A DNA stretch of 64,000 nucleotides, taken from the NCBI RefSeq assembly GCF_003697815.1, contig NZ_RDQG01000006.1, forward strand, positions 1 through 64,000, given 5' to 3'. Positions 1 through 64,000 of this stretch are shown in pieces. The position numbers were made by a program, and so were the translations under genes. Each line of letters starts with the position of its first letter. The stretch's first letter is position 1. This stretch comes from Halalkalicoccus subterraneus. Its GTDB lineage: Archaea; Halobacteriota; Halobacteria; Halobacteriales; Halalkalicoccaceae. The notes under the pieces are model-generated. The model searched no databases and was not told where the DNA came from. It saw only the letters and a list, made by a program, of their open reading frames with translations.

Positions 1-2
1 AC

Positions 3-149
3 CAGGAGTACATCGAGCAGAAACTCGAGGAGCAGGAACGCGAAGAGATCTTCCGCATGAAGAAGATCAAGGACAAGAAGGAAGAAGAGGAGAAGGAAGC
101 CGAGGAATCGGACGTGACCGAGGGCGAGCCGATCCCCGCGGACGACTGA
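3..149 (+). CDS. 3' end of an unidentified protein with a charged coiled-coil tail (partial)
   Basis: Only the last 48 codons are in the window, reading in frame to a TGA at 147-149. The visible part is almost entirely Glu, Lys and Asp, with a long run of alternating charged residues typical of a coiled coil or of a disordered cytoplasmic tail, and it ends in an acidic segment. No domain can be recognised, so no function is proposed. Strand and frame are supported by the coding-like composition and by the following gene starting 40 nt downstream on the same strand. Confidence 0.6.
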
Positions 150-188
150 TCACTTACCCGCTTTCATCCCACTTCCCCTCTCGATTTC

Positions 189-584
189 ATGGACTGTGCT
201 ACCTGCGGCGGCGAGACGCTGCTCGTTTCCGCATCCGATCTCGGTGCGTATCTACCGGACGAGCCAGAAACCGTCGCCGTCTGTCGAACGTGTCTCACAG
301 TCGCGCCCGCCGAGACCGACGCGACCGACGACCCCTCGGACGTTACAGCGCTCTCGACCGGGCTGCCCGACGATCCGGACACCGCGCTGGCGCTCGCGCT
401 GTTGGTGACGCTCTGTGAGTCGCTCGCGTTGTATCGCTCGGAGATCGAGGATCTCGTCGAGCGCATCGAGCTCGCTGGCGTCGACCCGCTGTCGGCGCTC
501 GACCACCTGCAGAACGATCCCACCGTCGATCTCGCACTCGACGTCGAGCGCCGGCGACACCAGCTCGTACAGCTGCTTCGGTAG
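189..584 (+). CDS. Small haloarchaeal zinc-ribbon-like protein of unknown function
   Basis: A 131-residue protein with an N-terminal CxxC (C3, C6) and a second CxxC (C32, C35), which together can form a four-cysteine zinc ribbon. The rest is acidic and mostly helical, with a hydrophobic helix around residues 66-80. It resembles small haloarchaeal proteins that I recall being annotated as DUF6276, but this was not checked. It converges on prf1 with a 12-nt gap. The zinc ribbon is seen in the sequence; any nucleic-acid or protein binding role would be inference. Confidence 0.75.
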   Translation: MDCATCGGETLLVSASDLGAYLPDEPETVAVCRTCLTVAPAETDATDDPSDVTALSTGLPDDPDTALALALLVTLCESLALYRSEIEDLVERIELAGVDPLSALDHLQNDPTVDLALDVERRRHQLVQLLR

Positions 585-596
585 CTTTCGGCGCGT

Positions 597-1838
597 TTAG
601 ACGCCGGTCTCGTAGCGGAGGATGCCTGCGATCCCGCCGAAGGCGTCGTAGAGCTGTTCGCCCTTTTCGAAGTCAGTCGAGATGAACTTCGTCTCGGTGC
701 CGCGCTGTTCGGCGATCGCGATCAGGTGTTCGATGACGTCCTCGCGTTCCGTGACCTCGGCCTCGGAGCCGTCTTCACACTCGTGCTCGGGGGTCGAGTG
801 ACGCTGGTCGACGACCTCGTACTCCTCCTGTGCTCCACAGTCGTACGTGACGACGTCCTTGCGGAGGTCCTCGCTGATCAACAGGCGGTCGACCGACCCC
901 ATCACGAGGTTCCTGCGGGTGGGCTCGAAGCCGTAGGTCGCGAGCCCGCCATCGTGGAGCTGTTTGAAGAACTCCTCCATCTGGTTCTTGTCCTTCATCA
1001 CCTCGGCGTCCGCGAGCGCGTCCTGGGCGGCGTCGACTAGGTCGTAGAGGCCGGACTCGTCGGTGTAGGAGACGTCGAATTTCCCGAGGACCTGATCCTG
1101 AAGCTCGTGGTGGAGGTAATCGCCGTCGAGGAACTCGTCTTTCGTGGGCGAGGGACCGCCGACAAGCACGCCCTCGAGGTCGTGGCGCTCGGGGACGAAC
1201 AGGTCGTTTGCCATCCCTGCGACCTCCTGGTAGAAGTTGTCGATCGCCTCCAGGCGCAGGCGAGCGAACCGTTGGGCGGACTGGCCACCCTTTCGTTGCT
1301 TGCCCGGCACCAGCGAGGAGGCGGACTTGACGGGTTCGACGCGTTTACCCCGGAGCCAGCCGACGTTGGCCTCGCGCCTGTCGAGGACGACCAGGCCGTA
1401 CAGCCCCTGGTCGGCGAGCATGTGCTCTAAGGGGTCGGTCAGGAAGTCGGAATCGCAGTGATATCGGAACGACTCGACGGGCTGGGGCGGGCTCTCTAAC
1501 ACTCGGGTGATCATCTCGGTCTGGCCGCCGCCCGAATCGACCGCACCGGAAAACAGCACCATGCCGTTCTCCGGCGGATAGGTATCGTAGTACTTCAGCC
1601 GGTCCTTGATGCTCGTCAGGGCGTCCTGGACGTTCGTCCGGGTCTGTTTGGACTTGATGTTCGAGGCCTCGGAGTGTTCCTGGGTGATGTGGGCGGCCAC
1701 GTCGGAGACCTGTCTGTCGTCGGGGACGTAGATCGTCACCAGCTGGGTGCCCGACCCCTCGAAGTCGTTCAGCTCCTCGATCACCCGCCTGAACTCGTAT
1801 TTCTTCCTATCGGACTCCTCCGTGTCCTGACCACTCAT
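597..1838 (-). CDS. prf1: Peptide chain release factor aRF1
   Basis: Archaeal class I release factor of 413 residues, the normal length. It reads all three stop codons in the ribosomal A site and triggers peptidyl-tRNA hydrolysis. Domain 1 carries the stop-codon recognition motif NIKS (residues 60-63) and the YxCxxxF motif (YHCDSDF, 126-132). Domain 2 carries the catalytic GGQ (184-186). The C-terminal domain has the pelota/eRF1-like fold that contacts the aIF2/EF-1A-type GTPase and ABCE1. It lies just downstream of argS on the same strand (82 nt gap), so the two translation genes may be cotranscribed. Identification is secure. Confidence 0.97.
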   Translation of the reverse strand: MSGQDTEESDRKKYEFRRVIEELNDFEGSGTQLVTIYVPDDRQVSDVAAHITQEHSEASNIKSKQTRTNVQDALTSIKDRLKYYDTYPPENGMVLFSGAVDSGGGQTEMITRVLESPPQPVESFRYHCDSDFLTDPLEHMLADQGLYGLVVLDRREANVGWLRGKRVEPVKSASSLVPGKQRKGGQSAQRFARLRLEAIDNFYQEVAGMANDLFVPERHDLEGVLVGGPSPTKDEFLDGDYLHHELQDQVLGKFDVSYTDESGLYDLVDAAQDALADAEVMKDKNQMEEFFKQLHDGGLATYGFEPTRRNLVMGSVDRLLISEDLRKDVVTYDCGAQEEYEVVDQRHSTPEHECEDGSEAEVTEREDVIEHLIAIAEQRGTETKFISTDFEKGEQLYDAFGGIAGILRYETGV

Positions 1839-1920
1839 TACTGTATATAGCCCGTCCAGCCGGTAAGTACCCTTTGACCGGGCGTGTTGTCCCCTTCGGC
1901 GGGGGCATCGACCGGCCGTC

Positions 1921-3660
1921 TCACATCGACTCGGGCGCTTCGACCCCGAGAACCGAGAGGGCGTTTGCGATGGTGTGGCGCGACGCCGCCACGAGTGCGA
2001 GGCGTGCCTCGGTGAGCGCCTCGTCCTCGGAGAGCACCTGACACTCCCGGTAGAAGGCGTTGAACGTTTCGGCGAACTCGCGGGTGTAGGTTGCGACCTG
2101 ATGGGGCTGGCGGTCCTCCGCTGCGGATTCGATCACGGCCGGGAACCGTGCGATCACCTCGATCAGGTCCCGTTCTTCGGGGCTGTCGAGCAACGCGGGA
2201 TCGACCGTACCGGGTTCGCCGTCCGCCTCACCGAGGATCCCACAGGTCCGGGCGTGGACGTACTGGACGTAGGGGGCCGACTGGGCCTCGAAGTTCAGCG
2301 CGCGATCCCACTCGAAGGTGATCGCCTTCGAGGGCTGTTTCGAGACGATGTCGTAGCGAACCGCACCGATCCCGACCTGCCGGGCGATGCGCTCGATGTC
2401 GTCCTCGGTGAGGTCGTCGTCGCGGATCCGGTCGTCGAGCCGGGTTTCGACCTCCTCGCGCGCACGGGAAACCGCCTCGTCGAGCAGGTCGTCGAGGTCG
2501 ACACCCGTGCCCGCGCGGGTGCTCATCTTGCCCTCCGGGAGGTTGACGTAGGAGTAAAACATCGAATCCAACCGGTCGGTGTCGTTGCCGAGCAGATCGA
2601 GCGCGGCGGCCAGTTGCTGTGCTTGCAGCTTGTGGTCCTCGCCCAACACGGTCACCGCGTGGTCGTACTCGTCGAACTTCCACTCGTGGTGGGCCAGATC
2701 GCGGGTCGTATAGAGCGAGGTACCGTCCGAGCGCAGGAAGACGAGGTTCTTCTCGAAGTCGGGCAAGTCGAGCTGCCAAGCGTCCTCCTCGTAGACCGCC
2801 TCGTCGAGGGCCTTGAGCCGGGTAACGAGGTCCTCGACGCTCCCATCGCGGATGAAACGTGTCTCCTTGACGAACTCGTCGAACTCGGCGGGCAGTCGCG
2901 AGAGGGACTCGCGCATCCCGCCCAGTACCGTGTCGACGACGTGTTCGACCCGCTCGTAGGTCGCCTCGTCGCCCTCCTCAAGCCCCTGCATGATCGACTG
3001 GATCTCGGCTTCGGCGGCCTCGACCTCCTCCTCGGGGGCCTCCTCCAACACTCGATTCCCCTTGCGGTAGTACCGAACCAGGTCGTAGTCGGCCTTTTCG
3101 CGGTCGGGTTCCGGGAGGTCGCCCTCCTCGAACGTCTCGTAGGCCCAGGTGAAAACGGCCATCTGGCGGCCCGCATCGTTGACGTAGTAGTGGCGCTCGA
3201 CGTCGTTGCCCGCGAAATCCAGCAGCCGGGCGATCGAATCCCCGATGATCGGGTTGCGCGCCCGGCCGACGTGGACCGGTCCGGTGGGGTTCGCACTGGT
3301 ATGCTCGACGACCACCTCCTTCCCGGTTGGTTCGAGCCGGCCGTAGCTCCCTTCGCGGGCGGTTTCGAGGGTTTCCCCGTAGTAGGCGTCGCTCGCGTGG
3401 AAGTTGACGTATGGCCCCTGTGTCTCGACGCCCGCGAGGTACTCATAGCCCTCGACGCCGATCGCTTCGGCGAGTTCTCCGGCGACCTCTGGGGGGGCCT
3501 TTCCGGCTTCGCCGGCGAGTCGGAAGGCGACGCTCGATGCGAGGATCGCCTCGACGTCTTCGGGCGGTTCTTCGAGCCCGAGATCACCGGTCGGCAGCGA
3601 GAGCGCCGTGAGCGCCTCCGTGAGCGCTTCGGCGGCCTCCTCACGGAACGAAAGGAACAT
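1921..3660 (-). CDS. argS: Arginyl-tRNA synthetase
   Basis: Class I aminoacyl-tRNA synthetase charging tRNA-Arg, 579 residues. An N-terminal Add1-type domain (about 1-110) precedes the catalytic core. The HIGH-type signature is HVGR (130-133), preceded by the class-typical SANPTGP. The KMSKS-type loop is KMSTR (378-382), and an all-alpha anticodon-binding (DALR) domain forms the C-terminus. It is followed by prf1 on the same strand. A 183-nt spacer separates it from the maoC gene upstream. Confidence 0.97.
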
Positions 3661-3694
3661 ACTCGCCGTTCAGGAGCGTCGAATAAAGCCGTTT

Positions 3695-3778
3695 TCAATC
3701 GGCGAGACCGGCGAGTTCGCCGGCGGGTTCGAGCGCGATCAGAGGGTCTCGGACGCTGGAGACCTCGACTGCGTCCAT
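3695..3778 (-). CDS. Possible 27-codon micro-ORF upstream of argS
   Basis: A short frame with an ATG at 3776-3778 and a TGA at 3695-3697 lies in the otherwise empty spacer between the maoC homologue and argS, in the same direction as argS. Its predicted peptide is acidic and Ala/Leu/Glu-rich like real haloarchaeal proteins, but at 27 codons this can arise by chance. There is no clear ribosome binding site. It could be a leader peptide, a remnant of a longer gene, or nothing. Confidence 0.2.
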   Translation of the reverse strand: MDAVEVSSVRDPLIALEPAGELAGLAD

Positions 3779-3810
3779 ACGGTACGTACGTGGTGGCTGC
3801 CGCCCGGAGT

Positions 3811-3828
3811 TCCGGTTCCGGTTCCGGT
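3811..3828. repeat. Three-copy hexanucleotide tandem repeat (TCCGGT)
   Basis: The unit TCCGGT is repeated three times without mismatch, just downstream of the maoC stop codon in the spacer before argS. It is too short for a firm functional claim. Such arrays can change copy number by slippage. Confidence 0.6.
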
Positions 3829-3843
3829 TACAAAGCGGCGGGA

Positions 3844-4467
3844 CTAGTAGGGCATCTCGTCGATGAGCACGACCGCCTCGCCGTCGATCAGCGTCGCGCC
3901 GTCGGCGGTCGTGACGTTCGCGGCCAGCCGGTACTTGTCCTCACCGAGGTCCTCGACGATCTCGCAGCGCGCGGTCAGAACGGAGCCGATCTGCGCCGGT
4001 CCCTTGAACTCCATGCTCTCCGAGAGGTAGATCGTCAACCCCGGCAGGCGCGCGAGGGCGGCGCTGATCAGTCCGGCGACCAGCGTCCCGTGGACGATTC
4101 GCCCGCCGAAACGCGACTTCTCGGCGAAGCGCTGGTCGAGATGCAGGCGGTTGGTGTCGCCGCTTGCCTGTGCGAAGGCGTGGACGTCCCTGTCGGTCAG
4201 GGGTTTCGTGAACTCGACGTACTCGCCGACGGCGAGGTCCTCCCTGGTGTCGACAGAGCGCTCCATCGACCAGTCGGTAGAACCGTACGTCAGCGAAGTG
4301 ATCGGGGCGGGATCCTGTTCAGCTTCGGCGGGCGAAGAGAGACCCATCCCCGCGAGGATCGCTCGATTGGCCTCGACGTAGCTGTTGACGACGTGTTTCG
4401 AGGCGTCCGACCACGAATCGACGAACTCACCCATCGGCGTCTCCTCGCCGCTTTCGCTCTCGCTCAT
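3844..4467 (-). CDS. MaoC-like (R)-specific enoyl-CoA hydratase with N-terminal extension
   Basis: Hot-dog fold hydratase (MaoC/PhaJ family) of 207 residues, expected to hydrate enoyl-CoA to (R)-3-hydroxyacyl-CoA. The core begins near residue 75 and contains the hydratase motif SGDTNRLHLD, with D104 and H109 as the catalytic pair, followed by FGGRIVHGTL. Residues 1-70 are an extra acidic, helical extension. An in-frame ATG 72 nt further upstream exists, but the start at 4467 is preceded by GAGGAGGGAA, a good Shine-Dalgarno sequence, and gives a typical acidic N-terminus. A TATA-like element lies near 4527-4535. In some haloarchaea maoC sits beside the PHA synthesis genes; none are present here, so the pathway (PHA supply or acyl-CoA degradation) is open. 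Confidence 0.85.
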   Translation of the reverse strand: MSESESGEETPMGEFVDSWSDASKHVVNSYVEANRAILAGMGLSSPAEAEQDPAPITSLTYGSTDWSMERSVDTREDLAVGEYVEFTKPLTDRDVHAFAQASGDTNRLHLDQRFAEKSRFGGRIVHGTLVAGLISAALARLPGLTIYLSESMEFKGPAQIGSVLTARCEIVEDLGEDKYRLAANVTTADGATLIDGEAVVLIDEMPY

Positions 4468-4575
4468 CGGTTCCCTCCTCTGAGAACGGAGGGTTGTGGA
4501 CGACACGTGGACCGAACAGTGTGTGCCATATATACCCATGGTGGCAGGATCACCTTAAGTACATTGAACCTAAAC

Positions 4576-4597
4576 GGGGCGCTTTTCAGGGCGCCCC
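4576..4597 (+). promoter_or_regulatory. Hairpin in the 5' leader of taw1
   Basis: A perfect inverted repeat GGGGCGC / GCGCCCC with an 8-nt loop ends 15 nt before the taw1 ATG. If transcribed it would form a GC-only stem next to the start codon. It could equally be the end signal of something upstream, but the upstream gene runs in the opposite direction. Confidence 0.45.
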
Positions 4598-4612
4598 ACC
4601 AACGGAGTTCCC

Positions 4613-5581
4613 ATGAGCGGCCCGAAGCAGGTGTCCTCTCCGGACTACCACAGCGAGAACCACACCGCCGCCCAGACCTGCGGGTGGACTGCCAACGCCT
4701 TGCGGGGCGAGGGAAAGTGCTACAAATACGCCTTCTATGGTATCGAATCCCATCGCTGCATCCAGATGACGCCCGTCGTCAAGTGCAACGAGCGGTGTGT
4801 CTTCTGCTGGCGCGATCACCAGGGTCACGCCTACGAACTCGGCGACGTCGAGTGGGACGATCCCGAGGCCGTCGTCGACGCGAGCATCCGGCTCCAGAAG
4901 AAACTGCTCTCGGGCTTCGGCGGCAACGACGAGGTCCCACGGGAGGTCTTCGAGGAGTCGATGGAGCCACGGCACGTCGCCATCTCGCTCGACGGTGAAC
5001 CCACGCTCTATCCGTATCTGCCGGAACTCATCGACGCCTTCAGTGATCGAGGAATCACCACGTTCCTCGTCTCCAACGGGACCGACCCCGAGATGCTCGC
5101 GCGCTGTGATCCCACCCAACTCTACGTCAGTGTCGATGCCGCCGAGCGCGCCACGTTCGACCGGGTCGTGCGGTCGGTCGAGGACGACGCCTGGGAGCGG
5201 TTGATCGACACGATGGACGTCCTCGCCGGGAAAGACGACACCCGGACTGTCCTCCGAACGACGCTCGTCGGCGGCGAGAACATGCATGACCCCGACTGGT
5301 ACGCCGCCTTTTATGACAGAGCCGACCCCGACTTCGTCGAACTCAAAGCCTACATGCACGTTGGCCATTCACAGGGCCGACTCGACCGTTCTGCGATGCC
5401 GGACCACGAGGACGTGGTTGCGTTCGCCGAGGACGTTCGGGAGTACATGCCCGACCACGAGTACCTCAACGACGTGCCGGTCTCGCGGGTCGCGCTGCTC
5501 TCGAAGACCGAGGAGACGTGGGTGCCGAAGTTGAAGAAAGGAAGCGAGTTCTGGGAGGACGACCCGCTCGCGGCCGACTAG
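4613..5581 (+). CDS. taw1: 4-demethylwyosine synthase Taw1 (radical SAM)
   Basis: Radical SAM enzyme of wyosine biosynthesis. It condenses N1-methylguanosine-37 of tRNA-Phe with two carbons of pyruvate to build the tricyclic base. The protein has 322 residues. The radical SAM motif CxxxCxxC is at C58, C62, C65. C23, C36 and C49, each 13 residues apart, match the second iron-sulfur cluster that defines archaeal Taw1 and separates it from other radical SAM proteins. The next gene (ribK) starts 66 nt downstream but has its own TATA box. Confidence 0.95.
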   Translation: MSGPKQVSSPDYHSENHTAAQTCGWTANALRGEGKCYKYAFYGIESHRCIQMTPVVKCNERCVFCWRDHQGHAYELGDVEWDDPEAVVDASIRLQKKLLSGFGGNDEVPREVFEESMEPRHVAISLDGEPTLYPYLPELIDAFSDRGITTFLVSNGTDPEMLARCDPTQLYVSVDAAERATFDRVVRSVEDDAWERLIDTMDVLAGKDDTRTVLRTTLVGGENMHDPDWYAAFYDRADPDFVELKAYMHVGHSQGRLDRSAMPDHEDVVAFAEDVREYMPDHEYLNDVPVSRVALLSKTEETWVPKLKKGSEFWEDDPLAAD

Positions 5582-5617
5582 CATCTCATTTCCGGTACGC
5601 ATCCCAAACACGATACG

Positions 5618-5625
5618 CTTATACC
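5618..5625 (+). promoter_or_regulatory. TATA box of ribK
   Basis: CTTATACC centred about 27 nt before the ribK ATG, the spacing expected for a leaderless haloarchaeal transcript. Confidence 0.55.
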
Positions 5626-5647
5626 GAACGTTCCCGAAGCCCGAGGT

Positions 5648-6352
5648 ATGTCCCAAACCGCGGTACGGGGAATCGAGTCCGACGAACTCCTCGCCCTCCG
5701 GCAGTTGGGGTTGGACGGCGCGCTCTCGGGGGAGGCGAAGATCTCGTGTTCGGCACTCGCCGACAGGTTAGAGACGTCGAGTCAGACCGCTTCTAGGCGA
5801 TTACAGGCGCTCGAAGCCGCCGATCTGATCGACCGGGAAACGATCACGGACGGCCAGTGGATCGCAATCACCGAGGCCGGCGAGCGTGCGCTCCGTGCGG
5901 AGTACGACGCCTACCGGCGCCTCTTCGAGGGACGGTCGAGCGTCGCCCTCGAGGGGCGCGTTACGGGCGGGATGGGTGAAGGGAAACACTACATCTCGCT
6001 TCCGGGCTACATGGCGCAGTTCGGCGATCGACTGGGCTACGAGCCGTTCCCGGGCACTCTGAACGTCGACCTCGACGAGGAGAGCCTCCGGCGACGCGGT
6101 GCGATGGAGGCGTTCGAGCCGATCCACATCGACGGTTGGGAGGACGAGGACCGAACCTACGGGCCCTGTGTCTGTTATCCGGCGACCGTCGTCTCCGATT
6201 CGGAGACCGAATACGACGGGGCCCACGTAATCGCCCCTGAGCGCACCCATCACGACGAGGACCAACTCGAACTGATCGCGCCGGTGAAACTCCGCGATGA
6301 ACTCGGACTCGCCGACGGGGATCGCGTCACCGTCCGGGTGGAAGAGAAATGA
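5648..6352 (+). CDS. ribK: CTP-dependent riboflavin kinase with N-terminal winged helix
   Basis: Archaeal riboflavin kinase (DUF120 family), making FMN from riboflavin with CTP as phosphate donor. The 234-residue protein has an N-terminal winged helix-turn-helix (about 10-85), which suggests DNA binding and possible autoregulation. The kinase domain follows (about 98-230) with the family-typical [14 protein letters not shown] and FPGTLNVDL segments. Its stop overlaps the ribB start by 4 nt (ATGA), so the two are translationally coupled. Both act in flavin synthesis. Confidence 0.95.
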
Positions 6353-7008
6353 CTCAACGACAGACGAACTCGGCGAAACGGGCCGTCGAGGCGTTTCGCG
6401 CCGGCTCGCCCGTGTTGATCCACGACGCCGCAGAGCGCGAGGGCGAGACCGACCTGATCTACCCCGCAGGCGCGGTCAATCCCGCGGACGTCGCGCGGAT
6501 GCGAAACGACGCCGGCGGGCTGGTCTGTGTCGCACTCTCCTCGAGCGTGGCCGATACCCTCGACCTCCCGTTCGTTCAGGACGTACTCGACCACCCGACT
6601 GCGAACGACCACGATCTGGCCTACGACGACCGTTCGTCGTTCTCGCTCACCGTCAACCACCGCGACACCCGGACGGGGATCACCGACGCCGACCGCGCGC
6701 TGACGATCACGGCGCTTGCAGAGGCCGCAAGCGACCCCGATCCCGACGGGTTCGCGGAGACGTTTCGCGCACCGGGTCACGTCCACCTGCTGCGAGCCGC
6801 CGAGGGATTGCTCAACGATCGCGAGGGCCACACCGAGTTCGGCGTCGCGCTCGCAGAGGCTGCGGACCTGCCGCCCGCGGTCGTCGTCTGCGAGATGCTT
6901 GATGACCATACGGGCGAAGCGCTCTCGCCCGCTGACGCGCGGGCGTACGCCGAGCGCCACGACCTCCCCTACCTCGAGGGGCGGGACCTGCTCGGAACGC
7001 TCCGCTGA
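6349..7008 (+). CDS. ribB: 3,4-dihydroxy-2-butanone-4-phosphate synthase
   Basis: Converts ribulose 5-phosphate to L-3,4-dihydroxy-2-butanone 4-phosphate plus formate, the four-carbon donor for lumazine in riboflavin synthesis. The protein has 219 residues, single-domain with no GTP cyclohydrolase II fusion, as usual in archaea. The REGETDL acidic metal- and substrate-binding loop sits near residues 29-35, with the later [14 protein letters not shown] segment and the conserved HTEFGVAL. It is the second gene of the ribK-ribB operon. Confidence 0.95.
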
Positions 7009-7069
7009 CCCGTTCCATCGACCGTGAGGAAACCGCACACTCATTACGGCGGGGTTCGACCGGTCGGAT

Positions 7070-7993
7070 ATGGGATTCGACGAGATGGACGTCGATACGA
7101 TCTGGATGGACGGCGAGTTCGTCGACTGGGACGACGCCCAGATCCACGTCCTGAGCCACGGACTCCACTACGGTACCGGCGTCTTCGAGGGGATCCGTTG
7201 TTACGACACCGAGGAGGGCCCGGCGATCTTCCGCTGGGACGAACACGCGAAACGACTCTACGACTCGGGCCAGCCCTACGGACTCGAGATCGACCACGAG
7301 CCCGAGGAACTCGAGGAGGCGACCAAGGAACTCATTCGCCGCCAGGAACTCGAATCGTGTTACATCCGTCCGATCGCTTTTTATGGGTACGACAGTCTGG
7401 GCGTGGGCCCGGGGGATTGTCCCACCCGGATCGCGATCGCGGCGTGGCCGTGGGGGGCGTATCTCGGCGAGGAGGCCATCGAGGAAGGCGTCGAGGTGAA
7501 AGTCTCCTCGTGGCGCAAACACGCCTCGAGTCAGATCCCCACCAACGCCAAGACCACCGGGCTGTACGTCAACAGCATGCTCGCGGGCGAGGAAGCCCGC
7601 CGTGAGGGCTACGTCGAGGCGCTCGTCTTGAACAAGGAGGGTAACGTCGCGGAAGGTCCCGGCGAGAACCTCTTTCTGGTCCGCGACGGCGAACTCTACA
7701 CGCCCGGGCTTTCGGAGAGCATCCTCGACGGCATCACCCGAAACAGCGTCATCGAAATCGCCCGCGATCTGGGGTATACCGTCCACGACGAGGTGACGAT
7801 CAGCCGTGGTGAGCTTCACACCGCCGACGAACTGTTCTTTACGGGCACCGCCGCGGAGGTCACGCCGATCAAGCAGGTCGACAACGTCACGGTCGGTGAA
7901 CGTGGGCCCGTCACCGAGGAGATCCAGTCGCGATTCTTCGACGTCGTCGAGCGCCGGACCGACGACTACGACGACTGGTTCAGCTACGTCTGA
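7070..7993 (+). CDS. ilvE: Branched-chain amino acid aminotransferase
   Basis: PLP-dependent class IV aminotransferase that interconverts Leu, Ile or Val with their 2-oxo acids, using 2-oxoglutarate/glutamate. At 307 residues it is the standard length. HYGTGVFEGIR is at 33-43, the PLP lysine is K161 in TNAKTTGLYVNS, and the pyridoxal-phosphate site EGPGENLF follows at about 195-202. A second ATG five codons in (7085) is possible, but the N-terminus chosen here is the usual haloarchaeal form. It is monocistronic and converges on tatC1. Confidence 0.93.
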   Translation: MGFDEMDVDTIWMDGEFVDWDDAQIHVLSHGLHYGTGVFEGIRCYDTEEGPAIFRWDEHAKRLYDSGQPYGLEIDHEPEELEEATKELIRRQELESCYIRPIAFYGYDSLGVGPGDCPTRIAIAAWPWGAYLGEEAIEEGVEVKVSSWRKHASSQIPTNAKTTGLYVNSMLAGEEARREGYVEALVLNKEGNVAEGPGENLFLVRDGELYTPGLSESILDGITRNSVIEIARDLGYTVHDEVTISRGELHTADELFFTGTAAEVTPIKQVDNVTVGERGPVTEEIQSRFFDVVERRTDDYDDWFSYV

Positions 7994-8017
7994 AACGCCG
8001 CTCTAGCTGCTGTCATT

Positions 8018-8830
8018 TCAGCGACCGACCCACTTGAGTACCAGCAGGGTTCCCTCGAAGAGGGTGACCATCGTCAGCGCGATGATGATGGGTGCCATGC
8101 CGGTCGGATCAGGACTGGAGACGAACGCCAGCCCCAGAAACGCCCCCCAGAAGTACAGGCGCTTGTCGGTGAGCCACTGTCTGGTGGTGATTCCCATCAT
8201 GATCGCGAGCATGATGATCAGCGGGATCTGGAAAACGATGGCGAGATAGGCGATCAGGATCAACATCAGCCCGAAGGTATCGCCCAGCCCGAACGCGATC
8301 TCCCCGGCGTCTTGCGAGTAGGTGAGGAAGTAGGTGAAGACGGCGGGCAGGACCACGAAGTACGCGAAGAGCACGCCGACGACCGCGAGCACGAGGCTCG
8401 TCGGGACGGCCGCGAGGTAGTACTTGCGCTCGTTTTTATAGAGGCCGGGGCGCATGAACCGGTAGGTCTGATAGACCATCACCGGCAGCGCGATGATCAG
8501 TCCCCCTAGACTGGCGACCTTGATCCGCGCGAGGACGAACTCGAGGGGACCGTAGACGCGAGGCTGGGCGACGTTGCCCTCCGGCAGCACGGAGTACCAC
8601 AGAAAGGTGATGAGCTCGTCGGCGAGCGGGAAGACGACGATGCTGACCGAGCCGGCGACGACGATGACGATCGCCAGCCGTTTTATCATCTCCTCGATGT
8701 GATCGGCGAGCGGCATCTCCTGGTCCTCGCTGGGCGCGGAGATGCCCCCGACGTCACCCTCGTCGCCCGTGGCGGCGGCTGTCGAGGTTCCGCCGTCAGC
8801 GACGAGATCGTCGGCACGCTGCTCGCCCAT
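8018..8830 (-). CDS. tatC1: Twin-arginine translocase subunit TatC (single-copy form)
   Basis: TatC of 270 residues with six predicted membrane segments after a 45-residue acidic cytoplasmic N-terminus. It is the receptor for RR signal peptides in the Tat export pathway that haloarchaea use for most secreted proteins. The family motif MPLADHIEEMIKRL opens the core, and conserved Glu and Pro residues follow in the first loops (PLEFVLARIKVA). Its divergent neighbour encodes the tandem TatC, and a TATA-like element lies at 8856-8863. This is the arrangement seen for haloarchaeal tatCo and tatCt. Confidence 0.95.
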   Translation of the reverse strand: MGEQRADDLVADGGTSTAAATGDEGDVGGISAPSEDQEMPLADHIEEMIKRLAIVIVVAGSVSIVVFPLADELITFLWYSVLPEGNVAQPRVYGPLEFVLARIKVASLGGLIIALPVMVYQTYRFMRPGLYKNERKYYLAAVPTSLVLAVVGVLFAYFVVLPAVFTYFLTYSQDAGEIAFGLGDTFGLMLILIAYLAIVFQIPLIIMLAIMMGITTRQWLTDKRLYFWGAFLGLAFVSSPDPTGMAPIIIALTMVTLFEGTLLVLKWVGR

Positions 8831-8855
8831 TCACCGGGAATACGTGTCCCCTCGG

Positions 8856-8863
8856 TTATAGGC
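8856..8863 (-). promoter_or_regulatory. TATA-like element of tatC1
   Basis: On the minus strand GCCTATAA lies about 29 nt upstream of the tatC1 ATG, in the 105-nt divergent tatC1/tatC2 spacer. Confidence 0.5.
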
Positions 8864-8906
8864 TTTCTTTCTCGGACCTATCGGCGGACATCGAGAGAAC
8901 AAGATT

Positions 8907-8914
8907 GATAACTA
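8907..8914 (+). promoter_or_regulatory. TATA-like element of tatC2
   Basis: GATAACTA centred about 26 nt before the tatC2 ATG, consistent with a leaderless transcript divergent from tatC1. Confidence 0.45.
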
Positions 8915-8935
8915 TCTGTCGGCTATCGTCGGTGA

Positions 8936-11599
8936 ATGTCGAGTTCGATCGTCGACGAGGACACCGCCCGGAGTCTCGACAGCGGGCGACAGACGATCGG
9001 CGCGGTACTGTCGACGATCCAGACCCATCTCCAGAAGGTCTTCATCATCTTCGTCGTCGGTTTCCTGGGCACCTTCTACGCACTGCGGGCCGTCGTCTGG
9101 GACTGGCTGCGTGCGGTCACCGAATCGGAGATGCCCGCTCAGGTCGCCGCACAACACGAGATCATCGTCACGACGCCCTTCGAGGTAATTCTGCTACAGG
9201 CGAAGATCGGGATCGTCGCGGGGATTATCATCGCCATCCCGCCCCTGTTGTACCTCTCCCGGCACGAACTCAGAGCCCGCGGCTACTGGCCCCAGACCCC
9301 GATCGCGCGCTGGAAGCTCGTCGGTATCGTGCTCATGTCTATCTCGCTGTTCGCCGCCGGCGTCGCCTATGCCTACGGTCTCTTTTTCCCGCTCATTCTC
9401 GGCTTCCTCGCGGAGTTCTCCTACAACGTCGGGATCGATCCGACCTGGTCGATCGTCATGTGGACGGAGCTTCTCGTTTTGTTGACGATCTCCTTCGGGC
9501 TCGCCGCCCAGTTGCCGCTCGCGATGACCTCGCTCGCCTACGCCGAGATCGTCCCCTACGAGACCTTCCGGGACAAGTGGAAACACGCGATCGTCGGGAT
9601 CTTCGTCTTCGGCGCGATGTTCTCGCCGCCGGATCCGATCTCCCAGATCATGTGGGCGCTGCCGTTGATCGTGCTGTATGCCTTCAGTCTCGGAATGACG
9701 CGCTTCATCGTCACGCTCAAACGCGGCGGACGGGCGAACGTCGGGCGGACGGTCAAACGGAACGTCGGCACGCTGTTCGGCATCCCGCTGTTGCTCGCGA
9801 CGGGGCTGTACGCCGCGCTCGTCTCCGGGCTCCTCACGTACACCACCCAACGGTTCCTCCTGCCGCGCGACATCGTCCTGCCCGAGGCACGCTGGCTCCA
9901 GGAGCTGCTCGGTGTCCCCCAGCAGGTCGCGCTCGCGGTCGGGGCCGCGGCGATCCTGTTCGTTTTCGTCTTCCTGCTCGTCGGCTTCTACCTGCTCGTG
10001 AGCTCCGTCGAGGAGGCACCTGCGGGTTCGACCGGCCGGATGGGCGATCCCGGTGCGATCGACCTCTCGACGCTCGATGCGACCGGCATCGAGGCGGCAC
10101 CCGCGGCGGCCTTCGAGGAACTCACCGAAAAGGAGGCCCTCGCGCTCGCCCGCGACGCGATGGAGGCGGACAACCCCGAGAAGGCCCAGGCGATCCTCGA
10201 CCGGTTCGACGCGGTTCACGGGACCGACGACAGCGAAGGAACGACGGCCGAGGCCGTCGGCGATACCGAGGGCGAGGCGGCGAATGCGGACACTGACGCT
10301 ACCGATGACGATGAGGACGAGGACGTCGGCGGAGTCCTGACGGGGACGGCCTCCGGGATGTTCGCGGCGTTCTCCGACGAGAAGGACGAGGACGACATCG
10401 GCGGCTACATCTACGACGTCAAGTATATCGCCGACAGCCTCCGTTCGCGGCTGCTGTGGATCTTCGCGGTCTTCGGGCTCGCCCTCATCGGCGTGTTCAC
10501 CTTCTTCTACATGGGCGGGGTCCGCATCATCACCCAGGACTTCGTCTCGCGGATGCCACGGGCGGTCGTCAGCATCGACGACATCCGTATCATCGACCTC
10601 CACCCCGTCGAAACGCTGATCTTCATCATCAAGGTGAGTACGCTCGCGGGCGCGCTCGCCGTCCTCCCGATGGTGATCTACTACGCTTGGCCGGCGATGA
10701 AAGAGCGCGGTCTGACGACGGGCCAGCGCTCGGTCGTCTACGAGTGGACCATCACCATCGCGCTCGCGCTCGGGATCGGAACCTTCCTCGGCTACTACTA
10801 CATCGCCCCCGGCCTGATCGGCTTTCTCGTCTACGACGCGGTCCAGGGTGGAATGCTCATCTCCTATCGGATCAGCAAGTTCTCGTGGCTGATCATCTAC
10901 ACCACCGTCGGCGTCGGTCTGCTCGCCTGTGTCCCGCTCACGATGTGGATGCTCTTTCGGGGGAAAGTCGCCTCGTACGGCGCGATGCGAAACCGTTGGC
11001 GAGAGGTGACGATCGCCGTCTTCGCGGTCGCCGGACTGGTCACGCCCGTCAGCGTGCTGACGATGTTCATCGTCGCGATACCGACCATGCTGGCTTACGG
11101 ACTCGGCCTCGGAGGACTCTGGGCCATCACCCTCGGCGGGCGGCGCGACTTCGGCGAGGAAGTCGTCGAAACCGACGGCGGGAACGCCCGGTGGCTCGCG
11201 CTCATCGTCGCCGCGCTCGTGCTGGTCGGCGGGGCGGTCGCGATGACCGGCGGGATCGGAGCGCTCGTCTCGGAGGACGGTCGGATCGCCGGGATGCTCA
11301 ACGACACCAACGAAGGGGAAATCGACGAGAACGCCTCGGCCGACCCGGCCGACCGACCGGATACGAACGGCACAAACGATAATAACGCGTCCGGCGACGC
11401 CAACGACACTCCGCCCGAGGACAACGATTCGGCTGTCGACGAGGACGGGAGCACGAACGACACGACCGATACCGGCGGGAACGATACGGAAACGAACGAC
11501 GCGGCCGAGGAAAACTCGACACCGACTGAGAACGAGTCCAGCGACGAGGAGGATGACGACGGAGCGGGAATCGACCTTCGCGAGCCGCTCGACGGTTGA
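8936..11599 (+). CDS. tatC2: Tandem (double) TatC translocase with glycosylatable tail
   Basis: An 887-residue fusion of two TatC modules, the haloarchaeal TatCt form. Module 1 spans about residues 20-260, followed by two extra hydrophobic segments, then an acidic linker (about 355-490) presumably in the cytoplasm. Module 2 spans about 495-740. One more membrane helix (about 755-780) is followed by a 100-residue Asp/Asn/Thr-rich tail with about ten N-x-S/T sequons. By simple counting this odd extra helix would place the tail outside the cell. The first module is more divergent than the second. It works with TatA and TatC1 in exporting folded RR-signal proteins. Confidence 0.95.
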   Translation: MSSSIVDEDTARSLDSGRQTIGAVLSTIQTHLQKVFIIFVVGFLGTFYALRAVVWDWLRAVTESEMPAQVAAQHEIIVTTPFEVILLQAKIGIVAGIIIAIPPLLYLSRHELRARGYWPQTPIARWKLVGIVLMSISLFAAGVAYAYGLFFPLILGFLAEFSYNVGIDPTWSIVMWTELLVLLTISFGLAAQLPLAMTSLAYAEIVPYETFRDKWKHAIVGIFVFGAMFSPPDPISQIMWALPLIVLYAFSLGMTRFIVTLKRGGRANVGRTVKRNVGTLFGIPLLLATGLYAALVSGLLTYTTQRFLLPRDIVLPEARWLQELLGVPQQVALAVGAAAILFVFVFLLVGFYLLVSSVEEAPAGSTGRMGDPGAIDLSTLDATGIEAAPAAAFEELTEKEALALARDAMEADNPEKAQAILDRFDAVHGTDDSEGTTAEAVGDTEGEAANADTDATDDDEDEDVGGVLTGTASGMFAAFSDEKDEDDIGGYIYDVKYIADSLRSRLLWIFAVFGLALIGVFTFFYMGGVRIITQDFVSRMPRAVVSIDDIRIIDLHPVETLIFIIKVSTLAGALAVLPMVIYYAWPAMKERGLTTGQRSVVYEWTITIALALGIGTFLGYYYIAPGLIGFLVYDAVQGGMLISYRISKFSWLIIYTTVGVGLLACVPLTMWMLFRGKVASYGAMRNRWREVTIAVFAVAGLVTPVSVLTMFIVAIPTMLAYGLGLGGLWAITLGGRRDFGEEVVETDGGNARWLALIVAALVLVGGAVAMTGGIGALVSEDGRIAGMLNDTNEGEIDENASADPADRPDTNGTNDNNASGDANDTPPEDNDSAVDEDGSTNDTTDTGGNDTETNDAAEENSTPTENESSDEEDDDGAGIDLREPLDG

Positions 11600-11607
11600 C
11601 GGGTACG

Positions 11608-11616
11608 GCTTTTTTA
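11608..11616 (+). terminator. T-rich terminator downstream of tatC2
   Basis: A GGCTTTTTTA tract lies 11 nt after the tatC2 stop codon, between the convergent tatC2 and DUF4397 genes. Short U-tracts of this type end archaeal transcripts. It abuts the stop codon of the opposite gene. Confidence 0.45.
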
Positions 11617-12345
11617 TTGCTCGCCGGGCGCGGCGTCCTCCGCGATCGCCAGCGAGAAGGGGATATCCGGCGCCGCTTCGGGTGCGTTCTCCGGTTCGAG
11701 GTATCCAACGCCGAACCCACTGTAAACGCTGCCTGCCTCGGGTTCGATCCGGAAGCGTGCGAGGGGGTCGTCGTCGCCCACCTCGTGGATGCCGACGATG
11801 GTCTCGCCGGCCGGGATCTCCGTGTAGTCCCCTTCGCCGAACTCCAGCCCTTCGATGGCGCGCTCGCCCTCGATCGAGACGTCGACCGCCGGGGCGTCCG
11901 GCGAGGCGTGGATCGCCCGGATTCGGGCGTTGCCCGCCCCGGTCGGACTGTTGTCGTCCTCGAACTGGCGGATCTGTAGGGATCGACCGCTCGTCGAACA
12001 CACCTCGCCGAGCGCCGCGAGGGTGTACTCGCCCGATTCGAGGTGCACGTCGGTTTCGAGGACCGCCTCCTCGAGGTCGCCGCCGGTGGGCACGAACGAG
12101 ACGGTGTACTCGCCCGGCTCGTAGGAGAGATAGTCACTCTGGGTCGCGAACGGCTCGACGCCCTCGTAGGCGACCTCGTCGTCGATGTAGACGTCGACCG
12201 CCGGGGCGTCCGGCGAGAGGTGGACGACACGTGCGCCCTCGTCGGCCTCGTACTCGTCCTGTGCGCCAGCGACGCCGGCCCCCGCACTCATCGTCAGCCC
12301 GGCCCCCACTGCCCCCAGCACTGCTCTGCGCGTGTACTCTACCAT
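11614..12345 (-). CDS. Tat-exported DUF4397 surface protein
   Basis: A 243-residue secreted protein. The start at 12345 gives MVEYTRRAVLGAVGAG, a twin-arginine signal peptide followed by a small hydrophobic stretch. Longer reading frames upstream are not supported, because a TATA-like GTTTTATGAG lies about 30 nt before this ATG. The mature part has two copies of the DUF4397 repeat, each opening with a variant of HLSPDAPAVDVYI / HASPDAPAVDVSI. Members are secreted beta-rich proteins of unknown function. The Tat translocase genes lie next to it, which fits its export but is not evidence of a special link. Confidence 0.85.
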   Translation of the reverse strand: MVEYTRRAVLGAVGAGLTMSAGAGVAGAQDEYEADEGARVVHLSPDAPAVDVYIDDEVAYEGVEPFATQSDYLSYEPGEYTVSFVPTGGDLEEAVLETDVHLESGEYTLAALGEVCSTSGRSLQIRQFEDDNSPTGAGNARIRAIHASPDAPAVDVSIEGERAIEGLEFGEGDYTEIPAGETIVGIHEVGDDDPLARFRIEPEAGSVYSGFGVGYLEPENAPEAAPDIPFSLAIAEDAAPGEQ

Positions 12346-12426
12346 TTCAGTTCCTGACTCGATACGCACCCTCATAAAACATAGCGGAACGAAGGACGTA
12401 TTTCGGACCGGGAATATTCCTCCGAT

Positions 12427-12603
12427 ATGCCCAAGATAAGCGTCGAAGTGCCCCACGAGCTTCTCGCGGATCTCGACGACCACGTCGGCACCGAGGGGAA
12501 GTTCGTCAACCGTAGCGAGGCGATTCGCGCCTCCGTCAGGAAGACGCTCGATAGCCTCGACGAGATCGACGCGCGCCACGGACGGCTCGATGACGCGGAG
12601 TGA
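12427..12603 (+). CDS. Ribbon-helix-helix (CopG-type) DNA-binding protein
   Basis: A 58-residue protein beginning MPKISVEVPHELLADLDDHV: a short beta-strand, then two helices with the RSEAIRASVR segment, the canonical RHH fold. RHH proteins bind DNA as dimers through the strand. Its last 14 nt overlap the start of the VUT transporter gene in a different frame, so the two are almost certainly cotranscribed and may be coupled. A TATA-like element around 12398 would make the mRNA leaderless. The likely role is a repressor of its own operon or a nucleoid-type regulator; the target is unknown. Confidence 0.88.
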   Translation: MPKISVEVPHELLADLDDHVGTEGKFVNRSEAIRASVRKTLDSLDEIDARHGRLDDAE

Positions 12604-13297
12604 GCACTCCTCCCGACTGGCCCTCGCGGCGCTGTTCGTGACCGCGTTGGTTACCGCCCAGTTGCTCGCGGTGAAGATCCTCGCGTTGCCGCTTCCGACC
12701 GACCTGCCGGTCGTCGGCGGCGAGATAATCGTTCCCGCGGGGGTGCTCGCCTACGCGCTCACGTTCGTCGCGACCGACTGCTACGCCGAGCTCTACGGCA
12801 AGCGCCCGGCACAGTTGCTGGTCAACGTCGGCTTCGCCATGATCTTCGTCATGCTCGGACTGCTGTGGCTCGCGATCCTCGCGCCCGGCTCGCCCGCCGG
12901 CGTCGACCCTGACCTGTTCGCGCAGGTGCTCGCTCCGAGTACGAACGTCGTGCTCGGCGGGCTGCTCGCCTACCTCGTCAGCCAGAACTGGGACGTCGCC
13001 GTCTTCCATCGCATCCGCGAGCGGACGGGTGAGAAGCTACTCTGGGTGCGAAACATCGGCTCGACGGTGAGCAGTCAGGCACTCGACACCGTCGTCTTCG
13101 TCGTCGTGGCGTTCTCGATCGCACCTGCCGTTGTGGGGTTCGGTACGGCGCTTCCGGCGGGCGAACTCGTGGCGTTGATCGTCGGGCAGTACCTACTCAA
13201 ACTGCTGATCGCGCTCGTGGATACGCCCGTGGTGTACGCGGTCGTCGGGTTGGTTCGCTCCAGCGAGGCCGGTGTGCGGACGACGCCAGCCGACTAA
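12590..13297 (+). CDS. VUT-family transporter (YhhQ-like, probable queuosine/archaeosine precursor uptake)
   Basis: A 235-residue membrane protein with about six hydrophobic segments. It has the family-typical AFVATDCYAELYGKRPA-like region (about 60-78) and NIGSTVSSQALDTVVFV (about 155-171). Bacterial YhhQ imports preQ0/preQ1. Archaea use preQ0 for archaeosine in the tRNA D-loop, so import of 7-deazaguanine precursors is the best guess from family knowledge. It overlaps the RHH gene upstream. Its stop codon interleaves with that of rlmE on the other strand (CTAA at 13294-13297). Confidence 0.88.
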   Translation: MTRSEHSSRLALAALFVTALVTAQLLAVKILALPLPTDLPVVGGEIIVPAGVLAYALTFVATDCYAELYGKRPAQLLVNVGFAMIFVMLGLLWLAILAPGSPAGVDPDLFAQVLAPSTNVVLGGLLAYLVSQNWDVAVFHRIRERTGEKLLWVRNIGSTVSSQALDTVVFVVVAFSIAPAVVGFGTALPAGELVALIVGQYLLKLLIALVDTPVVYAVVGLVRSSEAGVRTTPAD

Positions 13298-14049
13298 TCG
13301 ACCCGCGAAGCGAACGCGAAGTTCGGTTTCACGTCCTCGATCTCGATCTCGACGTGATCGCCGACGCTTGCCCCCGAGACGAAGACGGTGAAACCGTCGA
13401 CCTTGGCGATCCCGTCGCCCTCGCTGCCTTCGTCTTCGATCTCGACGGTCCGGACCTCTCCCTCCTCGACCGGCGCGGTCAGGAACCCCTTGGCGATGAG
13501 GTAGATCTCCGAGGACTCCTTGCGCGAGGCCTTCGGGGAGGTCGTACGGACGTACTCGAATTCGGCTTCCATATCGGTTCTGAGCGCGTCGACGTCCCTC
13601 CCCTCGAAGACCTTCACGACGAAGTCCCCGCCCGGGGTCAGCAACTCACAAGCGGTGTCGAACGCCTGTCGGGCGAGGTGGACCGAGCGAGCCTGATCCA
13701 GCGAGTACTCGCCGGACATGTTCGGGGCCATGTCCGAGAGGACCGCGTCGGCCTCACCGATCCGCTCGGTGATCTCCTTCCTCGTGTCCTCGTCGGTCAT
13801 GTCGCCCTTGATCGTCTCGACGCCCTCTAACGAGCTGATCCGCTGGAGGTCGACGCCGATCACTTTCCCCGTACCGACGCGCTCTTTTGCGATCTGAAGC
13901 CAACCGCCGGGTGCGGCACCTAGGTCGACGACGCGGTCCCCGTGGGAGAGGACGTTCTCCATCTCGTCGAGCTGCTCGAGCTTGTACGCCGAACGTGAGC
14001 GATACCCCTGCTGTTTCGCCTTGTTGTAGTACTCGTCCTTTCCGGACAT
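13294..14049 (-). CDS. rlmE: 23S rRNA 2'-O-uridine methyltransferase RlmE with TRAM domain
   Basis: FtsJ-family SAM-dependent methyltransferase of 251 residues. The SAM-binding motif DLGAAPGGW is at 42-50, the catalytic aspartate lies in VLSDMAPN (about 104-111), and the catalytic lysine in DFVVKVFEG (about 142-150). Residues beyond about 190 form a TRAM domain, an RNA-binding beta barrel fused to the enzyme in archaea but absent from bacterial RlmE. It is monocistronic. Confidence 0.93.
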   Translation of the reverse strand: MSGKDEYYNKAKQQGYRSRSAYKLEQLDEMENVLSHGDRVVDLGAAPGGWLQIAKERVGTGKVIGVDLQRISSLEGVETIKGDMTDEDTRKEITERIGEADAVLSDMAPNMSGEYSLDQARSVHLARQAFDTACELLTPGGDFVVKVFEGRDVDALRTDMEAEFEYVRTTSPKASRKESSEIYLIAKGFLTAPVEEGEVRTVEIEDEGSEGDGIAKVDGFTVFVSGASVGDHVEIEIEDVKPNFAFASRVD

Positions 14050-14107
14050 TCGATTATCGGTGCATAGGGTGCCGAGCGGCTTAGGGTTTCGCTGTTCGAC
14101 TCACGAC

Positions 14108-14131
14108 AAAAAACACGCACGACGCGGGTCG
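14108..14131 (-). terminator. Possible terminator of the small secreted peptide gene
   Basis: On the minus strand a short stem (CGAC/GTCG around a 4-nt loop, 14120-14131) is followed by a six-T tract (14113-14108), just past the stop codon of the 57-aa peptide gene. The stem is weak. Confidence 0.35.
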
Positions 14132-14132
14132 T

Positions 14133-14306
14133 CTACCCTGTGATCGAGATATCGATCTCGAAGAGTCTGGCGATCAGTTCGAGCAGCGGACCGAGGCTCT
14201 CGACCTGCAGAACGAGTTCGGGCTGGGCGGCCGCGGATCCGGCCATCGCCACCAGCATCCCCGCCGAGAGCGTAAGCATCAGAACGGCTGTCAGTGTCTT
14301 CCTCAT
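14133..14306 (-). CDS. 57-residue secreted peptide of unknown function
   Basis: Starts MRKTLTAVLMLTL and runs into a hydrophobic core ending AMAGSAAA, a clear Sec-type signal peptide with a likely cleavage after AAA near residue 28. The mature part is only about 29 residues and is strongly amphipathic (LGPLLELIARLFEIDISI). A TTTAAG element about 30 nt upstream fits a leaderless transcript. A TTG three codons upstream is in frame, but the ATG is preferred. I do not recognise the family. The mature peptide could associate with membranes or with the adjacent COG1361/RND system. Confidence 0.6.
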   Translation of the reverse strand: MRKTLTAVLMLTLSAGMLVAMAGSAAAQPELVLQVESLGPLLELIARLFEIDISITG

Positions 14307-14545
14307 CGTGATCAAGCTGTTGTTATTGACGGAACAACTTAAACGCTCGTAGATCTCTTATTCGTTATGTGACCGCGCCAGTAACGATTCCCTTTCAATG
14401 ATGGATTCGATATCCGTGTTCTATCTCGATCGTTCGTATGGAACTATCGTTGATCGGGAAAACTGCACTTTGGGACGCGATACGGGCCATTTTCGTCCTG
14501 ACCGGGAAAGGGAAGATTGATGTGAGTTTGTTTCAACTTTCACGT

Positions 14546-16252
14546 ATGGAAAGACGGGGAGTTGTACTTGGGATACTTATCCTTTTTATGATAATTTCTG
14601 GAACGGCGTACGCACAGGTGGAGGGAAGTCCGGAATTCGAGGCATACACGCCTGACAACACGGTTGAGCCCGGCGAGGACACCTCCATCGCCGTGACGCT
14701 CGAAAACCAAGGATCGATCGATACGGACGGTGAGGACGCAGAAGAGCAGGCGGTCACCGAAGCCCGCGACGTGACCGCCGAACTCGGGACCGGCGACGCG
14801 CCGATCTCGGTTTCGACCGCCGAGACGCGCGTCGGGACGGTGCCACAGGGCCTGACTACGACCGAGAGTTTCGGCATCACGGTCGACGGTGACGCCACAC
14901 CGGGTACCTACGAGGTGCCAGTCGAGTTGACCTACACCTACACGCCCGAAGTCGACGGTGACGACGAGGCCGACGAAATAACGACCACCGAGACGGTCAC
15001 GACCGAAATCGTCGTCGAGGAGTCCTCGCAGTTCGCTATTGAGGGTGCAACCTCGGACGTGAACGTCGGCAGCAGCACCGAGTCGCAGATCGACATCACG
15101 AACACCGGGCCTGAGGACGCAAGCGAGGCCGTCGTCACGCTGGAGGCACCCGACACCGGTCTCGACATCACCTCACAGAGCACGGACATCTACATCGGTG
15201 ACTGGGCGGCCGGCGAGACCGAGGCGATCGACTTCGTGGCCGAACTCGACGAGGACGCGCTCCCACAGGACTACACCATCTACGCGACCGTGGAGTACCT
15301 AGACGAGAACGGCAACGAGCAGACCTCCCGGCAGCTCAGAACGGGAATCCCGACGAGCGAAGGGCAGGAATTCTCCGTCGACGGTGTCGACAGCGAGCTC
15401 TGGGTCGGCGAGGACGGCCAGATGACCGGCGAGATCACGAACGACGGACCGAACACCGCTGAGAACGTCGTCGTGACGCTCGGCGATGGCGGCGGCGGTG
15501 GCGACGGCCAGCTCGGTGGCATCCTCAGTGGCATCGGGGGCGGCGATTCCTCCGTCGGACTCAGCGAGAACATCAACCCGAGGGAGACACAGTACACCGT
15601 CGGCACACTCGAATCGGGCGAGAGCGCCTCCTTCGAGTTCCCGCTTGCGGTGAGCAGCGAGGCCGAAGCCGGCACGCAGACCGTCCAGTTGAACACCCGC
15701 TATCGGAACCCCGGTGGTGACGTTCAGACCGCCGACCCGATCGATGCGACCATCGATGTTGAGGGTGAACGCGAGATCTTCGCGCTCGAGGCCGGCACCT
15801 CGGCCGACGGAAACGAAACGCTCGGCAACGCTACGTTCGATCCCGGAACGACCGACACCCTCGAGATCCGGGTGACCAACGACTACGACCAGACGCTCAC
15901 GAACGTCCGCGCCCAGACGTTTGTCGACGACCCGCTCGCGATCGCCGACGGTGAAGCGTTCGTCCCCGAGATCGAACCCGGCGAGACGGAGGTGCTACGG
16001 TTCGACCTCGAGGTAACCGACGGAGCCGATCCTCAGACGTACCCCGTCGAGATGGACTTCCAGTACGACGACGAGGAGAACTCCGGCCAGCTCTCGAGCA
16101 CGTATCGAGTCCCCGTGACGGTGAACGAGCCCGCTGACGACGGCCTGCCGTGGCTGCTCGTCGTCGTCGGGTTGGTGGTCGTTCTGCTCGCGCTGGCGTG
16201 GTGGTTCCGCGACGACGCCCGCGAGTGGTACAACTCCTTCGACGAGCCATAA
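14546..16252 (+). CDS. Secreted, membrane-anchored COG1361-like multi-Ig protein (S-layer-like adaptor)
   Basis: A 568-residue protein. The chosen ATG gives MERRGVVLGILILFMIISGTAYAQ, a signal peptide; an ATG 108 nt upstream (14438) would bury it. The body has three or more Ig-like repeats of about 120 residues, each with an N-terminal phrase like VEPGEDTSIAVTLENQG or LWVGEDGQMTGEITNDG, as in COG1361/NPCBM-associated domains. A Gly-rich loop lies near residues 315-335. A single C-terminal transmembrane helix is followed by a short charged tail. It overlaps the RND permease start by one base (TAATG), so the two form an operon and probably one envelope complex. Confidence 0.85.
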   Translation: MERRGVVLGILILFMIISGTAYAQVEGSPEFEAYTPDNTVEPGEDTSIAVTLENQGSIDTDGEDAEEQAVTEARDVTAELGTGDAPISVSTAETRVGTVPQGLTTTESFGITVDGDATPGTYEVPVELTYTYTPEVDGDDEADEITTTETVTTEIVVEESSQFAIEGATSDVNVGSSTESQIDITNTGPEDASEAVVTLEAPDTGLDITSQSTDIYIGDWAAGETEAIDFVAELDEDALPQDYTIYATVEYLDENGNEQTSRQLRTGIPTSEGQEFSVDGVDSELWVGEDGQMTGEITNDGPNTAENVVVTLGDGGGGGDGQLGGILSGIGGGDSSVGLSENINPRETQYTVGTLESGESASFEFPLAVSSEAEAGTQTVQLNTRYRNPGGDVQTADPIDATIDVEGEREIFALEAGTSADGNETLGNATFDPGTTDTLEIRVTNDYDQTLTNVRAQTFVDDPLAIADGEAFVPEIEPGETEVLRFDLEVTDGADPQTYPVEMDFQYDDEENSGQLSSTYRVPVTVNEPADDGLPWLLVVVGLVVVLLALAWWFRDDAREWYNSFDEP

Positions 16253-18699
16253 TGTCGCGGTTCGACCTCGAGGAGGCAATCGACCGGGCGAACTACTGGA
16301 TCACCGAGCGCTCGGGCGTCGTCATCGCGCTGTTCTTGGTGGTGACGCTGATGTTCTCCGGCGGGCTCGGCAACATCGAACTCGACGAGGGAACACAAGG
16401 GTTCGCGGAGGACGTCCCGGCACAAGACGCCCTCGACGACGTCAACCAGCAGTTCGAACCCCCATTCCAGGACGACCAACCCTCGACTCAACTGATCCAG
16501 CGGGGCGATAACGTCCTCACGAAAGCGGAGCTGGTGCGGATGTTGACCCTGCAACAGCGCCTCGAGGAGGACCCGGAGATCCGGGTCGAATCGACGACGA
16601 GTTTCGCCCAGACCGTCGCGCTCACCCTCGATCCGACCGCCGAGACGACCGCCCAGCAGATCGACGCCGTCGAGGGCGCGACCCGCGGCGAGGTCCGCGA
16701 GGCCGTCCGGTCGGTCACGGACGAGGGGGCGGTGGCCGAGGAGCTGTTGAGCGACGATTTCAACCCGGAGAACCCCTCGGCGTCGGCGACGATCGCGACC
16801 GTTTCTCACACAGAGCGGGCGGATCCGGCCGGTAATCAGGAGCGGATCGACGCCATTGTCGACTCGGTCGGTGGGGACGTCGTCGTTTTCGGTCAGAGTG
16901 TCATCCAAAACGAGTTCGAGGCCGTGATCGGCGACTCGCTGGCGCTCGTGATTCCCGTCGTGGTCGTGTTGATCCTCGGCTTCCTGATCTTCTCCTTTCG
17001 GGACCCGTTTGACCTGCTGTTAGGGCTGGTTGCCCTCGCAATGACGATCATCTGGACGTTCGGCTTCACGGGGCTCGCAGGCATCCCCTTCTCGGAGATG
17101 CTCATCGCGGTCCCACCGCTGTTGCTGGCGATCGGGGTCGACTTCGGGATCCACGCGATCAACCGGTATCGCGAGGAGCGCACCGACGACCGTGACCCCG
17201 GCGAGGCGATGGCGATCGCGACCCACCAGCTTCTGGTCGCCTTCTTCATCGTCGCCGGAACGACTGTGATCGGGTTCGGTGCGAACCTCATCAGCGACCT
17301 GGGACCTATTCGAGAGTTCGGGCTCGTCGCGAGCGTCGGCGTGCTGTTTGCCTTTCTGATCTTCGGCGTGTTCATGCCCGCCGCGAAGGTCGCGATGGAT
17401 CGCGCCCGCGAGAACCGCCCGATCCCCGAATTCGGCACGTCGCCGCTCGGCTCGGAGGGGTCGCTTCTCGGGCGGATCCTCCCGCTGGGGGCCGTCGTCG
17501 GCCGCAAGGCCCCGATCGCGATTCTGGTGGTGGCGCTCTTAGTGAGCGTCGGCGGTGGCCTCTCGGCGACGACGGTCGATACGACCTTCGATAACGAGGA
17601 CTTCCTACCCGCCGACGACCAGCCGGTGTACTTCGAGTACCTCCCCGAGGGGATCCAACCGCAAGAGTACACCATCTCCGGGACGCTCAACTACCTCCAG
17701 AACAACTTCGCGAGCGGCAACGACGACCAGGTGACGGTCTACGTCGAGGGGCCCTTGCGCCAGGACTACGCCCTCGAATCGATCCATCGCGCGAACCAGG
17801 ACCCGCCGCCGTCGTTCGTGACCGAGGAGGGCGCGGCCCAGCCCCAGAGCATCATCTCCGTCATCGAAACCCGGGCCGAGAACGACCCTGAATTCGCCGC
17901 GCTCGTCGAGCGAAACGACCTGAACGACAACGGCGTCCCCGACCGGAACCTCGGGGCGATCTACGACGCGTTGCTCGCCTCCGAGTCGGGCGATCAGGCC
18001 CGCCAGTATCTCACCGAGGACCAGCACAGTACCCGATTGGTCTACTCGGTCGAGGCCGGCACCTCTGGCGGCGAGGTCACCGAGGACACCAACGAACTGG
18101 TCGACGACTACCGCTTGGAGGGAACCGCGACCGGACAGACGGTCGTGTTCCAGGAGGTCTCGACGCTCATCCTCCAGTCGGCCATCGAGTCGCTAGTCCT
18201 CGCGCTGGTGTTCACCGGGGTGTTCCTGCTGGCCATCTACTACTCGCTCGAACGACGGATCGCCCTCGGGATCGCGAACCTCGTCCCGATCGTCGTCAGC
18301 GTCGCCGTCCTCGCGGGCTCGATGCCGATCCTCGGGATCCCCTTCAACGTCCTGACGGGGACGATCCTGCCGATCTCGATCGGCGTCGGGGTCGCCTACT
18401 CGGTCCACATCACCCACCGCTTTATCGACGAGTACAACGCCACCGCCGACGCCTACGAGTCGCTGCTGATCACGCTTCGGGGAACCGGCGGCGCGCTCAC
18501 CGCGAGCATGCTGACCACCCTCGGTGGGGCCGGATCGCTCGTGCTCGCGATCACGCCGCTACTCGGGCAGTTCGGTCTGCTGATGTCGATCAGCGTGCTT
18601 TACTCGTACGTACTCTCGATCGTGATCCTGCCGCCGACGCTGCTCGTCTGGGCGCGCTATTTCGGCGATGACCGCGAGTCACCCGCTCGAATCCGGTGA
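16252..18699 (+). CDS. RND/MmpL-family membrane exporter
   Basis: An 815-residue permease with the RND two-fold layout: one N-terminal helix, a large extracellular loop (about 50-220), a block of five helices, then the same again (helix near 425, loop about 445-640, five helices to the end). Each block holds the sterol-sensing/MMPL type sequence (IGVDFGIHAINRYREE and IGVGVAYSVHITHRFIDE). This class exports lipids or other hydrophobic compounds using the proton or ion gradient. It begins inside the stop codon of the COG1361-like gene, so the two proteins are likely partners. The substrate is unknown. Confidence 0.9.
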   Translation: MSRFDLEEAIDRANYWITERSGVVIALFLVVTLMFSGGLGNIELDEGTQGFAEDVPAQDALDDVNQQFEPPFQDDQPSTQLIQRGDNVLTKAELVRMLTLQQRLEEDPEIRVESTTSFAQTVALTLDPTAETTAQQIDAVEGATRGEVREAVRSVTDEGAVAEELLSDDFNPENPSASATIATVSHTERADPAGNQERIDAIVDSVGGDVVVFGQSVIQNEFEAVIGDSLALVIPVVVVLILGFLIFSFRDPFDLLLGLVALAMTIIWTFGFTGLAGIPFSEMLIAVPPLLLAIGVDFGIHAINRYREERTDDRDPGEAMAIATHQLLVAFFIVAGTTVIGFGANLISDLGPIREFGLVASVGVLFAFLIFGVFMPAAKVAMDRARENRPIPEFGTSPLGSEGSLLGRILPLGAVVGRKAPIAILVVALLVSVGGGLSATTVDTTFDNEDFLPADDQPVYFEYLPEGIQPQEYTISGTLNYLQNNFASGNDDQVTVYVEGPLRQDYALESIHRANQDPPPSFVTEEGAAQPQSIISVIETRAENDPEFAALVERNDLNDNGVPDRNLGAIYDALLASESGDQARQYLTEDQHSTRLVYSVEAGTSGGEVTEDTNELVDDYRLEGTATGQTVVFQEVSTLILQSAIESLVLALVFTGVFLLAIYYSLERRIALGIANLVPIVVSVAVLAGSMPILGIPFNVLTGTILPISIGVGVAYSVHITHRFIDEYNATADAYESLLITLRGTGGALTASMLTTLGGAGSLVLAITPLLGQFGLLMSISVLYSYVLSIVILPPTLLVWARYFGDDRESPARIR

Positions 18700-18729
18700 C
18701 GCGCGCACGCGCGCGAGCAGAAAGCTGCC

Positions 18730-18737
18730 TTTTTACG
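18730..18737 (+). promoter_or_regulatory. TATA-like element of pcn
   Basis: A CTTTTTAC tract about 29 nt before the pcn ATG. It follows a CG-alternating stretch at 18700-18715. Confidence 0.4.
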
Positions 18738-18762
18738 TGGGGGTTCCGTAGCCCGAGCCAAG

Positions 18763-19506
18763 ATGTTCAATGCGATCGTGAGTGCCGACACCCTCGGAAC
18801 GGCGCTCGATTCGGTGAGCGCGCTGGTCGAGGAGTGTACGATTCACTTAAATGAGGACGGGCTGGCGATCCGGGCTGTCGACCCCGCGAACGTCGGTATG
18901 GTCGATCTTTCCCTCGATAAGAGTGCTTTCGAATCCTACGAGGCCGATGGCGGGAAGATCGGCGTCAACCTCTCTCGTCTGCTGGACACCATCGGAATGG
19001 CCGATTCGGGCCAGTTAGTCCACCTCGAACTCGACGAGGAAACGCGCAAACTCCACATCCAACTCGACGGATTGGAGTACACCCTCGCGCTGATCGATCC
19101 CGATTCGATCCGTCAGGAGCCCGATATCCCGGATCTCGATCTCCCGGCAACGATCGTCGTCGAGGGCCGGGACATCAACCGTGCGGTGAAGGCCGCCGAC
19201 ATGGTGAGCGACCACATCGCGCTGGGTGTCGACGAGGCGGACTCGGTCTTTTACATCGAGGCCGAGGGCGACACCGACAACGTCGATCTACGCCTTGACG
19301 AGGCCGATCTGATCGATCTCACGCCGGGCCCTGCCCACTCACTCTTTAGCCTCGACTATCTCAAGGACATGGACAAGGCCATCCCGAAAGACGGCGAGGT
19401 CACCATCGAACTCGGCGAGGAGTTCCCCGTCAAACTCCACTTCGAGATCGCGGAGGGCGAAGGACAGGTCACCTACATGCTCGCGCCGCGCATCCAGAGC
19501 GACTGA
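18763..19506 (+). CDS. pcn: DNA polymerase sliding clamp PCNA
   Basis: Archaeal PCNA of 247 residues that trimerises into a ring around DNA and tethers polymerases, Fen1, ligase and RfC. It has the usual two-domain pattern: an N-terminal half ([18 protein letters not shown] ... [13 protein letters not shown]), an interdomain loop near 120 ([12 protein letters not shown]), and a C-terminal half ending [10 protein letters not shown]. The gene for the primase large subunit follows, with an acetyltransferase gene on the other strand between them; a pcn-priL neighbourhood is common in haloarchaea. Confidence 0.97.
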
Positions 19507-19511
19507 TCGGA

Positions 19512-19997
19512 TTATAGCGATCTCTCGTAGCGGTACTCTCGATACGTCTCGTCTCCCAACTCCACTATCTGTTCACCGACCCGCTCGAATCCCCGCTTTT
19601 CGTAGAACCCGATTCCGACCTCGTTTCCGGCGAGCACAGACAGCGCGAGTCGGTCGAAGCCTTCGAGCCCCGTTCCGGCCGCGACGAGTAACCGACCGCC
19701 GATCCCCTCGCCCCACCGCTCGGGTCGGACGTAGATCCTGAAGAGTTCGGCGACGCGCCCGTTTTCGGGGTTTGGACCGAGATGGGCGAACCCGACCACG
19801 TCGTTTCCAGAGACGCGAACGACGTGATCCGAGTGACCCATCACATCACGTAGTCCGGTGGGGTCGTACCACTCATCGACAGTCGACGCTACTACCTCTT
19901 CGCCGAGTAGGTCGTCGTAGGCAGCGTGCCAGCTGGCACGGGCCGTGTCCCGAATCGCCTCGGCGTCCGACGGATCGGCGGGCCGGATCTCGACCAT
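19512..19997 (-). CDS. GNAT-family N-acetyltransferase
   Basis: A 161-residue GNAT protein that would transfer acetyl from acetyl-CoA to an amine or protein N-terminus. The acetyl-CoA loop is RPERWGEGIGGRLL (about 100-113), an R/Q-x-x-G-x-G/A motif, and the C-terminal FYEKRGFERVGE is typical of the fold. The start at 19997 is favoured over one 42 nt upstream because a TATA box (20018-20026) lies 25 nt before it. Its end comes 5 nt after pcn on the opposite strand. The substrate is unknown. Confidence 0.85.
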   Translation of the reverse strand: MVEIRPADPSDAEAIRDTARASWHAAYDDLLGEEVVASTVDEWYDPTGLRDVMGHSDHVVRVSGNDVVGFAHLGPNPENGRVAELFRIYVRPERWGEGIGGRLLVAAGTGLEGFDRLALSVLAGNEVGIGFYEKRGFERVGEQIVELGDETYREYRYERSL

Positions 19998-20017
19998 ACC
20001 GTTCGATCCCGGCGGTC

Positions 20018-20026
20018 GTATATAAC
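20018..20026 (-). promoter_or_regulatory. TATA box of the GNAT gene
   Basis: GTTATATAC read on the minus strand, centred about 25 nt before the ATG at 19997. It shares an 80-nt divergent spacer with priL. Confidence 0.6.
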
Positions 20027-20043
20027 TACGGGCGTTCACACAG

Positions 20044-20051
20044 ACTTATTC
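20044..20051 (+). promoter_or_regulatory. TATA-like element of priL
   Basis: ACTTATTC about 29 nt before the priL ATG. Confidence 0.45.
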
Positions 20052-20076
20052 ACCCGGCGGCCATAGCCGTGCGCGG

Positions 20077-21159
20077 ATGAAGGCGCTTCACGCTCGCTAC
20101 CCGTTTCTCGCCGCCTCCCGAGGGGCGGTCGAGGAGGCTGACGTCGATCTCGTCGGGCTGGTCCACGAGGACGGACCCGTCGTCGAGCGGGCCGTCGAGC
20201 GGGTGACGGGTGCGCTCCGCAACGGCTCTATCGGCGATGCCCACCCCAGAACGCGGGTCGAATTGCTCTCGTATCCCGTCGCGCGCGTGCTCGTCTCGCT
20301 GGTTGACGAGCGGATCTGTACGCGGAAGTACGCCCACGCGGAAGCGACCCGTGCGATCTCGCTGTTCAGCGCCGCCCGAAACGACACGACCGAACTCGCG
20401 AGCGCCCGAACCGAGCGACTCTCGCTTTCGGATCTCCTCACCGAGTTCGATCTGATGGCGGCGATCCGCGAGGACGAGGAAGGGTATCGCGTCGCCGTCG
20501 GGACCTACCTCCAGCTCGTCTCTGATCTCTGGGGCGACGAGTGGCGGCTGGTCAACCGAACGCTCGCAGACGGCGACGTGGTTATCGCGAGCGAGGAGCT
20601 CTACAGCCTGCTCGAGGAGGCGATCAGCCAGCGGGTTTCGGATGGGTTGCCCCTCGCGGTCCCTGAGGAGATCGCCGCCCCCCTTGAAGACCGGGTCGAG
20701 ACGGTTCGTGAGGTGCTCGCCGACCTGGATCTCACCCGCGAGATCGACACCGTTGTCCCCGAGCGGTTCCCGCCGTGCATGCAGGCGCTGCTCGACTCGA
20801 TCCAGAAGGGCGAACACCTGGGTCATCACTCCCGCTTTGCGATCACCGCGTTTCTCGCGAGCATCGGGATGGACACCGACGAGATCATCGACCTCTACAT
20901 GGTCAATTCGAGTTTCGGCGAGGAGATGACGCGGTACCAGACCGATCACATCCGCGGGGAGACGAGCCCGACGGAGTACTCCCCCCCGAGCTGTGCGACC
21001 ATGCAGTCCTATGGCGATTGTGTGAACAAAGACGAGATCTGCGAGGACGAGATCAACGAGTCCCACCCGCTGAACTACTACGAGTTCCAGCTAGAGCAGG
21101 CCGACGAGGACGAACTGGTCGACGTTCGGGAGGACGAAGAGGCGGCTACTCCTGATTGA
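20077..21159 (+). CDS. priL: DNA primase large subunit PriL
   Basis: A 360-residue regulatory subunit of the archaeal/eukaryal primase, which makes RNA/DNA primers with PriS. The C-terminal domain holds the four cysteines that bind the 4Fe-4S cluster: C234, C306, C315 and C322, with the contexts FPPCMQ, PPSCATM and CVNKDEIC. The N-terminal domain (1-200) is the PriS-binding helical part. The catalytic subunit gene is not in this window. The last 14 nt overlap the convergent small membrane protein gene. Confidence 0.95.
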   Translation: MKALHARYPFLAASRGAVEEADVDLVGLVHEDGPVVERAVERVTGALRNGSIGDAHPRTRVELLSYPVARVLVSLVDERICTRKYAHAEATRAISLFSAARNDTTELASARTERLSLSDLLTEFDLMAAIREDEEGYRVAVGTYLQLVSDLWGDEWRLVNRTLADGDVVIASEELYSLLEEAISQRVSDGLPLAVPEEIAAPLEDRVETVREVLADLDLTREIDTVVPERFPPCMQALLDSIQKGEHLGHHSRFAITAFLASIGMDTDEIIDLYMVNSSFGEEMTRYQTDHIRGETSPTEYSPPSCATMQSYGDCVNKDEICEDEINESHPLNYYEFQLEQADEDELVDVREDEEAATPD

Positions 21160-21358
21160 GGTAGTACGCGAGGCCGATCCCGACGGCGGACATGAGGATG
21201 ATGAACGCGGTGATCGCGCCGACGAAGACCACCCCGCCGTCGGCCGAGAGGCCGCCCTGGTTGTACGTAGTGCCGATCCCGATCAGCACCGCGACGAACA
21301 GCCCCACCGCGCCCACGGAGACGACGATTTCGGCGATCGTCCCCCTGTCTACGTCCAT
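21146..21358 (-). CDS. Small two-helix membrane protein
   Basis: A 70-residue protein with two hydrophobic helices (about 9-28 and 40-62) separated by a short Gly/Asn/Asp loop. The ATG at 21358 is preferred to one 33 nt upstream because it gives a short acidic cytoplasmic start. Similar small proteins are widespread next to priL in haloarchaea as far as I recall (a DUF family, not verified). No function can be assigned. It overlaps the priL 3' end by 14 nt in the opposite direction. Confidence 0.75.
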   Translation of the reverse strand: MDVDRGTIAEIVVSVGAVGLFVAVLIGIGTTYNQGGLSADGGVVFVGAITAFIILMSAVGIGLAYYLNQE

Positions 21359-21468
21359 AGCGTGGCGTTTCCGTCCCCGAACTAAAAGCACTTCGAAGCG
21401 ATTTGGTCACTCCCATTTCGTGTGGAAGACTTACGTTCTTCGGGCTCCTACTGGTATTCGTAGCGATT

Positions 21469-21491
21469 CGGGAGTTCCACCGGAACTCCCG
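21469..21491. promoter_or_regulatory. Perfect 10-bp inverted repeat just before the SWIM gene
   Basis: The arms CGGGAGTTCC and GGAACTCCCG are separated by only 3 nt (ACC), and the repeat ends 8 nt before the ATG at 21500. In DNA it could be a dimer operator. In RNA it would be a very stable hairpin against the start codon. Confidence 0.6.
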
Positions 21492-21499
21492 GTGATTCC

Positions 21500-22135
21500 A
21501 TGACGCAAGCCAGAAACACACCAGCGTCACTGCCGTCCAGTGAACTCGACCTCGACCAGCGCTCGATCCGCGCGCGAACCGATCCCATGACCGTCGAAGC
21601 GCTCGGCGATTCGCTCTACGAGGTCGACACCGACCACGATACGAGCTACCTCGTCGATCTGCACGATCGGCGCTGTAGCTGTCCCGATCACGCCTTTCGG
21701 GGTGTGCGCTGTAAACACCTCCGACGGGTCGCCATCGAGATCACCGAGGGGCGGACGCCGCCACCGGGTCAGCTCGCCGTCGACTGTGCCGCCTGTGAGG
21801 AGGAGCTGTTCGTTCCCGAGGCGAGTGCCGACCGCCCGCAGTACTGTGTGGCCCACCGCCTCGAACCGGGTGCGTTCGTTCGCGACAGGGAAACGGGCGA
21901 CCGGCTGCTCGTCGTGAGCGTCTCGAATCGACGGGCCGATAGGACGAATGTGGGACAATCGGCCTACAGCGTCGCGACCTACCCGAACAACCGCTCGTAC
22001 GACCCTGCCGATCGGGTCGTCGGTGCGGTCTACTCACAGTCGGTCTCGATGACCGACTCGGGGCCCGATCCCGATTCGCTTCGAGTGTACACGTTCCCGC
22101 GTTCGCGCCTCGAACGCGTTTCGCGGAGCGACTAG
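21500..22135 (+). CDS. SWIM zinc-finger protein
   Basis: A 211-residue protein with a SWIM finger [16 protein letters not shown] (C59, C61, C71, H73), a zinc-binding motif used for DNA or protein contacts. A second cysteine pair (CAAC, near 95-98) and another Cys (about 116) suggest an additional zinc site. The N-terminal [14 protein letters not shown] segment is common to haloarchaeal SWIM proteins. The start codon is directly preceded by a perfect hairpin. It is convergent with hjc, and the two stops interleave in CTAG (22132-22135). Confidence 0.85.
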
Positions 22136-22611
22136 TCGAACATTCCGGCGGCCTCTTCGGCCGACAGCGTTCCCTGTTCGACCGCGGTTAGGACTCGCTC
22201 GACGTCCGCATCGCTCCCGTCGGTCTCGGCGAGCTCGGCAAGGGTCTCGCCCGTCTCGAGTGCGGTCTCCTTTTTCACTCTGTAGTTACCGCCGTCGGTC
22301 CGGTAGACATCGCCGGGATGGAAGAAGTACCAGTCCTCACGATCGAAGCGCACCCCGATCTTCGGGCGGGCACCGAAGTTCCGCGAGAAATACACCAGCG
22401 CTTCGACCTCCTCACCGGTGAGATAGATCGGCTTTCCCGAACTCGATTTGGCCTCGATGGCGTAGAAGGCCTCGCCGTTGCCCGCGAGGACGTCGGGTAG
22501 CTCGCGCTGGGTCGCCCCGCCGCTGGCGGGTGCGCGCATCACTGCGAAGCCGGCCTCGTCGAGCCGGTTGACCAGCTCGCGTTCCCGACGGTTCCCTTTC
22601 CGGTTTGCCAT
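22132..22611 (-). CDS. hjc: Holliday junction resolvase Hjc
   Basis: A 159-residue archaeal resolvase that cuts four-way junctions in recombination. Restriction-endonuclease-like fold: [29 protein letters not shown] (R/E at the N-terminus), the catalytic PD...E-x-K as ELPDVLAGN (about 37-45) and YAIEAKSSS (about 50-58). The C-terminal 45 residues are an extra acidic helical tail beyond the catalytic domain. The start at 22611 is chosen over one 99 nt upstream because it matches the family N-terminus. A TTATAT box lies about 34 nt before it, at the very end of the GH3 gene. Confidence 0.93.
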
Positions 22612-22657
22612 CTCCGTCCGTCGGTTTCGGCCGCTCGCATATAAGGAGTCCCGTTGG

Positions 22658-25174
22658 CTACCGTCCGAGTCGTTGGAGCACCCCCATGATACCCTCGTAG
22701 ACGTCCTCATCGAGGTCCGCGTCGTAGCCGATCGCGGGTCGGTCGTCGGTGATACTTCCGGCGTTCTCGACGGTCAGCGTGGTCGTTTCCTCGCCGACCG
22801 AGAGCTCGTACTCGCCCGCCTCGACGACCTTCGGCAGGATCCCCGGTACGTCGCCGGGGACGACCTCCACCGCCGAGAGGTCGAGGTCGACCTCGACGGT
22901 GCTCGACTCGCCCGCGGCGAGCGACACCCGCTCGTAACCCAGCAGCCGGCGGTCGGGCTGAAGCACCGATCCATAGGATTGGGTGTTGTAGACCTCGACG
23001 ATATGCTCGCCGGCCTCATCGCCCGTGTTCTCGACGCCGACGCTGGCCGTCACCGTTGGCGTGCTCGCGGGGTCTGAGACCGATCCCGGCGAGACAGAGA
23101 GGCCCGAGTACTCGAAGTCGGTATAGGAGAGCCCATGGCCGAAGGCGTACAGCGGCTCGTGCGGTTCCGCGAGGGCGCTGTCGCCGAGCGGCGGGTAGGC
23201 GTCGTAGTTGTTGGGCACCTTCCCGACGTTCTCGGGCCAGTTGAACGCCAGCTTGCCCGAGGGGTTGTTCTCGCCGAGTAGCGTCTCCGCGACCGCATGG
23301 CCACCGTCGCTGCCGGGCTGGCCGGCGAAGACGACGGCATCGAGCGAGTCGAACGTCTCCGTACCTCCGCGTGGACTGCCCGCGAGGATCAGGCCGATCA
23401 CGGGCGTGTCGGGTGCCTCCTCCTCGATGGCCGCCACGAGTTCGCGCTGTGCGGGGTCGAGTTCGAGTTTGTCGCGGTCGCCGAAGTCCTCGTTGTGAGG
23501 TCCCTCGCCGAGAACGACGACGACGGCGTCCGCGGAGCCGGCGGCTTCCCGAACGTCGCTCTCCTGCTCGTCGGTGAGGTCGAAATCGCCGTTCGGGTCT
23601 GACGTATCGGGGCTGTAGGGCTGGGCCCGGAAGTCCGTCGGGACGTGAGTGAGCTCTCCGTTGAACGCGTCGTCCATCGCCTCGGTGATCGTCTCGCCGC
23701 GCGGTCGGGGCCCGCCCTCGCTCGGGGCACCCTCCTGGATACCTTGCCAGCCGAGCGTCCAGGCGCCGTATCGCATCAGGAACCGGTTTTCGAGGTCGAG
23801 ATCCGGATCGTAGCCCGGACCGGTCAGAAGGACGTCCTCGCTCCCCGAAAGCGGGAGTGCGTCGTCGTTCTTCAACAGCACCAGCGACTCGCGTGCGAGC
23901 TGCTCGGATTCTTCCTGGCCGCCGCCGAGTACCGAGTCGATCTCCGATTCGTCGACGGTCGGCTCCTCGAACAGGCCCAGATCCGCCTTGAGTTCGAGGA
24001 TCCGTCGGACCGACTCGTCGATACACTCCATCGAGACCTCGCCGTCCTCGACGAGGCTCACGGTCGTCTCGATGAACGCGGCCGGACCGGGCGCCTCGCC
24101 ACCGTTGCCGATCATGTACATGTCGACGCCAGCGTTGAGCCCCTCTTTGACTGCGCGTCGGAAGCTGTCGGTGTAGTCGTGGTTGACGAGCATCCGGTAG
24201 AAGTCGTCGTAATCGGAGATCACGACGCCCTCGAAGTCGTAGCGCTCCCGGAGCATCTGGGTCAGCAGCCACTCGGAGGCGTGGGCGGGCTTGCCGTTGA
24301 GCGCCCCGCTGTTGACCATCACGGTGGCAGGTTCGGCCTCCAGTGCCCGCCGGTAGGGCGGGAGAACGTTCGTCCGCAGATCACGCATCGAGGTCCGGGC
24401 GTGGGCCCGGTCGTTGCCGTTCTCGGGGATCGAGTACGCCCCGAAGTGCTTGACCGTCGAACAGAGCCGGTCGTTGCTCTCCAAGCCCCGTACCCGGGCC
24501 TTCGAGACCTCGCCCAGGTAGGTGGCATCCTCGCTGATCCCCTCGTAGAACCGTCCCCACCGCGGGTCACGCTGGAGGTCGGTCGTCGGTGCGAACGTCC
24601 AGTGGGCGCCCATCGCCGCGGTCGCGTCCGAGGTGTGGCGCTCGGCGGCCTCGATCAGATCGATGTTCCGGGTCGAGCCCATGTTGATGCGCTGGGGAAA
24701 TGCGGTCGAGCCCGCGAGCAGTGTATTGCCGTGAAGCGCGTCGACGCCCCAGAGGAACGGAATACCGTGCTCCGAGTGTTCGAGGTTGTACTCCTGGAGC
24801 GCGTTGATTCCCTCGACGGTCTCTTGGGCGTCGAACGTCGGCGGCGACGCCCCACCCGAGAGGACCGACCCGAGTTCGAGTTCGGAGAAGTACTCCCCGA
24901 GCGTCTCGACCCCGAAGCTATCGGGGATCTCCGTGGACTCGGGATCGAACGTCCCGAGGTCGACCTGCGTCATCTGGCCGACCTTTTGTTCGAGCGTGAG
25001 ATCCTCGAGAAACGCGTCGACGTCGGTTTCTTCCTCTCGGTCCTTCGAGGTGGCACTTACCGCTCCCGTCCCGACCCCTGCACTCGCCGTCGCCGCACCC
25101 GTCGCCTTCAGAAAAGTTCGCCGAGAAGTGTTCGCTTTTCGCTTCATACCGTCATCCGTGGAGCCGTCTACCAT
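22658..25174 (-). CDS. Tat-exported glycoside hydrolase family 3 (beta-glucosidase type)
   Basis: An 838-residue secreted glycosidase. The RR signal (RRTFLK, R18-R19) is followed by a small-residue stretch ending VSA. The GH3 N-terminal barrel spans about 50-345 with KHFGAY (242-247) and the nucleophile D321 in VVISDYD. The GH3 C-terminal domain (about 400-640) is followed by a fibronectin III-like domain to the end. It would remove beta-linked glucose or xylose units from oligosaccharides outside the cell. The ATG at 25174 lies about 22 nt after a TATA-like CTATAT; another ATG at 25147 would also keep the signal. It stands alone, with no sugar transporter beside it. Confidence 0.92.
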
Positions 25175-25419
25175 TGCGTGATACACCACGGATATAGATT
25201 ATAATAGTTTTTCTATATTTGAGTTATTCTTTACTAACGGACCACTAATTCGAGACTGGTTCGGAACCCATCGAAGCCAGCGAAGCCGAATAGGTATGGA
25301 AGAGGCAGTATGCGTCGGAACGGGCCCACGTCAATCTCCTCGCCTGTTCACGTCGTTCCCCTCCCCTCTCTTCCATTCGGGTGGGGCCGAAAAAGGTAGA
25401 TACGACGGGTCGTGCAGTG

Positions 25420-26208
25420 TTACTCGGTCGATTTCTCCGCTCCCTTCGCCTGTGCGAGGTGCGTGAGCGTGCCGATCCCGAGTCCGCCGACGACGTTCCC
25501 GGCCGTGACGATGCTCGTCGTGACGAGGAACGCGCCGATGCCGATCTCGGCTCCGAACAGGAGTCCCAAGAGGACGTGCAGCATCGTCACGATGACGTGA
25601 TCGAACGGCCCCAGCGCTAACAGGAATCCGACGACGTACGCTATACTGGCTCGCGTCCCGACGCTGTCGGCGGCCGCGAGCAGAAACGACAGCAGCGTCA
25701 CCAAAACGCCGCCCGCGACGGAGTCCGCGAACTCCGCCATCGGTCTCCGGGCAACGATCTCGGTGGCCGTCGTGCGCAACGCATGGCCGGTTCCCGGGGG
25801 TAACGCGCCGTCGACCGAGAACACGAGTGCCATCAATGCGCCGCCGACGAGGTTGAGGACGAACGTGACGCCCCACAAACGGGCGAGCGACGGCACCATC
25901 CACGTGTCTGACCGGTCGAACGCGGCGGCGAGCGGGTCGAAGAAGTTCTCCGTGAACAGCTCCGCGCGGCCGACGATGAGGAACACGATGGCTGGGCCGA
26001 ACGCGAGCGCACCCGCGATCTTGGAGAGTTCGCCGAACTGAGGTTCGACGACCGCGTGGACGATACCTAGCGCGACGGTTCCGAAGACCACAGTGAAGCC
26101 GGCGATGAAGCTCGTGGCGACCAGTTCGAGCATCGACTGATCAAGGCGCCGTTCACCCTCTTCCACCGCTCGCTGGAAGATCTCGCTCGGGCTAGGAGCA
26201 ACTGCCAT
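25420..26208 (-). CDS. Formate/nitrite transporter (FNT) family channel
   Basis: A 262-residue membrane protein with six hydrophobic segments in the FNT aquaporin-like fold, which as pentamers conduct formate, nitrite, hydrosulfide or lactate. Typical segments are SFIAGFTVVFG, the Asn-containing loop near AELFTENFFDPLAA, and the later GNVVGGLGIGTLTHL. The amphipathic N-terminus (SPSEIFQRAVEEGERRL) is of the YfdC-like subgroup. No formate or nitrite metabolism gene is nearby, so the substrate is open. The 210 nt upstream of the GH3 start is AT-rich and without a gene. Confidence 0.88.
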   Translation of the reverse strand: MAVAPSPSEIFQRAVEEGERRLDQSMLELVATSFIAGFTVVFGTVALGIVHAVVEPQFGELSKIAGALAFGPAIVFLIVGRAELFTENFFDPLAAAFDRSDTWMVPSLARLWGVTFVLNLVGGALMALVFSVDGALPPGTGHALRTTATEIVARRPMAEFADSVAGGVLVTLLSFLLAAADSVGTRASIAYVVGFLLALGPFDHVIVTMLHVLLGLLFGAEIGIGAFLVTTSIVTAGNVVGGLGIGTLTHLAQAKGAEKSTE

Positions 26209-26274
26209 CGAGAGCGATACACAATGTGGCCGGAAGAACTCGTGGCCTGCTTATGCGTGGCAGGTCGTGCCGGG

Positions 26275-27561
26275 TTATGTCCCGTGTTCCCAGCTACCCA
26301 TGTACTCGCGCTGTTCGTCGGTCAGCGAGTCGAACTTGACGCCTTTCGCGGCGAGTTTGATCTCCGCGATCTCCTCGTCGAGCTCGTCGGGCACGTCGTG
26401 GACGCCCGCCGAATACCCCCCACTCTCGACGAGTTCGCGCACGCAGGCCGCCTGCACGCCGAAGGACTGGTCCATCACTTCGACGGGGTGACCCAGCGCG
26501 ATCGGCGCGGCGAGGTTCACCAAGCGACCTTCGGCGATCACGTTCAACCGTCGGCCGTCGGCCATCTCGTAGGCCTCGACGCCGTCGCGGGCCTCGTAGT
26601 GATCTGTGGCGAGCTCTGCGAGCGCTTCGAGGTCGATCTCGATGTCGAAGTGGCCCGCGTTCGCGAGCAGGACGCCGTCCTGCATGGCCTCGAAATGCTC
26701 GCGAACGATGACGTCGCGGTTGCCCGTCGTGGTGAGGAAGACGTCGCCGACCTCCGCCGCTTCCGACATGGGCATCACGTCGTAGCCCTCCATGTGGGCT
26801 TCGAGCGCGCGGCGGGGTTCGACCTCGGTGACGATGACGTTCGCGTTCTGGCCCGACGCCTTCTTCGCGACGCCCTTCCCGCAGTAGCCGTAGCCCGCAA
26901 CGACGACGTTCTTGCCGGCCCACGAGAGGTTCGTCGTCATGGCGATGCTCGCGAGCGAGCTTTCGCCCGTCCCGTGGACGTTGTCGAACAGCCGTTTCAT
27001 CGGCGTGTCGTTGACCGCGAAGACGGGGTAGTTCAGCGCACCGTCTTCGTCCATCGCGCGCAATCGGTGGACTCCAGTAGTAGTTTCCTCACAGCCCCCG
27101 ATGATCGAGTCGATCAGCTCGGGGTAGTCGTCGTGGATCGCCGCGACCATGTCCATACCGTCATCCACGGTGATTGTGGGTTCGTGGGCGATCACCGACT
27201 CGATGGCGGCGTAGTACTCCTCGTCGTCGACGCCCCGTACGGCATACGAGGTGATGTTCTCGTGGGCATCGAGCGCCGCGCTGACGTCGTCGTGTGTCGA
27301 GAGCGGGTTACAGCCGGTGATGGCGACCTCGGCACCGCCGTCGGCCAGTACTTCGACGAGATTAGCCGTCTTGGCCTCGACGTGCATCGCCATTCCGATG
27401 CGCTCGCCCTCGAGGGGCTTCTCGCTCTCGAACTCCTCGCGGAGGTGCGTGAGGATCGGCATGTGCTGGAACGCCCAGTCCATCTTCCGTCGGCCCTCCT
27501 CACGAGCGCTCTCGGGATCATTGAGGTGCTCGCTGATCGGGGGGTACGCCGTCTGACTCAT
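26275..27561 (-). CDS. ahcY: S-adenosyl/S-inosyl-homocysteine hydrolase (AhcY family)
   Basis: NAD-dependent hydrolase of 428 residues. The Rossmann NAD loop is GYGYCGKG (223-230) and the active-site segment is NDTPMKRLFDN (184-194). The substrate-base pocket reads H60-V-E62-A-K64, that is H-x-E-x-K, where classical SAH hydrolases have H-x-T-x-E/Q. From what I recall, the H-x-E-x-K form goes with preference for S-inosylhomocysteine in some archaea and Thermotoga. It would release homocysteine for methionine/SAM recycling. The start at 27561 gives a normal N-terminus; 153 nt more upstream sequence is open but basic and unlike a protein. The deaminase that would make its inosyl substrate is encoded 700 nt upstream on the same strand. 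Confidence 0.93.
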   Translation of the reverse strand: MSQTAYPPISEHLNDPESAREEGRRKMDWAFQHMPILTHLREEFESEKPLEGERIGMAMHVEAKTANLVEVLADGGAEVAITGCNPLSTHDDVSAALDAHENITSYAVRGVDDEEYYAAIESVIAHEPTITVDDGMDMVAAIHDDYPELIDSIIGGCEETTTGVHRLRAMDEDGALNYPVFAVNDTPMKRLFDNVHGTGESSLASIAMTTNLSWAGKNVVVAGYGYCGKGVAKKASGQNANVIVTEVEPRRALEAHMEGYDVMPMSEAAEVGDVFLTTTGNRDVIVREHFEAMQDGVLLANAGHFDIEIDLEALAELATDHYEARDGVEAYEMADGRRLNVIAEGRLVNLAAPIALGHPVEVMDQSFGVQAACVRELVESGGYSAGVHDVPDELDEEIAEIKLAAKGVKFDSLTDEQREYMGSWEHGT

Positions 27562-27592
27562 GGTTCGAGGTGGGCGGGGCGCACCCAAAACC

Positions 27593-28030
27593 CTACCGAA
27601 GGTCGCGCCGGACACGGTAGTACCGGCCCATCGCGTCGACGAACGCGATCTTGAGGACGAACGTGACGACGAACCCGACGAACGTTCGAACCGGGTACTG
27701 GCGGTAGGCCGCATAGAGAGTGTACAGGTACAGCGGGACGTTCAGTACGTTGAGGAGTTCGGGGTAGCCGGTCCCGAACATCGAGTTGTCATCGGCGATC
27801 CACGCCTCCTCGCCGAGAACACCCTCGCTCAGCCAGTTGTCGGTGTCCTCGGGTTCGGAGAACAGGATCGGGTTGAGGATGAGGAAGGCGACCGTCGCCC
27901 CGAGGGCCTTCCACGAATGGCGATACAGCGCGAACAGCAACGCCGCGCCTCCGAGCATGCGGGTCGCACCGCTCCACGGGTTCGTATGCCGGCTCCAAGC
28001 GCCCTTGGACATCGGATTTCGGATAGCCAT
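27593..28030 (-). CDS. Conserved haloarchaeal membrane protein
   Basis: A 145-residue protein with about four hydrophobic segments: two around 25-52 and two near 92-128. The central soluble part (about 53-85) is acidic and contains DNWLSEGVLGEEAW. It resembles a haloarchaeal family I recall as DUF6653, unverified. A TTTTATC element about 25 nt before the ATG at 28030 supports this start rather than one 42 nt upstream. It precedes ahcY with a 31-nt gap and could be cotranscribed with it. Confidence 0.75.
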   Translation of the reverse strand: MAIRNPMSKGAWSRHTNPWSGATRMLGGAALLFALYRHSWKALGATVAFLILNPILFSEPEDTDNWLSEGVLGEEAWIADDNSMFGTGYPELLNVLNVPLYLYTLYAAYRQYPVRTFVGFVVTFVLKIAFVDAMGRYYRVRRDLR

Positions 28031-28109
28031 GCCCCCAATACGTTTGCCGCAGATAAAACCGTTCAGCACCAAGCCGTAGACCTTTGTGTCGTGCGGTCGA
28101 CCAGTTTGT

Positions 28110-28265
28110 ATGAGCTACAACGATTCGGGCTACCGGACTACGATCGGCTGGTCGTTACTCTCGTCGGGTATCGTCACGTTGATCTTGAAGGTCATGCCCC
28201 TCGACTCGCTGTGGTGGGGGCTGCTGTTGATCGCCGTCGGCATCGCCGTGATGGTCTACCGTTAG
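28110..28265 (+). CDS. 51-residue membrane protein
   Basis: Starts ATG at 28110 and ends TAG at 28263-28265. It reads MSYNDSGYRTTIGWSLLSSG and continues with a hydrophobic helix, a short PLDSLWW turn, a second helix and a final YR. Two helices in 51 residues is typical of small haloarchaeal membrane proteins. Its stop interleaves with the stop of the deaminase gene on the other strand (TTAG). The function is unknown. Its acidic and hydrophobic composition and the tight stop-to-stop packing argue that it is real. Confidence 0.65.
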   Translation: MSYNDSGYRTTIGWSLLSSGIVTLILKVMPLDSLWWGLLLIAVGIAVMVYR

Positions 28266-29548
28266 GCGCGCCCGACCAGCTCCGTCGCGCGTCGCTCAGC
28301 GGTCTCACGCACTTCCGTCTCGTCGAGCGTCAGCACCTCCCGGTCGCGCATGAGCGCCTCCCCGTCACAGACCGTATGGCGCACGTCCGAGCCGCGAACC
28401 GCGTACGCGAGGTGGCTCACCGGATCGTGGGCGGGCGTGAGATGGGGCTTCCCGAAGTCCACGACGGCGAGGTCGGCGTTCGCGCCTGCCTCGATCCGTC
28501 CCGAACCGATCCCGATAGCCCCGGCGCTCCCTTTCGTGGCCATCTCGACGACCTGCTCGGCAGGGACGGCGGCCGCCGAATCGGCCGCGAGCTTGCCGAT
28601 CATGGCCGCGTCGCGCATCTCGTCGAAGAGGTCGAGATCGTTGTTCGAGGCCGCGCCGTCGGTGCCGATTCCTACAGAGATGCCCGCTTCAAGCATCTCC
28701 TGAACGGGCGCCATCCCGCTTGCGAGCTTCATGTTCGAGGCCGGACAGTGGACGACGCCCGTTCCGGTCTCCGCGAGCAGTTCGATCTCGTGGTCGTTGA
28801 GGTGGACGCCGTGAGCGAGGAAGTTCTCCTCCTCCAGCAACCCGAGTTCGTCGGCGTATTCGAGGGGGCGCATTCCGCGTTCCTCGACGATCGGCTCGAC
28901 CTCGTCGCGGGTCTCGTTAGCGTGGATGTGGATCGGCACGCCGACCTCGCGAGCGCCCTCGACCGCGTGGACGAGCGATTCCTCCGAGACGGTCGTGAGG
29001 CTGTGGGGCATTACCGCCGTCGAGATCCGTCCCTCCTCCGTGCCGTCGAACTCTCGGGCGACTTCGATGCTCTCCTCGATGTCCGCGCGTGCGGCCTCCT
29101 CGTCTTTCCCTACCGTGACGATCCCGTGGCCGATACGGGCGCGCACGCCCGCCTCCCGGACGGCGGCGGCGACTTCGTCGACCTCGAAGTACATGTCGGC
29201 GAAGGCGGTGGTGCCGGATTTGATCATTTCGACGATTCCGAGCTCCGTGCCCGCGCGCACGTCCTCGGAGGTGAGTTCGGCCTCCGCGGGCCAGATGTCC
29301 TCCTGGAGCCAGCTATCGAGAGGTTTGTCGTCGGCGTACCCCCTGAGAAGCGACATTGCGGCGTGGCCGTGGGCGTTGACGAGGCCGGGGATCACCAGCG
29401 AGCCGTCGGCGTCCAACTGCTTGTCGCCGCGGTCGGTCTCGCCCACTGCGAGGATCTCACCCGCATCTTGATCGACCAGCACGTCCGCGCGCTCGACGGT
29501 CATGTCGGGCAGGAGGACCCGCCCGTCCGCGATCCGTAGTATCGTCAT
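28262..29548 (-). CDS. SAH / MTA / 5'-deoxyadenosine deaminase (amidohydrolase)
   Basis: A 428-residue metal-dependent amidohydrolase of the MtaD/DadD family, which deaminates S-adenosylhomocysteine, 5'-methylthioadenosine or 5'-deoxyadenosine to the inosyl form. The metal-binding HxH is H60-G-H62 (VNAHGHAAMSLLRGY), with the further conserved HIHANETRDE, HGVHLND and the catalytic aspartate in GIGTDGAASNN. The start at 29548 is chosen because the product begins MTILRIADG as expected; one 30 nt upstream is unlikely. The SIH-type ahcY homologue nearby suggests SAH as substrate. Confidence 0.9.
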   Translation of the reverse strand: MTILRIADGRVLLPDMTVERADVLVDQDAGEILAVGETDRGDKQLDADGSLVIPGLVNAHGHAAMSLLRGYADDKPLDSWLQEDIWPAEAELTSEDVRAGTELGIVEMIKSGTTAFADMYFEVDEVAAAVREAGVRARIGHGIVTVGKDEEAARADIEESIEVAREFDGTEEGRISTAVMPHSLTTVSEESLVHAVEGAREVGVPIHIHANETRDEVEPIVEERGMRPLEYADELGLLEEENFLAHGVHLNDHEIELLAETGTGVVHCPASNMKLASGMAPVQEMLEAGISVGIGTDGAASNNDLDLFDEMRDAAMIGKLAADSAAAVPAEQVVEMATKGSAGAIGIGSGRIEAGANADLAVVDFGKPHLTPAHDPVSHLAYAVRGSDVRHTVCDGEALMRDREVLTLDETEVRETAERRATELVGRA

Positions 29549-29602
29549 GTCTCCTGTTTCCCGTCGCGGTCGCCTCAATCTGCCGGTCCCTCCCCACGGG
29601 CG

Positions 29603-30514
29603 TCACTCGGCCCAGGGGCGTAGAATCGCCTCGACGGCCTCGTTCATCGGGACCTCGACGTCAGTCGACTCGGCGTGGCGGACGACCGCTCCGTTGAGGG
29701 CGTCGAGTTCTAGGCGCTTCTCGTGGACGAGGTCGTAGTGCAACGAGGAGTACATCTCCGGGTCGAGATCCCGGGCGAACTCGACCCACTCCTCGACCGT
29801 GTCCGCGGGAACGTCCACGCCTGAGGCCCGCGCGACGGCGACGACCTCCTCGACGACCCGACGGTACATCCGCCAGGACGTCTCCGTCTCCCGAATCCGG
29901 CCGATGGGTTTGCGGGTCGCGGCCGTCATGCCCGACTGGGCGCAGATGAACGCGAACTTCCGCCAGAGCTCCACGCGGACGTCGTCGGCCAGCACGGCCT
30001 CGACGCCGGCACACTCCGAGAGGGCGTCGTCGAGCGTCTCGATGCGGTCCGTCCGCGATCCGTCGAGTTCGCCGTAGACGAAGCGGGCCGGACCGCCCGT
30101 GTGCGCGACCACGCCCGGCGACTCGATCGTCGAGAAGACGTACGCGACGCCGCCGACGACGTGGGACTCGCCGACCGCCTCGGCGATCCACCGTTCGTTG
30201 TCGACGCCGTTCTGGAACGAGACCACGGCCGTCTCCGGGCCGAGGAGCGGGTCGAGGTCGGTCGTGGCCTCACGGGTATCGTAGGCCTTCACCGTGAACA
30301 ACACGTAATCGACCGTGCCGATCTCGCCGGGGTCATCGGTTGCGGGGAGGTCGACGGCGGTGTCCCCGGCGACGCTCTCGACGCGAAGCCCCTCCGATCG
30401 GAGGGCCGCGAGGTGCTCGCCGCGGGCGATGAGTGAGACGTCGTGGCCGGCATCCGCGAGCCTCGCCCCGAGATATGCGCCGATACCGCCGGCACCGAAG
30501 ATTGCGAACTCCAT
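29603..30514 (-). CDS. Ketopantoate reductase (PanE/ApbA family)
   Basis: A 303-residue NADPH-dependent reductase with the N-terminal Rossmann motif FGAGGIGAYLGARLA (GxGxxG at 7-12), the conserved VKAYDT and FQNGVDN segments, and the C-terminal PanE helical domain with the catalytic lysine in LWRKFAFICA. It would reduce 2-dehydropantoate to pantoate for coenzyme A, but the family also covers related oxo acids and several haloarchaea have more than one copy. It is divergent from hisG with a 106-nt gap. Confidence 0.85.
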   Translation of the reverse strand: MEFAIFGAGGIGAYLGARLADAGHDVSLIARGEHLAALRSEGLRVESVAGDTAVDLPATDDPGEIGTVDYVLFTVKAYDTREATTDLDPLLGPETAVVSFQNGVDNERWIAEAVGESHVVGGVAYVFSTIESPGVVAHTGGPARFVYGELDGSRTDRIETLDDALSECAGVEAVLADDVRVELWRKFAFICAQSGMTAATRKPIGRIRETETSWRMYRRVVEEVVAVARASGVDVPADTVEEWVEFARDLDPEMYSSLHYDLVHEKRLELDALNGAVVRHAESTDVEVPMNEAVEAILRPWAE

Positions 30515-30620
30515 CTCGTCGTGGTTCGCATGCCGAGCCCAAGAAGGTCACCCCGACGCCGAGTAGTCCTGATTCCCTCGGATCGCAAGGCAGTTGCCGA
30601 CTCCACGCGAGAGAAAGGGT

Positions 30621-31469
30621 ATGAAGATCGCCGTTCCGAACAAGGGCCGACTCCACGAGCCGACGATCGAACTGCTCGAACGTGCCGGGCTCCACATCGA
30701 AAACGGCGCGAACCGCAAGCTCTACGCCGACACCGTCGATCCCGAGGTGTCGATCCTGTATGCGCGTGCCGCCGACATTCCTGAATACGTGTCGGATGGC
30801 GCGGCTGACCTCGGGATCACCGGGTTGGATCAGGCAAAGGAGGCCGACGCAACGACCCTCGTCGATCTGCTCGATCTGGAGTTCGGAAGCTGTCGGCTCG
30901 TACTCGCGGCACCCGAGGACGGAGAGATCCGTGAAACGACGGATCTCGACGGAAAGACCGTCGCCACCGAGTTCCCGAACGTCACCTACGAGCACTTCGC
31001 ACAGCGGGGACTCGATCCCGAGATCGTCGAAGTCACCGGCGCGACCGAACTCACCCCGCACGTCGACATGGCCGACGCGATCGTCGACATCACCTCGACG
31101 GGGACGACCCTGCGGATGAACCGACTGGAGATCATCGACGAGGTCCTCCAGAGTTCGGTCCGGCTGTTCGCCCGTGAGGACGTCGTCGACGAGCCGAAGG
31201 TCGAACAGATCCGAACGGCCCTCCAGTCGGTGCTTTCCGCGGACGGCAAGCGCTATCTCATGCTCAACGCGCCCGAGGACCGGGTCGAGGAAATCCGTGA
31301 GGCGCTGCCCGGACTGGGCGGGCCGACGGTGATGGACATCGCTGGGGAAGGAATGGTCGCGATCCACGTCGTCGTCGACGAACGCGACGTCTTCGAGACG
31401 ATCACGGAGATCAAGAATCTGGGTGCGAGCGGCATCCTTGTCACCGAGATCGAGCGGCTGGTCGAGTGA
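30621..31469 (+). CDS. hisG: ATP phosphoribosyltransferase (long form)
   Basis: First enzyme of histidine synthesis: ATP + PRPP to phosphoribosyl-ATP. At 282 residues it is the long form, with two periplasmic-binding-like lobes (1-205) carrying the PRPP loop [10 protein letters not shown], and a C-terminal ACT-like domain (about 208-282) responsible for feedback inhibition by histidine. Because it is the long form, no HisZ is needed. ATG 30621 is chosen; the in-frame start 27 nt upstream gives a basic extension not seen in the family. No other his gene is present, as is usual in haloarchaea. Confidence 0.95.
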
Positions 31470-31470
31470 G

Positions 31471-32424
31471 CTATCGAAGGTCGGGGATCGCGACGTCCTC
31501 GTCGATTCCGACCGTCCCGTAGCGCCAGCGCACCCACGCAACCGTCAGCAGACAGCCGGCGACCATCGCCCCGAACCCGAGCAGCCCGGCCTCCGGCCCG
31601 AACGAACCGCCGGTCGCCACCGCGGGACCGCCCTGTTCGATATCGACGACGCTCGCGCCGAAGTCCATGCCGCTGACCGGAAATCCATACACGGTTCCCT
31701 GAAAGAGGTTCCAGGTGATGTGCAGGCCGATCGGGATCGCAAGCTCGCCGGTGAGCAGGTAGCCAAGCGCCAACATCACGCCCGCAAACGAGATCGCGAG
31801 TGCGCTCACGAGGGTGGCGTTCGGGTTGCTCGCGTGCAGCGCGCCGAAGACCACCGAGGAAACGACCGTTGCGAGGGCGATCGCGCCAGCGACCCCGAGG
31901 GATCCCCGCGAACCTTCGGCGAGGTTCGTCAACAGGTAGCCCCGCAGGAGCAGTTCCTCGTAGACCCCCACGATCAGAAAGAGGACGACGCTCCCCACGA
32001 CCACCCACAGCAACGCCTCGCCCGCGAACAGTGCTCGGACTTCGATCCAGCCCGCCCCGAGTTCGAGGAGGAATATCCCGCTCATCAGTAGCGCGCCCAG
32101 CGCCAACCCGAACCCGCAGTCGATCCACCACTCGCGGTCGAGCCCCAGTCCGAAGTCGGCGAAGCGTCGCCGATCGACGTACCGGCCGGCGAGCCAGACG
32201 CCGACGACGGTCCCGATCCCGCTGAGGCCGGTCGAGACCAAGGCGGATCCGACGCCGACACCGGCGCCCGCGAGCAGGGCGACATCGAGTATCGAGAGAA
32301 CGATCAGCGGCGGGATCGTCAGTACCGCCGTCACGATCACGAGGACGACGACGCCGGCGACGATTCTGAGTGGTGTTCTCGCACGTCCCTCTTCGGCGTT
32401 CCAGACGAGTGATTGTAAGCTCAT
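31471..32424 (-). CDS. CPBP-family intramembrane protease (CAAX-protease-like)
   Basis: A 317-residue protein with about eight membrane helices. The CPBP active site is present: E156-E157-x-x-x-R161 (YEELLLRGY), H197 in FGALHASNP, and H235 followed by TWN. Members cleave peptides or prenylated CAAX proteins in the membrane; many are of unknown role. The start overlaps the upstream gene by 4 nt (ATGA), which in turn lies 3 nt after tbp, so this protease is the third gene of the tbp operon. Confidence 0.87.
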   Translation of the reverse strand: MSLQSLVWNAEEGRARTPLRIVAGVVVLVIVTAVLTIPPLIVLSILDVALLAGAGVGVGSALVSTGLSGIGTVVGVWLAGRYVDRRRFADFGLGLDREWWIDCGFGLALGALLMSGIFLLELGAGWIEVRALFAGEALLWVVVGSVVLFLIVGVYEELLLRGYLLTNLAEGSRGSLGVAGAIALATVVSSVVFGALHASNPNATLVSALAISFAGVMLALGYLLTGELAIPIGLHITWNLFQGTVYGFPVSGMDFGASVVDIEQGGPAVATGGSFGPEAGLLGFGAMVAGCLLTVAWVRWRYGTVGIDEDVAIPDLR

Positions 32425-32768
32425 GTCGGTGCGGTTCCGAGCAGCGCGAGGAGGTTCTGCAGGGCGAATCCGAGCAGGAAGCTCACCGTGAAGTGAACTA
32501 GAGTGATGAATCCCGAGCGGGGGTACGAAACGTCGTAGACCGACTTGACCACGATCACCTCGGCGATGATCGCGATCGCCGCCGCTGGAAGCGGCCGGCC
32601 GGCAAGCGTCAGCGAGAACACGACCACTGCGGGAACCAACCCCGCGAGCGCGTTTCTCACCGGTACGTCACCCAGCGCGTACCGGGCGGCGATGTGAAGC
32701 GTCAGGCAGAACCCGAGCCCGATCACCAGAAAGGTCGTCGCGAGGGTGAAGAGGGCGCCGAGGACCAT
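32421..32768 (-). CDS. Small haloarchaeal membrane protein
   Basis: A 115-residue protein with about four hydrophobic segments and very few charges. I recall similar short proteins being annotated under a DUF number (possibly DUF7473), not verified. It is placed between tbp (3-nt gap) and the CPBP protease (4-nt overlap) and is cotranscribed with both by position. No motif suggests a function. Confidence 0.8.
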   Translation of the reverse strand: MVLGALFTLATTFLVIGLGFCLTLHIAARYALGDVPVRNALAGLVPAVVVFSLTLAGRPLPAAAIAIIAEVIVVKSVYDVSYPRSGFITLVHFTVSFLLGFALQNLLALLGTAPT

Positions 32769-32771
32769 TCG

Positions 32772-33329
32772 CTACTCGAGCAGGCCGAGTTCCTCGAGCC
32801 GGGAGACGATCTTGTCGACGGCGTGTTCGGCGTCGACGGGCTGTTTCCCGCCCGTAATCACGAGTTTGCCGGAGCCAAAGAGCAGCGCGACGACCTTCGG
32901 CTCGTCGAGTCGGTAGACCAGCCCGGGGAACTGCTCGGGCTCGTACTCGATGTTTTCGAGGCCCAGTCCGATCGCGATCGCGTTCAGGTTGAGGTTGACG
33001 CCCAGATCCGCCGAGGTGACGATGTTCTGGACGACGATCTCGGGGTCGTCCTGGACTTGGATCTCGAGGTCGCGAAGCTTATCGAAGACTATCTGGAGGC
33101 TCTCGTGGACGTCGTCGGTCGACTTCGCGCCCGTACAGACGATCTTGCCCGACCGGAAGATGAGCGCGGCCGATTTGGGGTTCTGCGTGCGGTAGACCAG
33201 CCCGGGGAACTGCTCGGGGTCGTAATCCGCACCTTCGAGGTCCATCGCGACGCTTTGGAGATCGAGCTCCTGCCCGATGCCCGTCGATGCGACCACGTTC
33301 TCGATGTTGATGGTCTCCTTCGGGTCCAT
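32772..33329 (-). CDS. tbp: TATA-box binding protein
   Basis: A 185-residue archaeal TBP of two imperfect saddle repeats, the first about 5-90 and the second about 96-181. Each contains the family phrase EQFPGLVYR (near 39-47 and 130-138) and an ALIFRSGKIVCTGAK-type strand. It binds the TATA box and recruits TFB and RNA polymerase. Haloarchaea often carry several TBPs; no TFB gene is nearby. Two TATA-like boxes precede its ATG, the outer one inside a palindrome shared with trmG10. Confidence 0.96.
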   Translation of the reverse strand: MDPKETINIENVVASTGIGQELDLQSVAMDLEGADYDPEQFPGLVYRTQNPKSAALIFRSGKIVCTGAKSTDDVHESLQIVFDKLRDLEIQVQDDPEIVVQNIVTSADLGVNLNLNAIAIGLGLENIEYEPEQFPGLVYRLDEPKVVALLFGSGKLVITGGKQPVDAEHAVDKIVSRLEELGLLE

Positions 33330-33352
33330 GTCTGTTTATAAAACGTATTTAA

Positions 33353-33364
33353 CCTTTATAAAGG
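33353..33364. promoter_or_regulatory. Palindromic TATA box shared by tbp and trmG10
   Basis: CCTTTATAAAGG is a perfect 12-bp palindrome in the 54-nt spacer between the two divergent start codons. It sits about 27 nt from the tbp ATG and about 26 nt from the trmG10 GTG, the correct distance for leaderless transcription in both directions. Confidence 0.7.
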
Positions 33365-33383
33365 TGGTGGGGTAGCTCGGTCG

Positions 33384-34442
33384 GTGGATCGGCAGGCTCT
33401 TTCCGACGAGCGCCGACCGGTCGGTGTGTACCTGCTGGAGCTGGCCGGCGAGGGCGACGCCTTCGCACGTTGTGAAGCCCGTAGTGCCGCAACCGGCGTC
33501 GCGCGGCTCGCCCCCGGGCTGGCCAGCGCCCGCGGGATCGATCCCCGTCGCATCCGAACGCTCGCGTACACCCACCGGGCGAGCGAGCTGATCGGGACCT
33601 GTGAATGCGAAGTCGACGCGGCGCGACTCCTGCTCGAACTCGCGGGGATCGAGCGCGAAGGGTCGGTTCGCGTGCGCGCCCGCCGGGTGCGCGGGGCCGA
33701 CGTCGACACCCAGCGGGTCGAGCGCGAACTCGGATCGGTCCTCGTCGAGCGAGGCTTTTCAGTGGATCTCGAGGACCCGGATCACGAGCTTCGAGCCGTC
33801 TTCTCCGATAGTACGGAACAGGGCTCCGCGGAGCGTTCGAGCGGTACCCAGTCCGGGACACCGAGAGACGGGATCTGCACGCTGGGCTGGCTTGCGGCCG
33901 CGAGCCGGCGGGATTTCGCCGCGCGCGCGCCCACCGAGAAACCGTTCTTCCAGCCCGGCAGCATGGACCCCCTTCTCGCACGAGCGATCGCGAACGTCGC
34001 GGGTGCCGCTCAGGGGAAAACGATCCTCGATCCCATGTGCGGGACGGGGGGCGTGCTCGTCGAGGCGGGACTGGCCGGCGCGCAGGTCATCGGGGCGGAC
34101 ACCCAATGGAAGATGACCCGCGGTGCACGCGAGAACCTCGCACACTACGGCATCACGTTCAACCTGTTTCGCGGCGATGCCACCCGGATCCCGCTTCGCG
34201 AGGGGAGCGTCGATGGCATCGTCTTCGATGCGCCCTACGGCCGCCAGTCGAAGATCGAGGGCGAACTGAAACCGCTCGTCGAAGGGGCGCTCGCCGAAGC
34301 CCACCGGATCGCCCCCCGTGCCGTCGTCGTCGCCGACCGTCCCTGGAGCGACGCCGTCGAGGCGGCCGGCTGGACGGTCGAAGACCGTTTCGAGCGCCGG
34401 GTCCACGGGTCGCTGACGCGCTATATCTCCGTGCTCGGTTAG
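33384..34442 (+). CDS. trmG10: tRNA (guanine-10) N2-methyltransferase TrmG10
   Basis: A 352-residue enzyme that methylates (and dimethylates) G10 of archaeal tRNAs. A THUMP-type RNA-binding region lies in the N-terminal half (about 40-150). The Rossmann methyltransferase has DPMCGTGG (216-223), and the amino-methylase motif IV is present as D-A-P-Y (282-285) rather than the common D-P-P-Y. The start is GTG at 33384, supported by the palindromic TATA box 26 nt upstream. Its stop interleaves with that of the thioesterase gene (TTAG at 34439-34442). Confidence 0.9.
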   Translation: MDRQALSDERRPVGVYLLELAGEGDAFARCEARSAATGVARLAPGLASARGIDPRRIRTLAYTHRASELIGTCECEVDAARLLLELAGIEREGSVRVRARRVRGADVDTQRVERELGSVLVERGFSVDLEDPDHELRAVFSDSTEQGSAERSSGTQSGTPRDGICTLGWLAAASRRDFAARAPTEKPFFQPGSMDPLLARAIANVAGAAQGKTILDPMCGTGGVLVEAGLAGAQVIGADTQWKMTRGARENLAHYGITFNLFRGDATRIPLREGSVDGIVFDAPYGRQSKIEGELKPLVEGALAEAHRIAPRAVVVADRPWSDAVEAAGWTVEDRFERRVHGSLTRYISVLG

Positions 34443-34876
34443 CGCTCGGCGTCGCGTGCGGCCGTCCGTCGCTCCCGCTCCTCGTCGGTCTCGACCGTCA
34501 GGTCGGGCACCTCGACGGGGGACCCCTCAGCGTCGATCGCGACGAACGTAAAGGAGGCCTCCGTCGTCAGGGACGCCTCGCCGGTTCGGGGATCCTCGAC
34601 CCACGCGCGGATCCGCACTCGAACGCTCGTCCGTCCGGTGTCGTAGGCGTAAGCCTCGATCCGTGCGATCTCGCCGATCGGGACGGGCTGTTGGAAATCG
34701 AGTTCGGTTACGCCGGCGGTGACGCAGGACTCGCCGGCTAAACGCATCGCCGCCATCGCGCCGACCTCGTCCATCCACTTCATCAGCATTCCGCCGTGGA
34801 GCGACTCGTAGTTGTTCGCGTGGTTGGGCTGCACGCGATACCTGTTCTCGATCAGTGTCTCCGAAAGGGACGTCAT
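34439..34876 (-). CDS. Acyl-CoA thioesterase (hot-dog fold)
   Basis: A 145-residue hot-dog thioesterase hydrolysing acyl-CoA to free acid and CoA. The signature HANNYESLHGGMLMKWMDEVGAMAA (about 19-42) contains the catalytic Asp and Gly-Gly loop of the YciA/BFIT group, and the later TAGVTELDFQQPVPIG forms the CoA-binding strand. It is downstream of and codirectional with two AtoE-like carriers, with a 39-nt gap, so a link to short-chain fatty acid handling is plausible but inferred. Confidence 0.88.
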   Translation of the reverse strand: MTSLSETLIENRYRVQPNHANNYESLHGGMLMKWMDEVGAMAAMRLAGESCVTAGVTELDFQQPVPIGEIARIEAYAYDTGRTSVRVRIRAWVEDPRTGEASLTTEASFTFVAIDAEGSPVEVPDLTVETDEERERRTAARDAER

Positions 34877-34915
34877 GACCCTCCTTCACCATCGATGGTA
34901 ATGAAAGCGGCCGGC

Positions 34916-36286
34916 TCAGAGGACGAGCAGCGCCGCACTCACGACGGCAAGAACGTAGCCCGAGAGCACGGCCGCGTATTTGGCGAACAGCCGCCAGTCG
35001 AATCCGCGAATCGAGAGGATCCCGCAGAAGAGGAAGCCGAGCCAGAGGTTCGACAGCCCCGCACCGTACATCACGGCCACCAGCGAGTTGAGGAGGTCGG
35101 CCCCACCGCCGACCAGCCCGGGACCGATGATCACCCAGACGGCGGCGGGGTCGGGGATCGCGAGCCCCAACCCGAAGGAGGCAACCAGCGGGGCGAGTTC
35201 GGTTGTTCCGAGCGCAGCGCCGATCGGCTCGTAGAGTTCCGCCCCCGAGAGCAGCGCGAAGACGACCGCATAGAGCATAAAGGGAATCGCGACGTGGTTG
35301 GCCCACCGGGTCGCGTGGGTGGTCTTCGAGCGGAACGCCATCGGGCGCGTGTGAACGAGCAGCCCGAGGATCATCAGACAGAACAGCAACCACAGGAGTG
35401 TCAGCGCCCCGCCGGTCGCGAAGTGGATCCCCGCCGAGCCGATCCCGATGACCACTGCGACCCCGGAGATGAGCCGGGACTGTTCGAGTCGGTCGGCCGC
35501 CGTGTACTCGGAACGTGTCGGTAGCGTGTAGTGATCGAGCGTTGAGCGGATCGATCCCTCTAGAAGCGAACCACTGGCCAGTTCTCGGCGGTCCGCCTCG
35601 TCGTCTGGCGCGAGACCGACCAGCACCAGCGGCAAGGTCACGATCAGCAGCAGGCTCGGGACGAGGTTCGCCGGCGCGAGGACGAACCCGGTCATTCCTA
35701 TCGCTCCCGTCGAGTCGGCGAAGACGCCGGTCATCTCGGCCAGCGCCGTATCGGCCATCAGCAACGCTCCCGGGCTGGTAAGCCCCTGATTGGCGAGGAC
35801 AAGCGAGAGCAAGCCGGCCGTCAGCACCGCGGGGTAGTGGACCGCGACGCCCTCCTCGCGTGCGCGTCGGCAGAGTCGCCGGCCGATCAGCACACCGCCG
35901 ACGAGCCCGAGCGCCCAGTTGATCCAGCCGAACGCGAGCGCGATAGCGCCCGTGGCGTAGACGATCGCGGGCTGGCTCGTCGGAACGAGCGCGGCGAGGT
36001 GATCGAACAGCGCGCCGACCGGTGGGGACTCGACGACGGTCGCCGAGAGCACCCAAAAGAGGATCAGCGCCATCTGCAGGGCAAATAAGTCATAAAACCC
36101 CGTCGTGAACAGTTCGAGCTGGTCGAGCGGGGCGAAATACGGGATCGTGACGACGAGCGCGATCAGCGCGAGTACCACCGAGAGCGCGAGCGATTCGGGG
36201 AAGAAGCGTCCGAAGAACGGCACGAACTCTTCCGTTTCGTCGGACGCGCCGGCGTCAGCGTCGGCGTCTGTATGTCGTGTTGCCAT
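34916..36286 (-). CDS. AtoE-like short-chain fatty acid carrier (second copy)
   Basis: A 456-residue membrane protein with about ten hydrophobic helices, belonging to the AtoE/TIGR00366 group of predicted short-chain fatty acid transporters. Segments such as FGWINWALGLVGG and the Gln in LANQGLTSPGALL correspond to FHWGMVLVVGG and HQGLSGASYLL in the paralogue just upstream. ATG 36286 is chosen because GAGGTGATC precedes it at the correct distance; a GTG three codons earlier is less likely. It follows the first copy by 10 nt. Confidence 0.82.
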   Translation of the reverse strand: MATRHTDADADAGASDETEEFVPFFGRFFPESLALSVVLALIALVVTIPYFAPLDQLELFTTGFYDLFALQMALILFWVLSATVVESPPVGALFDHLAALVPTSQPAIVYATGAIALAFGWINWALGLVGGVLIGRRLCRRAREEGVAVHYPAVLTAGLLSLVLANQGLTSPGALLMADTALAEMTGVFADSTGAIGMTGFVLAPANLVPSLLLIVTLPLVLVGLAPDDEADRRELASGSLLEGSIRSTLDHYTLPTRSEYTAADRLEQSRLISGVAVVIGIGSAGIHFATGGALTLLWLLFCLMILGLLVHTRPMAFRSKTTHATRWANHVAIPFMLYAVVFALLSGAELYEPIGAALGTTELAPLVASFGLGLAIPDPAAVWVIIGPGLVGGGADLLNSLVAVMYGAGLSNLWLGFLFCGILSIRGFDWRLFAKYAAVLSGYVLAVVSAALLVL

Positions 36287-36296
36287 TTCGATCACC

Positions 36297-37712
36297 TCAG
36301 AGGACTCCGAATCCCATCAGCAGCGTTCCGATCCCGAAGACGATTCCACTGAAGACGAACAGCACGGCCACGTACCCCATCATGTCCCTGATCGAGAGGC
36401 CGGCGATCCCAAGGACCGGTATCGCCCAGAACGGCTGGATCATGTTGGTCCACTGATCGCCCATCGCGAACGCGATCATCATCGTCTCGACGTCGGTTCC
36501 GGGGATGTTCTGGGTCGCGTTCACCAGCAGTTCGCCGGTGACGGTCCACTGTCCGCCTCCGGAGGGGACGAAGAAGTTGACGGTGCCCGCCGAGAGAAAG
36601 ACGAGCAGATACCACGTCGTCTCGGTGGCGTAGTTGGCAGCGGTCGAGGCGATCAGCTCGGCCAGCCCCGACGCGGCCATGATCCCCATGATTCCGCCGT
36701 AGAACTGGAACTGAATGATCACCTGGCTGGCCCCCTCGATGGCCTCGCGCAGGACCTCGTAGTAGCTCCGAAAGGACATGTGAAAGACGAACCCGAGCGC
36801 GAGCATCGCGGAGATGAAGAGATTGATGTTGATGACCTCGGTAAACGGCGAGGTCGCAAACAGGTAGCCGAGATACACCCACATCAACAGCCCGGTCCCC
36901 ACACAGAGGAGCTTGCTGTCGACGAGCGCGTCCTTGAGTGCCGACGTCCCCTCCCGGTGTGGATCGACCGCTTGTCCACCGTCGGTCGCGATGTCGGCGT
37001 CGGCAGAGCGTAGCTTCTCCGCCGGAATGGTCATCAGATCCTTGTCGGGCGCCATCAGTGGCATGAGCACGAGCGTCACCAGGACGATCGCGCCGATGAC
37101 CACGAGGTTCGCGGTCGTGAACATGGTCGCTGAGACCGGGATCACCCCGATCGAGTCCTCAAGGAAGTGCCCCGGTGTCGCACTCAACAGATACGAGGCC
37201 CCCGAAAGCCCCTGATGCCACGGCAGTAGGCCGGCGTAGGCGGTCGCCACCAGCAGGGGGTAGTGGATCTCGACGCTCTTGCGGTCCATCGCGATCCCCA
37301 CCTCGCGGGCGAAGATCCCACCCACGACCAGGACCATCCCCCAGTGGAACAGCCCGACCAGCTGGCCGACGACCGCCGTCACCAGAATCGCCTGGCGTTG
37401 CGAGCTCGGGATCGTCGCGAGTCGACCCAATACCCGCTTGACCGGCGGCGAGTCGGCAAGCGCCCAGCCGGTCAGCAGCGCGAGCGAGGCCTGCATCGAG
37501 AACGTGATGACGTACCAGAACCCCTCGCCCCATTGGGCCGTGACCTCGGCGGGGCCGCTTGGCGTCAGCCAGACGGCCAGCCCCATCGTCACGAACGTCA
37601 GAAGCACCGCGAAAATGAACGCGTCGGGCAGGTATCGCTGGACCACCCGGCTGGCACCGGCACCCAACGCGGTAAAGGAGTTACTTATCGAGTTACGGAT
37701 ACGTCCACTCAT
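36297..37712 (-). CDS. AtoE-like short-chain fatty acid carrier (first copy)
   Basis: A 471-residue permease of the AtoE/TIGR00366 family, with about eleven helices. Family motifs include GLFHWGMVLVVGG, LPWHQGLSGASYLL, FVPSGGGQW and GDQWTNMIQPFWAIP; the last two are the best conserved parts of the family. Bacterial AtoE is linked to acetoacetate/short-chain fatty acid use. It is clearly homologous to the second copy but keeps the family motifs better, so the other copy has diverged more. A possible promoter TTTAATTG lies near 37820, giving a leader of about 80-100 nt. Confidence 0.85.
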   Translation of the reverse strand: MSGRIRNSISNSFTALGAGASRVVQRYLPDAFIFAVLLTFVTMGLAVWLTPSGPAEVTAQWGEGFWYVITFSMQASLALLTGWALADSPPVKRVLGRLATIPSSQRQAILVTAVVGQLVGLFHWGMVLVVGGIFAREVGIAMDRKSVEIHYPLLVATAYAGLLPWHQGLSGASYLLSATPGHFLEDSIGVIPVSATMFTTANLVVIGAIVLVTLVLMPLMAPDKDLMTIPAEKLRSADADIATDGGQAVDPHREGTSALKDALVDSKLLCVGTGLLMWVYLGYLFATSPFTEVININLFISAMLALGFVFHMSFRSYYEVLREAIEGASQVIIQFQFYGGIMGIMAASGLAELIASTAANYATETTWYLLVFLSAGTVNFFVPSGGGQWTVTGELLVNATQNIPGTDVETMMIAFAMGDQWTNMIQPFWAIPVLGIAGLSIRDMMGYVAVLFVFSGIVFGIGTLLMGFGVL

Positions 37713-37856
37713 CTGATCCCATTCCGACTTCGTAGTACGCCTCGAGCACGCTCACCGTCGTTTCTCGGACAGTGTGCCTCAGTAACACTCATACTCGGAA
37801 ATACGTCTCGACTACCGACAATTAAAGACCATGCTTGCGCCATGACGGTCAGCTGA

Positions 37857-38873
37857 TCAAACGGTCGAGCGCTCGGCGCCAAGCTCCGCGAGTAACTGTC
37901 CGAGCTGGATCCGGTCGCTGGTGCCCTCGGTCAGGTCCATGTCGATCTCGCCCGCGCGTCGGTGGATGTCGACGAGCTCGTCCCCGCCGTACCGGGAGCG
38001 CGAGACGCTCAGGACGTCCGCCAGGACCTCGCCACCGTCGTAACCCTCGTCGATCAGGAGTTCGTCGAGGAGTTTTCGGGCATCGATGAACTCGCCCTTT
38101 TCGGCGTTGACGAGCATGTCCTCGACCCGGTCGTCGATTCCGACCTCGCCGAGCGCCTCGTAGGCCGCCTCCATCGTGATCTCCTCGTCGGCCTCCGCGA
38201 CGGTCTGGGCGCCCAACACGGCTTTCCGGAGGTCACCATCGGCGTAGCTCGCGACGTACTCGATGCCCTCGGCGTCGTACTCGATACCCTCTCGCTCGGC
38301 GATCCGTTCGAGTATTCCGACGGTTTCGTCGGTCGTCGGCGCGCGTACGGGGACGGGGAAACACCGCGAGACGATGGGCGCGATCAGCGCCGAGGGCTGG
38401 CGAGTCGTGATGACGAACTGGGCGGCCTCGTGGTGCTGTTCCATCACCCTCCTCAGTGCCTGCTGGAAATCCTCGCGGATCGCTTCTGCGTTGTCGAGCA
38501 GGATCGTCTTGTAATCGCCCGAGACGGGCGGGTAGCTCGCCGACTCCTTCAGGACGTGGTTGATCAGGCCGGCCTTCGAGGTCCCGCGGCGGCGTTTGGG
38601 CGTGATAAACGGGGAAAATCGGGGATCCTCGGAGAGTTCCTTTTTCGTCATCGAGAAGAAGTCGGCGACGTTGATCTCGACCAGATCGTTCTCCGAGTCG
38701 TGGGCTTCACGCGCGAGCGCCCGGACGGCGGCGGTCTTGCCGGCACCCTTTGGGCCGTAGAGCGCGAGGTTGATGGGCTCCTCGCTCGCCCGCGTGAGGT
38801 ACTCCCTGATTCCCTCTTGTGGAAGCTCCGCGAGCGTCGGGGCGTTCGTTTCGGTCCACAGCGGCGCGTCCAT
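37857..38873 (-). CDS. rfcC: Clamp loader small subunit RfcC
   Basis: A 338-residue AAA+ subunit of replication factor C, which opens and loads PCNA. Walker A is GPKGAGKT (40-47). Walker B reads ILLDNAE, with Asp-Asn in place of the usual Asp-Glu. The arginine-finger motif is SRC. The altered Walker B is typical of the haloarchaeal RfcC-type second small subunit. The collar domain is C-terminal. ATG 38873 is chosen; the 39-codon upstream extension is basic and unlike RFC. The downstream AT-rich spacer (37713-37856) contains the carrier promoter. Confidence 0.92.
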   Translation of the reverse strand: MDAPLWTETNAPTLAELPQEGIREYLTRASEEPINLALYGPKGAGKTAAVRALAREAHDSENDLVEINVADFFSMTKKELSEDPRFSPFITPKRRRGTSKAGLINHVLKESASYPPVSGDYKTILLDNAEAIREDFQQALRRVMEQHHEAAQFVITTRQPSALIAPIVSRCFPVPVRAPTTDETVGILERIAEREGIEYDAEGIEYVASYADGDLRKAVLGAQTVAEADEEITMEAAYEALGEVGIDDRVEDMLVNAEKGEFIDARKLLDELLIDEGYDGGEVLADVLSVSRSRYGGDELVDIHRRAGEIDMDLTEGTSDRIQLGQLLAELGAERSTV

Positions 38874-38949
38874 TACCGACCCTTCTCGTGGCGCGGATAC
38901 AAAGGCGTCGCTCCGCGGTCGGCCGTCGCCGCAGCGTCGTACGTCGAAC

Positions 38950-39132
38950 CTACGTCTCCGTGCGCCACGCTTCGAGACACTCCTCGTCACAGAAATGCAG
39001 TGCCGACTCGTAGCCCGGTTCGTCGTCTATTGTTACCCACTCCATCGGGTCGAGGGGTTCACCGCAGTGCTCGCAGAACTCCCGCGTGGTCTCGTTGCTC
39101 GGGTTCGGCGTCGTATCGCTCGGCTCCTCCAT
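38950..39132 (-). CDS. Small zinc-finger protein
   Basis: A 60-residue acidic protein with CEHCG (C20, C23) and HFCDEEC (C48, C52), giving a Cys4 zinc site of the treble-clef/TRASH-like type often seen in haloarchaeal small proteins (a DUF7576-like family as I recall, unverified). It lies between the TrmB regulator (22-nt gap) and rfcC on the same strand. A role in protein or nucleic acid binding is probable but unspecified. Confidence 0.8.
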   Translation of the reverse strand: MEEPSDTTPNPSNETTREFCEHCGEPLDPMEWVTIDDEPGYESALHFCDEECLEAWRTET

Positions 39133-39154
39133 ACACTCGATTGGTGCGTGCCCC

Positions 39155-39958
39155 TCAAAACGACAGGGGATCGGCGGCCTCCCAGCGCGGGGCGAATTCC
39201 TCGTGGATCTCGGCGGCGAAGGCGGGGTCCTTCAGGTCGATAACCGAGAACACCTCGCCCGGTCGAAGGGGGTTCGATACCTGTAGAACCACTTCGACGC
39301 CGTCGACGAGGTTGAACGTCCCGTCGAGCCCCTCGGTCGTGCGCACCGAGAACGAGGGGTACTCCGAGAGTCGAGCCCGGTAGCGCTCGCCGACGCTTTC
39401 GGGAAGCGTCTCGACGACGTCCGGCGTCATCAGCACCGAGACGTCGACGCCCCGGTCGACGGCGGCTTCGAGGCGCTCGGTCACTACGTCACCTATCTCG
39501 TCGAAATCAAACTGCGGCGAGCGGTTCGCGACCACCATGACGATGCTCTCGTCGGCGGCCGAAAGCCGTTCGAGCAGGAGTTCGAGGGTCTCCGTGTCGC
39601 CGACGGCCGCGGTCCAGAACTGCTCCTCGATGGGCTCTGCGGTTTCCAGTTCCTCGCTCAGCGTTTCGACGATCTCTTCGTAGCGCCCGAGGGTCTCACG
39701 GGCCTCGCGGCGCTTGTCCTCCAGCAAGCGTTCGAGGGCGGTATCGGGCTCGACCGCCACGTACTTCTTGGGTCGGCTCGCCGTCTGGCTCCGGATCAGG
39801 TTGTGGCCCTCGATGCTGTTCAGCACGTCGTAGATCCTCCCCATGGGGACGTCGCTGGCACGCGACAACTCTTTTGCCGTTGTCGATCCCATATGTAACA
39901 GCGACCGGTAGACACGCGCCTCGTACTCCGAGAGACCGAGGTCCCTGAGACTAGCCAT
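39155..39958 (-). CDS. TrmB-family transcriptional regulator
   Basis: A 267-residue regulator with an N-terminal winged helix (LGLSEYEARVYRSLLHMGSTTAKELSRASDVPMGRIYDVL, about 7-48), a coiled helix (70-105) and the TrmB effector-binding domain. In Halobacterium and Pyrococcus, TrmB proteins sense sugars and control central metabolism. Which sugar or genes apply here is unknown. TTTATAAAC on the minus strand, about 26 nt before the ATG, is a strong TATA box and indicates its own leaderless promoter. Confidence 0.9.
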   Translation of the reverse strand: MASLRDLGLSEYEARVYRSLLHMGSTTAKELSRASDVPMGRIYDVLNSIEGHNLIRSQTASRPKKYVAVEPDTALERLLEDKRREARETLGRYEEIVETLSEELETAEPIEEQFWTAAVGDTETLELLLERLSAADESIVMVVANRSPQFDFDEIGDVVTERLEAAVDRGVDVSVLMTPDVVETLPESVGERYRARLSEYPSFSVRTTEGLDGTFNLVDGVEVVLQVSNPLRPGEVFSVIDLKDPAFAAEIHEEFAPRWEAADPLSF

Positions 39959-39979
39959 ACACTATACTACGGTTCACTA

Positions 39980-39988
39980 TTTATAAAC
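39980..39988 (-). promoter_or_regulatory. TATA box of the TrmB gene
   Basis: GTTTATAAA read on the minus strand, about 26 nt before the ATG at 39958. Confidence 0.65.
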
Positions 39989-40007
39989 AAACCGGCCGTT
40001 GTTATTG

Positions 40008-41606
40008 CTACTCGGCCGCGAAGAGCTCCGATACCGCGCGTTCGAGTTCGGCGGGACTGCTCGCCGGCTCCGCTTGTCTCCCGTTGACGCTCGCGAGGGC
40101 CCCCTTGTGGTCGACGTCGGGGACGATCACGGCCTCGTGGTCGGCGATCCGCAGGGCAGCCCGATGAAGGTCCGAACCGGCCGGTTCACCCACCCGAATC
40201 ACGAGCGGGCCGTCGACCAGTCGCGAGACGGCCGTCCCATAGGCGGCGAGTTCCGGGCCCAATCGATCGCTCGCACCCGCGTACGCCGCGAGCGCCTCGC
40301 GGGCGACCGTACGATATCGGTCTTCCCCCGTGAGGATCGCGAGATCGAGCAGGCCGTCGGCGAGTTCGGCGGTGGCGTCGAGCGGGTAGAGCGGATGGGA
40401 GAGCAGTCCAGCCCCCTCGCTTTGTCCGTCCTGGAACCGGCCGTCTTCGACTTGGAGTTCCCCGATCGTGTGGTCGGCGACCGCCCGGGCCCTTGCCAAT
40501 GCATTCTCGTCGCCCAGTACTTCCCGGGCCGTCGTCAGCGCCTGGAGGACACGAGCCTGATCGCTCAGGACGGTGTGATCGCCGTCGGCACAGTGGGCGA
40601 CGCAGCCCCCGTCGATCAGTTCGTCGAGAGTCGAGAGAACTCGCTCCGAGAACCGTTTCGCCTCCGCGTCATCGGTGTACGCGTAGTACGTCAACAGCGC
40701 GTCGACTGCGAGCGCGTTCGGGCCGGCGTACACGGTCGTATCGACCGGGGGATCGGTCCGGTCTTCGGGCGCGCCGTACGAATCATCGGGACCCGGTGCC
40801 TGGCTCGCGGCGACGGCTTCGCCGGTCCAGAGCGTCGTTGTCAGGTATTCGACAGTGCGGCCGGCGGTCTCCCTGTACTCTTCCTCGCCGGTCGCGAGAT
40901 AGGCGTTCGCGAAGGCCCTGCACAGCGCCGCGTTCTCGTCGGCGAGCTTCTCGTGGGCGATGTCGCTCCAGTCGCGGTTCGCGGCGTACCTGAAAAAGCC
41001 CCCCTCGTAATCGTCGTAGAGATGGGTCCGGATCGCGTCGAGGCTCCGGCGCGCGGACTGGCGGTCGCGTTTCAGCGCGAACTCGATCGTTCGGGGCAGG
41101 GGGAACTTGGGAGCCTCCCCCCAGCCGCCGTACTGCTCGTCGAAACTCGCTTCGAGTTGCCCGGCGAACTGGCCCTCGATCCCCGTATCGAGAGCTCCCG
41201 TCGGCGGGTCGGTCTCGCGGAGCGAGCGCGGAATCCGGCCCGGATCCTCCCGGTCCGTCCAGACCTCCCGAACGCGTTCGAGGACGCTCCGGAGTCCCTC
41301 GACGCCGAGCGCGGTCGCACCGGTGAGGATCTTCCCGTCGGGGGTACAGAAGACAATCGAGGGGAACCCGCCCATGTTGTACCGGTCACGAACGCGCGGT
41401 CTGCGGTCGACGTCGACCTTGATCGGGACGAACTCCGCGAGGTTGGCCCGGATCTGGGGGTTCTCGAAGGTCGTCTCCTCCATCTCGGTACACTCCACAC
41501 ACCACGTCGCCGAGAGGAAGAGTAGGGCCGGTACGTCCCGCTCGCGGGCGCTCGCGAGCCCCTCTTCCCACGAAAACCAGTCGATCGAACCGGCCGAATC
41601 GTTCAT
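40008..41606 (-). CDS. Thioredoxin-domain protein, DUF255/YyaL family
   Basis: A 532-residue protein. The N-terminal thioredoxin-like domain (about 5-125) has the redox pair C36-V-E-C39 and the cis-proline region MGGFPSIVF. The rest is an alpha/alpha toroid like that of glycoside hydrolases and epimerases (GGWGEAPKFPLP, YEGGFFRYA). It is shorter than the usual 650-750 residues of the family. The catalytic role of the family is unclear. The ATG at 41606 is preferred; a CCTTAACG element lies about 26 nt before it. Confidence 0.85.
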   Translation of the reverse strand: MNDSAGSIDWFSWEEGLASARERDVPALLFLSATWCVECTEMEETTFENPQIRANLAEFVPIKVDVDRRPRVRDRYNMGGFPSIVFCTPDGKILTGATALGVEGLRSVLERVREVWTDREDPGRIPRSLRETDPPTGALDTGIEGQFAGQLEASFDEQYGGWGEAPKFPLPRTIEFALKRDRQSARRSLDAIRTHLYDDYEGGFFRYAANRDWSDIAHEKLADENAALCRAFANAYLATGEEEYRETAGRTVEYLTTTLWTGEAVAASQAPGPDDSYGAPEDRTDPPVDTTVYAGPNALAVDALLTYYAYTDDAEAKRFSERVLSTLDELIDGGCVAHCADGDHTVLSDQARVLQALTTAREVLGDENALARARAVADHTIGELQVEDGRFQDGQSEGAGLLSHPLYPLDATAELADGLLDLAILTGEDRYRTVAREALAAYAGASDRLGPELAAYGTAVSRLVDGPLVIRVGEPAGSDLHRAALRIADHEAVIVPDVDHKGALASVNGRQAEPASSPAELERAVSELFAAE

Positions 41607-41731
41607 ACGCTCCGGTAGCGGCGGCACGCGTTAAGGCCCTCCGATCACCGGTCCGGTGGGGTAAACATCGTTTTCAATCGACAAATCGATATATTGATGT
41701 GCGTACGCGCGCAGGCTCTTGCAAGGGATAT

Positions 41732-41953
41732 ATGCATATCTACAGCGTCACTCGACGGGACGGAACGCTCTCGTCGATCACCGTCGCGGACCCCGACGGT
41801 CGAACCGCTTCTTTCGCCGTTGAGAACGGCAAAAGCGGGCGGACGCTGGCACACACCCCGAAAATTTCGGACGCGTGGTGCCGCGAAGCGTGGGCGTTCG
41901 CGAACGTCATGATCGCGACGGAACTGGAGACGGCCTGCTCGGCGAGCGCCTGA
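41732..41953 (+). CDS. Small conserved-type haloarchaeal protein
   Basis: A 73-residue protein with a beta-rich start (MHIYSVTRRDGTLSSITVADPDGRTASFAVENG) followed by a helical end with two cysteines. The chosen ATG gives a typical start; the 11-codon upstream extension is basic. A GATATATTG element lies about 40 nt upstream. No family is recognised and no function can be given. fxsA follows after 51 nt. Confidence 0.6.
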   Translation: MHIYSVTRRDGTLSSITVADPDGRTASFAVENGKSGRTLAHTPKISDAWCREAWAFANVMIATELETACSASA

Positions 41954-42004
41954 GTGCTCAGAACAATGTAAAGCGTTTTGGGCGCGCGCCCGGTAGAGGG
42001 ACGT

Positions 42005-42493
42005 ATGTGGAAGCGCCTGCTGGCGGTGTTGCTGATCGTCCCCCTCGTCGACGCGATCTTCCTGATCGTGGTCGCCGATTGGCTCTCGTGGCCAGTGACG
42101 GTGCTGCTCGTCGTGCTGACGGCGCTGTTGGGAACGCTGTTCGTCCGCGCGGAGGGCCGACACACCGTCCGGCGCTTCCAGCGGGCACTCTCCGAGGGCC
42201 GGGCGCCGACCGACGAGTTGCTCGACGGCGGCTTTCTGATCGCGGCGGGCGCACTGTTGCTCACGCCCGGACTCGTCACGGACGCCATCGGTTTCCTGTT
42301 CGTGCTGCCGCCGAGCCGCTACGCCCTGCGGGGGCTCGTAAAGCGATACGTGGTCCGCCCCTATCTCGAGAAAAAAACGGGCGGGTTCGTCAGCGGGGCC
42401 GTCTACACGAACGGTTTTCCCGACGCCGAGGACGACGACACCGTCGACATCGGCTCGGACAGTTACGACGTCCACGAGGGCGAGGGATCGTAG
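42005..42493 (+). CDS. fxsA: FxsA-family membrane protein
   Basis: A 162-residue protein with three or four membrane helices and the FxsA core: VPLVDAIFLIVVADWLSWP ... ALLGTLFVRAEGR ... DGGFLIAAGALLLTPGLVTDAIGFLFVLPPSR. The C-terminal 50 residues are acidic and soluble. In E. coli FxsA over-production relieves phage T7 exclusion by the F plasmid, but the cellular role is unknown. It lies just upstream of tRNA-Ile on the same strand, with the tRNA promoter in between. Confidence 0.9.
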   Translation: MWKRLLAVLLIVPLVDAIFLIVVADWLSWPVTVLLVVLTALLGTLFVRAEGRHTVRRFQRALSEGRAPTDELLDGGFLIAAGALLLTPGLVTDAIGFLFVLPPSRYALRGLVKRYVVRPYLEKKTGGFVSGAVYTNGFPDAEDDDTVDIGSDSYDVHEGEGS

Positions 42494-42504
42494 GAAAGAG
42501 AAAC

Positions 42505-42512
42505 CCTTAAAC
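42505..42512 (+). promoter_or_regulatory. TATA-like element of tRNA-Ile
   Basis: CCTTAAAC about 34 nt before the mature tRNA 5' end. Confidence 0.5.
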
Positions 42513-42541
42513 AGCACACCGGAATACGTACAGGTGCGTTC

Positions 42542-42615
42542 GGGCCGATAGCTCAGTCAGGTTGAGCGCTCGGCTGATAACCGGGAGGTCCGCGGTTCAA
42601 ATCCGTGTCGGCCCA
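42542..42615 (+). tRNA. tRNA-Ile (anticodon GAT)
   Basis: A complete cloverleaf: acceptor stem GGGCCGA/TCGGCCC with discriminator A, D-arm GCTC/GAGC, anticodon stem CTCGG/CCGGG enclosing CTGATAA with GAT at 34-36, and T-arm CGCGG/CCGTG around TTCAAAT. There is no intron and CCA is not encoded. The last 22 nt are repeated exactly downstream at 42687-42708. Confidence 0.95.
42594..42615 (+). repeat. tRNA-Ile 3' end, first copy of a 22-nt direct repeat
   Basis: This is the T-loop to discriminator segment of the tRNA. It is identical to 42687-42708, 71 nt away, and the shared 12-nt core TTCAAATCCGTG also occurs inverted at 42649-42660. Confidence 0.85.
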
Positions 42616-42648
42616 CTGTCTCTGTCACTCGACAGGGCGGTTACGCCG

Positions 42649-42660
42649 CACGGATTTGAA
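42649..42660 (-). repeat. Inverted 12-nt copy of the tRNA-Ile T-arm core
   Basis: CACGGATTTGAA is the exact reverse complement of the core TTCAAATCCGTG found in both direct copies. With the second direct copy it can form a 12-bp stem. Confidence 0.7.
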
Positions 42661-42686
42661 TCAGGGAGCAGTTCGTCTGCGACCGT

Positions 42687-42708
42687 GGTTCAAATCCGTG
42701 TCGGCCCA
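42687..42708 (+). repeat. Second copy of the tRNA-Ile 3' end (possible attachment-site remnant)
   Basis: An exact 22-nt duplicate of the tRNA 3' end, outside any gene. Duplicated tRNA 3' ends are the usual product of integrase-mediated insertion into a tRNA gene. Here no integrase or element remains; the spacer is only 71 nt. Confidence 0.6.
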
Positions 42709-42824
42709 TCCCGATCCCACCGGCCGACGGCCGAGGGGAAATCCGGGATCATGCCTCCCCAGCCACCCAATCTTTCGTGGTTTCGTTCACCAACAGCGTC
42801 CGACTTCGCGTCTAGTAGTTGTGT

Positions 42825-43469
42825 TCATTCCGAGCGAGCAGGTGCACCGTCTCGACAGCACGGGATAAGCGACTCCATCGCCCGTCTCTGATCGTCAAAC
42901 GACATACTTGCCGGTACCGACCCGCCGCTCGTGGCGGAACCAGTCGTCCCGTTCCTCGCCGCCTCCGCGGGTGTGTATGGAAGGTGGACGAACCCCGCCG
43001 GGAGGTTGGTGTGGTGGCGGACGGTGTAGAGCGCGCGATTACAACAGTGCGTTCCGGCGGTGTTCGATACCCGGGCGGGGATCCCCGCTTCGAGGAGGGT
43101 CTCGACACAGTCGACGACCGGGACGTTCGCGAAGTACGCGTCGGGTCCCTCGGGGACGATCCGCTCGTCGTGTGGCGTCGATCCTGCGTTGTCGGAGGTC
43201 GCGCCGGCGTCGGCGACGTTGATCGCGACGCGTTCGACACTGATCGCGCTCCGACCGGCGGCGAGCCCCGCCGAAAGCACTCTATCGGGACGCACCTCGT
43301 CGATCGCATCGAGGAGTTCGTTCTCGACACGCGCGAACTCGACGGGCAGGACGCGTCCGACCACGTCTTCTCCGTCGACCGTCTCCCCGTTGAAGTGGGT
43401 TGCGAGGCGCTCGCTAGGGTTGGTTTCGTGCTCGGCGAAGGGTTCGTAACCGGTCAGAAGCACCGTCAT
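42825..43469 (-). CDS. pcp: Pyrrolidone-carboxylate (pyroglutamyl) peptidase
   Basis: A 214-residue cysteine peptidase that removes N-terminal pyroglutamate from peptides. The catalytic triad is E79 (SVERVAINV), C143 (SNTAGTHCCN) and H162 (FVHLPYTP), with the opening GYEPF motif. The length is normal. It converges on tRNA-Ile across a gene-free 209-nt segment that holds the tRNA 3'-end duplication, so it sits beside a possible integration site. Confidence 0.93.
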   Translation of the reverse strand: MTVLLTGYEPFAEHETNPSERLATHFNGETVDGEDVVGRVLPVEFARVENELLDAIDEVRPDRVLSAGLAAGRSAISVERVAINVADAGATSDNAGSTPHDERIVPEGPDAYFANVPVVDCVETLLEAGIPARVSNTAGTHCCNRALYTVRHHTNLPAGFVHLPYTPAEAARNGTTGSATSGGSVPASMSFDDQRRAMESLIPCCRDGAPARSE

Positions 43470-43507
43470 GCTCCCCGGGACGGATCAGGGGGTGATGGTG
43501 CTTGCGA

Positions 43508-43711
43508 TCAGAGCAACAACGAGACAATCGCGAGGATGATGAAGATGATGATGAAGATACGCGCGATCTCCATCGAGATCCCCGCGACGCCGCGTGCGCC
43601 AACGGCGGCAGCGATGATCGCGAGGACGAAGAAAACGATCGCGTACTGGAGGAACTCGCCCGAGAACTGCATCGGCGCGAGGACGTCCATCATAGTACTG
43701 AGTTGAACCAT
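43508..43711 (-). CDS. DUF1328-family small membrane protein
   Basis: A 67-residue protein with two helices: [23 protein letters not shown] and [19 protein letters not shown]. This matches the DUF1328/YtjA pattern known from bacteria. The ATG at 43711 is set by the family start and by a TATA box (43735-43742) about 27 nt upstream; longer upstream readings are spurious. The function is unknown, possibly envelope stress-related. Confidence 0.87.
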
Positions 43712-43734
43712 GTCCGTCTTTCTCCGCCCGCATT

Positions 43735-43742
43735 CATATAGG
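43735..43742 (-). promoter_or_regulatory. TATA box of the DUF1328 gene
   Basis: CCTATATG read on the minus strand, about 27 nt before the ATG, in the divergent spacer shared with the creatininase-family gene. Confidence 0.55.
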
Positions 43743-43806
43743 TGGTGCCCGCTTCGACGGTGGCCCGGAGCACGCAGTTCAAGACCCTCTCGCCGAAAGG
43801 CTTCGT

Positions 43807-44574
43807 ATGGAACTCGCCGCCCAGACGTGGCCCGACCTCGGGAGCTACTTCGAGACGGAATCGCTCGCACTCGTCCCTCTCGGCTCGACCGAACAGCACG
43901 GCCCGCATCTCCCCGAAGGAACCGACCACATTATCGCCGAGTCGCTCGCCCGGACCGCAGCCACCCGATCGGGCTTTCTCTGTACGCCGACGATCAACAT
44001 CGGCGTGAGCCCGCATCACCGCCAGTTCCACGGGACGATGTGGGTCGATGCGCCCGTCTTTCGCGATTACGTGGAAAACCTCGTTTCGAACCTCACTTAT
44101 CACGGGATCGACCGGGTCGTCTTCGTCAACGCCCACGGCGGTAACGTCGCCCACCTTCGGGAGGTCGGACGGCGGCTTCACGACCGCGAGGAAGCCTATG
44201 CGATCGAGTGGATGTGGGACGAGAGCATTCCGACCCTCGTCTCCGACCTCTTCGAACAGAACGGCCCCCACGGCGGTCCCAAGGAGACGGCGATGATTCA
44301 GCACCTCGCCGGCGAGCTGGTCCGTGAGGACCGTCTGGAGGAGGCCTACGAGGGCGGAGCCCGGTTCCCGACCGATGGCTCCCATCAGAACGGCGCACGG
44401 GTCTTCTACGACTGCATCGATAACTCCGAGAACGGGGTGTTTGGCGACCAGCGCGACGCGACCGCCGAGAAGGGCCAACGCCTGTTCGAGGCCGCCACCG
44501 AACAGCTCGTAGAGCTCTGTCAGTGGCTCAACGAGCAGCCCTTCGAGGATCTCGTCGAAAAACCGCACGTCTGA
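43807..44574 (+). CDS. Creatininase-family amidohydrolase (possible ArfB-type deformylase)
   Basis: A 255-residue protein with the family metal site: [18 protein letters not shown] (E, H and D ligands, about 25-42), [12 protein letters not shown] (about 67-78), FVNAHGGN (about 105-112) and a Glu in GGPKETAMI. Archaeal members include the formamide hydrolase ArfB of riboflavin/F420 synthesis, which acts early in the pathway to which ribB and ribK belong. Other members are creatininases or peptide-maturation enzymes. The ArfB assignment is likely for an archaeon but not proven by the motifs seen. Confidence 0.8.
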
Positions 44575-44632
44575 GCCGTTCATTATAATAGTAACAAAAC
44601 TTATATATTGATAAACTGTATTCTAATTTGAT

Positions 44633-44845
44633 ATGAATGTGGGAGAGAACACGTCGACCGGCTACACTCACTCGCGGGAGTTCTCCCACCGGGGGTACGA
44701 CTTTCGGGTACGGATCAACGATGACCTGATGTCGTACACCGCTACCGCTTCATGCGACGGTGACGTCGTCGTCACCGTTCTGGATCTGGGAGCCGAGGCA
44801 GCCCGGTGGTCTCATGCCACCGTCGCCGAGACGGTTCTCGACTGA
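44633..44845 (+). CDS. Small protein of unknown function
   Basis: A 70-residue acidic protein, apparently beta-rich (FRVRINDDLMSYTATASCDGDVVVTVLDLG). It is preceded by an AT-rich 58-nt spacer with ACTTATATATT about 26 nt before the ATG, a good leaderless promoter. No family is recognised. The neighbouring methyltransferase gene starts 63 nt downstream. Confidence 0.55.
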   Translation: MNVGENTSTGYTHSREFSHRGYDFRVRINDDLMSYTATASCDGDVVVTVLDLGAEAARWSHATVAETVLD

Positions 44846-44908
44846 CGTGCGTCACGCCGATAGCGGTGCAGTCGCCGCGGCTTTACGTGGCTGCCCCCTA
44901 CGGGCGGT

Positions 44909-45532
44909 GTGAACACGAACGAGGTCCACCGCCAATGGGCGGAGCGATCGGGGGAGTACTCCCCGGACTACTACGCCTACTACGGCCCCGACGGGACGAG
45001 CGACCGCATCCGACGGGCGCTCGATTCGCTTTCGGATCCGGAGCCGTCGGTGCTTGAACTGGGCTGTAGTTCTGGTCGTCATCTCGCCCACCTCTATGAG
45101 CACGGCTACCGGGACCTCTCGGGGATCGAGATCAACGACGAGGCTCTCGACGTGATGGCCGAGAACTACCCCGATCTGGCCGCCGAGGGCACCTTCCATG
45201 TCGACGCGATCGAGTCGGTTCTTCCAGAGTTTGAGGACGGCAGCTTCGACGTCGTCTTCTCGGTCGAGACGCTCCAGCATATCCACACCGACAACGAGTG
45301 GGTCTTCGCCGACATCGCAAGAGTCGCGGACGACCTCCTCGTGACGGTCGAAAACGAGGGCAACGACGAGGAGTCGGTCAACTACGTCAAAGACGAGTTC
45401 CCGCTGTACTACCGCGACTGGCGGGCTGTTTTCGGCGCTCTAGGGTTCGATCACGTCGATTCCGAATCGCTCGATCGGGACACGTTCCGCACGTTCCGCC
45501 CGGCGGACGCCTCGTCCGAGCCGTCGATCTGA
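44909..45532 (+). CDS. Class I SAM-dependent methyltransferase
   Basis: A 207-residue Rossmann methyltransferase. Motif I is VLELGCSSGRHLAHL (about 48-62) and the acidic end of beta-2 is LSGIEIND (about 70-77). The later segment FDVVFSVETLQHIHTDNEWVFADIARV is of the UbiE/Tam type for small-molecule methylation. The start is GTG at 44909, with CTTTACG about 27 nt upstream. The substrate is unknown. Confidence 0.8.
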   Translation: MNTNEVHRQWAERSGEYSPDYYAYYGPDGTSDRIRRALDSLSDPEPSVLELGCSSGRHLAHLYEHGYRDLSGIEINDEALDVMAENYPDLAAEGTFHVDAIESVLPEFEDGSFDVVFSVETLQHIHTDNEWVFADIARVADDLLVTVENEGNDEESVNYVKDEFPLYYRDWRAVFGALGFDHVDSESLDRDTFRTFRPADASSEPSI

Positions 45533-45536
45533 GGTC

Positions 45537-45600
45537 AATCTTTACATATCAAATTTATGTTTATATATCAATATATAAAAGATATAAATATATCGGGAAC
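45537..45600. other. Very AT-rich intergenic segment
   Basis: This segment after the methyltransferase is almost entirely A and T, in a genome that is otherwise GC-rich, and contains several overlapping TATA-like sequences (for example TATAAATATA near 45583). It precedes the small zinc-finger gene and marks the start of the glycan region. Confidence 0.7.
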
Positions 45601-45620
45601 TATTGATACGACTGATAGCC

Positions 45621-45767
45621 ATGACCACACACCCCGAAGGCCATTGTCGCACCTGTGGCGAGCCGCTCCTGTTCCGTCCGTGTCTTAACTGCCGGCGTTC
45701 GGGACGACCGCCGCTTTCCACATTCGATCCAATCGGGAACGGATCTGTGTCGACCGGTCGACGGTAA
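45621..45767 (+). CDS. 48-residue zinc-finger microprotein (CxxCG type)
   Basis: Begins ATG at 45621 and ends TAA at 45765-45767. Two CxxC knuckles are present, C9-R-T-C12-G and C21-L-N-C24, the arrangement of haloarchaeal zinc-finger microproteins. The Arg-rich tail after the second knuckle is unusual. It lies after a strongly AT-rich promoter region and its stop is 1 nt from the convergent ligase gene. Such microproteins have been linked to biofilm and swarming control in Haloferax, but nothing here shows that role. Confidence 0.7.
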   Translation: MTTHPEGHCRTCGEPLLFRPCLNCRRSGRPPLSTFDPIGNGSVSTGRR

Positions 45768-45768
45768 C

Positions 45769-47229
45769 TCAGGGCCGGTCGTTGCGGTGTTCGGTTCCGT
45801 ACCGCGCTTCGGTCCCGTACTCGAACCCCAGAGAGGAGAGTCCCTCACTCCGGCCGACCGCGCTGTCGGCGTCACTCGGGGTCGATCGGATCTCGCCTGC
45901 GAGGCTCGTGATCACGTAGCCGACGGCGAGCGCGGCGAGGATCGAGCCGTGCCCGAGCTGAAAGAGGGTGTAGCCCTCGAAGAACTGATGGATCGCAAAC
46001 CCCGTCGCGAGCGCGAACATCCCGGCGTCCACACGCCGGTAATCGAGCGTGCCGTGGACGAGCGGCCCGAGAACGAGCAGACAGTACGCCAGCCCGCCGA
46101 TCAGTCCGGTACGGATGAAAATCGAGAGATAGGAGTTGTGGACGCTGCCCCCGACGTCGGTGTACGGCTCGATCGCGGTCCCCGTGCCGATGATCCCCTG
46201 GCCGAACAGCCCCGAGTCGTACCGGGTCGCCTCGATTCCAGCTTGCCAGAGCGTAAATCGGTTCGCGGGGTCGATCGGGAGGACGGAGTGGTAGATCAAC
46301 ACGAGAAAGACGGGGACACTGACGGCGATCCCGACGACCGCGATCGGCAGAAGCCGCCTGTCTGTCGCGACGAGAGCGTAGACCACGACCGCGACGGCGG
46401 CCGCGAGCATGCTCGCGCGGCTGTTCGAGAGGTAGAGACCCGCCGCGGTGATCGCCAGCCATCCGAGTGGAGCGGCGGCGAGCAGCGGATAGTCCGAGCG
46501 GCTGATCGTCCGGTGGAACGCGACGGCGCTCGCGAAGACACCGGCGAAGGCGAGCAGCCCGAACGTGTTCGGGTTCGCGAACACCGAGCGAAGCACCGGG
46601 ACCTCGCCGAACCCGCCGAACGAAACGGTGGCGCTCCAGGTTCGAATCTCGAAGATCCAGAGGCTGAAATCGCCGTAGACGATCGCCGGGAGCGCAAGCA
46701 GCGTCGCGCCGGCCGCGACGCCCGCGACCGTCCAGTAGACCGCGTCGGCCGAGACGTACCGCGGGAGAACGAAGCAGTTGAACGCGAGGAGGATACCGGC
46801 GAAGACCGGAAAGAGACCGAGCCCGGTGGCCGAACCGAACTCCTGGGCGTGAGAGAAGAAGATCCCGGTCACGACAACGGCGACCCCGAGATACGGGGCG
46901 GCAACGGGGAGAAACCGTCCGAGATCGTCCCGGACGAGGGTAAACACGAACAGGAGAAACAGGACGGCCAGAAGCTCGATCCGACGGAACCCGAGGCCGC
47001 CGACGACCAGCACGAGCAGGACGGTTCCGAGTGCGAACGTGAGTGCGACCTGCAGGGAAAACAGCGGCGAGATCCCTCCGTGTCGTCGCGCGTCGTACTG
47101 GTTGAACGCGATCGCCACGAGGAAGAGATACATGAGAACGAGATGGACCGACCGGAACTGCTCGGTCGTGCTCGCGAGTACCGCGAGGAGGAACGTTGCC
47201 GCAAACAGGAGGTCTGTGAGGCGATCCAT
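45769..47229 (-). CDS. O-antigen ligase/polymerase-like membrane protein (copy A)
   Basis: A 486-residue protein with about 11 membrane helices and the Wzy_C/O-antigen ligase core: SRASMLAAAVAVVVYAL, PIDPANRFTLWQAGIEA, then the large loop with VHNSYLSIFIRTGLIGGLAYCLLVLGP. The HN-Y motif is the expected active-site His region. The C-terminal 60 residues are acidic and soluble. It is a clear paralogue of the gene at 56205, with long identical stretches such as FEGYTLFQ and RVD-GMFAL. The likely role is polymerising or transferring a lipid-linked glycan. Confidence 0.87.
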   Translation of the reverse strand: MDRLTDLLFAATFLLAVLASTTEQFRSVHLVLMYLFLVAIAFNQYDARRHGGISPLFSLQVALTFALGTVLLVLVVGGLGFRRIELLAVLFLLFVFTLVRDDLGRFLPVAAPYLGVAVVVTGIFFSHAQEFGSATGLGLFPVFAGILLAFNCFVLPRYVSADAVYWTVAGVAAGATLLALPAIVYGDFSLWIFEIRTWSATVSFGGFGEVPVLRSVFANPNTFGLLAFAGVFASAVAFHRTISRSDYPLLAAAPLGWLAITAAGLYLSNSRASMLAAAVAVVVYALVATDRRLLPIAVVGIAVSVPVFLVLIYHSVLPIDPANRFTLWQAGIEATRYDSGLFGQGIIGTGTAIEPYTDVGGSVHNSYLSIFIRTGLIGGLAYCLLVLGPLVHGTLDYRRVDAGMFALATGFAIHQFFEGYTLFQLGHGSILAALAVGYVITSLAGEIRSTPSDADSAVGRSEGLSSLGFEYGTEARYGTEHRNDRP

Positions 47230-47308
47230 GGGACGATGTCGGGATAGGAGTTGGTAGGTGTTGGTTGTGGAGGATCAAATAGGTAATCACCGACACGGGT
47301 CGCCGACC

Positions 47309-47818
47309 TTACCCGTCGAACGTCCAGTTCGTCTCCAGGTTTGGCGTGTTCGCGAGGGTCTGGTACACCACGCAGTACTTCTCGGTGGACCGCTGGAGCG
47401 CCGCTGCGGTGTCGGCCTCGACGTCGCCGTCGACGACGATATCGAGGCGGATCTCCTCGAAGCCGACCGGGACGTCCTCGTCGATTCCCATGGTCCCGCG
47501 CAGGTCGAGATCTCCGCTCACCTCGGTCCCGATCGCCGCGTCGAGCCCGAACGCGTCGGCGACCGCCTGGGCGGTGAGCTGGGCACACGCCGCGAGCGCC
47601 CCCAGCAACAGGTCGCCCGAACACGCGCCGGTTCCCGGCCCTGCCGCCCCTTCGTGGAGTTCGGCCTCGTAGACGGCCCGTCCGATATCGACGTCACACG
47701 ACCGGACGTCCGACTGCTCCTCGCCACTGGCCGACAGCGTGATTCGCGCCGCATCGGGATCCTTCTCGTACTGCTCTTTCAGCGGTGCCTGCTCCTCTTG
47801 CAAGGTATTCTCTCCCAT
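47309..47818 (-). CDS. OsmC-family protein
   Basis: A 169-residue OsmC/Ohr-like protein that reduces organic hydroperoxides through two cysteines. C78 (in GALAACAQ) is the first redox cysteine and C149 (in EKYCVVYQTL) the second; C66 is an additional Cys. The N-terminal 35 residues are acidic and variable. It lies between the glycan-ligase gene and an MFS carrier on opposite strands. Stress protection is a family inference. Confidence 0.88.
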   Translation of the reverse strand: MGENTLQEEQAPLKEQYEKDPDAARITLSASGEEQSDVRSCDVDIGRAVYEAELHEGAAGPGTGACSGDLLLGALAACAQLTAQAVADAFGLDAAIGTEVSGDLDLRGTMGIDEDVPVGFEEIRLDIVVDGDVEADTAAALQRSTEKYCVVYQTLANTPNLETNWTFDG

Positions 47819-47921
47819 ATACTTCGATATATCCCGGTGCTACTTACGTCTAGTCGTCGCGGAACCGGCGGCCGTCACCTCCTTGCGAACGTTTAGGGTC
47901 CGACTCGTTGATCGACCGGTC

Positions 47922-49193
47922 GTGAACGCGCTTTCCTACCCCACGAAGCGGCGATGGCTCGCGTGGGGAGCGCTGGCGACCGTCTTCCTGCTGGTCAACG
48001 TTCACCGGCTCTCGACGGCGGTCCTTTCCGAGCGGCTGACGACTGATTTCGCCGTCTCGGCCGCCCGGTTGGGGACGCTTCACGCCTCGTTTTTCCTCGT
48101 GTACGCCGTCGTCCAGATTCCGACGGGCGTGCTCGCCGACCGGGTCGGGCCTCGCCACGTCGGCTCGGGCGGGGCCGTTCTCCTGAGTCTCGGCGCGATC
48201 GGGTTCGCGCTCGCCGGGAGCTACCCTGTCGCGCTCCTCGCCCGAGCATTGATCGGGCTCGGGGGCGGCGTCATCTTCGTCTCGACCCTCCGGTTCTGTG
48301 CGAACTGGTTCCGCCGTGAGGAGTTCGGAACGATGACGGGCCTGACCGCAGGTGTCGCCGGCCTCGGGGCGATCCTCGCGACGACGCCGCTCGCGGTCGC
48401 CGCCGAGCGCTTGGGCTGGCGGAGGACGTTCCTCGGGCTTGCGGCCGTCGGCTTTCTCGCCGCGGTCGCGGTGTATGCTCTCGCGCGGAGCTCGCCCGGC
48501 GCCGCCGGGCTCGAACCGATCGAGGACGTCCCCGAACAGCCCGTGGTCTCGCTTTCGCGGACGAAATCTCACTTGTGGACGCTCGCAGGCGACCTCGACC
48601 AGTGGCTGCTCTCGACCGTCTTCTTCGCGGGTATGGGGACGATCCTGACGCTGATCGGGCTATGGGGTGTGCCGTATCTCGTGGTCGTCTACGGCCTCGA
48701 CGTGACGACCGCATCGTACTACACCCTGCTCGGATCCGTCGGGATGCTGATCGGCCCACCTGCAATCGGCTGGATTTCGGACAGGATCGAACGGCGACTC
48801 CCACCCATGTGTGTCGGTCTCGCGCTATTCGCGCTCGCCCTCGGGATCGTGCCCGTCACGGGCAGGCCTCCGCTTCCGGTCGTCGCCGGGATCTACTTCT
48901 GCTGTGGCTTTCTGGTCGGGTCCGCAGTGCTCGCTCTGTCGGCCGTCAAGGAGCGCTACCCGCCCGAGGCCAGCGGCGTGGCCACCGCGACGGTCAACAC
49001 CGCCGGGTTCGTCGGCGCGACGGTCTTTCCGACGGCGATGGGGGTCGCCCTTGATGCTTACCGCACCGGCGACGCCGTCGGTGGGACGGTCGTCTACACC
49101 GAGTTCGGCTACCGGGTCGCCTTCGCCATCATCGCCGGGGCGGTCGCGATCGCCTTTTGCTGCTCGCTGTGGCTGTTCGTCCGCGAGCGATAG
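47922..49193 (+). CDS. Major facilitator superfamily transporter
   Basis: A 423-residue permease with 12 predicted helices. The signature loop after helix 2 is GVLADRVGPRHVG (about 73-85) and the matching one after helix 8 is GWISDRIERRLP. It resembles the nitrate/anion and sugar-phosphate subgroups, but the substrate cannot be told. The start is GTG at 47922, with GTTTAGG about 30 nt upstream; the in-frame region further upstream has no acidic protein character. Confidence 0.83.
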   Translation: MNALSYPTKRRWLAWGALATVFLLVNVHRLSTAVLSERLTTDFAVSAARLGTLHASFFLVYAVVQIPTGVLADRVGPRHVGSGGAVLLSLGAIGFALAGSYPVALLARALIGLGGGVIFVSTLRFCANWFRREEFGTMTGLTAGVAGLGAILATTPLAVAAERLGWRRTFLGLAAVGFLAAVAVYALARSSPGAAGLEPIEDVPEQPVVSLSRTKSHLWTLAGDLDQWLLSTVFFAGMGTILTLIGLWGVPYLVVVYGLDVTTASYYTLLGSVGMLIGPPAIGWISDRIERRLPPMCVGLALFALALGIVPVTGRPPLPVVAGIYFCCGFLVGSAVLALSAVKERYPPEASGVATATVNTAGFVGATVFPTAMGVALDAYRTGDAVGGTVVYTEFGYRVAFAIIAGAVAIAFCCSLWLFVRER

Positions 49194-49406
49194 CGCTTGC
49201 GAGGCCGTGGACTGAGAACCGCAAAGTGACGCGATGCTCGCAGGCGAACGCGCGGACGCCCTATTATCTTCGCTCTGCCCTCGTCGCAGTGAAGGTCGTT
49301 CGTGCGGCTCCGAAACCGCTGTCGGTACCTTTCCATGTCGGACCACGACGATTTCAAACGCCATTCGCTACTAAAGGTCATAGTCGTGCGCATCGAAAGG
49401 GACTGT
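49194..49406. other. Gene-free spacer between the MFS and GCS2-like genes
   Basis: Only a TACTAAAGG promoter-like stretch near 49370 is seen, about 37 nt before the GCS2-like ATG. An ATG at 49335 is also in frame with that gene and could extend it by 24 residues. There is no other signal. Confidence 0.5.
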
Positions 49407-50870
49407 ATGGAGTCGACGGAGTTCGTCCGTCGAACGGGGGAGGGGGCGACCCGCACTGAGTTCGATCGACGAGTCGAACGACAGGCCGAGGCGCTTCGGG
49501 CCGCGTTCGCTGACGACGAGTTCGACCCGGGGTACGCCGTCGGACTCGAACTCGAAGGCTACGCCGTCGACGGTCGGGGCCGCCTCGCTTCCATGCCCGA
49601 ACCGGTGTTCGGATCGATCTGCGAGCGGGAACTCGGTCGCCATAATGCGGAGCTGAACACCCCGCCGACCTCGTTCGACGCGGCGGGAATCGATGCGCAG
49701 GCGAGCATGCTTGAGGAACGGTTGTTCGGTCTCCGACACGCGCTCGCCGAGTTCGACCTCGGGTTCGTCACCGACGGGATGTGGACGATCGGCCCGCCGA
49801 CGGGTGTCTCCTCGTATTTGGGTGACACTCGAGTCGAAGGGGGAGTCTCTCTGCCGACGCACGTGTCACCGGCCCCGCGCTACTATGCGCTTGATGCCGA
49901 CATCACCGCTTTCGGACCCGTCTCGCTCTTGGTGCCGGGCTGTCGACGTACCTTTCCGACGATCCTGGTCGAGTCGCTTGCGGCCTCGATGCAGGTCCAC
50001 CTGCAGGTTCCGACCACACAGTTCGCCCGGTACTACAACGCGGCCCTTCGGACCGCCGGACCGCTAGTGGCGCTGGCGGCGAACTCGCCGTTTCTCCCGC
50101 CCGAACTCTACGAGGCTGATCCCGAGACCGTTCTCGAGGGACCGGTCGAACTGCGCGTTCCCGTCTTCGAGTCGATGAACGTCCGCGAACCCGGCAAGGT
50201 CCGTTTTCCCCGCGACGTCGAGGGGCCGGGTGACGTCCTCGACAACCTCGTCGCTGATCGCACGTGTGTTCCGTGTCTCAGCGAGTGGTTCGACTCGGGT
50301 GAGGGGTTCGGAGCCGACTTCTGGGAGCTGATCCACAAACAGGGCACCTACTGGCGGTGGGTGCGTCCGATCTTCGGTCCCGACGGGCTCCGGATCGAGT
50401 ACCGGCCGCTGTCGGCCCAGCCGACCGCCGCCGACGTGATCGCGTTTCAGGCGCTCGTGGTCGGACTGCTCCACGGGATCGTTTCGAGTGACCACCCGCT
50501 CTCGGAACTGCCGTGGATCGACGCGCGCGAATCGTTCTACGCGGCGGTCGAGGACGGTCTCGACGCCCGATTGGTCTGGATCGCGCGCGACGGCGATCGG
50601 ACGACCGACCCCGCGACGCTCTACGGCGAACTGTTCGACCTCGCTCGCGCAGGGCTTCGATCCCGTGGGCTCGACGCACAGCGGATCGAGACGCTGCTCG
50701 CGCCGGCGGAACGACGCTGGCAGGAACGTACGACCCCGGCGATGTGGAAACGTGAGCGGGTTCGTGCCCACCTCGAAGGAAAGGGGCTCCACAGCGCAAT
50801 CGAGGCCGCCCAGCGGGAGTACATCCGGCGGGCCGCGACCGGCGAGCCGTTCATCGCGTGGCTGGAGTAA
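49407..50870 (+). CDS. Glutamate-cysteine ligase-like (GCS2 superfamily) protein
   Basis: A 487-residue protein with the layout of carboxylate-amine ligases: [14 protein letters not shown] near the start (in place of the usual E-E-E-F-x-L), [10 protein letters not shown], and [26 protein letters not shown] in the C-terminal half. It would ligate an amino acid carboxylate to an amine with ATP. Haloarchaea make gamma-glutamylcysteine with a GCS2-type GshA, but this protein is longer and different in the first motif, so the substrate may be another. It precedes acd by 67 nt. Confidence 0.75.
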
Positions 50871-50937
50871 CCACCTGGCGCACGACGAGTGCGCGACCGG
50901 AGACAGGAGTTATGTGGGCGGGTTCGGACGGTCGAGT

Positions 50938-53064
50938 ATGAACACCGAGCACATGGCAGCGCTGCTCGCACCCGATTCGATCGCGGTCGTCGGCGCGAGC
51001 CCCGACTCGTGGTACGCCTCGAACCTGATCGAGAACCTCGACGCGTACGGCTACGACGGCGACACCTACTACGTGAACCCGGGCCGCGACGAGGCGTGGG
51101 GTCAGCCGTGTCACGATTCGATCACCGACGTGCCGGCGACGGTCGATCTCGTCGTCGTGAGCGTCCCCCGCGAGTACGTCCTCGGGGTCGTCGAGGACGC
51201 CGGCGAGATGGGTGTCCCGAGCGCGCTGGTCATCACCGCGGGGTTCGGCGAGGCCGACGACGAGGGTGCGGCTCTCGAAGGGCGGTTGAGTGATCTGGCC
51301 GAGGAGTACGAGATGGCGATCTGCGGGCCCAACACCATCGGGCTGGCGAACACTCACGACGAGACGGTGATCACCTCGACCTGTTCGCGCAAACCCGGCA
51401 AAGGCTCGATCGGACTGGTGAGTCAGTCGGGCGCGCTCGCCTTCACCACGTTCTACGAGCGGGCCGCCGACGAGGACATCGACTTCGCCTACGTCGTCGC
51501 CACCGGCAACGAAGCCGCCCTCTCGATGGCCGACTACGTCGATTTCCTGGCCGATTCCGAGCGTTGCGAGGCGATCTGTGCGTACATCGAGGGGATCGAC
51601 GATCCCCGGCGGTTCGTCGACGTCGCGACTGAGGCGGTGCGGGACGGAACCCCGGTCCTCGCGACGAAGGTCGGGCGCTCGGCCGTCGCCGAGCAGGCCT
51701 CGCTCTCGCATACGGGCTCGGTGTCGGGCGACGCCGCCGCGTGGGACGCCGCCTTCGAGCGTGCGGGGATCGAGCGCGTCCCCGACATCCCCGACCTGCT
51801 CGGCAGATCCCGGGTCCACACCGCCTTCGACGCCCCGGAGAGCGAGAACGTCTGTCTCGCCTCGACCAGCGGCGGCCTTGCGAGCCTGCTTGCCGATATG
51901 GCCGCCGAACGCGACCTCTCGTTGCCCCCATTGGAGGGCGAAACCGAGCAAGCGCTGTTGGACATGGAGGACCTGCTGACCTTCGGCGAGATGCACAATC
52001 CCGCCGACATCAGAGGGTATGGCGCGGACGTTCTTCCCGAGATCGCAGAAGTACTGCTCGCCGACGACGCGTTCGACGCCTACGTGTTCGCGGTCGGACT
52101 TCCGGCGGTCGGCGAGCGCGCCGAGGGGATCGCCGACGCGATGCTCGAAGTGCGAGAGATGGCCGACGATCCTGTTCTCTTCCTCTGGACCGGGCGGAAG
52201 GAAAGCGATGGAAGCGAGCCGCCGCTGCCCTACGAGCGGGTGCGCCGGGAGACGCCGCTGTACTACGACCCCGGCCGATGTCTCGACGCGCTTTCCTCGC
52301 TGGTCCGGTTCGGCGAGCGAACCGACCGGGAACCCACGCGGTCGCTGACCGAGGTCCCAACGATCGAGACGCCGTCGCTTCCGGTCGAGAGCGTCTTGAC
52401 GTGGGAGGAGGGGGAACGACTGCTGGCGGCAGGAGGCGTCGACCCCGCAGAGACTCGGCTCGCGACGAGCCCCGAACGGGCGACCGAGCACGCGGCGGCG
52501 TTGGGCGGGCCGGTCGTCCTGAAGGTCGACTCCCGAGACCTCCCCCACCGCACCGACGCGGGCGCGGTCGCCGTCGGCGTCGATCCCGAGGACGCGGCCG
52601 AGCAGTACGAGCGGGTCGTAGAGAACGCCCGGGAGTACCTGCCCGACGCAGCCGACATCGAAGGTGTTCTGGTTCAGGAGCAGACCGACCTCGACTCGTC
52701 CACGGAGGTTCTGGTGGGTATCTCGACCGACGAGAGCTTCGGTCCGATTCTCACCATTGCACCGGGCGGCGAACTGGTCGAACTGTTCGGTCCCGACGCG
52801 GGCGTGACGCTGCTCCCGCCGGTCGAGCCCGCTGAGGTCCGCCAGGCAATCGCTGATACCCCGCTCGGTGATCTTCTGAGCGGCTATCGCGGCCGCTCGC
52901 CGGGCGATATCGACGCGCTCACGGAGCTCGTCGCCCGGGTCGGCGACCTCGCGGTCGGCGCGCGTGAGCCGCGGATCGACGAACTCGACCTGAACCCCGT
53001 GCTCGTTCACCCCGAGGAAGCAGGCGTCTCGATCGTCGATATCCTCGCTCGGACCGGACCCTAA
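50938..53064 (+). CDS. acd: ADP-forming acyl-CoA (acetyl-CoA) synthetase, fused alpha-beta subunits
   Basis: A 708-residue archaeal ACD that converts acetyl-CoA (or another acyl-CoA) + ADP + Pi to acid + CoA + ATP, conserving energy from fermentation-type overflow. It has a CoA-binding domain (about 8-135), a succinyl-CoA-synthetase-like domain with the phosphohistidine H258 (LSHTGS), and a C-terminal ATP-grasp domain (about 480-708). The start at 50938 gives the standard MNTEHMAALLAPDSIAVVGAS. It converges on the LLM oxidoreductase with interleaved stops (CTAA). Confidence 0.93.
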   Translation: MNTEHMAALLAPDSIAVVGASPDSWYASNLIENLDAYGYDGDTYYVNPGRDEAWGQPCHDSITDVPATVDLVVVSVPREYVLGVVEDAGEMGVPSALVITAGFGEADDEGAALEGRLSDLAEEYEMAICGPNTIGLANTHDETVITSTCSRKPGKGSIGLVSQSGALAFTTFYERAADEDIDFAYVVATGNEAALSMADYVDFLADSERCEAICAYIEGIDDPRRFVDVATEAVRDGTPVLATKVGRSAVAEQASLSHTGSVSGDAAAWDAAFERAGIERVPDIPDLLGRSRVHTAFDAPESENVCLASTSGGLASLLADMAAERDLSLPPLEGETEQALLDMEDLLTFGEMHNPADIRGYGADVLPEIAEVLLADDAFDAYVFAVGLPAVGERAEGIADAMLEVREMADDPVLFLWTGRKESDGSEPPLPYERVRRETPLYYDPGRCLDALSSLVRFGERTDREPTRSLTEVPTIETPSLPVESVLTWEEGERLLAAGGVDPAETRLATSPERATEHAAALGGPVVLKVDSRDLPHRTDAGAVAVGVDPEDAAEQYERVVENAREYLPDAADIEGVLVQEQTDLDSSTEVLVGISTDESFGPILTIAPGGELVELFGPDAGVTLLPPVEPAEVRQAIADTPLGDLLSGYRGRSPGDIDALTELVARVGDLAVGAREPRIDELDLNPVLVHPEEAGVSIVDILARTGP

Positions 53065-54050
53065 ACGTTCGGAAGCACCTCCTCTCCCATCAGTTCGAGC
53101 GACTCGCAGGCCCGCTCGTACGGGAGGCCGGGCCAGTGTGAGCGCACGACGACATGGCTCGCATCGAGCTCCTCCTCGTAGCGTTCGAGCTCCGCACAGA
53201 CTTCTGCGGGAGTTCCCAGCACGAACCGGTCCTCGGCGAGCTCCTCGAACGGGCGGTGGAGGTCTTCGGTGTCCTCCATCGCCTCGTCCTGTCCCCACGA
53301 GACGTAGCGCTGGTACTTCTCCTCGAGATGCTCGCGGGCGATTTCGACGGCCTCCTCGTGGGTCGGCGCGACGAACGCCTCGCGGATCACCGGTAGCTTC
53401 GTGTTCTCCCCGCGATCCTCGCGAATCGGATCGTAACACCGCGCCTTCTGCTCTTTGATCTCCCCGACGGTCGCGTGGGGGTTGACCAGCCACGCGTCCG
53501 CGATGCGGGCGGACCGCTCGACGGCCCGATCGGCGTTCGCCGCCAGCCAGACAGGGATGGAATTCTCGGGCTGAATCGGAATCGTGGCCTCGGTGACCGA
53601 GTAGAACTCGCCATCGTGGGTGACACGTTCCTCGGTCAGCAGTCGCCGAGTGAGCTGTAGCCCCTCGATTAGGCGGGGAACGCGTTCGGATTTCGCGATC
53701 CCGAAGGCCTCGAACTCGGCGTCGCGGTAGCCTGCACCGACGCCGAAGGCCGTCGGACCGTCGTGGAGCGCGTCGATCGTCGCCACCTGCTCTGCGATCT
53801 CGACGGGGTGATAGAACGGCAGGAGGACGATCCCGGTTGCGATCTCCATGTCTCCGACTTCGCCGGTGAGCCGACCGAGAAAGGGCAGGAGCTGTAACTG
53901 CGTGAAATCCGAGAGGTAGTGCTGGCCCGCCATCACCTGATCGAAACCGGCCTCCTCTGCGGTCCGCGCGATCCGGAGTATTCCCTCCCGAAGCTCCGGA
54001 CCCGTCTCGTGCTCGGCCGTCTGTGGGTTGACGTACACGCCGAATTTCAT
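53061..54050 (-). CDS. LLM-class flavin-dependent oxidoreductase
   Basis: A 329-residue TIM-barrel protein of the luciferase-like/F420-dependent group. Conserved segments are GQHYLSDFTQLQLLPFLGRL, VLLPFYHPVEIAEQVATIDAL, GVGAGYRDAEFEAFG and PVWLAANADRAVERSARIADAWL. It binds FMN or F420, and haloarchaea contain F420, so an F420-dependent role is possible. The substrate is unknown. It is divergent from the peroxiredoxin gene. Confidence 0.87.
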   Translation of the reverse strand: MKFGVYVNPQTAEHETGPELREGILRIARTAEEAGFDQVMAGQHYLSDFTQLQLLPFLGRLTGEVGDMEIATGIVLLPFYHPVEIAEQVATIDALHDGPTAFGVGAGYRDAEFEAFGIAKSERVPRLIEGLQLTRRLLTEERVTHDGEFYSVTEATIPIQPENSIPVWLAANADRAVERSARIADAWLVNPHATVGEIKEQKARCYDPIREDRGENTKLPVIREAFVAPTHEEAVEIAREHLEEKYQRYVSWGQDEAMEDTEDLHRPFEELAEDRFVLGTPAEVCAELERYEEELDASHVVVRSHWPGLPYERACESLELMGEEVLPNV

Positions 54051-54156
54051 GCCACGGGATGTCGCGCCCGTCGCTTAAGCGTTCTGACGGCGGCCGGAAC
54101 GACGGGATCCCCGCCGTCACCGCCACTCCTAAGAGCCGACTCGCGGATAGACTACC

Positions 54157-54654
54157 ATGATCGAGGAAGGCGAGCCGGCGCCCGATTTCACGGTCCCGAT
54201 CGCCCGCGGCGAGGCGTACAACGACGTCGGGGAGTTCTCCCTCTCGGAACACGTGGGCGAAGGCCCGGTCGTCCTCGCCTTCTTCCCCGCGGCGTTCACC
54301 AGCGGCTGTACCGAGGAGATGTGCACCTTCCGCGATTCGCTGAGCGCCTTCGAGGCGGTGGATGCAAGCGTTTACGGGCTCAGCACCGACCTTCCATTCG
54401 CCCAGAACGAATTCATCCGACAGGAGGGACTTACCTTCCCCTTACTGAGCGACTTCGAGCACGAGGCGATCCGCGCGTACGGCGTCGTCCGTGAGGACTT
54501 CTACGACGTGCTGTTCGTCGCCGAGCGTTCGGTGTTCGTCCTCGACGAGCGGGGAACGGTCGTCTACCGGTGGGTCGAGTCGGAATCGGATACGGATTTC
54601 GAGGCGCTCGTCGGGAAGGTCCGTGAGGTCGCCGAAACGCTTTCCGAGCGATAG
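54157..54654 (+). CDS. Peroxiredoxin (AhpC/TSA family)
   Basis: A 165-residue thiol peroxidase of the AhpE/BCP-like type: [15 protein letters not shown], with T48 and the peroxidatic C51 in the T-x-x-C motif and a nearby C56 that may act as resolving cysteine. It detoxifies peroxides using thiol reductants. The gene is divergent from the LLM oxidoreductase and converges on the E1-alpha gene with a 21-nt gap. Confidence 0.92.
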
Positions 54655-54675
54655 CGCGGACTACGACGGGATCGC

Positions 54676-55788
54676 CTACTCGTCGGCCAGCAACGCCTCG
54701 TCGCCGTACTCCTCGCGTAAGTGTTGGAGGTACTCCCGTTGTTCTGCAAGCCGCGGGGTCGGCTCCGCGAACGCGTGTTCGAACATCGACTTCGGATCGG
54801 CCTCGTACCCCTCAGCCCGGTCGACGAGCTCCGTAATCGACTCCTCGATCCCCTCTTCCACTTCTTCGATCCGTTCGTCGTCGAGAACCCCCTCGTCACG
54901 GAGATACGCCTCGAACCGGTCGATGGGGTCCCGCTCCTTCCACTCCTCGACCTCCTCGTCGTCGCGATAGTTCGATGGATCGTCGGCCGTCGTATGCGCC
55001 CCGTAGCGGTACTGAATCGCCTCGATCAGCGTCGAGCGGCGTTGTCCGTCGTCGGGATCGAGTGCCTTCTCGCGGGCGGCCCGGGTCACGGCGTAGACCG
55101 CGAGTGGATCCATGCCGTCGACTTGGACGCCCTCGAAACCGTAGGCGCTGGCTTTCCCCGCGAGCGTCTCGCTTGCGGTCTGGCGCTTGCGGGGCACGGA
55201 AATCGCCCACTGGTTGTTGTTACAGAAGAAGACGTTTGGCGTGTCGAAGACGCCCGCGAAGTTGAGCGCCTCGTGGAAGTCGCCCTCGCTGGTTGCCCCG
55301 TCCCCGAAGTGCGCGACGGTCACGTGCTCGTCGCCGTTGAGCTTCGCGGCCCACGCGTAGCCCACCGCATGGGGAATGTGGTCGCCGATGGTGATGTTGA
55401 GTGGGAACACCTCGATGTCTGCGAGACGGGCGTTGCCCGCCTCGTGGCCCATCCAGTAGAGCAGGTACTCCCAGGGCATCCCGCGGGCAACGAGCGCGCC
55501 GTGTTCGCGGTACTGATAGGCGATCATGTCGTCGTCGGCCAGCGCGTAAGTGCTGCCGATCTGGGACCCCTCCTGGCCCGCGAGCGAGGAGTACGTCCCC
55601 ATCCGTCCCTGGCGCTGGAGGCTGATCATGCGCTCGTCGAACCGCCGACAGAAGCGCATGTCCCGGTACATCGCCGCCCACTGCTCGTCGCTCAGATCCG
55701 GAACGAGCGCGGGCGCGAGCACGCTTCCATCCGGCGCGAGCACCTCGATCCGGTCGCCCGGATTCCGGTCGAAGAGGGATCCTCCCAT
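54676..55788 (-). CDS. 2-oxo acid dehydrogenase E1 alpha subunit (lone)
   Basis: A 370-residue TPP-dependent E1-alpha of the pyruvate/branched-chain type, which decarboxylates a 2-oxo acid and passes the acyl group to E2 lipoate. The TPP/Mg motif runs from G162-D-G164 to N190-N191. The ATG at 55788 starts MGGSLFDRNP; a TTTTATG box lies about 30 nt upstream, supporting it over an earlier in-frame ATG. E1-beta, E2 and E3 are missing on both sides, so it must use partners encoded elsewhere or act with a different partner. Confidence 0.9.
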   Translation of the reverse strand: MGGSLFDRNPGDRIEVLAPDGSVLAPALVPDLSDEQWAAMYRDMRFCRRFDERMISLQRQGRMGTYSSLAGQEGSQIGSTYALADDDMIAYQYREHGALVARGMPWEYLLYWMGHEAGNARLADIEVFPLNITIGDHIPHAVGYAWAAKLNGDEHVTVAHFGDGATSEGDFHEALNFAGVFDTPNVFFCNNNQWAISVPRKRQTASETLAGKASAYGFEGVQVDGMDPLAVYAVTRAAREKALDPDDGQRRSTLIEAIQYRYGAHTTADDPSNYRDDEEVEEWKERDPIDRFEAYLRDEGVLDDERIEEVEEGIEESITELVDRAEGYEADPKSMFEHAFAEPTPRLAEQREYLQHLREEYGDEALLADE

Positions 55789-55824
55789 ACTCGTGGTACT
55801 CGGGGACGTTGGGCATAAAACGCG

Positions 55825-56160
55825 CCCATCCAACCGGATCAATACGTATCAGTAAGATTTATTATGGTGTATGTTATACTGTATCATGTACCTGCCGAAG
55901 AAAGGGGTAGGAACGATATCCGAACGAATCATCCGCTCATCGAACAACGATCAGATATATCGAACAGAAGACACAACCGTCCGTCAGTCACGTACCGCTC
56001 GTTGATTACGATATCGGATCCGATTCCGGTTCACGTCGCCGGCTCCCTCGGATCCACCGAATTCGTCGGCCGTTCTCCGATTCCTGTGAGCCCCGCCCGT
56101 AGCGGGTAGGCGGCGGTGGGTGTTCCGAACGCCCGTCGAATGCCGTCGTCACTGATACCT
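55825..56160. other. Gene-free, partly AT-rich spacer
   Basis: About 335 nt without a credible gene. The left half is AT-rich (GATTTATTATGGTG and so on). A plus-strand frame at 55864-56109 is open but its product would be basic and of atypical composition, so it is not called. A TTTAATACC promoter element lies at about 56170-56178, 30 nt before the next gene. Confidence 0.55.
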
Positions 56161-56204
56161 TTCCGTCCCTTTAATACCGACTATCGCGGACGATAGGGCG
56201 TTCA

Positions 56205-57575
56205 ATGGTTCGCCTCGCCGACGTCGCCTTCGCGGTCCTGTTCGTCGGCGTCGTCGTCCGCGCGGCCGTGACCGACCTCCTCGTCCCAGCGTCGACGCTC
56301 GCGGGGATCGCGCTCGTCGTCGCCGTCGTCGGTTTCAGTCTGTTTGACCCCGACGGCGGCGACCACGCCGCGTCACTGGTCGTGCACGTCGCGCTCGTCG
56401 GCGCGACCGCCCTCGCGCTCGTTCTCGTTCTGACCGATCTCACGCTCGTCTCCCGGGCCGTCGACCTCGCGCTCTTTTATCTGGTAGTGCTCGCGCTCGT
56501 CGGCTACCGTCGGGCTCCGCTTTCGAGCACCATCTCGCTGTTCCCATACCTGGGGGCGTTCGCCGTCGTGGTTGGCCTGTTTCTGCTTCACAGCCTCGAC
56601 GTCTCGCCGGGGTCGGGTCTCGCGGCGTTTCCGGTCTTCGCGACCTTACTGCTCGGGGTCTGTCTGTTCGTCGTGCCCCGATACGTTGAGGCCGACTTCC
56701 TCCTTCGGTTCGTCGGCGCGCTCTCGGCCGTGATCGTCCTCGTCGGTCTGCCTTCCCTGTTCGTCGGCTCCTATTCCCTCCCCTTCTTCAGCGTGAGCCC
56801 GTGGTCCAACGCCACCCTCTCGCCGTGGTTCGTCGGCGAACTGCCGGTGTTACGCTCGATCTTCCCGAACCCGAACACCCTCGGCCTGCTCGTCTTTCCC
56901 GCCGTCCTTGGGGGCGTCGTCGACCTCCACCGCACGTATGGTCGCAGCGGATCGGTGTCGCTTTTCATGGTCGTTCCGGGGGTATTTCTCGCGATCAACG
57001 CGGTCGGGCTCTACCTGACGAACAGTCGGGCGAGCTACCTTGCGGCCGCCGTCGGCCTCGCGCTGTATGCCGCCGTGGTGGTCATCGACCGACGCGCCGT
57101 GCCGGTCCTCTTTGCGGGGCTTGCGGTGGCCGCGCCGCTGGTCGGCTTCGGCGTGTTCCGCGGCGTCGTTCCGATCGACCCGTCGAACCGCTTCGCGCTC
57201 TGGGGAGCGAGCGTCGAGGCACTCTTGGCGGGTCCGACGCTGCTTGGCGCGGGCGTCGTGAACACCAGCGAGCTGATCGCGCCGTTCCTCTCCGAGGGGC
57301 TCAGCGGCCAGAGTTCCCACAGTTCGTATCTCTCGATCGCCCTCCGGATCGGGCTGGTCGGCGGGGTGGCGTACTGTTTGCTCGTGATCGGCCCACTGAT
57401 TCACGGCGCGTGGCGGTTCAAGCGCGTGGACGTGGGTATGTTCGCGCTGGCGGCGGGGTTCGCGGTCCACCAGCTCTTCGAGGGCTATACCCTCTTTCAG
57501 TACGGACCCGGGTCGATTCTGGCTGCCCTCGTGGTCGGTTACGTCATCGCCAGTGTAGTACCGGAGGCGACGTAG
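56205..57575 (+). CDS. O-antigen ligase/polymerase-like membrane protein (copy B)
   Basis: A 456-residue protein with about 11-12 helices, a paralogue of the protein at 45769. Shared blocks include ELPVLRSIFPNPNT, YLTNSRASYLAAAVGLALYA, PIDPSNRFALWGASVEA, SSYLSIALRIGLVGGVAYCLLVIGPL and FEGYTLFQYGPGSILAALVVGYVI. The active-site segment is S-H-S-S-Y where copy A has V-H-N-S-Y. It lacks the acidic C-terminal tail of copy A. It is the first gene of the plus-strand glycan run. Confidence 0.87.
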   Translation: MVRLADVAFAVLFVGVVVRAAVTDLLVPASTLAGIALVVAVVGFSLFDPDGGDHAASLVVHVALVGATALALVLVLTDLTLVSRAVDLALFYLVVLALVGYRRAPLSSTISLFPYLGAFAVVVGLFLLHSLDVSPGSGLAAFPVFATLLLGVCLFVVPRYVEADFLLRFVGALSAVIVLVGLPSLFVGSYSLPFFSVSPWSNATLSPWFVGELPVLRSIFPNPNTLGLLVFPAVLGGVVDLHRTYGRSGSVSLFMVVPGVFLAINAVGLYLTNSRASYLAAAVGLALYAAVVVIDRRAVPVLFAGLAVAAPLVGFGVFRGVVPIDPSNRFALWGASVEALLAGPTLLGAGVVNTSELIAPFLSEGLSGQSSHSSYLSIALRIGLVGGVAYCLLVIGPLIHGAWRFKRVDVGMFALAAGFAVHQLFEGYTLFQYGPGSILAALVVGYVIASVVPEAT

Positions 57576-57678
57576 CGCGGCGGATCGACGGTGGAAACCC
57601 GCACGCTTTTTGCCGTCGCTGGGAATCGAACGATAGAGACCGGTTCATGCGCTCTCCCCTATCGATCACCCCGTCACC

Positions 57679-59475
57679 ATGAACGACGTACCAATCGGCC
57701 GCCGCGAGAAGGCCAACTCGCTCGTTCGCGTCGCGAACTATCGCCCGCTGCTTACTGTAGGTATCATCGTTTTGAGCTTCTTTGCAGCCCTGCTCGAAGC
57801 GGTCGGTCTGAGCTTCCTGCTCCCGATCATCGAACTGGTTCAGGGCAACGGTGCGTCCGGTGCGGACGGCGACCTGCTCATGAGCATGTTCGTCCAGGTC
57901 TACGAACTCCTCGGGATCCCCTTTACCCTCGAAGCCGTCATCGTCGGGGTAACCGCGGTCATGTTCGCCCGGTTCAGCCTGAGCTTCGGCGTCGCGTGGC
58001 TCCGGGCCTCGCTCAAGACCAACTACATCCGCGACCAGCGCGCCGACGCCTTCGACTTCGCACTCGATGCGCGGACCGCCTATTTCGACCGTGAGGGCAG
58101 CGACGACATCCTCAACGCGATCATTACCCAGACGAAGTACGTCGGCCGGGTCATCGAGACCGGCATCAAGCTCTTCCAGGAGTTCCTGTTGAGCGTAATG
58201 TATCTCGTGATCGCGTTCGTCATCGCGCCGTGGCTCACCCTCGGTGCGGCGGTCGTCTTCGGCGGGATCACCTTCGTCGTTCGGCATCTCATCGAACCCG
58301 GCTACGAGGTCGGCGACCGGGTCGCCGACGCCAACGAGACCGTTCAGGGGTCGGTTCAGGCGGGGACCCAGGGGATCCGCGACGTGAAGCTCTTTAACAT
58401 GAAACGCGAGGTGTATCACGTCTTCGAGCGCGCGGTCGATAAGTTCGCGGACGCGACCATCTCGCTCGAACGCAACGAGGCTGCGATCGACAACTTCTAT
58501 CAGTTCGTCGTCGCCGCATCGGTGTTCATCATGATCTACGTCGCGCTGGTGTACGCCGACCTCTCGCTGGGCGCACTCGGGGTGTTCCTCTTCTCGATGT
58601 TCCGCCTCGCCCCGCGGGTCAGCCGAATGAACAGTTACGCCTACAACCTCGAGGGCGATCTACCTCATCTGGTACGTACCCAGCTGTTCCTCGATGAACT
58701 CGAAGAAAACACCGAACGCCAGCCGGGCAAGCGCCCGCCCGAGTCCATCCAGGAGGTCACCTTCGAGGACGTCTCCTTCTCGTACGACACCGAGGACGAC
58801 GTCCTGAAGGACATCTCGTTTGCGGTCGACCGCGACGAGTTCATCGCCTTCGTCGGCCACTCGGGTGCGGGCAAGTCGACGATCGTCTCGCTGCTCGCCC
58901 GGATGTACGACCCAACTACCGGAACGATCCGGGCCGACGGGACCGACATCAACGAGTTCGACATCGACGAGTGGCGCGAGAAGATCGCGATCGTCCGTCA
59001 GGACCCCTACATCTTCAACGAGACGCTGCAATACAACCTGACGATCGGCAACCGGACCGTCTCCCAGTCCCAGCTGGACACCGCCTGTGAGATCTCGAAG
59101 GTCTCGGAGTTCTTCGATGAGCTGCCGAACGGCTACGATACCCACCTCGGGGACAACGGGGTGCAGCTCTCGGGCGGGCAGCGCCAGCGCGTCGCGCTGG
59201 CCCGCGCGTTGCTGAAGGACGCCGACATCCTCATCCTCGACGAGGCAACGAGCGATCTGGATTCCCATCTCGAAGGCGAGGTCCACGCCGGCATCGAGGC
59301 GGTCGATTCGGAGTACGCGACGGTCGCCATCGCCCATCGTCTCTCGACGGTGCGCAACGCCGACCGCATCTACACCGTCGAGGACGGTCGAATCACGGAG
59401 GTCGGCGACCACGAGGAGCTGCTCGAAACCGGCGGCACGTACGCCGAACTGTACGCGATCCAGTCACGGAGCTGA
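57679..59475 (+). CDS. ABC transporter, fused permease and ATPase (probable glycolipid flippase)
   Basis: A 598-residue type IV ABC exporter half. Six membrane helices lie within about 22-330. The ATPase has Walker A GHSGAGKST (393-401), the signature LSGGQ (497-501) and Walker B ILILDEA (517-523). Homologues of this architecture (MsbA, PglK) flip lipid-linked sugars. With glycosyltransferase, polymerase and ligase-like genes all around, moving a dolichol-linked glycan across the membrane is the most economical idea. The GT2 gene follows after 7 nt, in the same operon. Confidence 0.9.
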   Translation: MNDVPIGRREKANSLVRVANYRPLLTVGIIVLSFFAALLEAVGLSFLLPIIELVQGNGASGADGDLLMSMFVQVYELLGIPFTLEAVIVGVTAVMFARFSLSFGVAWLRASLKTNYIRDQRADAFDFALDARTAYFDREGSDDILNAIITQTKYVGRVIETGIKLFQEFLLSVMYLVIAFVIAPWLTLGAAVVFGGITFVVRHLIEPGYEVGDRVADANETVQGSVQAGTQGIRDVKLFNMKREVYHVFERAVDKFADATISLERNEAAIDNFYQFVVAASVFIMIYVALVYADLSLGALGVFLFSMFRLAPRVSRMNSYAYNLEGDLPHLVRTQLFLDELEENTERQPGKRPPESIQEVTFEDVSFSYDTEDDVLKDISFAVDRDEFIAFVGHSGAGKSTIVSLLARMYDPTTGTIRADGTDINEFDIDEWREKIAIVRQDPYIFNETLQYNLTIGNRTVSQSQLDTACEISKVSEFFDELPNGYDTHLGDNGVQLSGGQRQRVALARALLKDADILILDEATSDLDSHLEGEVHAGIEAVDSEYATVAIAHRLSTVRNADRIYTVEDGRITEVGDHEELLETGGTYAELYAIQSRS

Positions 59476-59482
59476 GAGCCTC

Positions 59483-60382
59483 ATGACCGGCTCCGATCCC
59501 GCCGCCTCGGTGATCGTCCCGGTCTACAACGATCCCGCGGGGCTCGACCGAACCCTCTCGGCGCTCGTCTCCCAGACCTATCCCGATTACGAGGTGCTGG
59601 TCGTCGACAACGGCAGTACCGACGACACGCCCGCCGTCGCCGCGGACTACGAATCGGCCCATCCCCGCGTGACGCTACTCGTCGAGGACGATATCCAGGG
59701 GTCGTACGCCGCCCGCAACAGGGGAATCGAACATGCCCATGGGGACGTTCTCGCCTTCGTTGACGCCGACATGACCGTCGAGGACGACTGGCTGTCGTCG
59801 GCCCTCCGAGCCATGGACCGGCGCGAGGCGGCCTACATGGGCTGTCGAGTCGAGATCATCGCCGACCGGGAGACGACCGTCGCGCGCTACAACCAGCTGT
59901 CGGGCTTTCCGGTCGAGTCCTATGTGCGCGAACACCACTACGCGCCGACGTGCTGTCTGCTGGTTCGCCGGGCGGTGATCGAGGACGTCGGCCCGTTCGA
60001 CCAGACGCTGGTGTCGGGCGGTGACGCGGAGTTCGGGCAGCGCGTCCACGCGGCGGGCTACGGGATCGAATACGCCCCCGAGGTCGCCATGTACCACCCC
60101 GCCCGCGAGTCCCTGCGGGCCCTCACGAAGAAGTACGTCCGCGTCGGGCGTGGCATCTACCAGCGCCGGCCGGATGATAGACCACCCCGAGAGCGAGCGG
60201 AGCGGTTCGCCCGTCGATGTCTCCCACCGAACCCGATCACGTTTCGCTCGCGAATGCGCGCCCGCCGGGCCGACGTCCCGCGCTCGGACCTGTTCGCGTT
60301 CTACGCGCTCGACGTACTTCGAAAGTACTCGAAGACGACCGGCTACCTTCTCGAGATGGCCGAAACGCGCCGCTTGACCTAG
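59483..60382 (+). CDS. Glycosyltransferase family 2
   Basis: A 299-residue GT-A enzyme with the opening VIVPVYNDPAGLDRTLSALVSQTYPDYEVLVVDNGSTD, the DxD-type FVDADM (about 91-96) and the later TCCLLVRRAVIEDVGPFDQTLVSGGDAEFGQRVHAAGYGI, typical of GT2 with acceptor-site ED/GD motif. The C-terminal 90 residues are basic and contain no strong membrane helix. It is cotranscribed with the ABC exporter by spacing. Confidence 0.92.
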   Translation: MTGSDPAASVIVPVYNDPAGLDRTLSALVSQTYPDYEVLVVDNGSTDDTPAVAADYESAHPRVTLLVEDDIQGSYAARNRGIEHAHGDVLAFVDADMTVEDDWLSSALRAMDRREAAYMGCRVEIIADRETTVARYNQLSGFPVESYVREHHYAPTCCLLVRRAVIEDVGPFDQTLVSGGDAEFGQRVHAAGYGIEYAPEVAMYHPARESLRALTKKYVRVGRGIYQRRPDDRPPRERAERFARRCLPPNPITFRSRMRARRADVPRSDLFAFYALDVLRKYSKTTGYLLEMAETRRLT

Positions 60383-60503
60383 TTCGCACGAATCGACGGA
60401 CGGCGCCGAGTATCCGTACGTTCTTATGCTGGGGGCGTGCTCCTCTAGACAGTGTATCGTCTCGCTGACGGACGGTCCCCGGTGGGGGGGACGCCGAACT
60501 CCC

Positions 60504-60515
60504 GAGCCGCGGCTC
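60504..60515. repeat. 12-bp palindrome in the polymerase gene leader
   Basis: GAGCCGCGGCTC is its own reverse complement. It lies just before the 8-bp inverted repeat at 60520-60542. Confidence 0.5.
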
Positions 60516-60519
60516 GACC

Positions 60520-60542
60520 CGGATCCCACCGAGCGGGATCCG
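60520..60542 (+). promoter_or_regulatory. Hairpin 12 nt before the polymerase gene start
   Basis: The arms CGGATCCC and GGGATCCG are separated by 7 nt. It lies between the GT2 gene and the ATG at 60555. It could be a leader structure, a processing site or an operator. Confidence 0.5.
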
Positions 60543-60554
60543 AATAGATCCGCG

Positions 60555-61814
60555 ATGGACTACCACACTCCAACCGTACTCGACGAGTCGCTCGGGAGCG
60601 CTCGCCGGTTCGTCTCCTTCGAGGCGCTCTTCGCGCTCTTTCTGTTCGCCGGCGTCTACAAGGCCTGGGCCCCGTTCGCCTGGATTCCGGTCGACCTGAC
60701 GGCACTGCTTGGCGGGTTGGCCGGTCTTGTGGGGCTCCGGCTTTGGATCCAACGGGGCTTTCCGCGCCCTCCGCGGGCGGTCGTCGCCGCCGCCCTGTTC
60801 GGGCTCTTCGTCTTGTATGCGCTTCTCTCGGGGCTCTGGTCGCCGAGTCGGGTCTACTACGCCGAGAAGGCCTTCAAGCTGGCCTCCGCGACCACCTTCT
60901 CGTTCGTCGGCGGGCTCGCGATCGCTCAGAACCCGACTCGGACCCGGCGATTTTTCGCCGTCGTCACCGGCTTCGCACTGCTCATCACGGTCGGCGCACT
61001 CGTCTCGGCCGCCCCGTCCATGCTGCGCCCGACCACCACCCCCGAGCCACTCGGGACGACCTACCTCATCGTCGGGCGGGCGATCGGGTTCGGGGTGGTG
61101 ATCCTCACCGGTTTCCTGCTCTTTCGCCCGCTCGAAACGCGGGAACGGGGGCTCGTCGCGGGCGCGATCGCGGTCTCGTTGCTCACGCTCGTCGGACTGG
61201 GTGGGCGCGGTCCGATGGTCGCGACGGGGGTCTCGATGGCCGCACTCGTCTGTGCCGCCATCGCTTCCGAGGGAATCGTTCCGACGTTCAGCCGCCGCAT
61301 GGTGGTCGCCGTCCTCGGTGGCGGGGCCGTCCTCGGGGGTCTGCTCCTGACCGTCGGTCGCTCGATCCGCGGGGTCGGTCGATTCCTCATCCTGCTTGAG
61401 GGGCCCGGCCAATCGCTCGGCAGCCGACTAACGTATTACACCGTGACTCCCGAGATGTGGTATGCGGGCAACCGGCTCCTCGGCCAGGGTCTCGGTAGTT
61501 GGCCGATCGCGATGGGGCGAGGCGACGAGGCCGGCTACCCGCACAACATCATCCTCGAACTGCTGTTCGAACTCGGGCTGGTCGGGCTCGCGTTGTTCGG
61601 TGCCCTGTTGGTCTACGGCGGCGCGGTCCTCGTTCGTGGCTGGCTGGCCCATCGCCGTCCCGAATCGGTCGTGATCGGCGCGCTCTGTCTGTTCATGCTG
61701 CTCAACGCGATGGTCACCGGCGATCTGAACGAGAACCGCTACCTGTTCGCGGTGCTGGGGCTGCTCTGTTATCGTCCGGTTGCGGGGCGCGTCTCCCCCA
61801 GCAGCTTCTCGTAG
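60555..61814 (+). CDS. O-antigen ligase/Wzy-type polymerase (third copy)
   Basis: A 419-residue membrane protein with about 11 helices. The conserved loop reads MGRGDEAGYPHNIILELLFELGLVGLALFGALLVY, with the HN motif of Wzy/WaaL polymerases, and earlier GGRGPMVATGVSM. It is less like copies A and B than these are to each other. The ATG at 60555 is chosen; earlier frames run through two hairpins and give basic residues. The final 46 nt are overlapped by the convergent GT4 gene. Confidence 0.87.
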   Translation: MDYHTPTVLDESLGSARRFVSFEALFALFLFAGVYKAWAPFAWIPVDLTALLGGLAGLVGLRLWIQRGFPRPPRAVVAAALFGLFVLYALLSGLWSPSRVYYAEKAFKLASATTFSFVGGLAIAQNPTRTRRFFAVVTGFALLITVGALVSAAPSMLRPTTTPEPLGTTYLIVGRAIGFGVVILTGFLLFRPLETRERGLVAGAIAVSLLTLVGLGGRGPMVATGVSMAALVCAAIASEGIVPTFSRRMVVAVLGGGAVLGGLLLTVGRSIRGVGRFLILLEGPGQSLGSRLTYYTVTPEMWYAGNRLLGQGLGSWPIAMGRGDEAGYPHNIILELLFELGLVGLALFGALLVYGGAVLVRGWLAHRRPESVVIGALCLFMLLNAMVTGDLNENRYLFAVLGLLCYRPVAGRVSPSSFS

Positions 61815-62920
61815 AGGTCGAGCAGGCGGTCGGCCTCGCGTTCCCAGGCGTAGTCGGTCCGGACCGTCTCGGCCGCCCGCTTGCCCATTCTCTTCATCCG
61901 TGCCTCGTCGGCGAGTAGCTCCGCGACGACGCTCGCCTGTGTTTCGGTGTCGTCCTCGGGGACGAACGCGCCGAGCGATTCGTCCAGATACCGCCTGATC
62001 GAGCGCCCCGATGTGGCGACGACCGGCAATCCGGCGAGCATGTACTCGAAGAGCTTCGTCGGGACGTTTCGCCGACAGCGCTCCGTATCGATCAGGGCCA
62101 ACCCCACGTCGGTCGCCGCGAGGACCGAAACGACCGCCTCGTACTCGACGCGCCCGAACAGCCGGACGCTCGCCTCGAGGTCGTGCTCGGCGATGAGGTC
62201 GTGAGCCCGGCGCTCCGTCTCGTCGTTTTTGAACTCGCCGAGCAACCAGAGCCCGACGTCCTCGTTCGTCGTTTCCCGAAGCTGCGCCACCAGTCGCAAC
62301 ATCCGGAACAGCCCACGCTCGGGGCTCAACTGGCCGACGTAGGCAAGCAGCTGATCGTGATCGCGCTCGACCGACGGTTCGACCGAGATCGACTCGATCC
62401 GCGGGAAGTTCCTGATCGTCACGACCCGCTCGTGACCGCGCCGGCGAAACGCCTCGGCGGTCGGCTCGTCGGCAGTGATGATCGCGTCGAGTTCTCGGGC
62501 GAACGCCGACTCGACGTACGGAAACGCACGCGAGAGCGGCCATCTGATCGGCATTGGGATCCACTCGCGCATGTAGATCGCGTCGGGGTAGTACTCATGG
62601 GCGTCGTAGATCACCTTCCCGTCGGTTCGTCGGGCCAACAGCGCGCCGACGAGCAGGAGTTCTGGGTCGTGGAAGTGATAGACGTCGGCATCGAGGCGGG
62701 CTGCCGTTCGGTAGGCGTCGTAGACGTGGCGCCATCGGTCGAAACGGGTGTCGACTTCGCCCAACGAGCGGATCTCGACGCCGTCTCGACGTTCGTCTCC
62801 GTCGTGGTGGGCGACGGCGCTGACGTCGAACCCGCCGTCGACGAGCGCCCGGGCCTGCTTGCGGAAGATCCGCTGGTCGCTCGTCGGGTGGACGGTCGTC
62901 AGGATACAGACGGAACTCAT
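61769..62920 (-). CDS. Glycosyltransferase family 4
   Basis: A 383-residue GT-B enzyme. The N-terminal half (CILTTVHPTSDQRIFRKQARALVDGGFDVSAVAHHD) is of the type seen in surface-glycan transferases, and the C-terminal half has the sugar-nucleotide binding E-x7-E region with KLFEYMLAGLPVVATSGRSIRRYL. It adds a sugar from a nucleotide donor to a lipid-linked or growing glycan. It overlaps the third polymerase gene at its 3' end by 46 nt in the opposite direction. Confidence 0.9.
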   Translation of the reverse strand: MSSVCILTTVHPTSDQRIFRKQARALVDGGFDVSAVAHHDGDERRDGVEIRSLGEVDTRFDRWRHVYDAYRTAARLDADVYHFHDPELLLVGALLARRTDGKVIYDAHEYYPDAIYMREWIPMPIRWPLSRAFPYVESAFARELDAIITADEPTAEAFRRRGHERVVTIRNFPRIESISVEPSVERDHDQLLAYVGQLSPERGLFRMLRLVAQLRETTNEDVGLWLLGEFKNDETERRAHDLIAEHDLEASVRLFGRVEYEAVVSVLAATDVGLALIDTERCRRNVPTKLFEYMLAGLPVVATSGRSIRRYLDESLGAFVPEDDTETQASVVAELLADEARMKRMGKRAAETVRTDYAWEREADRLLDLYEKLLGETRPATGR

Positions 62921-62973
62921 CTACACGAGGCGTTTACGCCGGGGCGACAAGAAGGGTCCGTGTCGGACGTTCC

Positions 62974-63891
62974 CTACCCAGTCGCGCGCCGAAGCGCGAG
63001 TTTGACCCGGTTGCGTGCGGCCTCGGCGCGGTCGTAGCCGCCCTTTCCGAGATACGTCGTGAGATACCGGAAGTAGTAGAGATAGTAGGTGGGATCCGTC
63101 CCGATCGCGCGCTTGAACTCGGCTCTGGCGCGGTCCATCTTGCCGGTGTCGGCGTACAGTGTCCCCCGGAGATAGTGGTGCTGGGCGCGGCGCTTGTCGC
63201 TGATCACGTCGCCGTACTCCTCGAGGATGAACTGCTGGCCCGCCATCTTGCGGTCGATGTCGGCCGTGATCTGCTCGCCATGGGCGTGATAGTCCACGAG
63301 CACCCGAGGGACCCCGACCATGTAGTAGTCCGACTCCGTGAGCACCCGTAGGTAGAACTCGTAGTCCTGCGAGGAGGCCAACCCCTCCCGGAGCCCGCCC
63401 ACACGGTCGAACACCTCACGGCGAAACGTCGTACACGAAAAGCCGCCGATCACGTTCGCGTCCACGATGTCCTCGCGGGTGATCCGTCCGTCGACCGCCT
63501 CGATGACTGCGTAGACCTCGCCGTCACGGATCTTCCGGTAGGAGGTCGCGATGCCGGCACACGAGTCGGGCTCCCCTCGAAGAGTATCGACCGCGACCTC
63601 GAGAGTTTCGGGGTGGAACTCGTCGTCGGAATCGAGAAACGAGACGAACTCCCCTCGTGACTCCGCGACGCCCCGATTGCGAGCGGTGTTCGCTCCCGCG
63701 TTCTCCTGATAGACGTATCGAACCCTCCCGTCGTCGTAGCCGGTGACGACGGCCTCGGTGTCGTCGGTGCTCCCGTCGTCGACGACCACGATCTCGTAGT
63801 CCTCGAACCTCCCGGCGAGGACGCTCTCGATCGCGCGTCCGAGACGACCGGCCCGGTTGTACGTCGGGATTACCACGCTGACGACGGGCAT
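62974..63891 (-). CDS. Glycosyltransferase family 2
   Basis: A 305-residue GT-A enzyme: VSVVIPTYNRAGRLGRAIESVLAGRFEDYEIVVVDDGSTDDT, then the DxD equivalent FLDSDDEF (about 89-96) and the acceptor region DRVGGLREGLASSQDYEFYLRVL. The C-terminal 80 residues are helical and basic. It lies upstream of the GT4 gene on the same strand (53 nt gap), so the two may be cotranscribed. Confidence 0.92.
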   Translation of the reverse strand: MPVVSVVIPTYNRAGRLGRAIESVLAGRFEDYEIVVVDDGSTDDTEAVVTGYDDGRVRYVYQENAGANTARNRGVAESRGEFVSFLDSDDEFHPETLEVAVDTLRGEPDSCAGIATSYRKIRDGEVYAVIEAVDGRITREDIVDANVIGGFSCTTFRREVFDRVGGLREGLASSQDYEFYLRVLTESDYYMVGVPRVLVDYHAHGEQITADIDRKMAGQQFILEEYGDVISDKRRAQHHYLRGTLYADTGKMDRARAEFKRAIGTDPTYYLYYFRYLTTYLGKGGYDRAEAARNRVKLALRRATG

Positions 63892-63933
63892 TGTTTCCCG
63901 ATAGCCCGTCGAGGGTGTTGTAGCTTGCTGGAT

Positions 63934-64000
63934 TCACTCCCGCTCTACGGTCTCCCAGGTGACGACGTTTCGCCCCGCGAGGAAGTTCTTCAGCCCCAGC
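63934..64000 (-). CDS. 3' end of an unidentified protein (partial)
   Basis: The stop TGA is at 63934-63936 and the frame stays open to the window edge, ending LGLKNFLAGRNVVTWETVERE. The position next to two glycosyltransferase genes on the same strand suggests another glycan gene, but 21 residues do not allow a family call. Confidence 0.5.
   Translation of the reverse strand, partial: LGLKNFLAGRNVVTWETVERE

Follow-up and report, generated by a model that had tools for sequence, protein, structure and literature searches.

The tRNA-Ile(GAT) gene in the window, by which we mean the whole stretch of 64,000 nucleotides analysed here (Halalkalicoccus subterraneus, GCF_003697815.1, contig NZ_RDQG01000006.1), is followed closely by a second copy of its own 3′ end, and the question raised by this locus is how that copy came to be there. 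The first-pass annotation had proposed an integration scar, with the intervening DNA as an excised or collapsed tyrosine-integrase element. The repeats are as it described them: the last 22 nt of the gene occur again exactly at 42687–42708, with 71 nt between the copies, and the inverted 12-mer CACGGATTTGAA is exact at 42649–42660. With one mismatch, the direct repeat extends to 26 nt (42590–42615 and 42683–42708), and the inverted copy is likewise longer than 12 nt, reading GCCG-CACGGATTTGAA from 42645, one base short relative to the tRNA end and paired in the fold. When ATTCAAATCCGTG was sought with up to two mismatches, there were three matches in the 64 kb, all at the tRNA-Ile locus, where 0.63 were expected, and 2 of 100 shuffles also gave three. 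The 69-nt hairpin, in which the inverted copy pairs with the second direct copy, folds at −25.6 kcal/mol with DNA parameters versus −8.9 for shuffled sequences (z −9.1), and 92 nt of the unit give a fold z of −6.8. Within the window, the Rfam gathering score is reached by the tRNA alone. The features are collected in Table 1, including the pcp gene next to the site, whose identification is borne out by a PF01470 match.

Table 1. Features of the tRNA-Ile locus (positions in the window) and three larger integrase elements used for comparison
Feature	Position or locus	Strand	Evidence or detail
FxsA gene	41978–42493	+	
tRNA-Ile(GAT), the unit's anchor	42542–42615 or –42616	+	Rfam RF00005, 66.4 bits (to 42615); ARAGORN (to 42616)
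Source of the duplication: tRNA nt ~53–73 (T-loop, 3′ T-stem strand, 3′ acceptor strand, discriminator)	42595–42615	+	
Whole inserted unit, 93 bp	42616–42708	+	empty/occupied alignment; G002 locus 99% identical
Hairpin 1 (CTCTGTC/GACAGGG)	42620–42637	+	DNA fold and RNA fold
Left arm, inverted copy of the tRNA 3′ end	42645–42660	-	sequence and DNA fold
Tip, type A (TCAGGGA-GCAG/CTGC-GACCGTG)	42661–42687	+	genome pattern counts and covariation
Right arm, last 22 nt of tRNA-Ile, exact; pairs with left arm	42687–42708	+	
Native downstream flank, directly behind the tRNA where the unit is absent	42709–42772	+	alignment
Pyroglutamyl peptidase gene	42825–43469	-	PF01470
Integrase element at tRNA-Thr(GGT)	L117 (G259)		far tRNA-end copy 36.8 kb away
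Integrase element at tRNA-Thr(GGT)	L118 (G032)		far tRNA-end copy 13.3 kb away
Integrase element at tRNA-Glu(TTC)	L125 (G380)		far tRNA-end copy 51.3 kb away

We searched the 181-bp locus against 59 genomes, namely 58 relatives and the window's own; below, G000 is the window's own genome, G001–G006 are genomes of the same genus, and L numbers are fetched loci. Alignment of the tRNA-Ile locus within the genus reveals two states, empty and occupied. In G003, G004, and G005, TCCCGAT or TCTCGAT and a conserved stretch adjoin the tRNA end directly, whereas in the window and in G002 the same stretch comes after the second tRNA-end copy. Because the conserved flank adjoins the second copy in the one case and the tRNA itself in the other, 93 bp are inserted exactly at the tRNA end, and on this alignment 42616–42708 is a precise insertion rather than an excised or collapsed provirus. 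A spacer common to all relatives, which the first-pass annotation had named as the outcome speaking against a scar, is not what the genus holds: G001 (L082), G003, G004, and G005 have no unit at tRNA-Ile, G002 has the window's unit, and G006 has two other units. Of the 29 best-matching tRNA-Ile loci that were fetched, 5 have units and 24 yielded none, in a set that includes one locus with only 106 nt downstream (L034) and in which carriers may rank higher because the query contained the unit.

Other tRNA genes of the genus present a similar picture. At Arg(TCT), G003 is empty and G000 has a unit, and the sequence that follows is recognisably the same. Read by eye, Val(GAC) has a single unit in G000, the counterpart of which stands second in G003 behind a different tRNA-adjacent unit, and G000 and G005 have different units before the same downstream flank. 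No copies were seen at Val(TAC) of G003. Also by eye, hairpin-1 and tip modules are newly combined in G001 and G004. Separately, three contigs of G000 (C14, 9–93; C27, 9335–9419; C59, 23320–23404) start or finish no more than 10 nt from a tRNA-Leu gene, as if the assembly had broken at repeats there.

The unit turned out to be one of many. A segment of the query (42652–42697) matched numerous places besides tRNA-Ile, and those that were fetched lie behind Ser, Met, Lys, Arg, Gly, Leu, Pro, Val, Thr, Asp, and Trp tRNAs, on the tRNA strand. Within the order, 191 of 392 genomes, from 67 of 95 genera, contain a pattern for the type-A hairpin, and the reversed control pattern gave 0 among the matches listed. 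In a sample of the phylum, the pattern, which represents type-A tips only, was found in 9 of 120 genomes, all of them among the 19 that belong to the window's order, and in 0 of the 101 outside it. Every one of 59 distinct type-A hairpins in the fetched loci, a mixed set with some loci fetched via the tRNA query, has a sense tRNA upstream, 57 of them within 352 nt, one at 373 nt, and one at 897 nt.

We also took a census, looking for a copy of each tRNA's final 21 nt (up to five edits allowed) in the 600 nt downstream, with the upstream side as the control. In G000, downstream copies were found at 13 of 48 tRNAs versus 2 of 48 upstream, 7 of the 13 having no more than two edits; two of these 48 tRNAs have fewer than 10 nt downstream, and RF00005 gave 49 tRNAs, so that one was missed. 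Genome G154 gave copies at 25 of 43 tRNAs versus 2 of 43 upstream, 22 of the 25 with no more than two edits. In a mixed set of 218 tRNA loci, biased in that many were picked for the hairpin, copies occur at 119 and two or more at 42. Our search of the open-access literature (subscription papers lay outside it) found no description of tRNA-bound hairpin units, and the hairpin-cassette family behind haloarchaeal tRNA genes is widespread and apparently undescribed. At one locus (L064:9215–10220), two tRNA-Asp genes whose starts are 832 bp apart have almost identical 100-bp units behind them, a pattern that joint duplication of tRNA and unit might give.

Typically, hairpin 1 comes first in a unit, followed by the tRNA 3′ end in imperfect inverted form, then by a tip that varies, and finally by the last ~21 nt of the local tRNA in direct orientation, finishing at the discriminator base. 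Units are mostly about 90–150 bp long, occur singly or in arrays, and lie on the tRNA sense strand. In 74 tRNA-proximal units, the discriminator (nt 73) is identical in 68 and the next base in 37, and at the other boundary nt 52 is identical in 68 and nt 51 in 23; identity inside the direct copy is partly by construction, since the copies were found by it, which does not apply to the 3′ boundary. Coding capacity is small, in that the longest closed ORF among 139 units of 72–184 nt is 48 aa, with a median of 10 and at least 30 aa in 19. Some units of G154 (L176 at Lys(TTT), L189 at Arg(CCG), and L197 at an intron-containing tRNA) have longer stretches with palindromes of their own that are not of the standard unit form.

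The two arms were compared with the local tRNA separately. Scored against the mean of 40 other tRNA ends, the local tRNA is the better match for the left arm in 105 of 139 distinct units and the poorer one in 33, with 1 tie; these units were collected automatically and include a few (L151, L178 unit 2) with no clear left arm. The preference is modest (mean 11.0 versus 10.1 of 16), and when all 43 tRNAs of G154 were ranked, the local one came out best for the left arm in 3 of 44 cases, in a noisy test that slid 13 nt over up to 98 nt. For the right arm in the same genome, the local tRNA comes out first in 36 of 44. Of the eight exceptions, four are tRNA-Met rows that are at least partly labelling artefacts, several sharing one label, while L175 matches a neighbouring tRNA and the last copy at L187 is decayed. 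Non-local arms do occur: in L229 unit 1 the end is that of Leu(TAG), and the arms of L185 unit 3 resemble another arginine tRNA.

At T-loop nt 57 the arms change together, with T-A in 82, C-G in 20, C-A in 7, and T-G in 0 of 109 scorable units, the arm having been chosen by the other positions. When a stated structure was scored on 22 distinct type-A hairpins, 93.5% of the cells were paired; five pairs changed on both sides, which 4 of 500 shuffles reach, and the covariation score was reached by 0 of 500 shuffles, with values above every slid control, although kinship among the sequences weakens these counts. Of 138 units, 121 fold better as the sense strand than as its complement under RNA parameters and 106 under DNA parameters, and tandem mismatches flanked by stems are GA/GA in 32 units, TC/TC in 1, and GG/GG in 1. 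This strand bias, taken together with the GA/GA mismatches, indicates a single strand of tRNA-sense polarity, either RNA or DNA. C(GNA)G loops are unusually stable in DNA. Tip loops have 3 nt in 82 of 127 units and are of this kind in 40 of 127, and these short loops and the lack of wobble at nt 57 point towards DNA, though not decisively. A kink-turn reading of the GA motif was set aside by reasoning from hairpins read by eye, in which the adjoining pairs change together (A-C/G-T to G-C/G-C).

Arrays are polar. Where at least two copies are present, edits are fewer in the first copy than in the last in 27 of 42 arrays, equal in number in 15, and more numerous in 0, and among distinct units the first is better in 24 of 34, equal in 10, and worse in 0. 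This polarity would follow either if new units came in beside the tRNA or if conversion held the nearest copy close to the tRNA sequence; Val(GAC), where G003 has the G000 unit's counterpart in second place, favours entry at the tRNA. Tips are shared between contexts: 19 pairs of units in G154 have a tip similarity of at least 0.8 at tRNAs with different ends, and both type A and another tip type are common to different genera. Identical tandem units are found at L187. The hairpin lying 897 nt from its tRNA (L111:780–1620, tRNA-Lys(CTT)) was considered as the boundary of a larger element, which was rejected by eye, because the unit is interrupted by an insertion that holds a 201-aa transposase-like ORF and has an apparent repeat of GATTCGAAG at its flanks, and the unit's right arm is interrupted by a second palindromic insertion. 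At L011:4200–5950 (minus strand), a third tRNA-Ile end copy with one edit lies 1531 nt behind the tRNA and encloses apparent transposase/IS debris.

The reading that we prefer, to which we give about an even chance of being right, is that the units are short non-coding cassettes which a recombinase or transposase acting in trans inserts at haloarchaeal tRNA 3′ ends, duplicating the end. The unit would fold as a single strand of tRNA-sense polarity and be recognised by this enzyme, which would not be encoded by the cassette. Insertion would take place in DNA, at the tRNA 3′ end, and would leave two copies of that end, and because of this duplication new units would enter beside the tRNA and push the older ones away. 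The direct copy could arise as a target-site duplication, which would best account for the same tip occurring with different local copies, or as a shared recombination core, with a tyrosine recombinase acting on that core as a possible alternative route. PMC8371274 describes one such family, SNJ2, as confined to Halobacteria and as using a site of about 14 bp at the tRNA 3′ end. Neither target-site duplication nor a shared core explains the inverted arm without a correction step, and we suppose that this arm is kept matching by palindrome correction. What is observed is the precise insertion, the duplicated end, the sense orientation, the arrays and their polarity, the modularity, and the local arms; a DNA-level enzyme acting in trans is inferred.

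We looked for the enzyme and for a carrier. Integrase genes are present in 7 of 7 genomes tested. A nearby integrase was rejected as the enzyme, since in four genomes compared by eye the one nearest to a family hairpin is about 10 kb away (G046), with distances above 40 kb in G154, G043, and G032. Host Cas1/casposase was rejected as well, being present in 8 of 20 cassette-bearing genomes and absent from 12. G032, G259, and G380 have both type-A units and integrase genes beside a tRNA that mark larger elements (Table 1). The far tRNA-end copies of these three elements are exact over the 24 nt searched and extend by eye to 43–56 nt, the att copies start in or before the anticodon loop, and there is neither an inverted arm nor a hairpin. 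A viral or plasmid source was rejected. This rests on a search of IMG/VR that covered the tRNA-Ile end and type-A tips only, in which the exact tRNA-Ile 22-mer, the tip core, and the type-A patterns gave 0 stretches, and on a search of plasmids and phages with one array (L050), which gave no match.

Several observations stand against the cassette reading. No enzyme was found in the integrase and Cas1 comparisons, nor any viral, phage, or plasmid copy in the searches made. The left arm matches the local tRNA, which plain target-site duplication leaves unexplained, and non-local arms exist at L185 and L229. Only 7 of the 13 downstream hits in G000 have two edits or fewer. Moreover, identical tandem units could also be obtained by ordinary unequal recombination, and polarity could also come about via conversion by the tRNA.

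The alternative that survives best, although we think it rather unlikely, is a functional trailer RNA. The unit would be co-transcribed with the tRNA and fold as RNA into hairpin 1 and a minihelix-like hairpin 2 that finishes in the tRNA 3′ end, and it would be a stable small RNA or control 3′ processing, with arrays made by ordinary duplication. Several structural observations agree with such an RNA: all 59 type-A hairpins are on the sense strand behind a tRNA, the stems covary, the sense strand folds better and has tandem GA mismatches, RNA parameters separate the strands better than DNA parameters do, and the copy stops at the discriminator base, where mature tRNAs end. Disagreement is found at nt 57, where the mismatches are C-A (7), whereas an RNA stem under selection would be expected to show G-U wobble (0 seen), and in the tips, with their preference for 3-nt loops and C(GNA)G. 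In the window, there is no T-tract between the tRNA and the unit, so that read-through is possible, and an RNA fold of tRNA plus unit keeps the acceptor stem paired and the unit separate, the full cloverleaf not being the MFE structure. Distribution speaks against it as well, in that units are absent from orthologous tRNAs even within one genus and from most of the fetched tRNA-Ile loci (24 of 29, counting L034 with its 106 nt), congeners have different units at the same tRNA, and distal copies decay. At the array loci tested, no Rfam family except tRNA reaches its gathering score. About 6 kb from the array of L057, at L057:3884–4059, there is a strong Rfam match to sot0042 (154.6 bits).

A second alternative, which we regard as improbable, is that the units are self-generated palindromic satellites with no dedicated enzyme and no function. 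Units would be made and shuffled by template switching and slippage at the tRNA's own inverted sequences, and their numbers would grow through homologous recombination at the ~21-nt repeats. Quasi-palindrome correction is a mechanism that makes one arm match the other, and the left arm tracks the right arm as this mechanism would have it; the identical tandem units at L187 and the shuffling of hairpin 1 and tip, with breakpoints that by eye lie near repeated T-loop sequence, are also in keeping with satellites. Such an origin is harder to square with tip families that are common to different tRNAs of one genome and to different genera, which need transfer or common descent, with the strand-specific motifs, or with clean single insertions into empty sites.

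The remnant of an excised or collapsed tyrosine-integrase element is the weakest reading and scarcely credible, because attL × attR excision would leave one copy and not two, and because structured units like this 93-bp one recur as a family, the att copies of the three integrase elements are long and free of hairpins, and the PF00589 profile found no integrase on the window's contig. What it shares with the locus is the tRNA 3′ end directly repeated behind the tRNA at both borders of the 93-bp insert, and archaeal integrases often target tRNA 3′ ends, the SNJ2 att site being given in the relevant part of PMC8371274 as only about 14 bp; unlike an integrase element, however, the insert has no integrase gene and no att copy of 43–56 nt. 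From the scar that was first proposed, we retain the insertion directly behind the tRNA with a duplicated 3′ end and the empty sites in relatives, and we drop the integrase element, as the hairpin between the copies is of a family found behind many tRNAs.

The haloarchaeal units resemble several known systems in part, and the E. coli tyrT repeats, PATEs, mitochondrial hairpin elements, and casposons come nearest. E. coli tyrT repeats (rtT RNA) are ~178 bp and stand in tandem behind one bacterial tRNA, each with a copy of the tRNA 3′ end. The haloarchaeal units are also in tandem behind a tRNA and each have its 3′ end, but by description they are set apart as mostly ~90–150 bp with an inverted arm and a tip, and they are found behind 25 of 43 tRNAs in one genome, with one tip in 67 of 95 genera, rather than at one tRNA. 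Integron attC cassettes form arrays of imperfect hairpins with a shared 3′ core, a strand-specific fold, and polarity towards the primary site. Our units are likewise imperfect hairpins with a shared 3′ core, a better fold on one strand, and polar arrays, but they are too short for ordinary genes, their primary site is a tRNA, and their arms follow the local tRNA; we know of no integron integrase for them. CRISPR arrays show polar growth by repeat duplication. The M. mazei casposon, according to the section of PMC6977970 that describes it, inserts at or near a tRNA 3′ end with a 14-bp target duplication, only 4 bp of which are inside the tRNA. The haloarchaeal units are like the casposon in being inserted at a tRNA 3′ end that is duplicated and like CRISPR in forming polar arrays with a decayed distal repeat, but their duplicated segment comprises ~21 nt within the tRNA, their inserts are palindromic, and 12 of 20 genomes have no Cas1.

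Two further kinds of short element are set apart more simply. PATEs and IS605-type palindromes of haloarchaea are, in the account given in PMC3119063, non-coding, very short, and in some cases strain-specific, and they lack a transposase gene; its passages on PATEs describe near-terminal palindromes with no target duplication and no tRNA link. The units studied here differ by description in being tRNA-bound with ~21-nt duplicated ends. Mitochondrial RHE/DHE are short single or double hairpins, thought to be mobile by a mechanism that PMC2800124 treats as unsettled; they are organellar, and the portion of PMC2800124 that describes them has no anchoring at tRNA 3′ ends with duplicated ends.

A wider form of the cassette reading, which we offer tentatively as possible, is that of a haloarchaeal cassette system not described before, in which tRNA genes would be the primary integration sites and palindromic cassettes of ~100 nt would be handled as folded ssDNA by a shared recombinase, building polar modular arrays like those of integrons and CRISPR but without Cas1 or a cassette-borne integrase. 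A duplicated tRNA end alone is no proof of a provirus scar. If the cassette reading is right, about half of the sampled haloarchaeal genomes (191 of 392, counting one tip type alone) carry tRNA-bound hairpin cassettes, and the cassettes would point to an undiscovered insertion enzyme. They would also provide a natural test case for the rise of polar repeat arrays at tRNA ends, a step that is discussed for the origin of CRISPR repeats.
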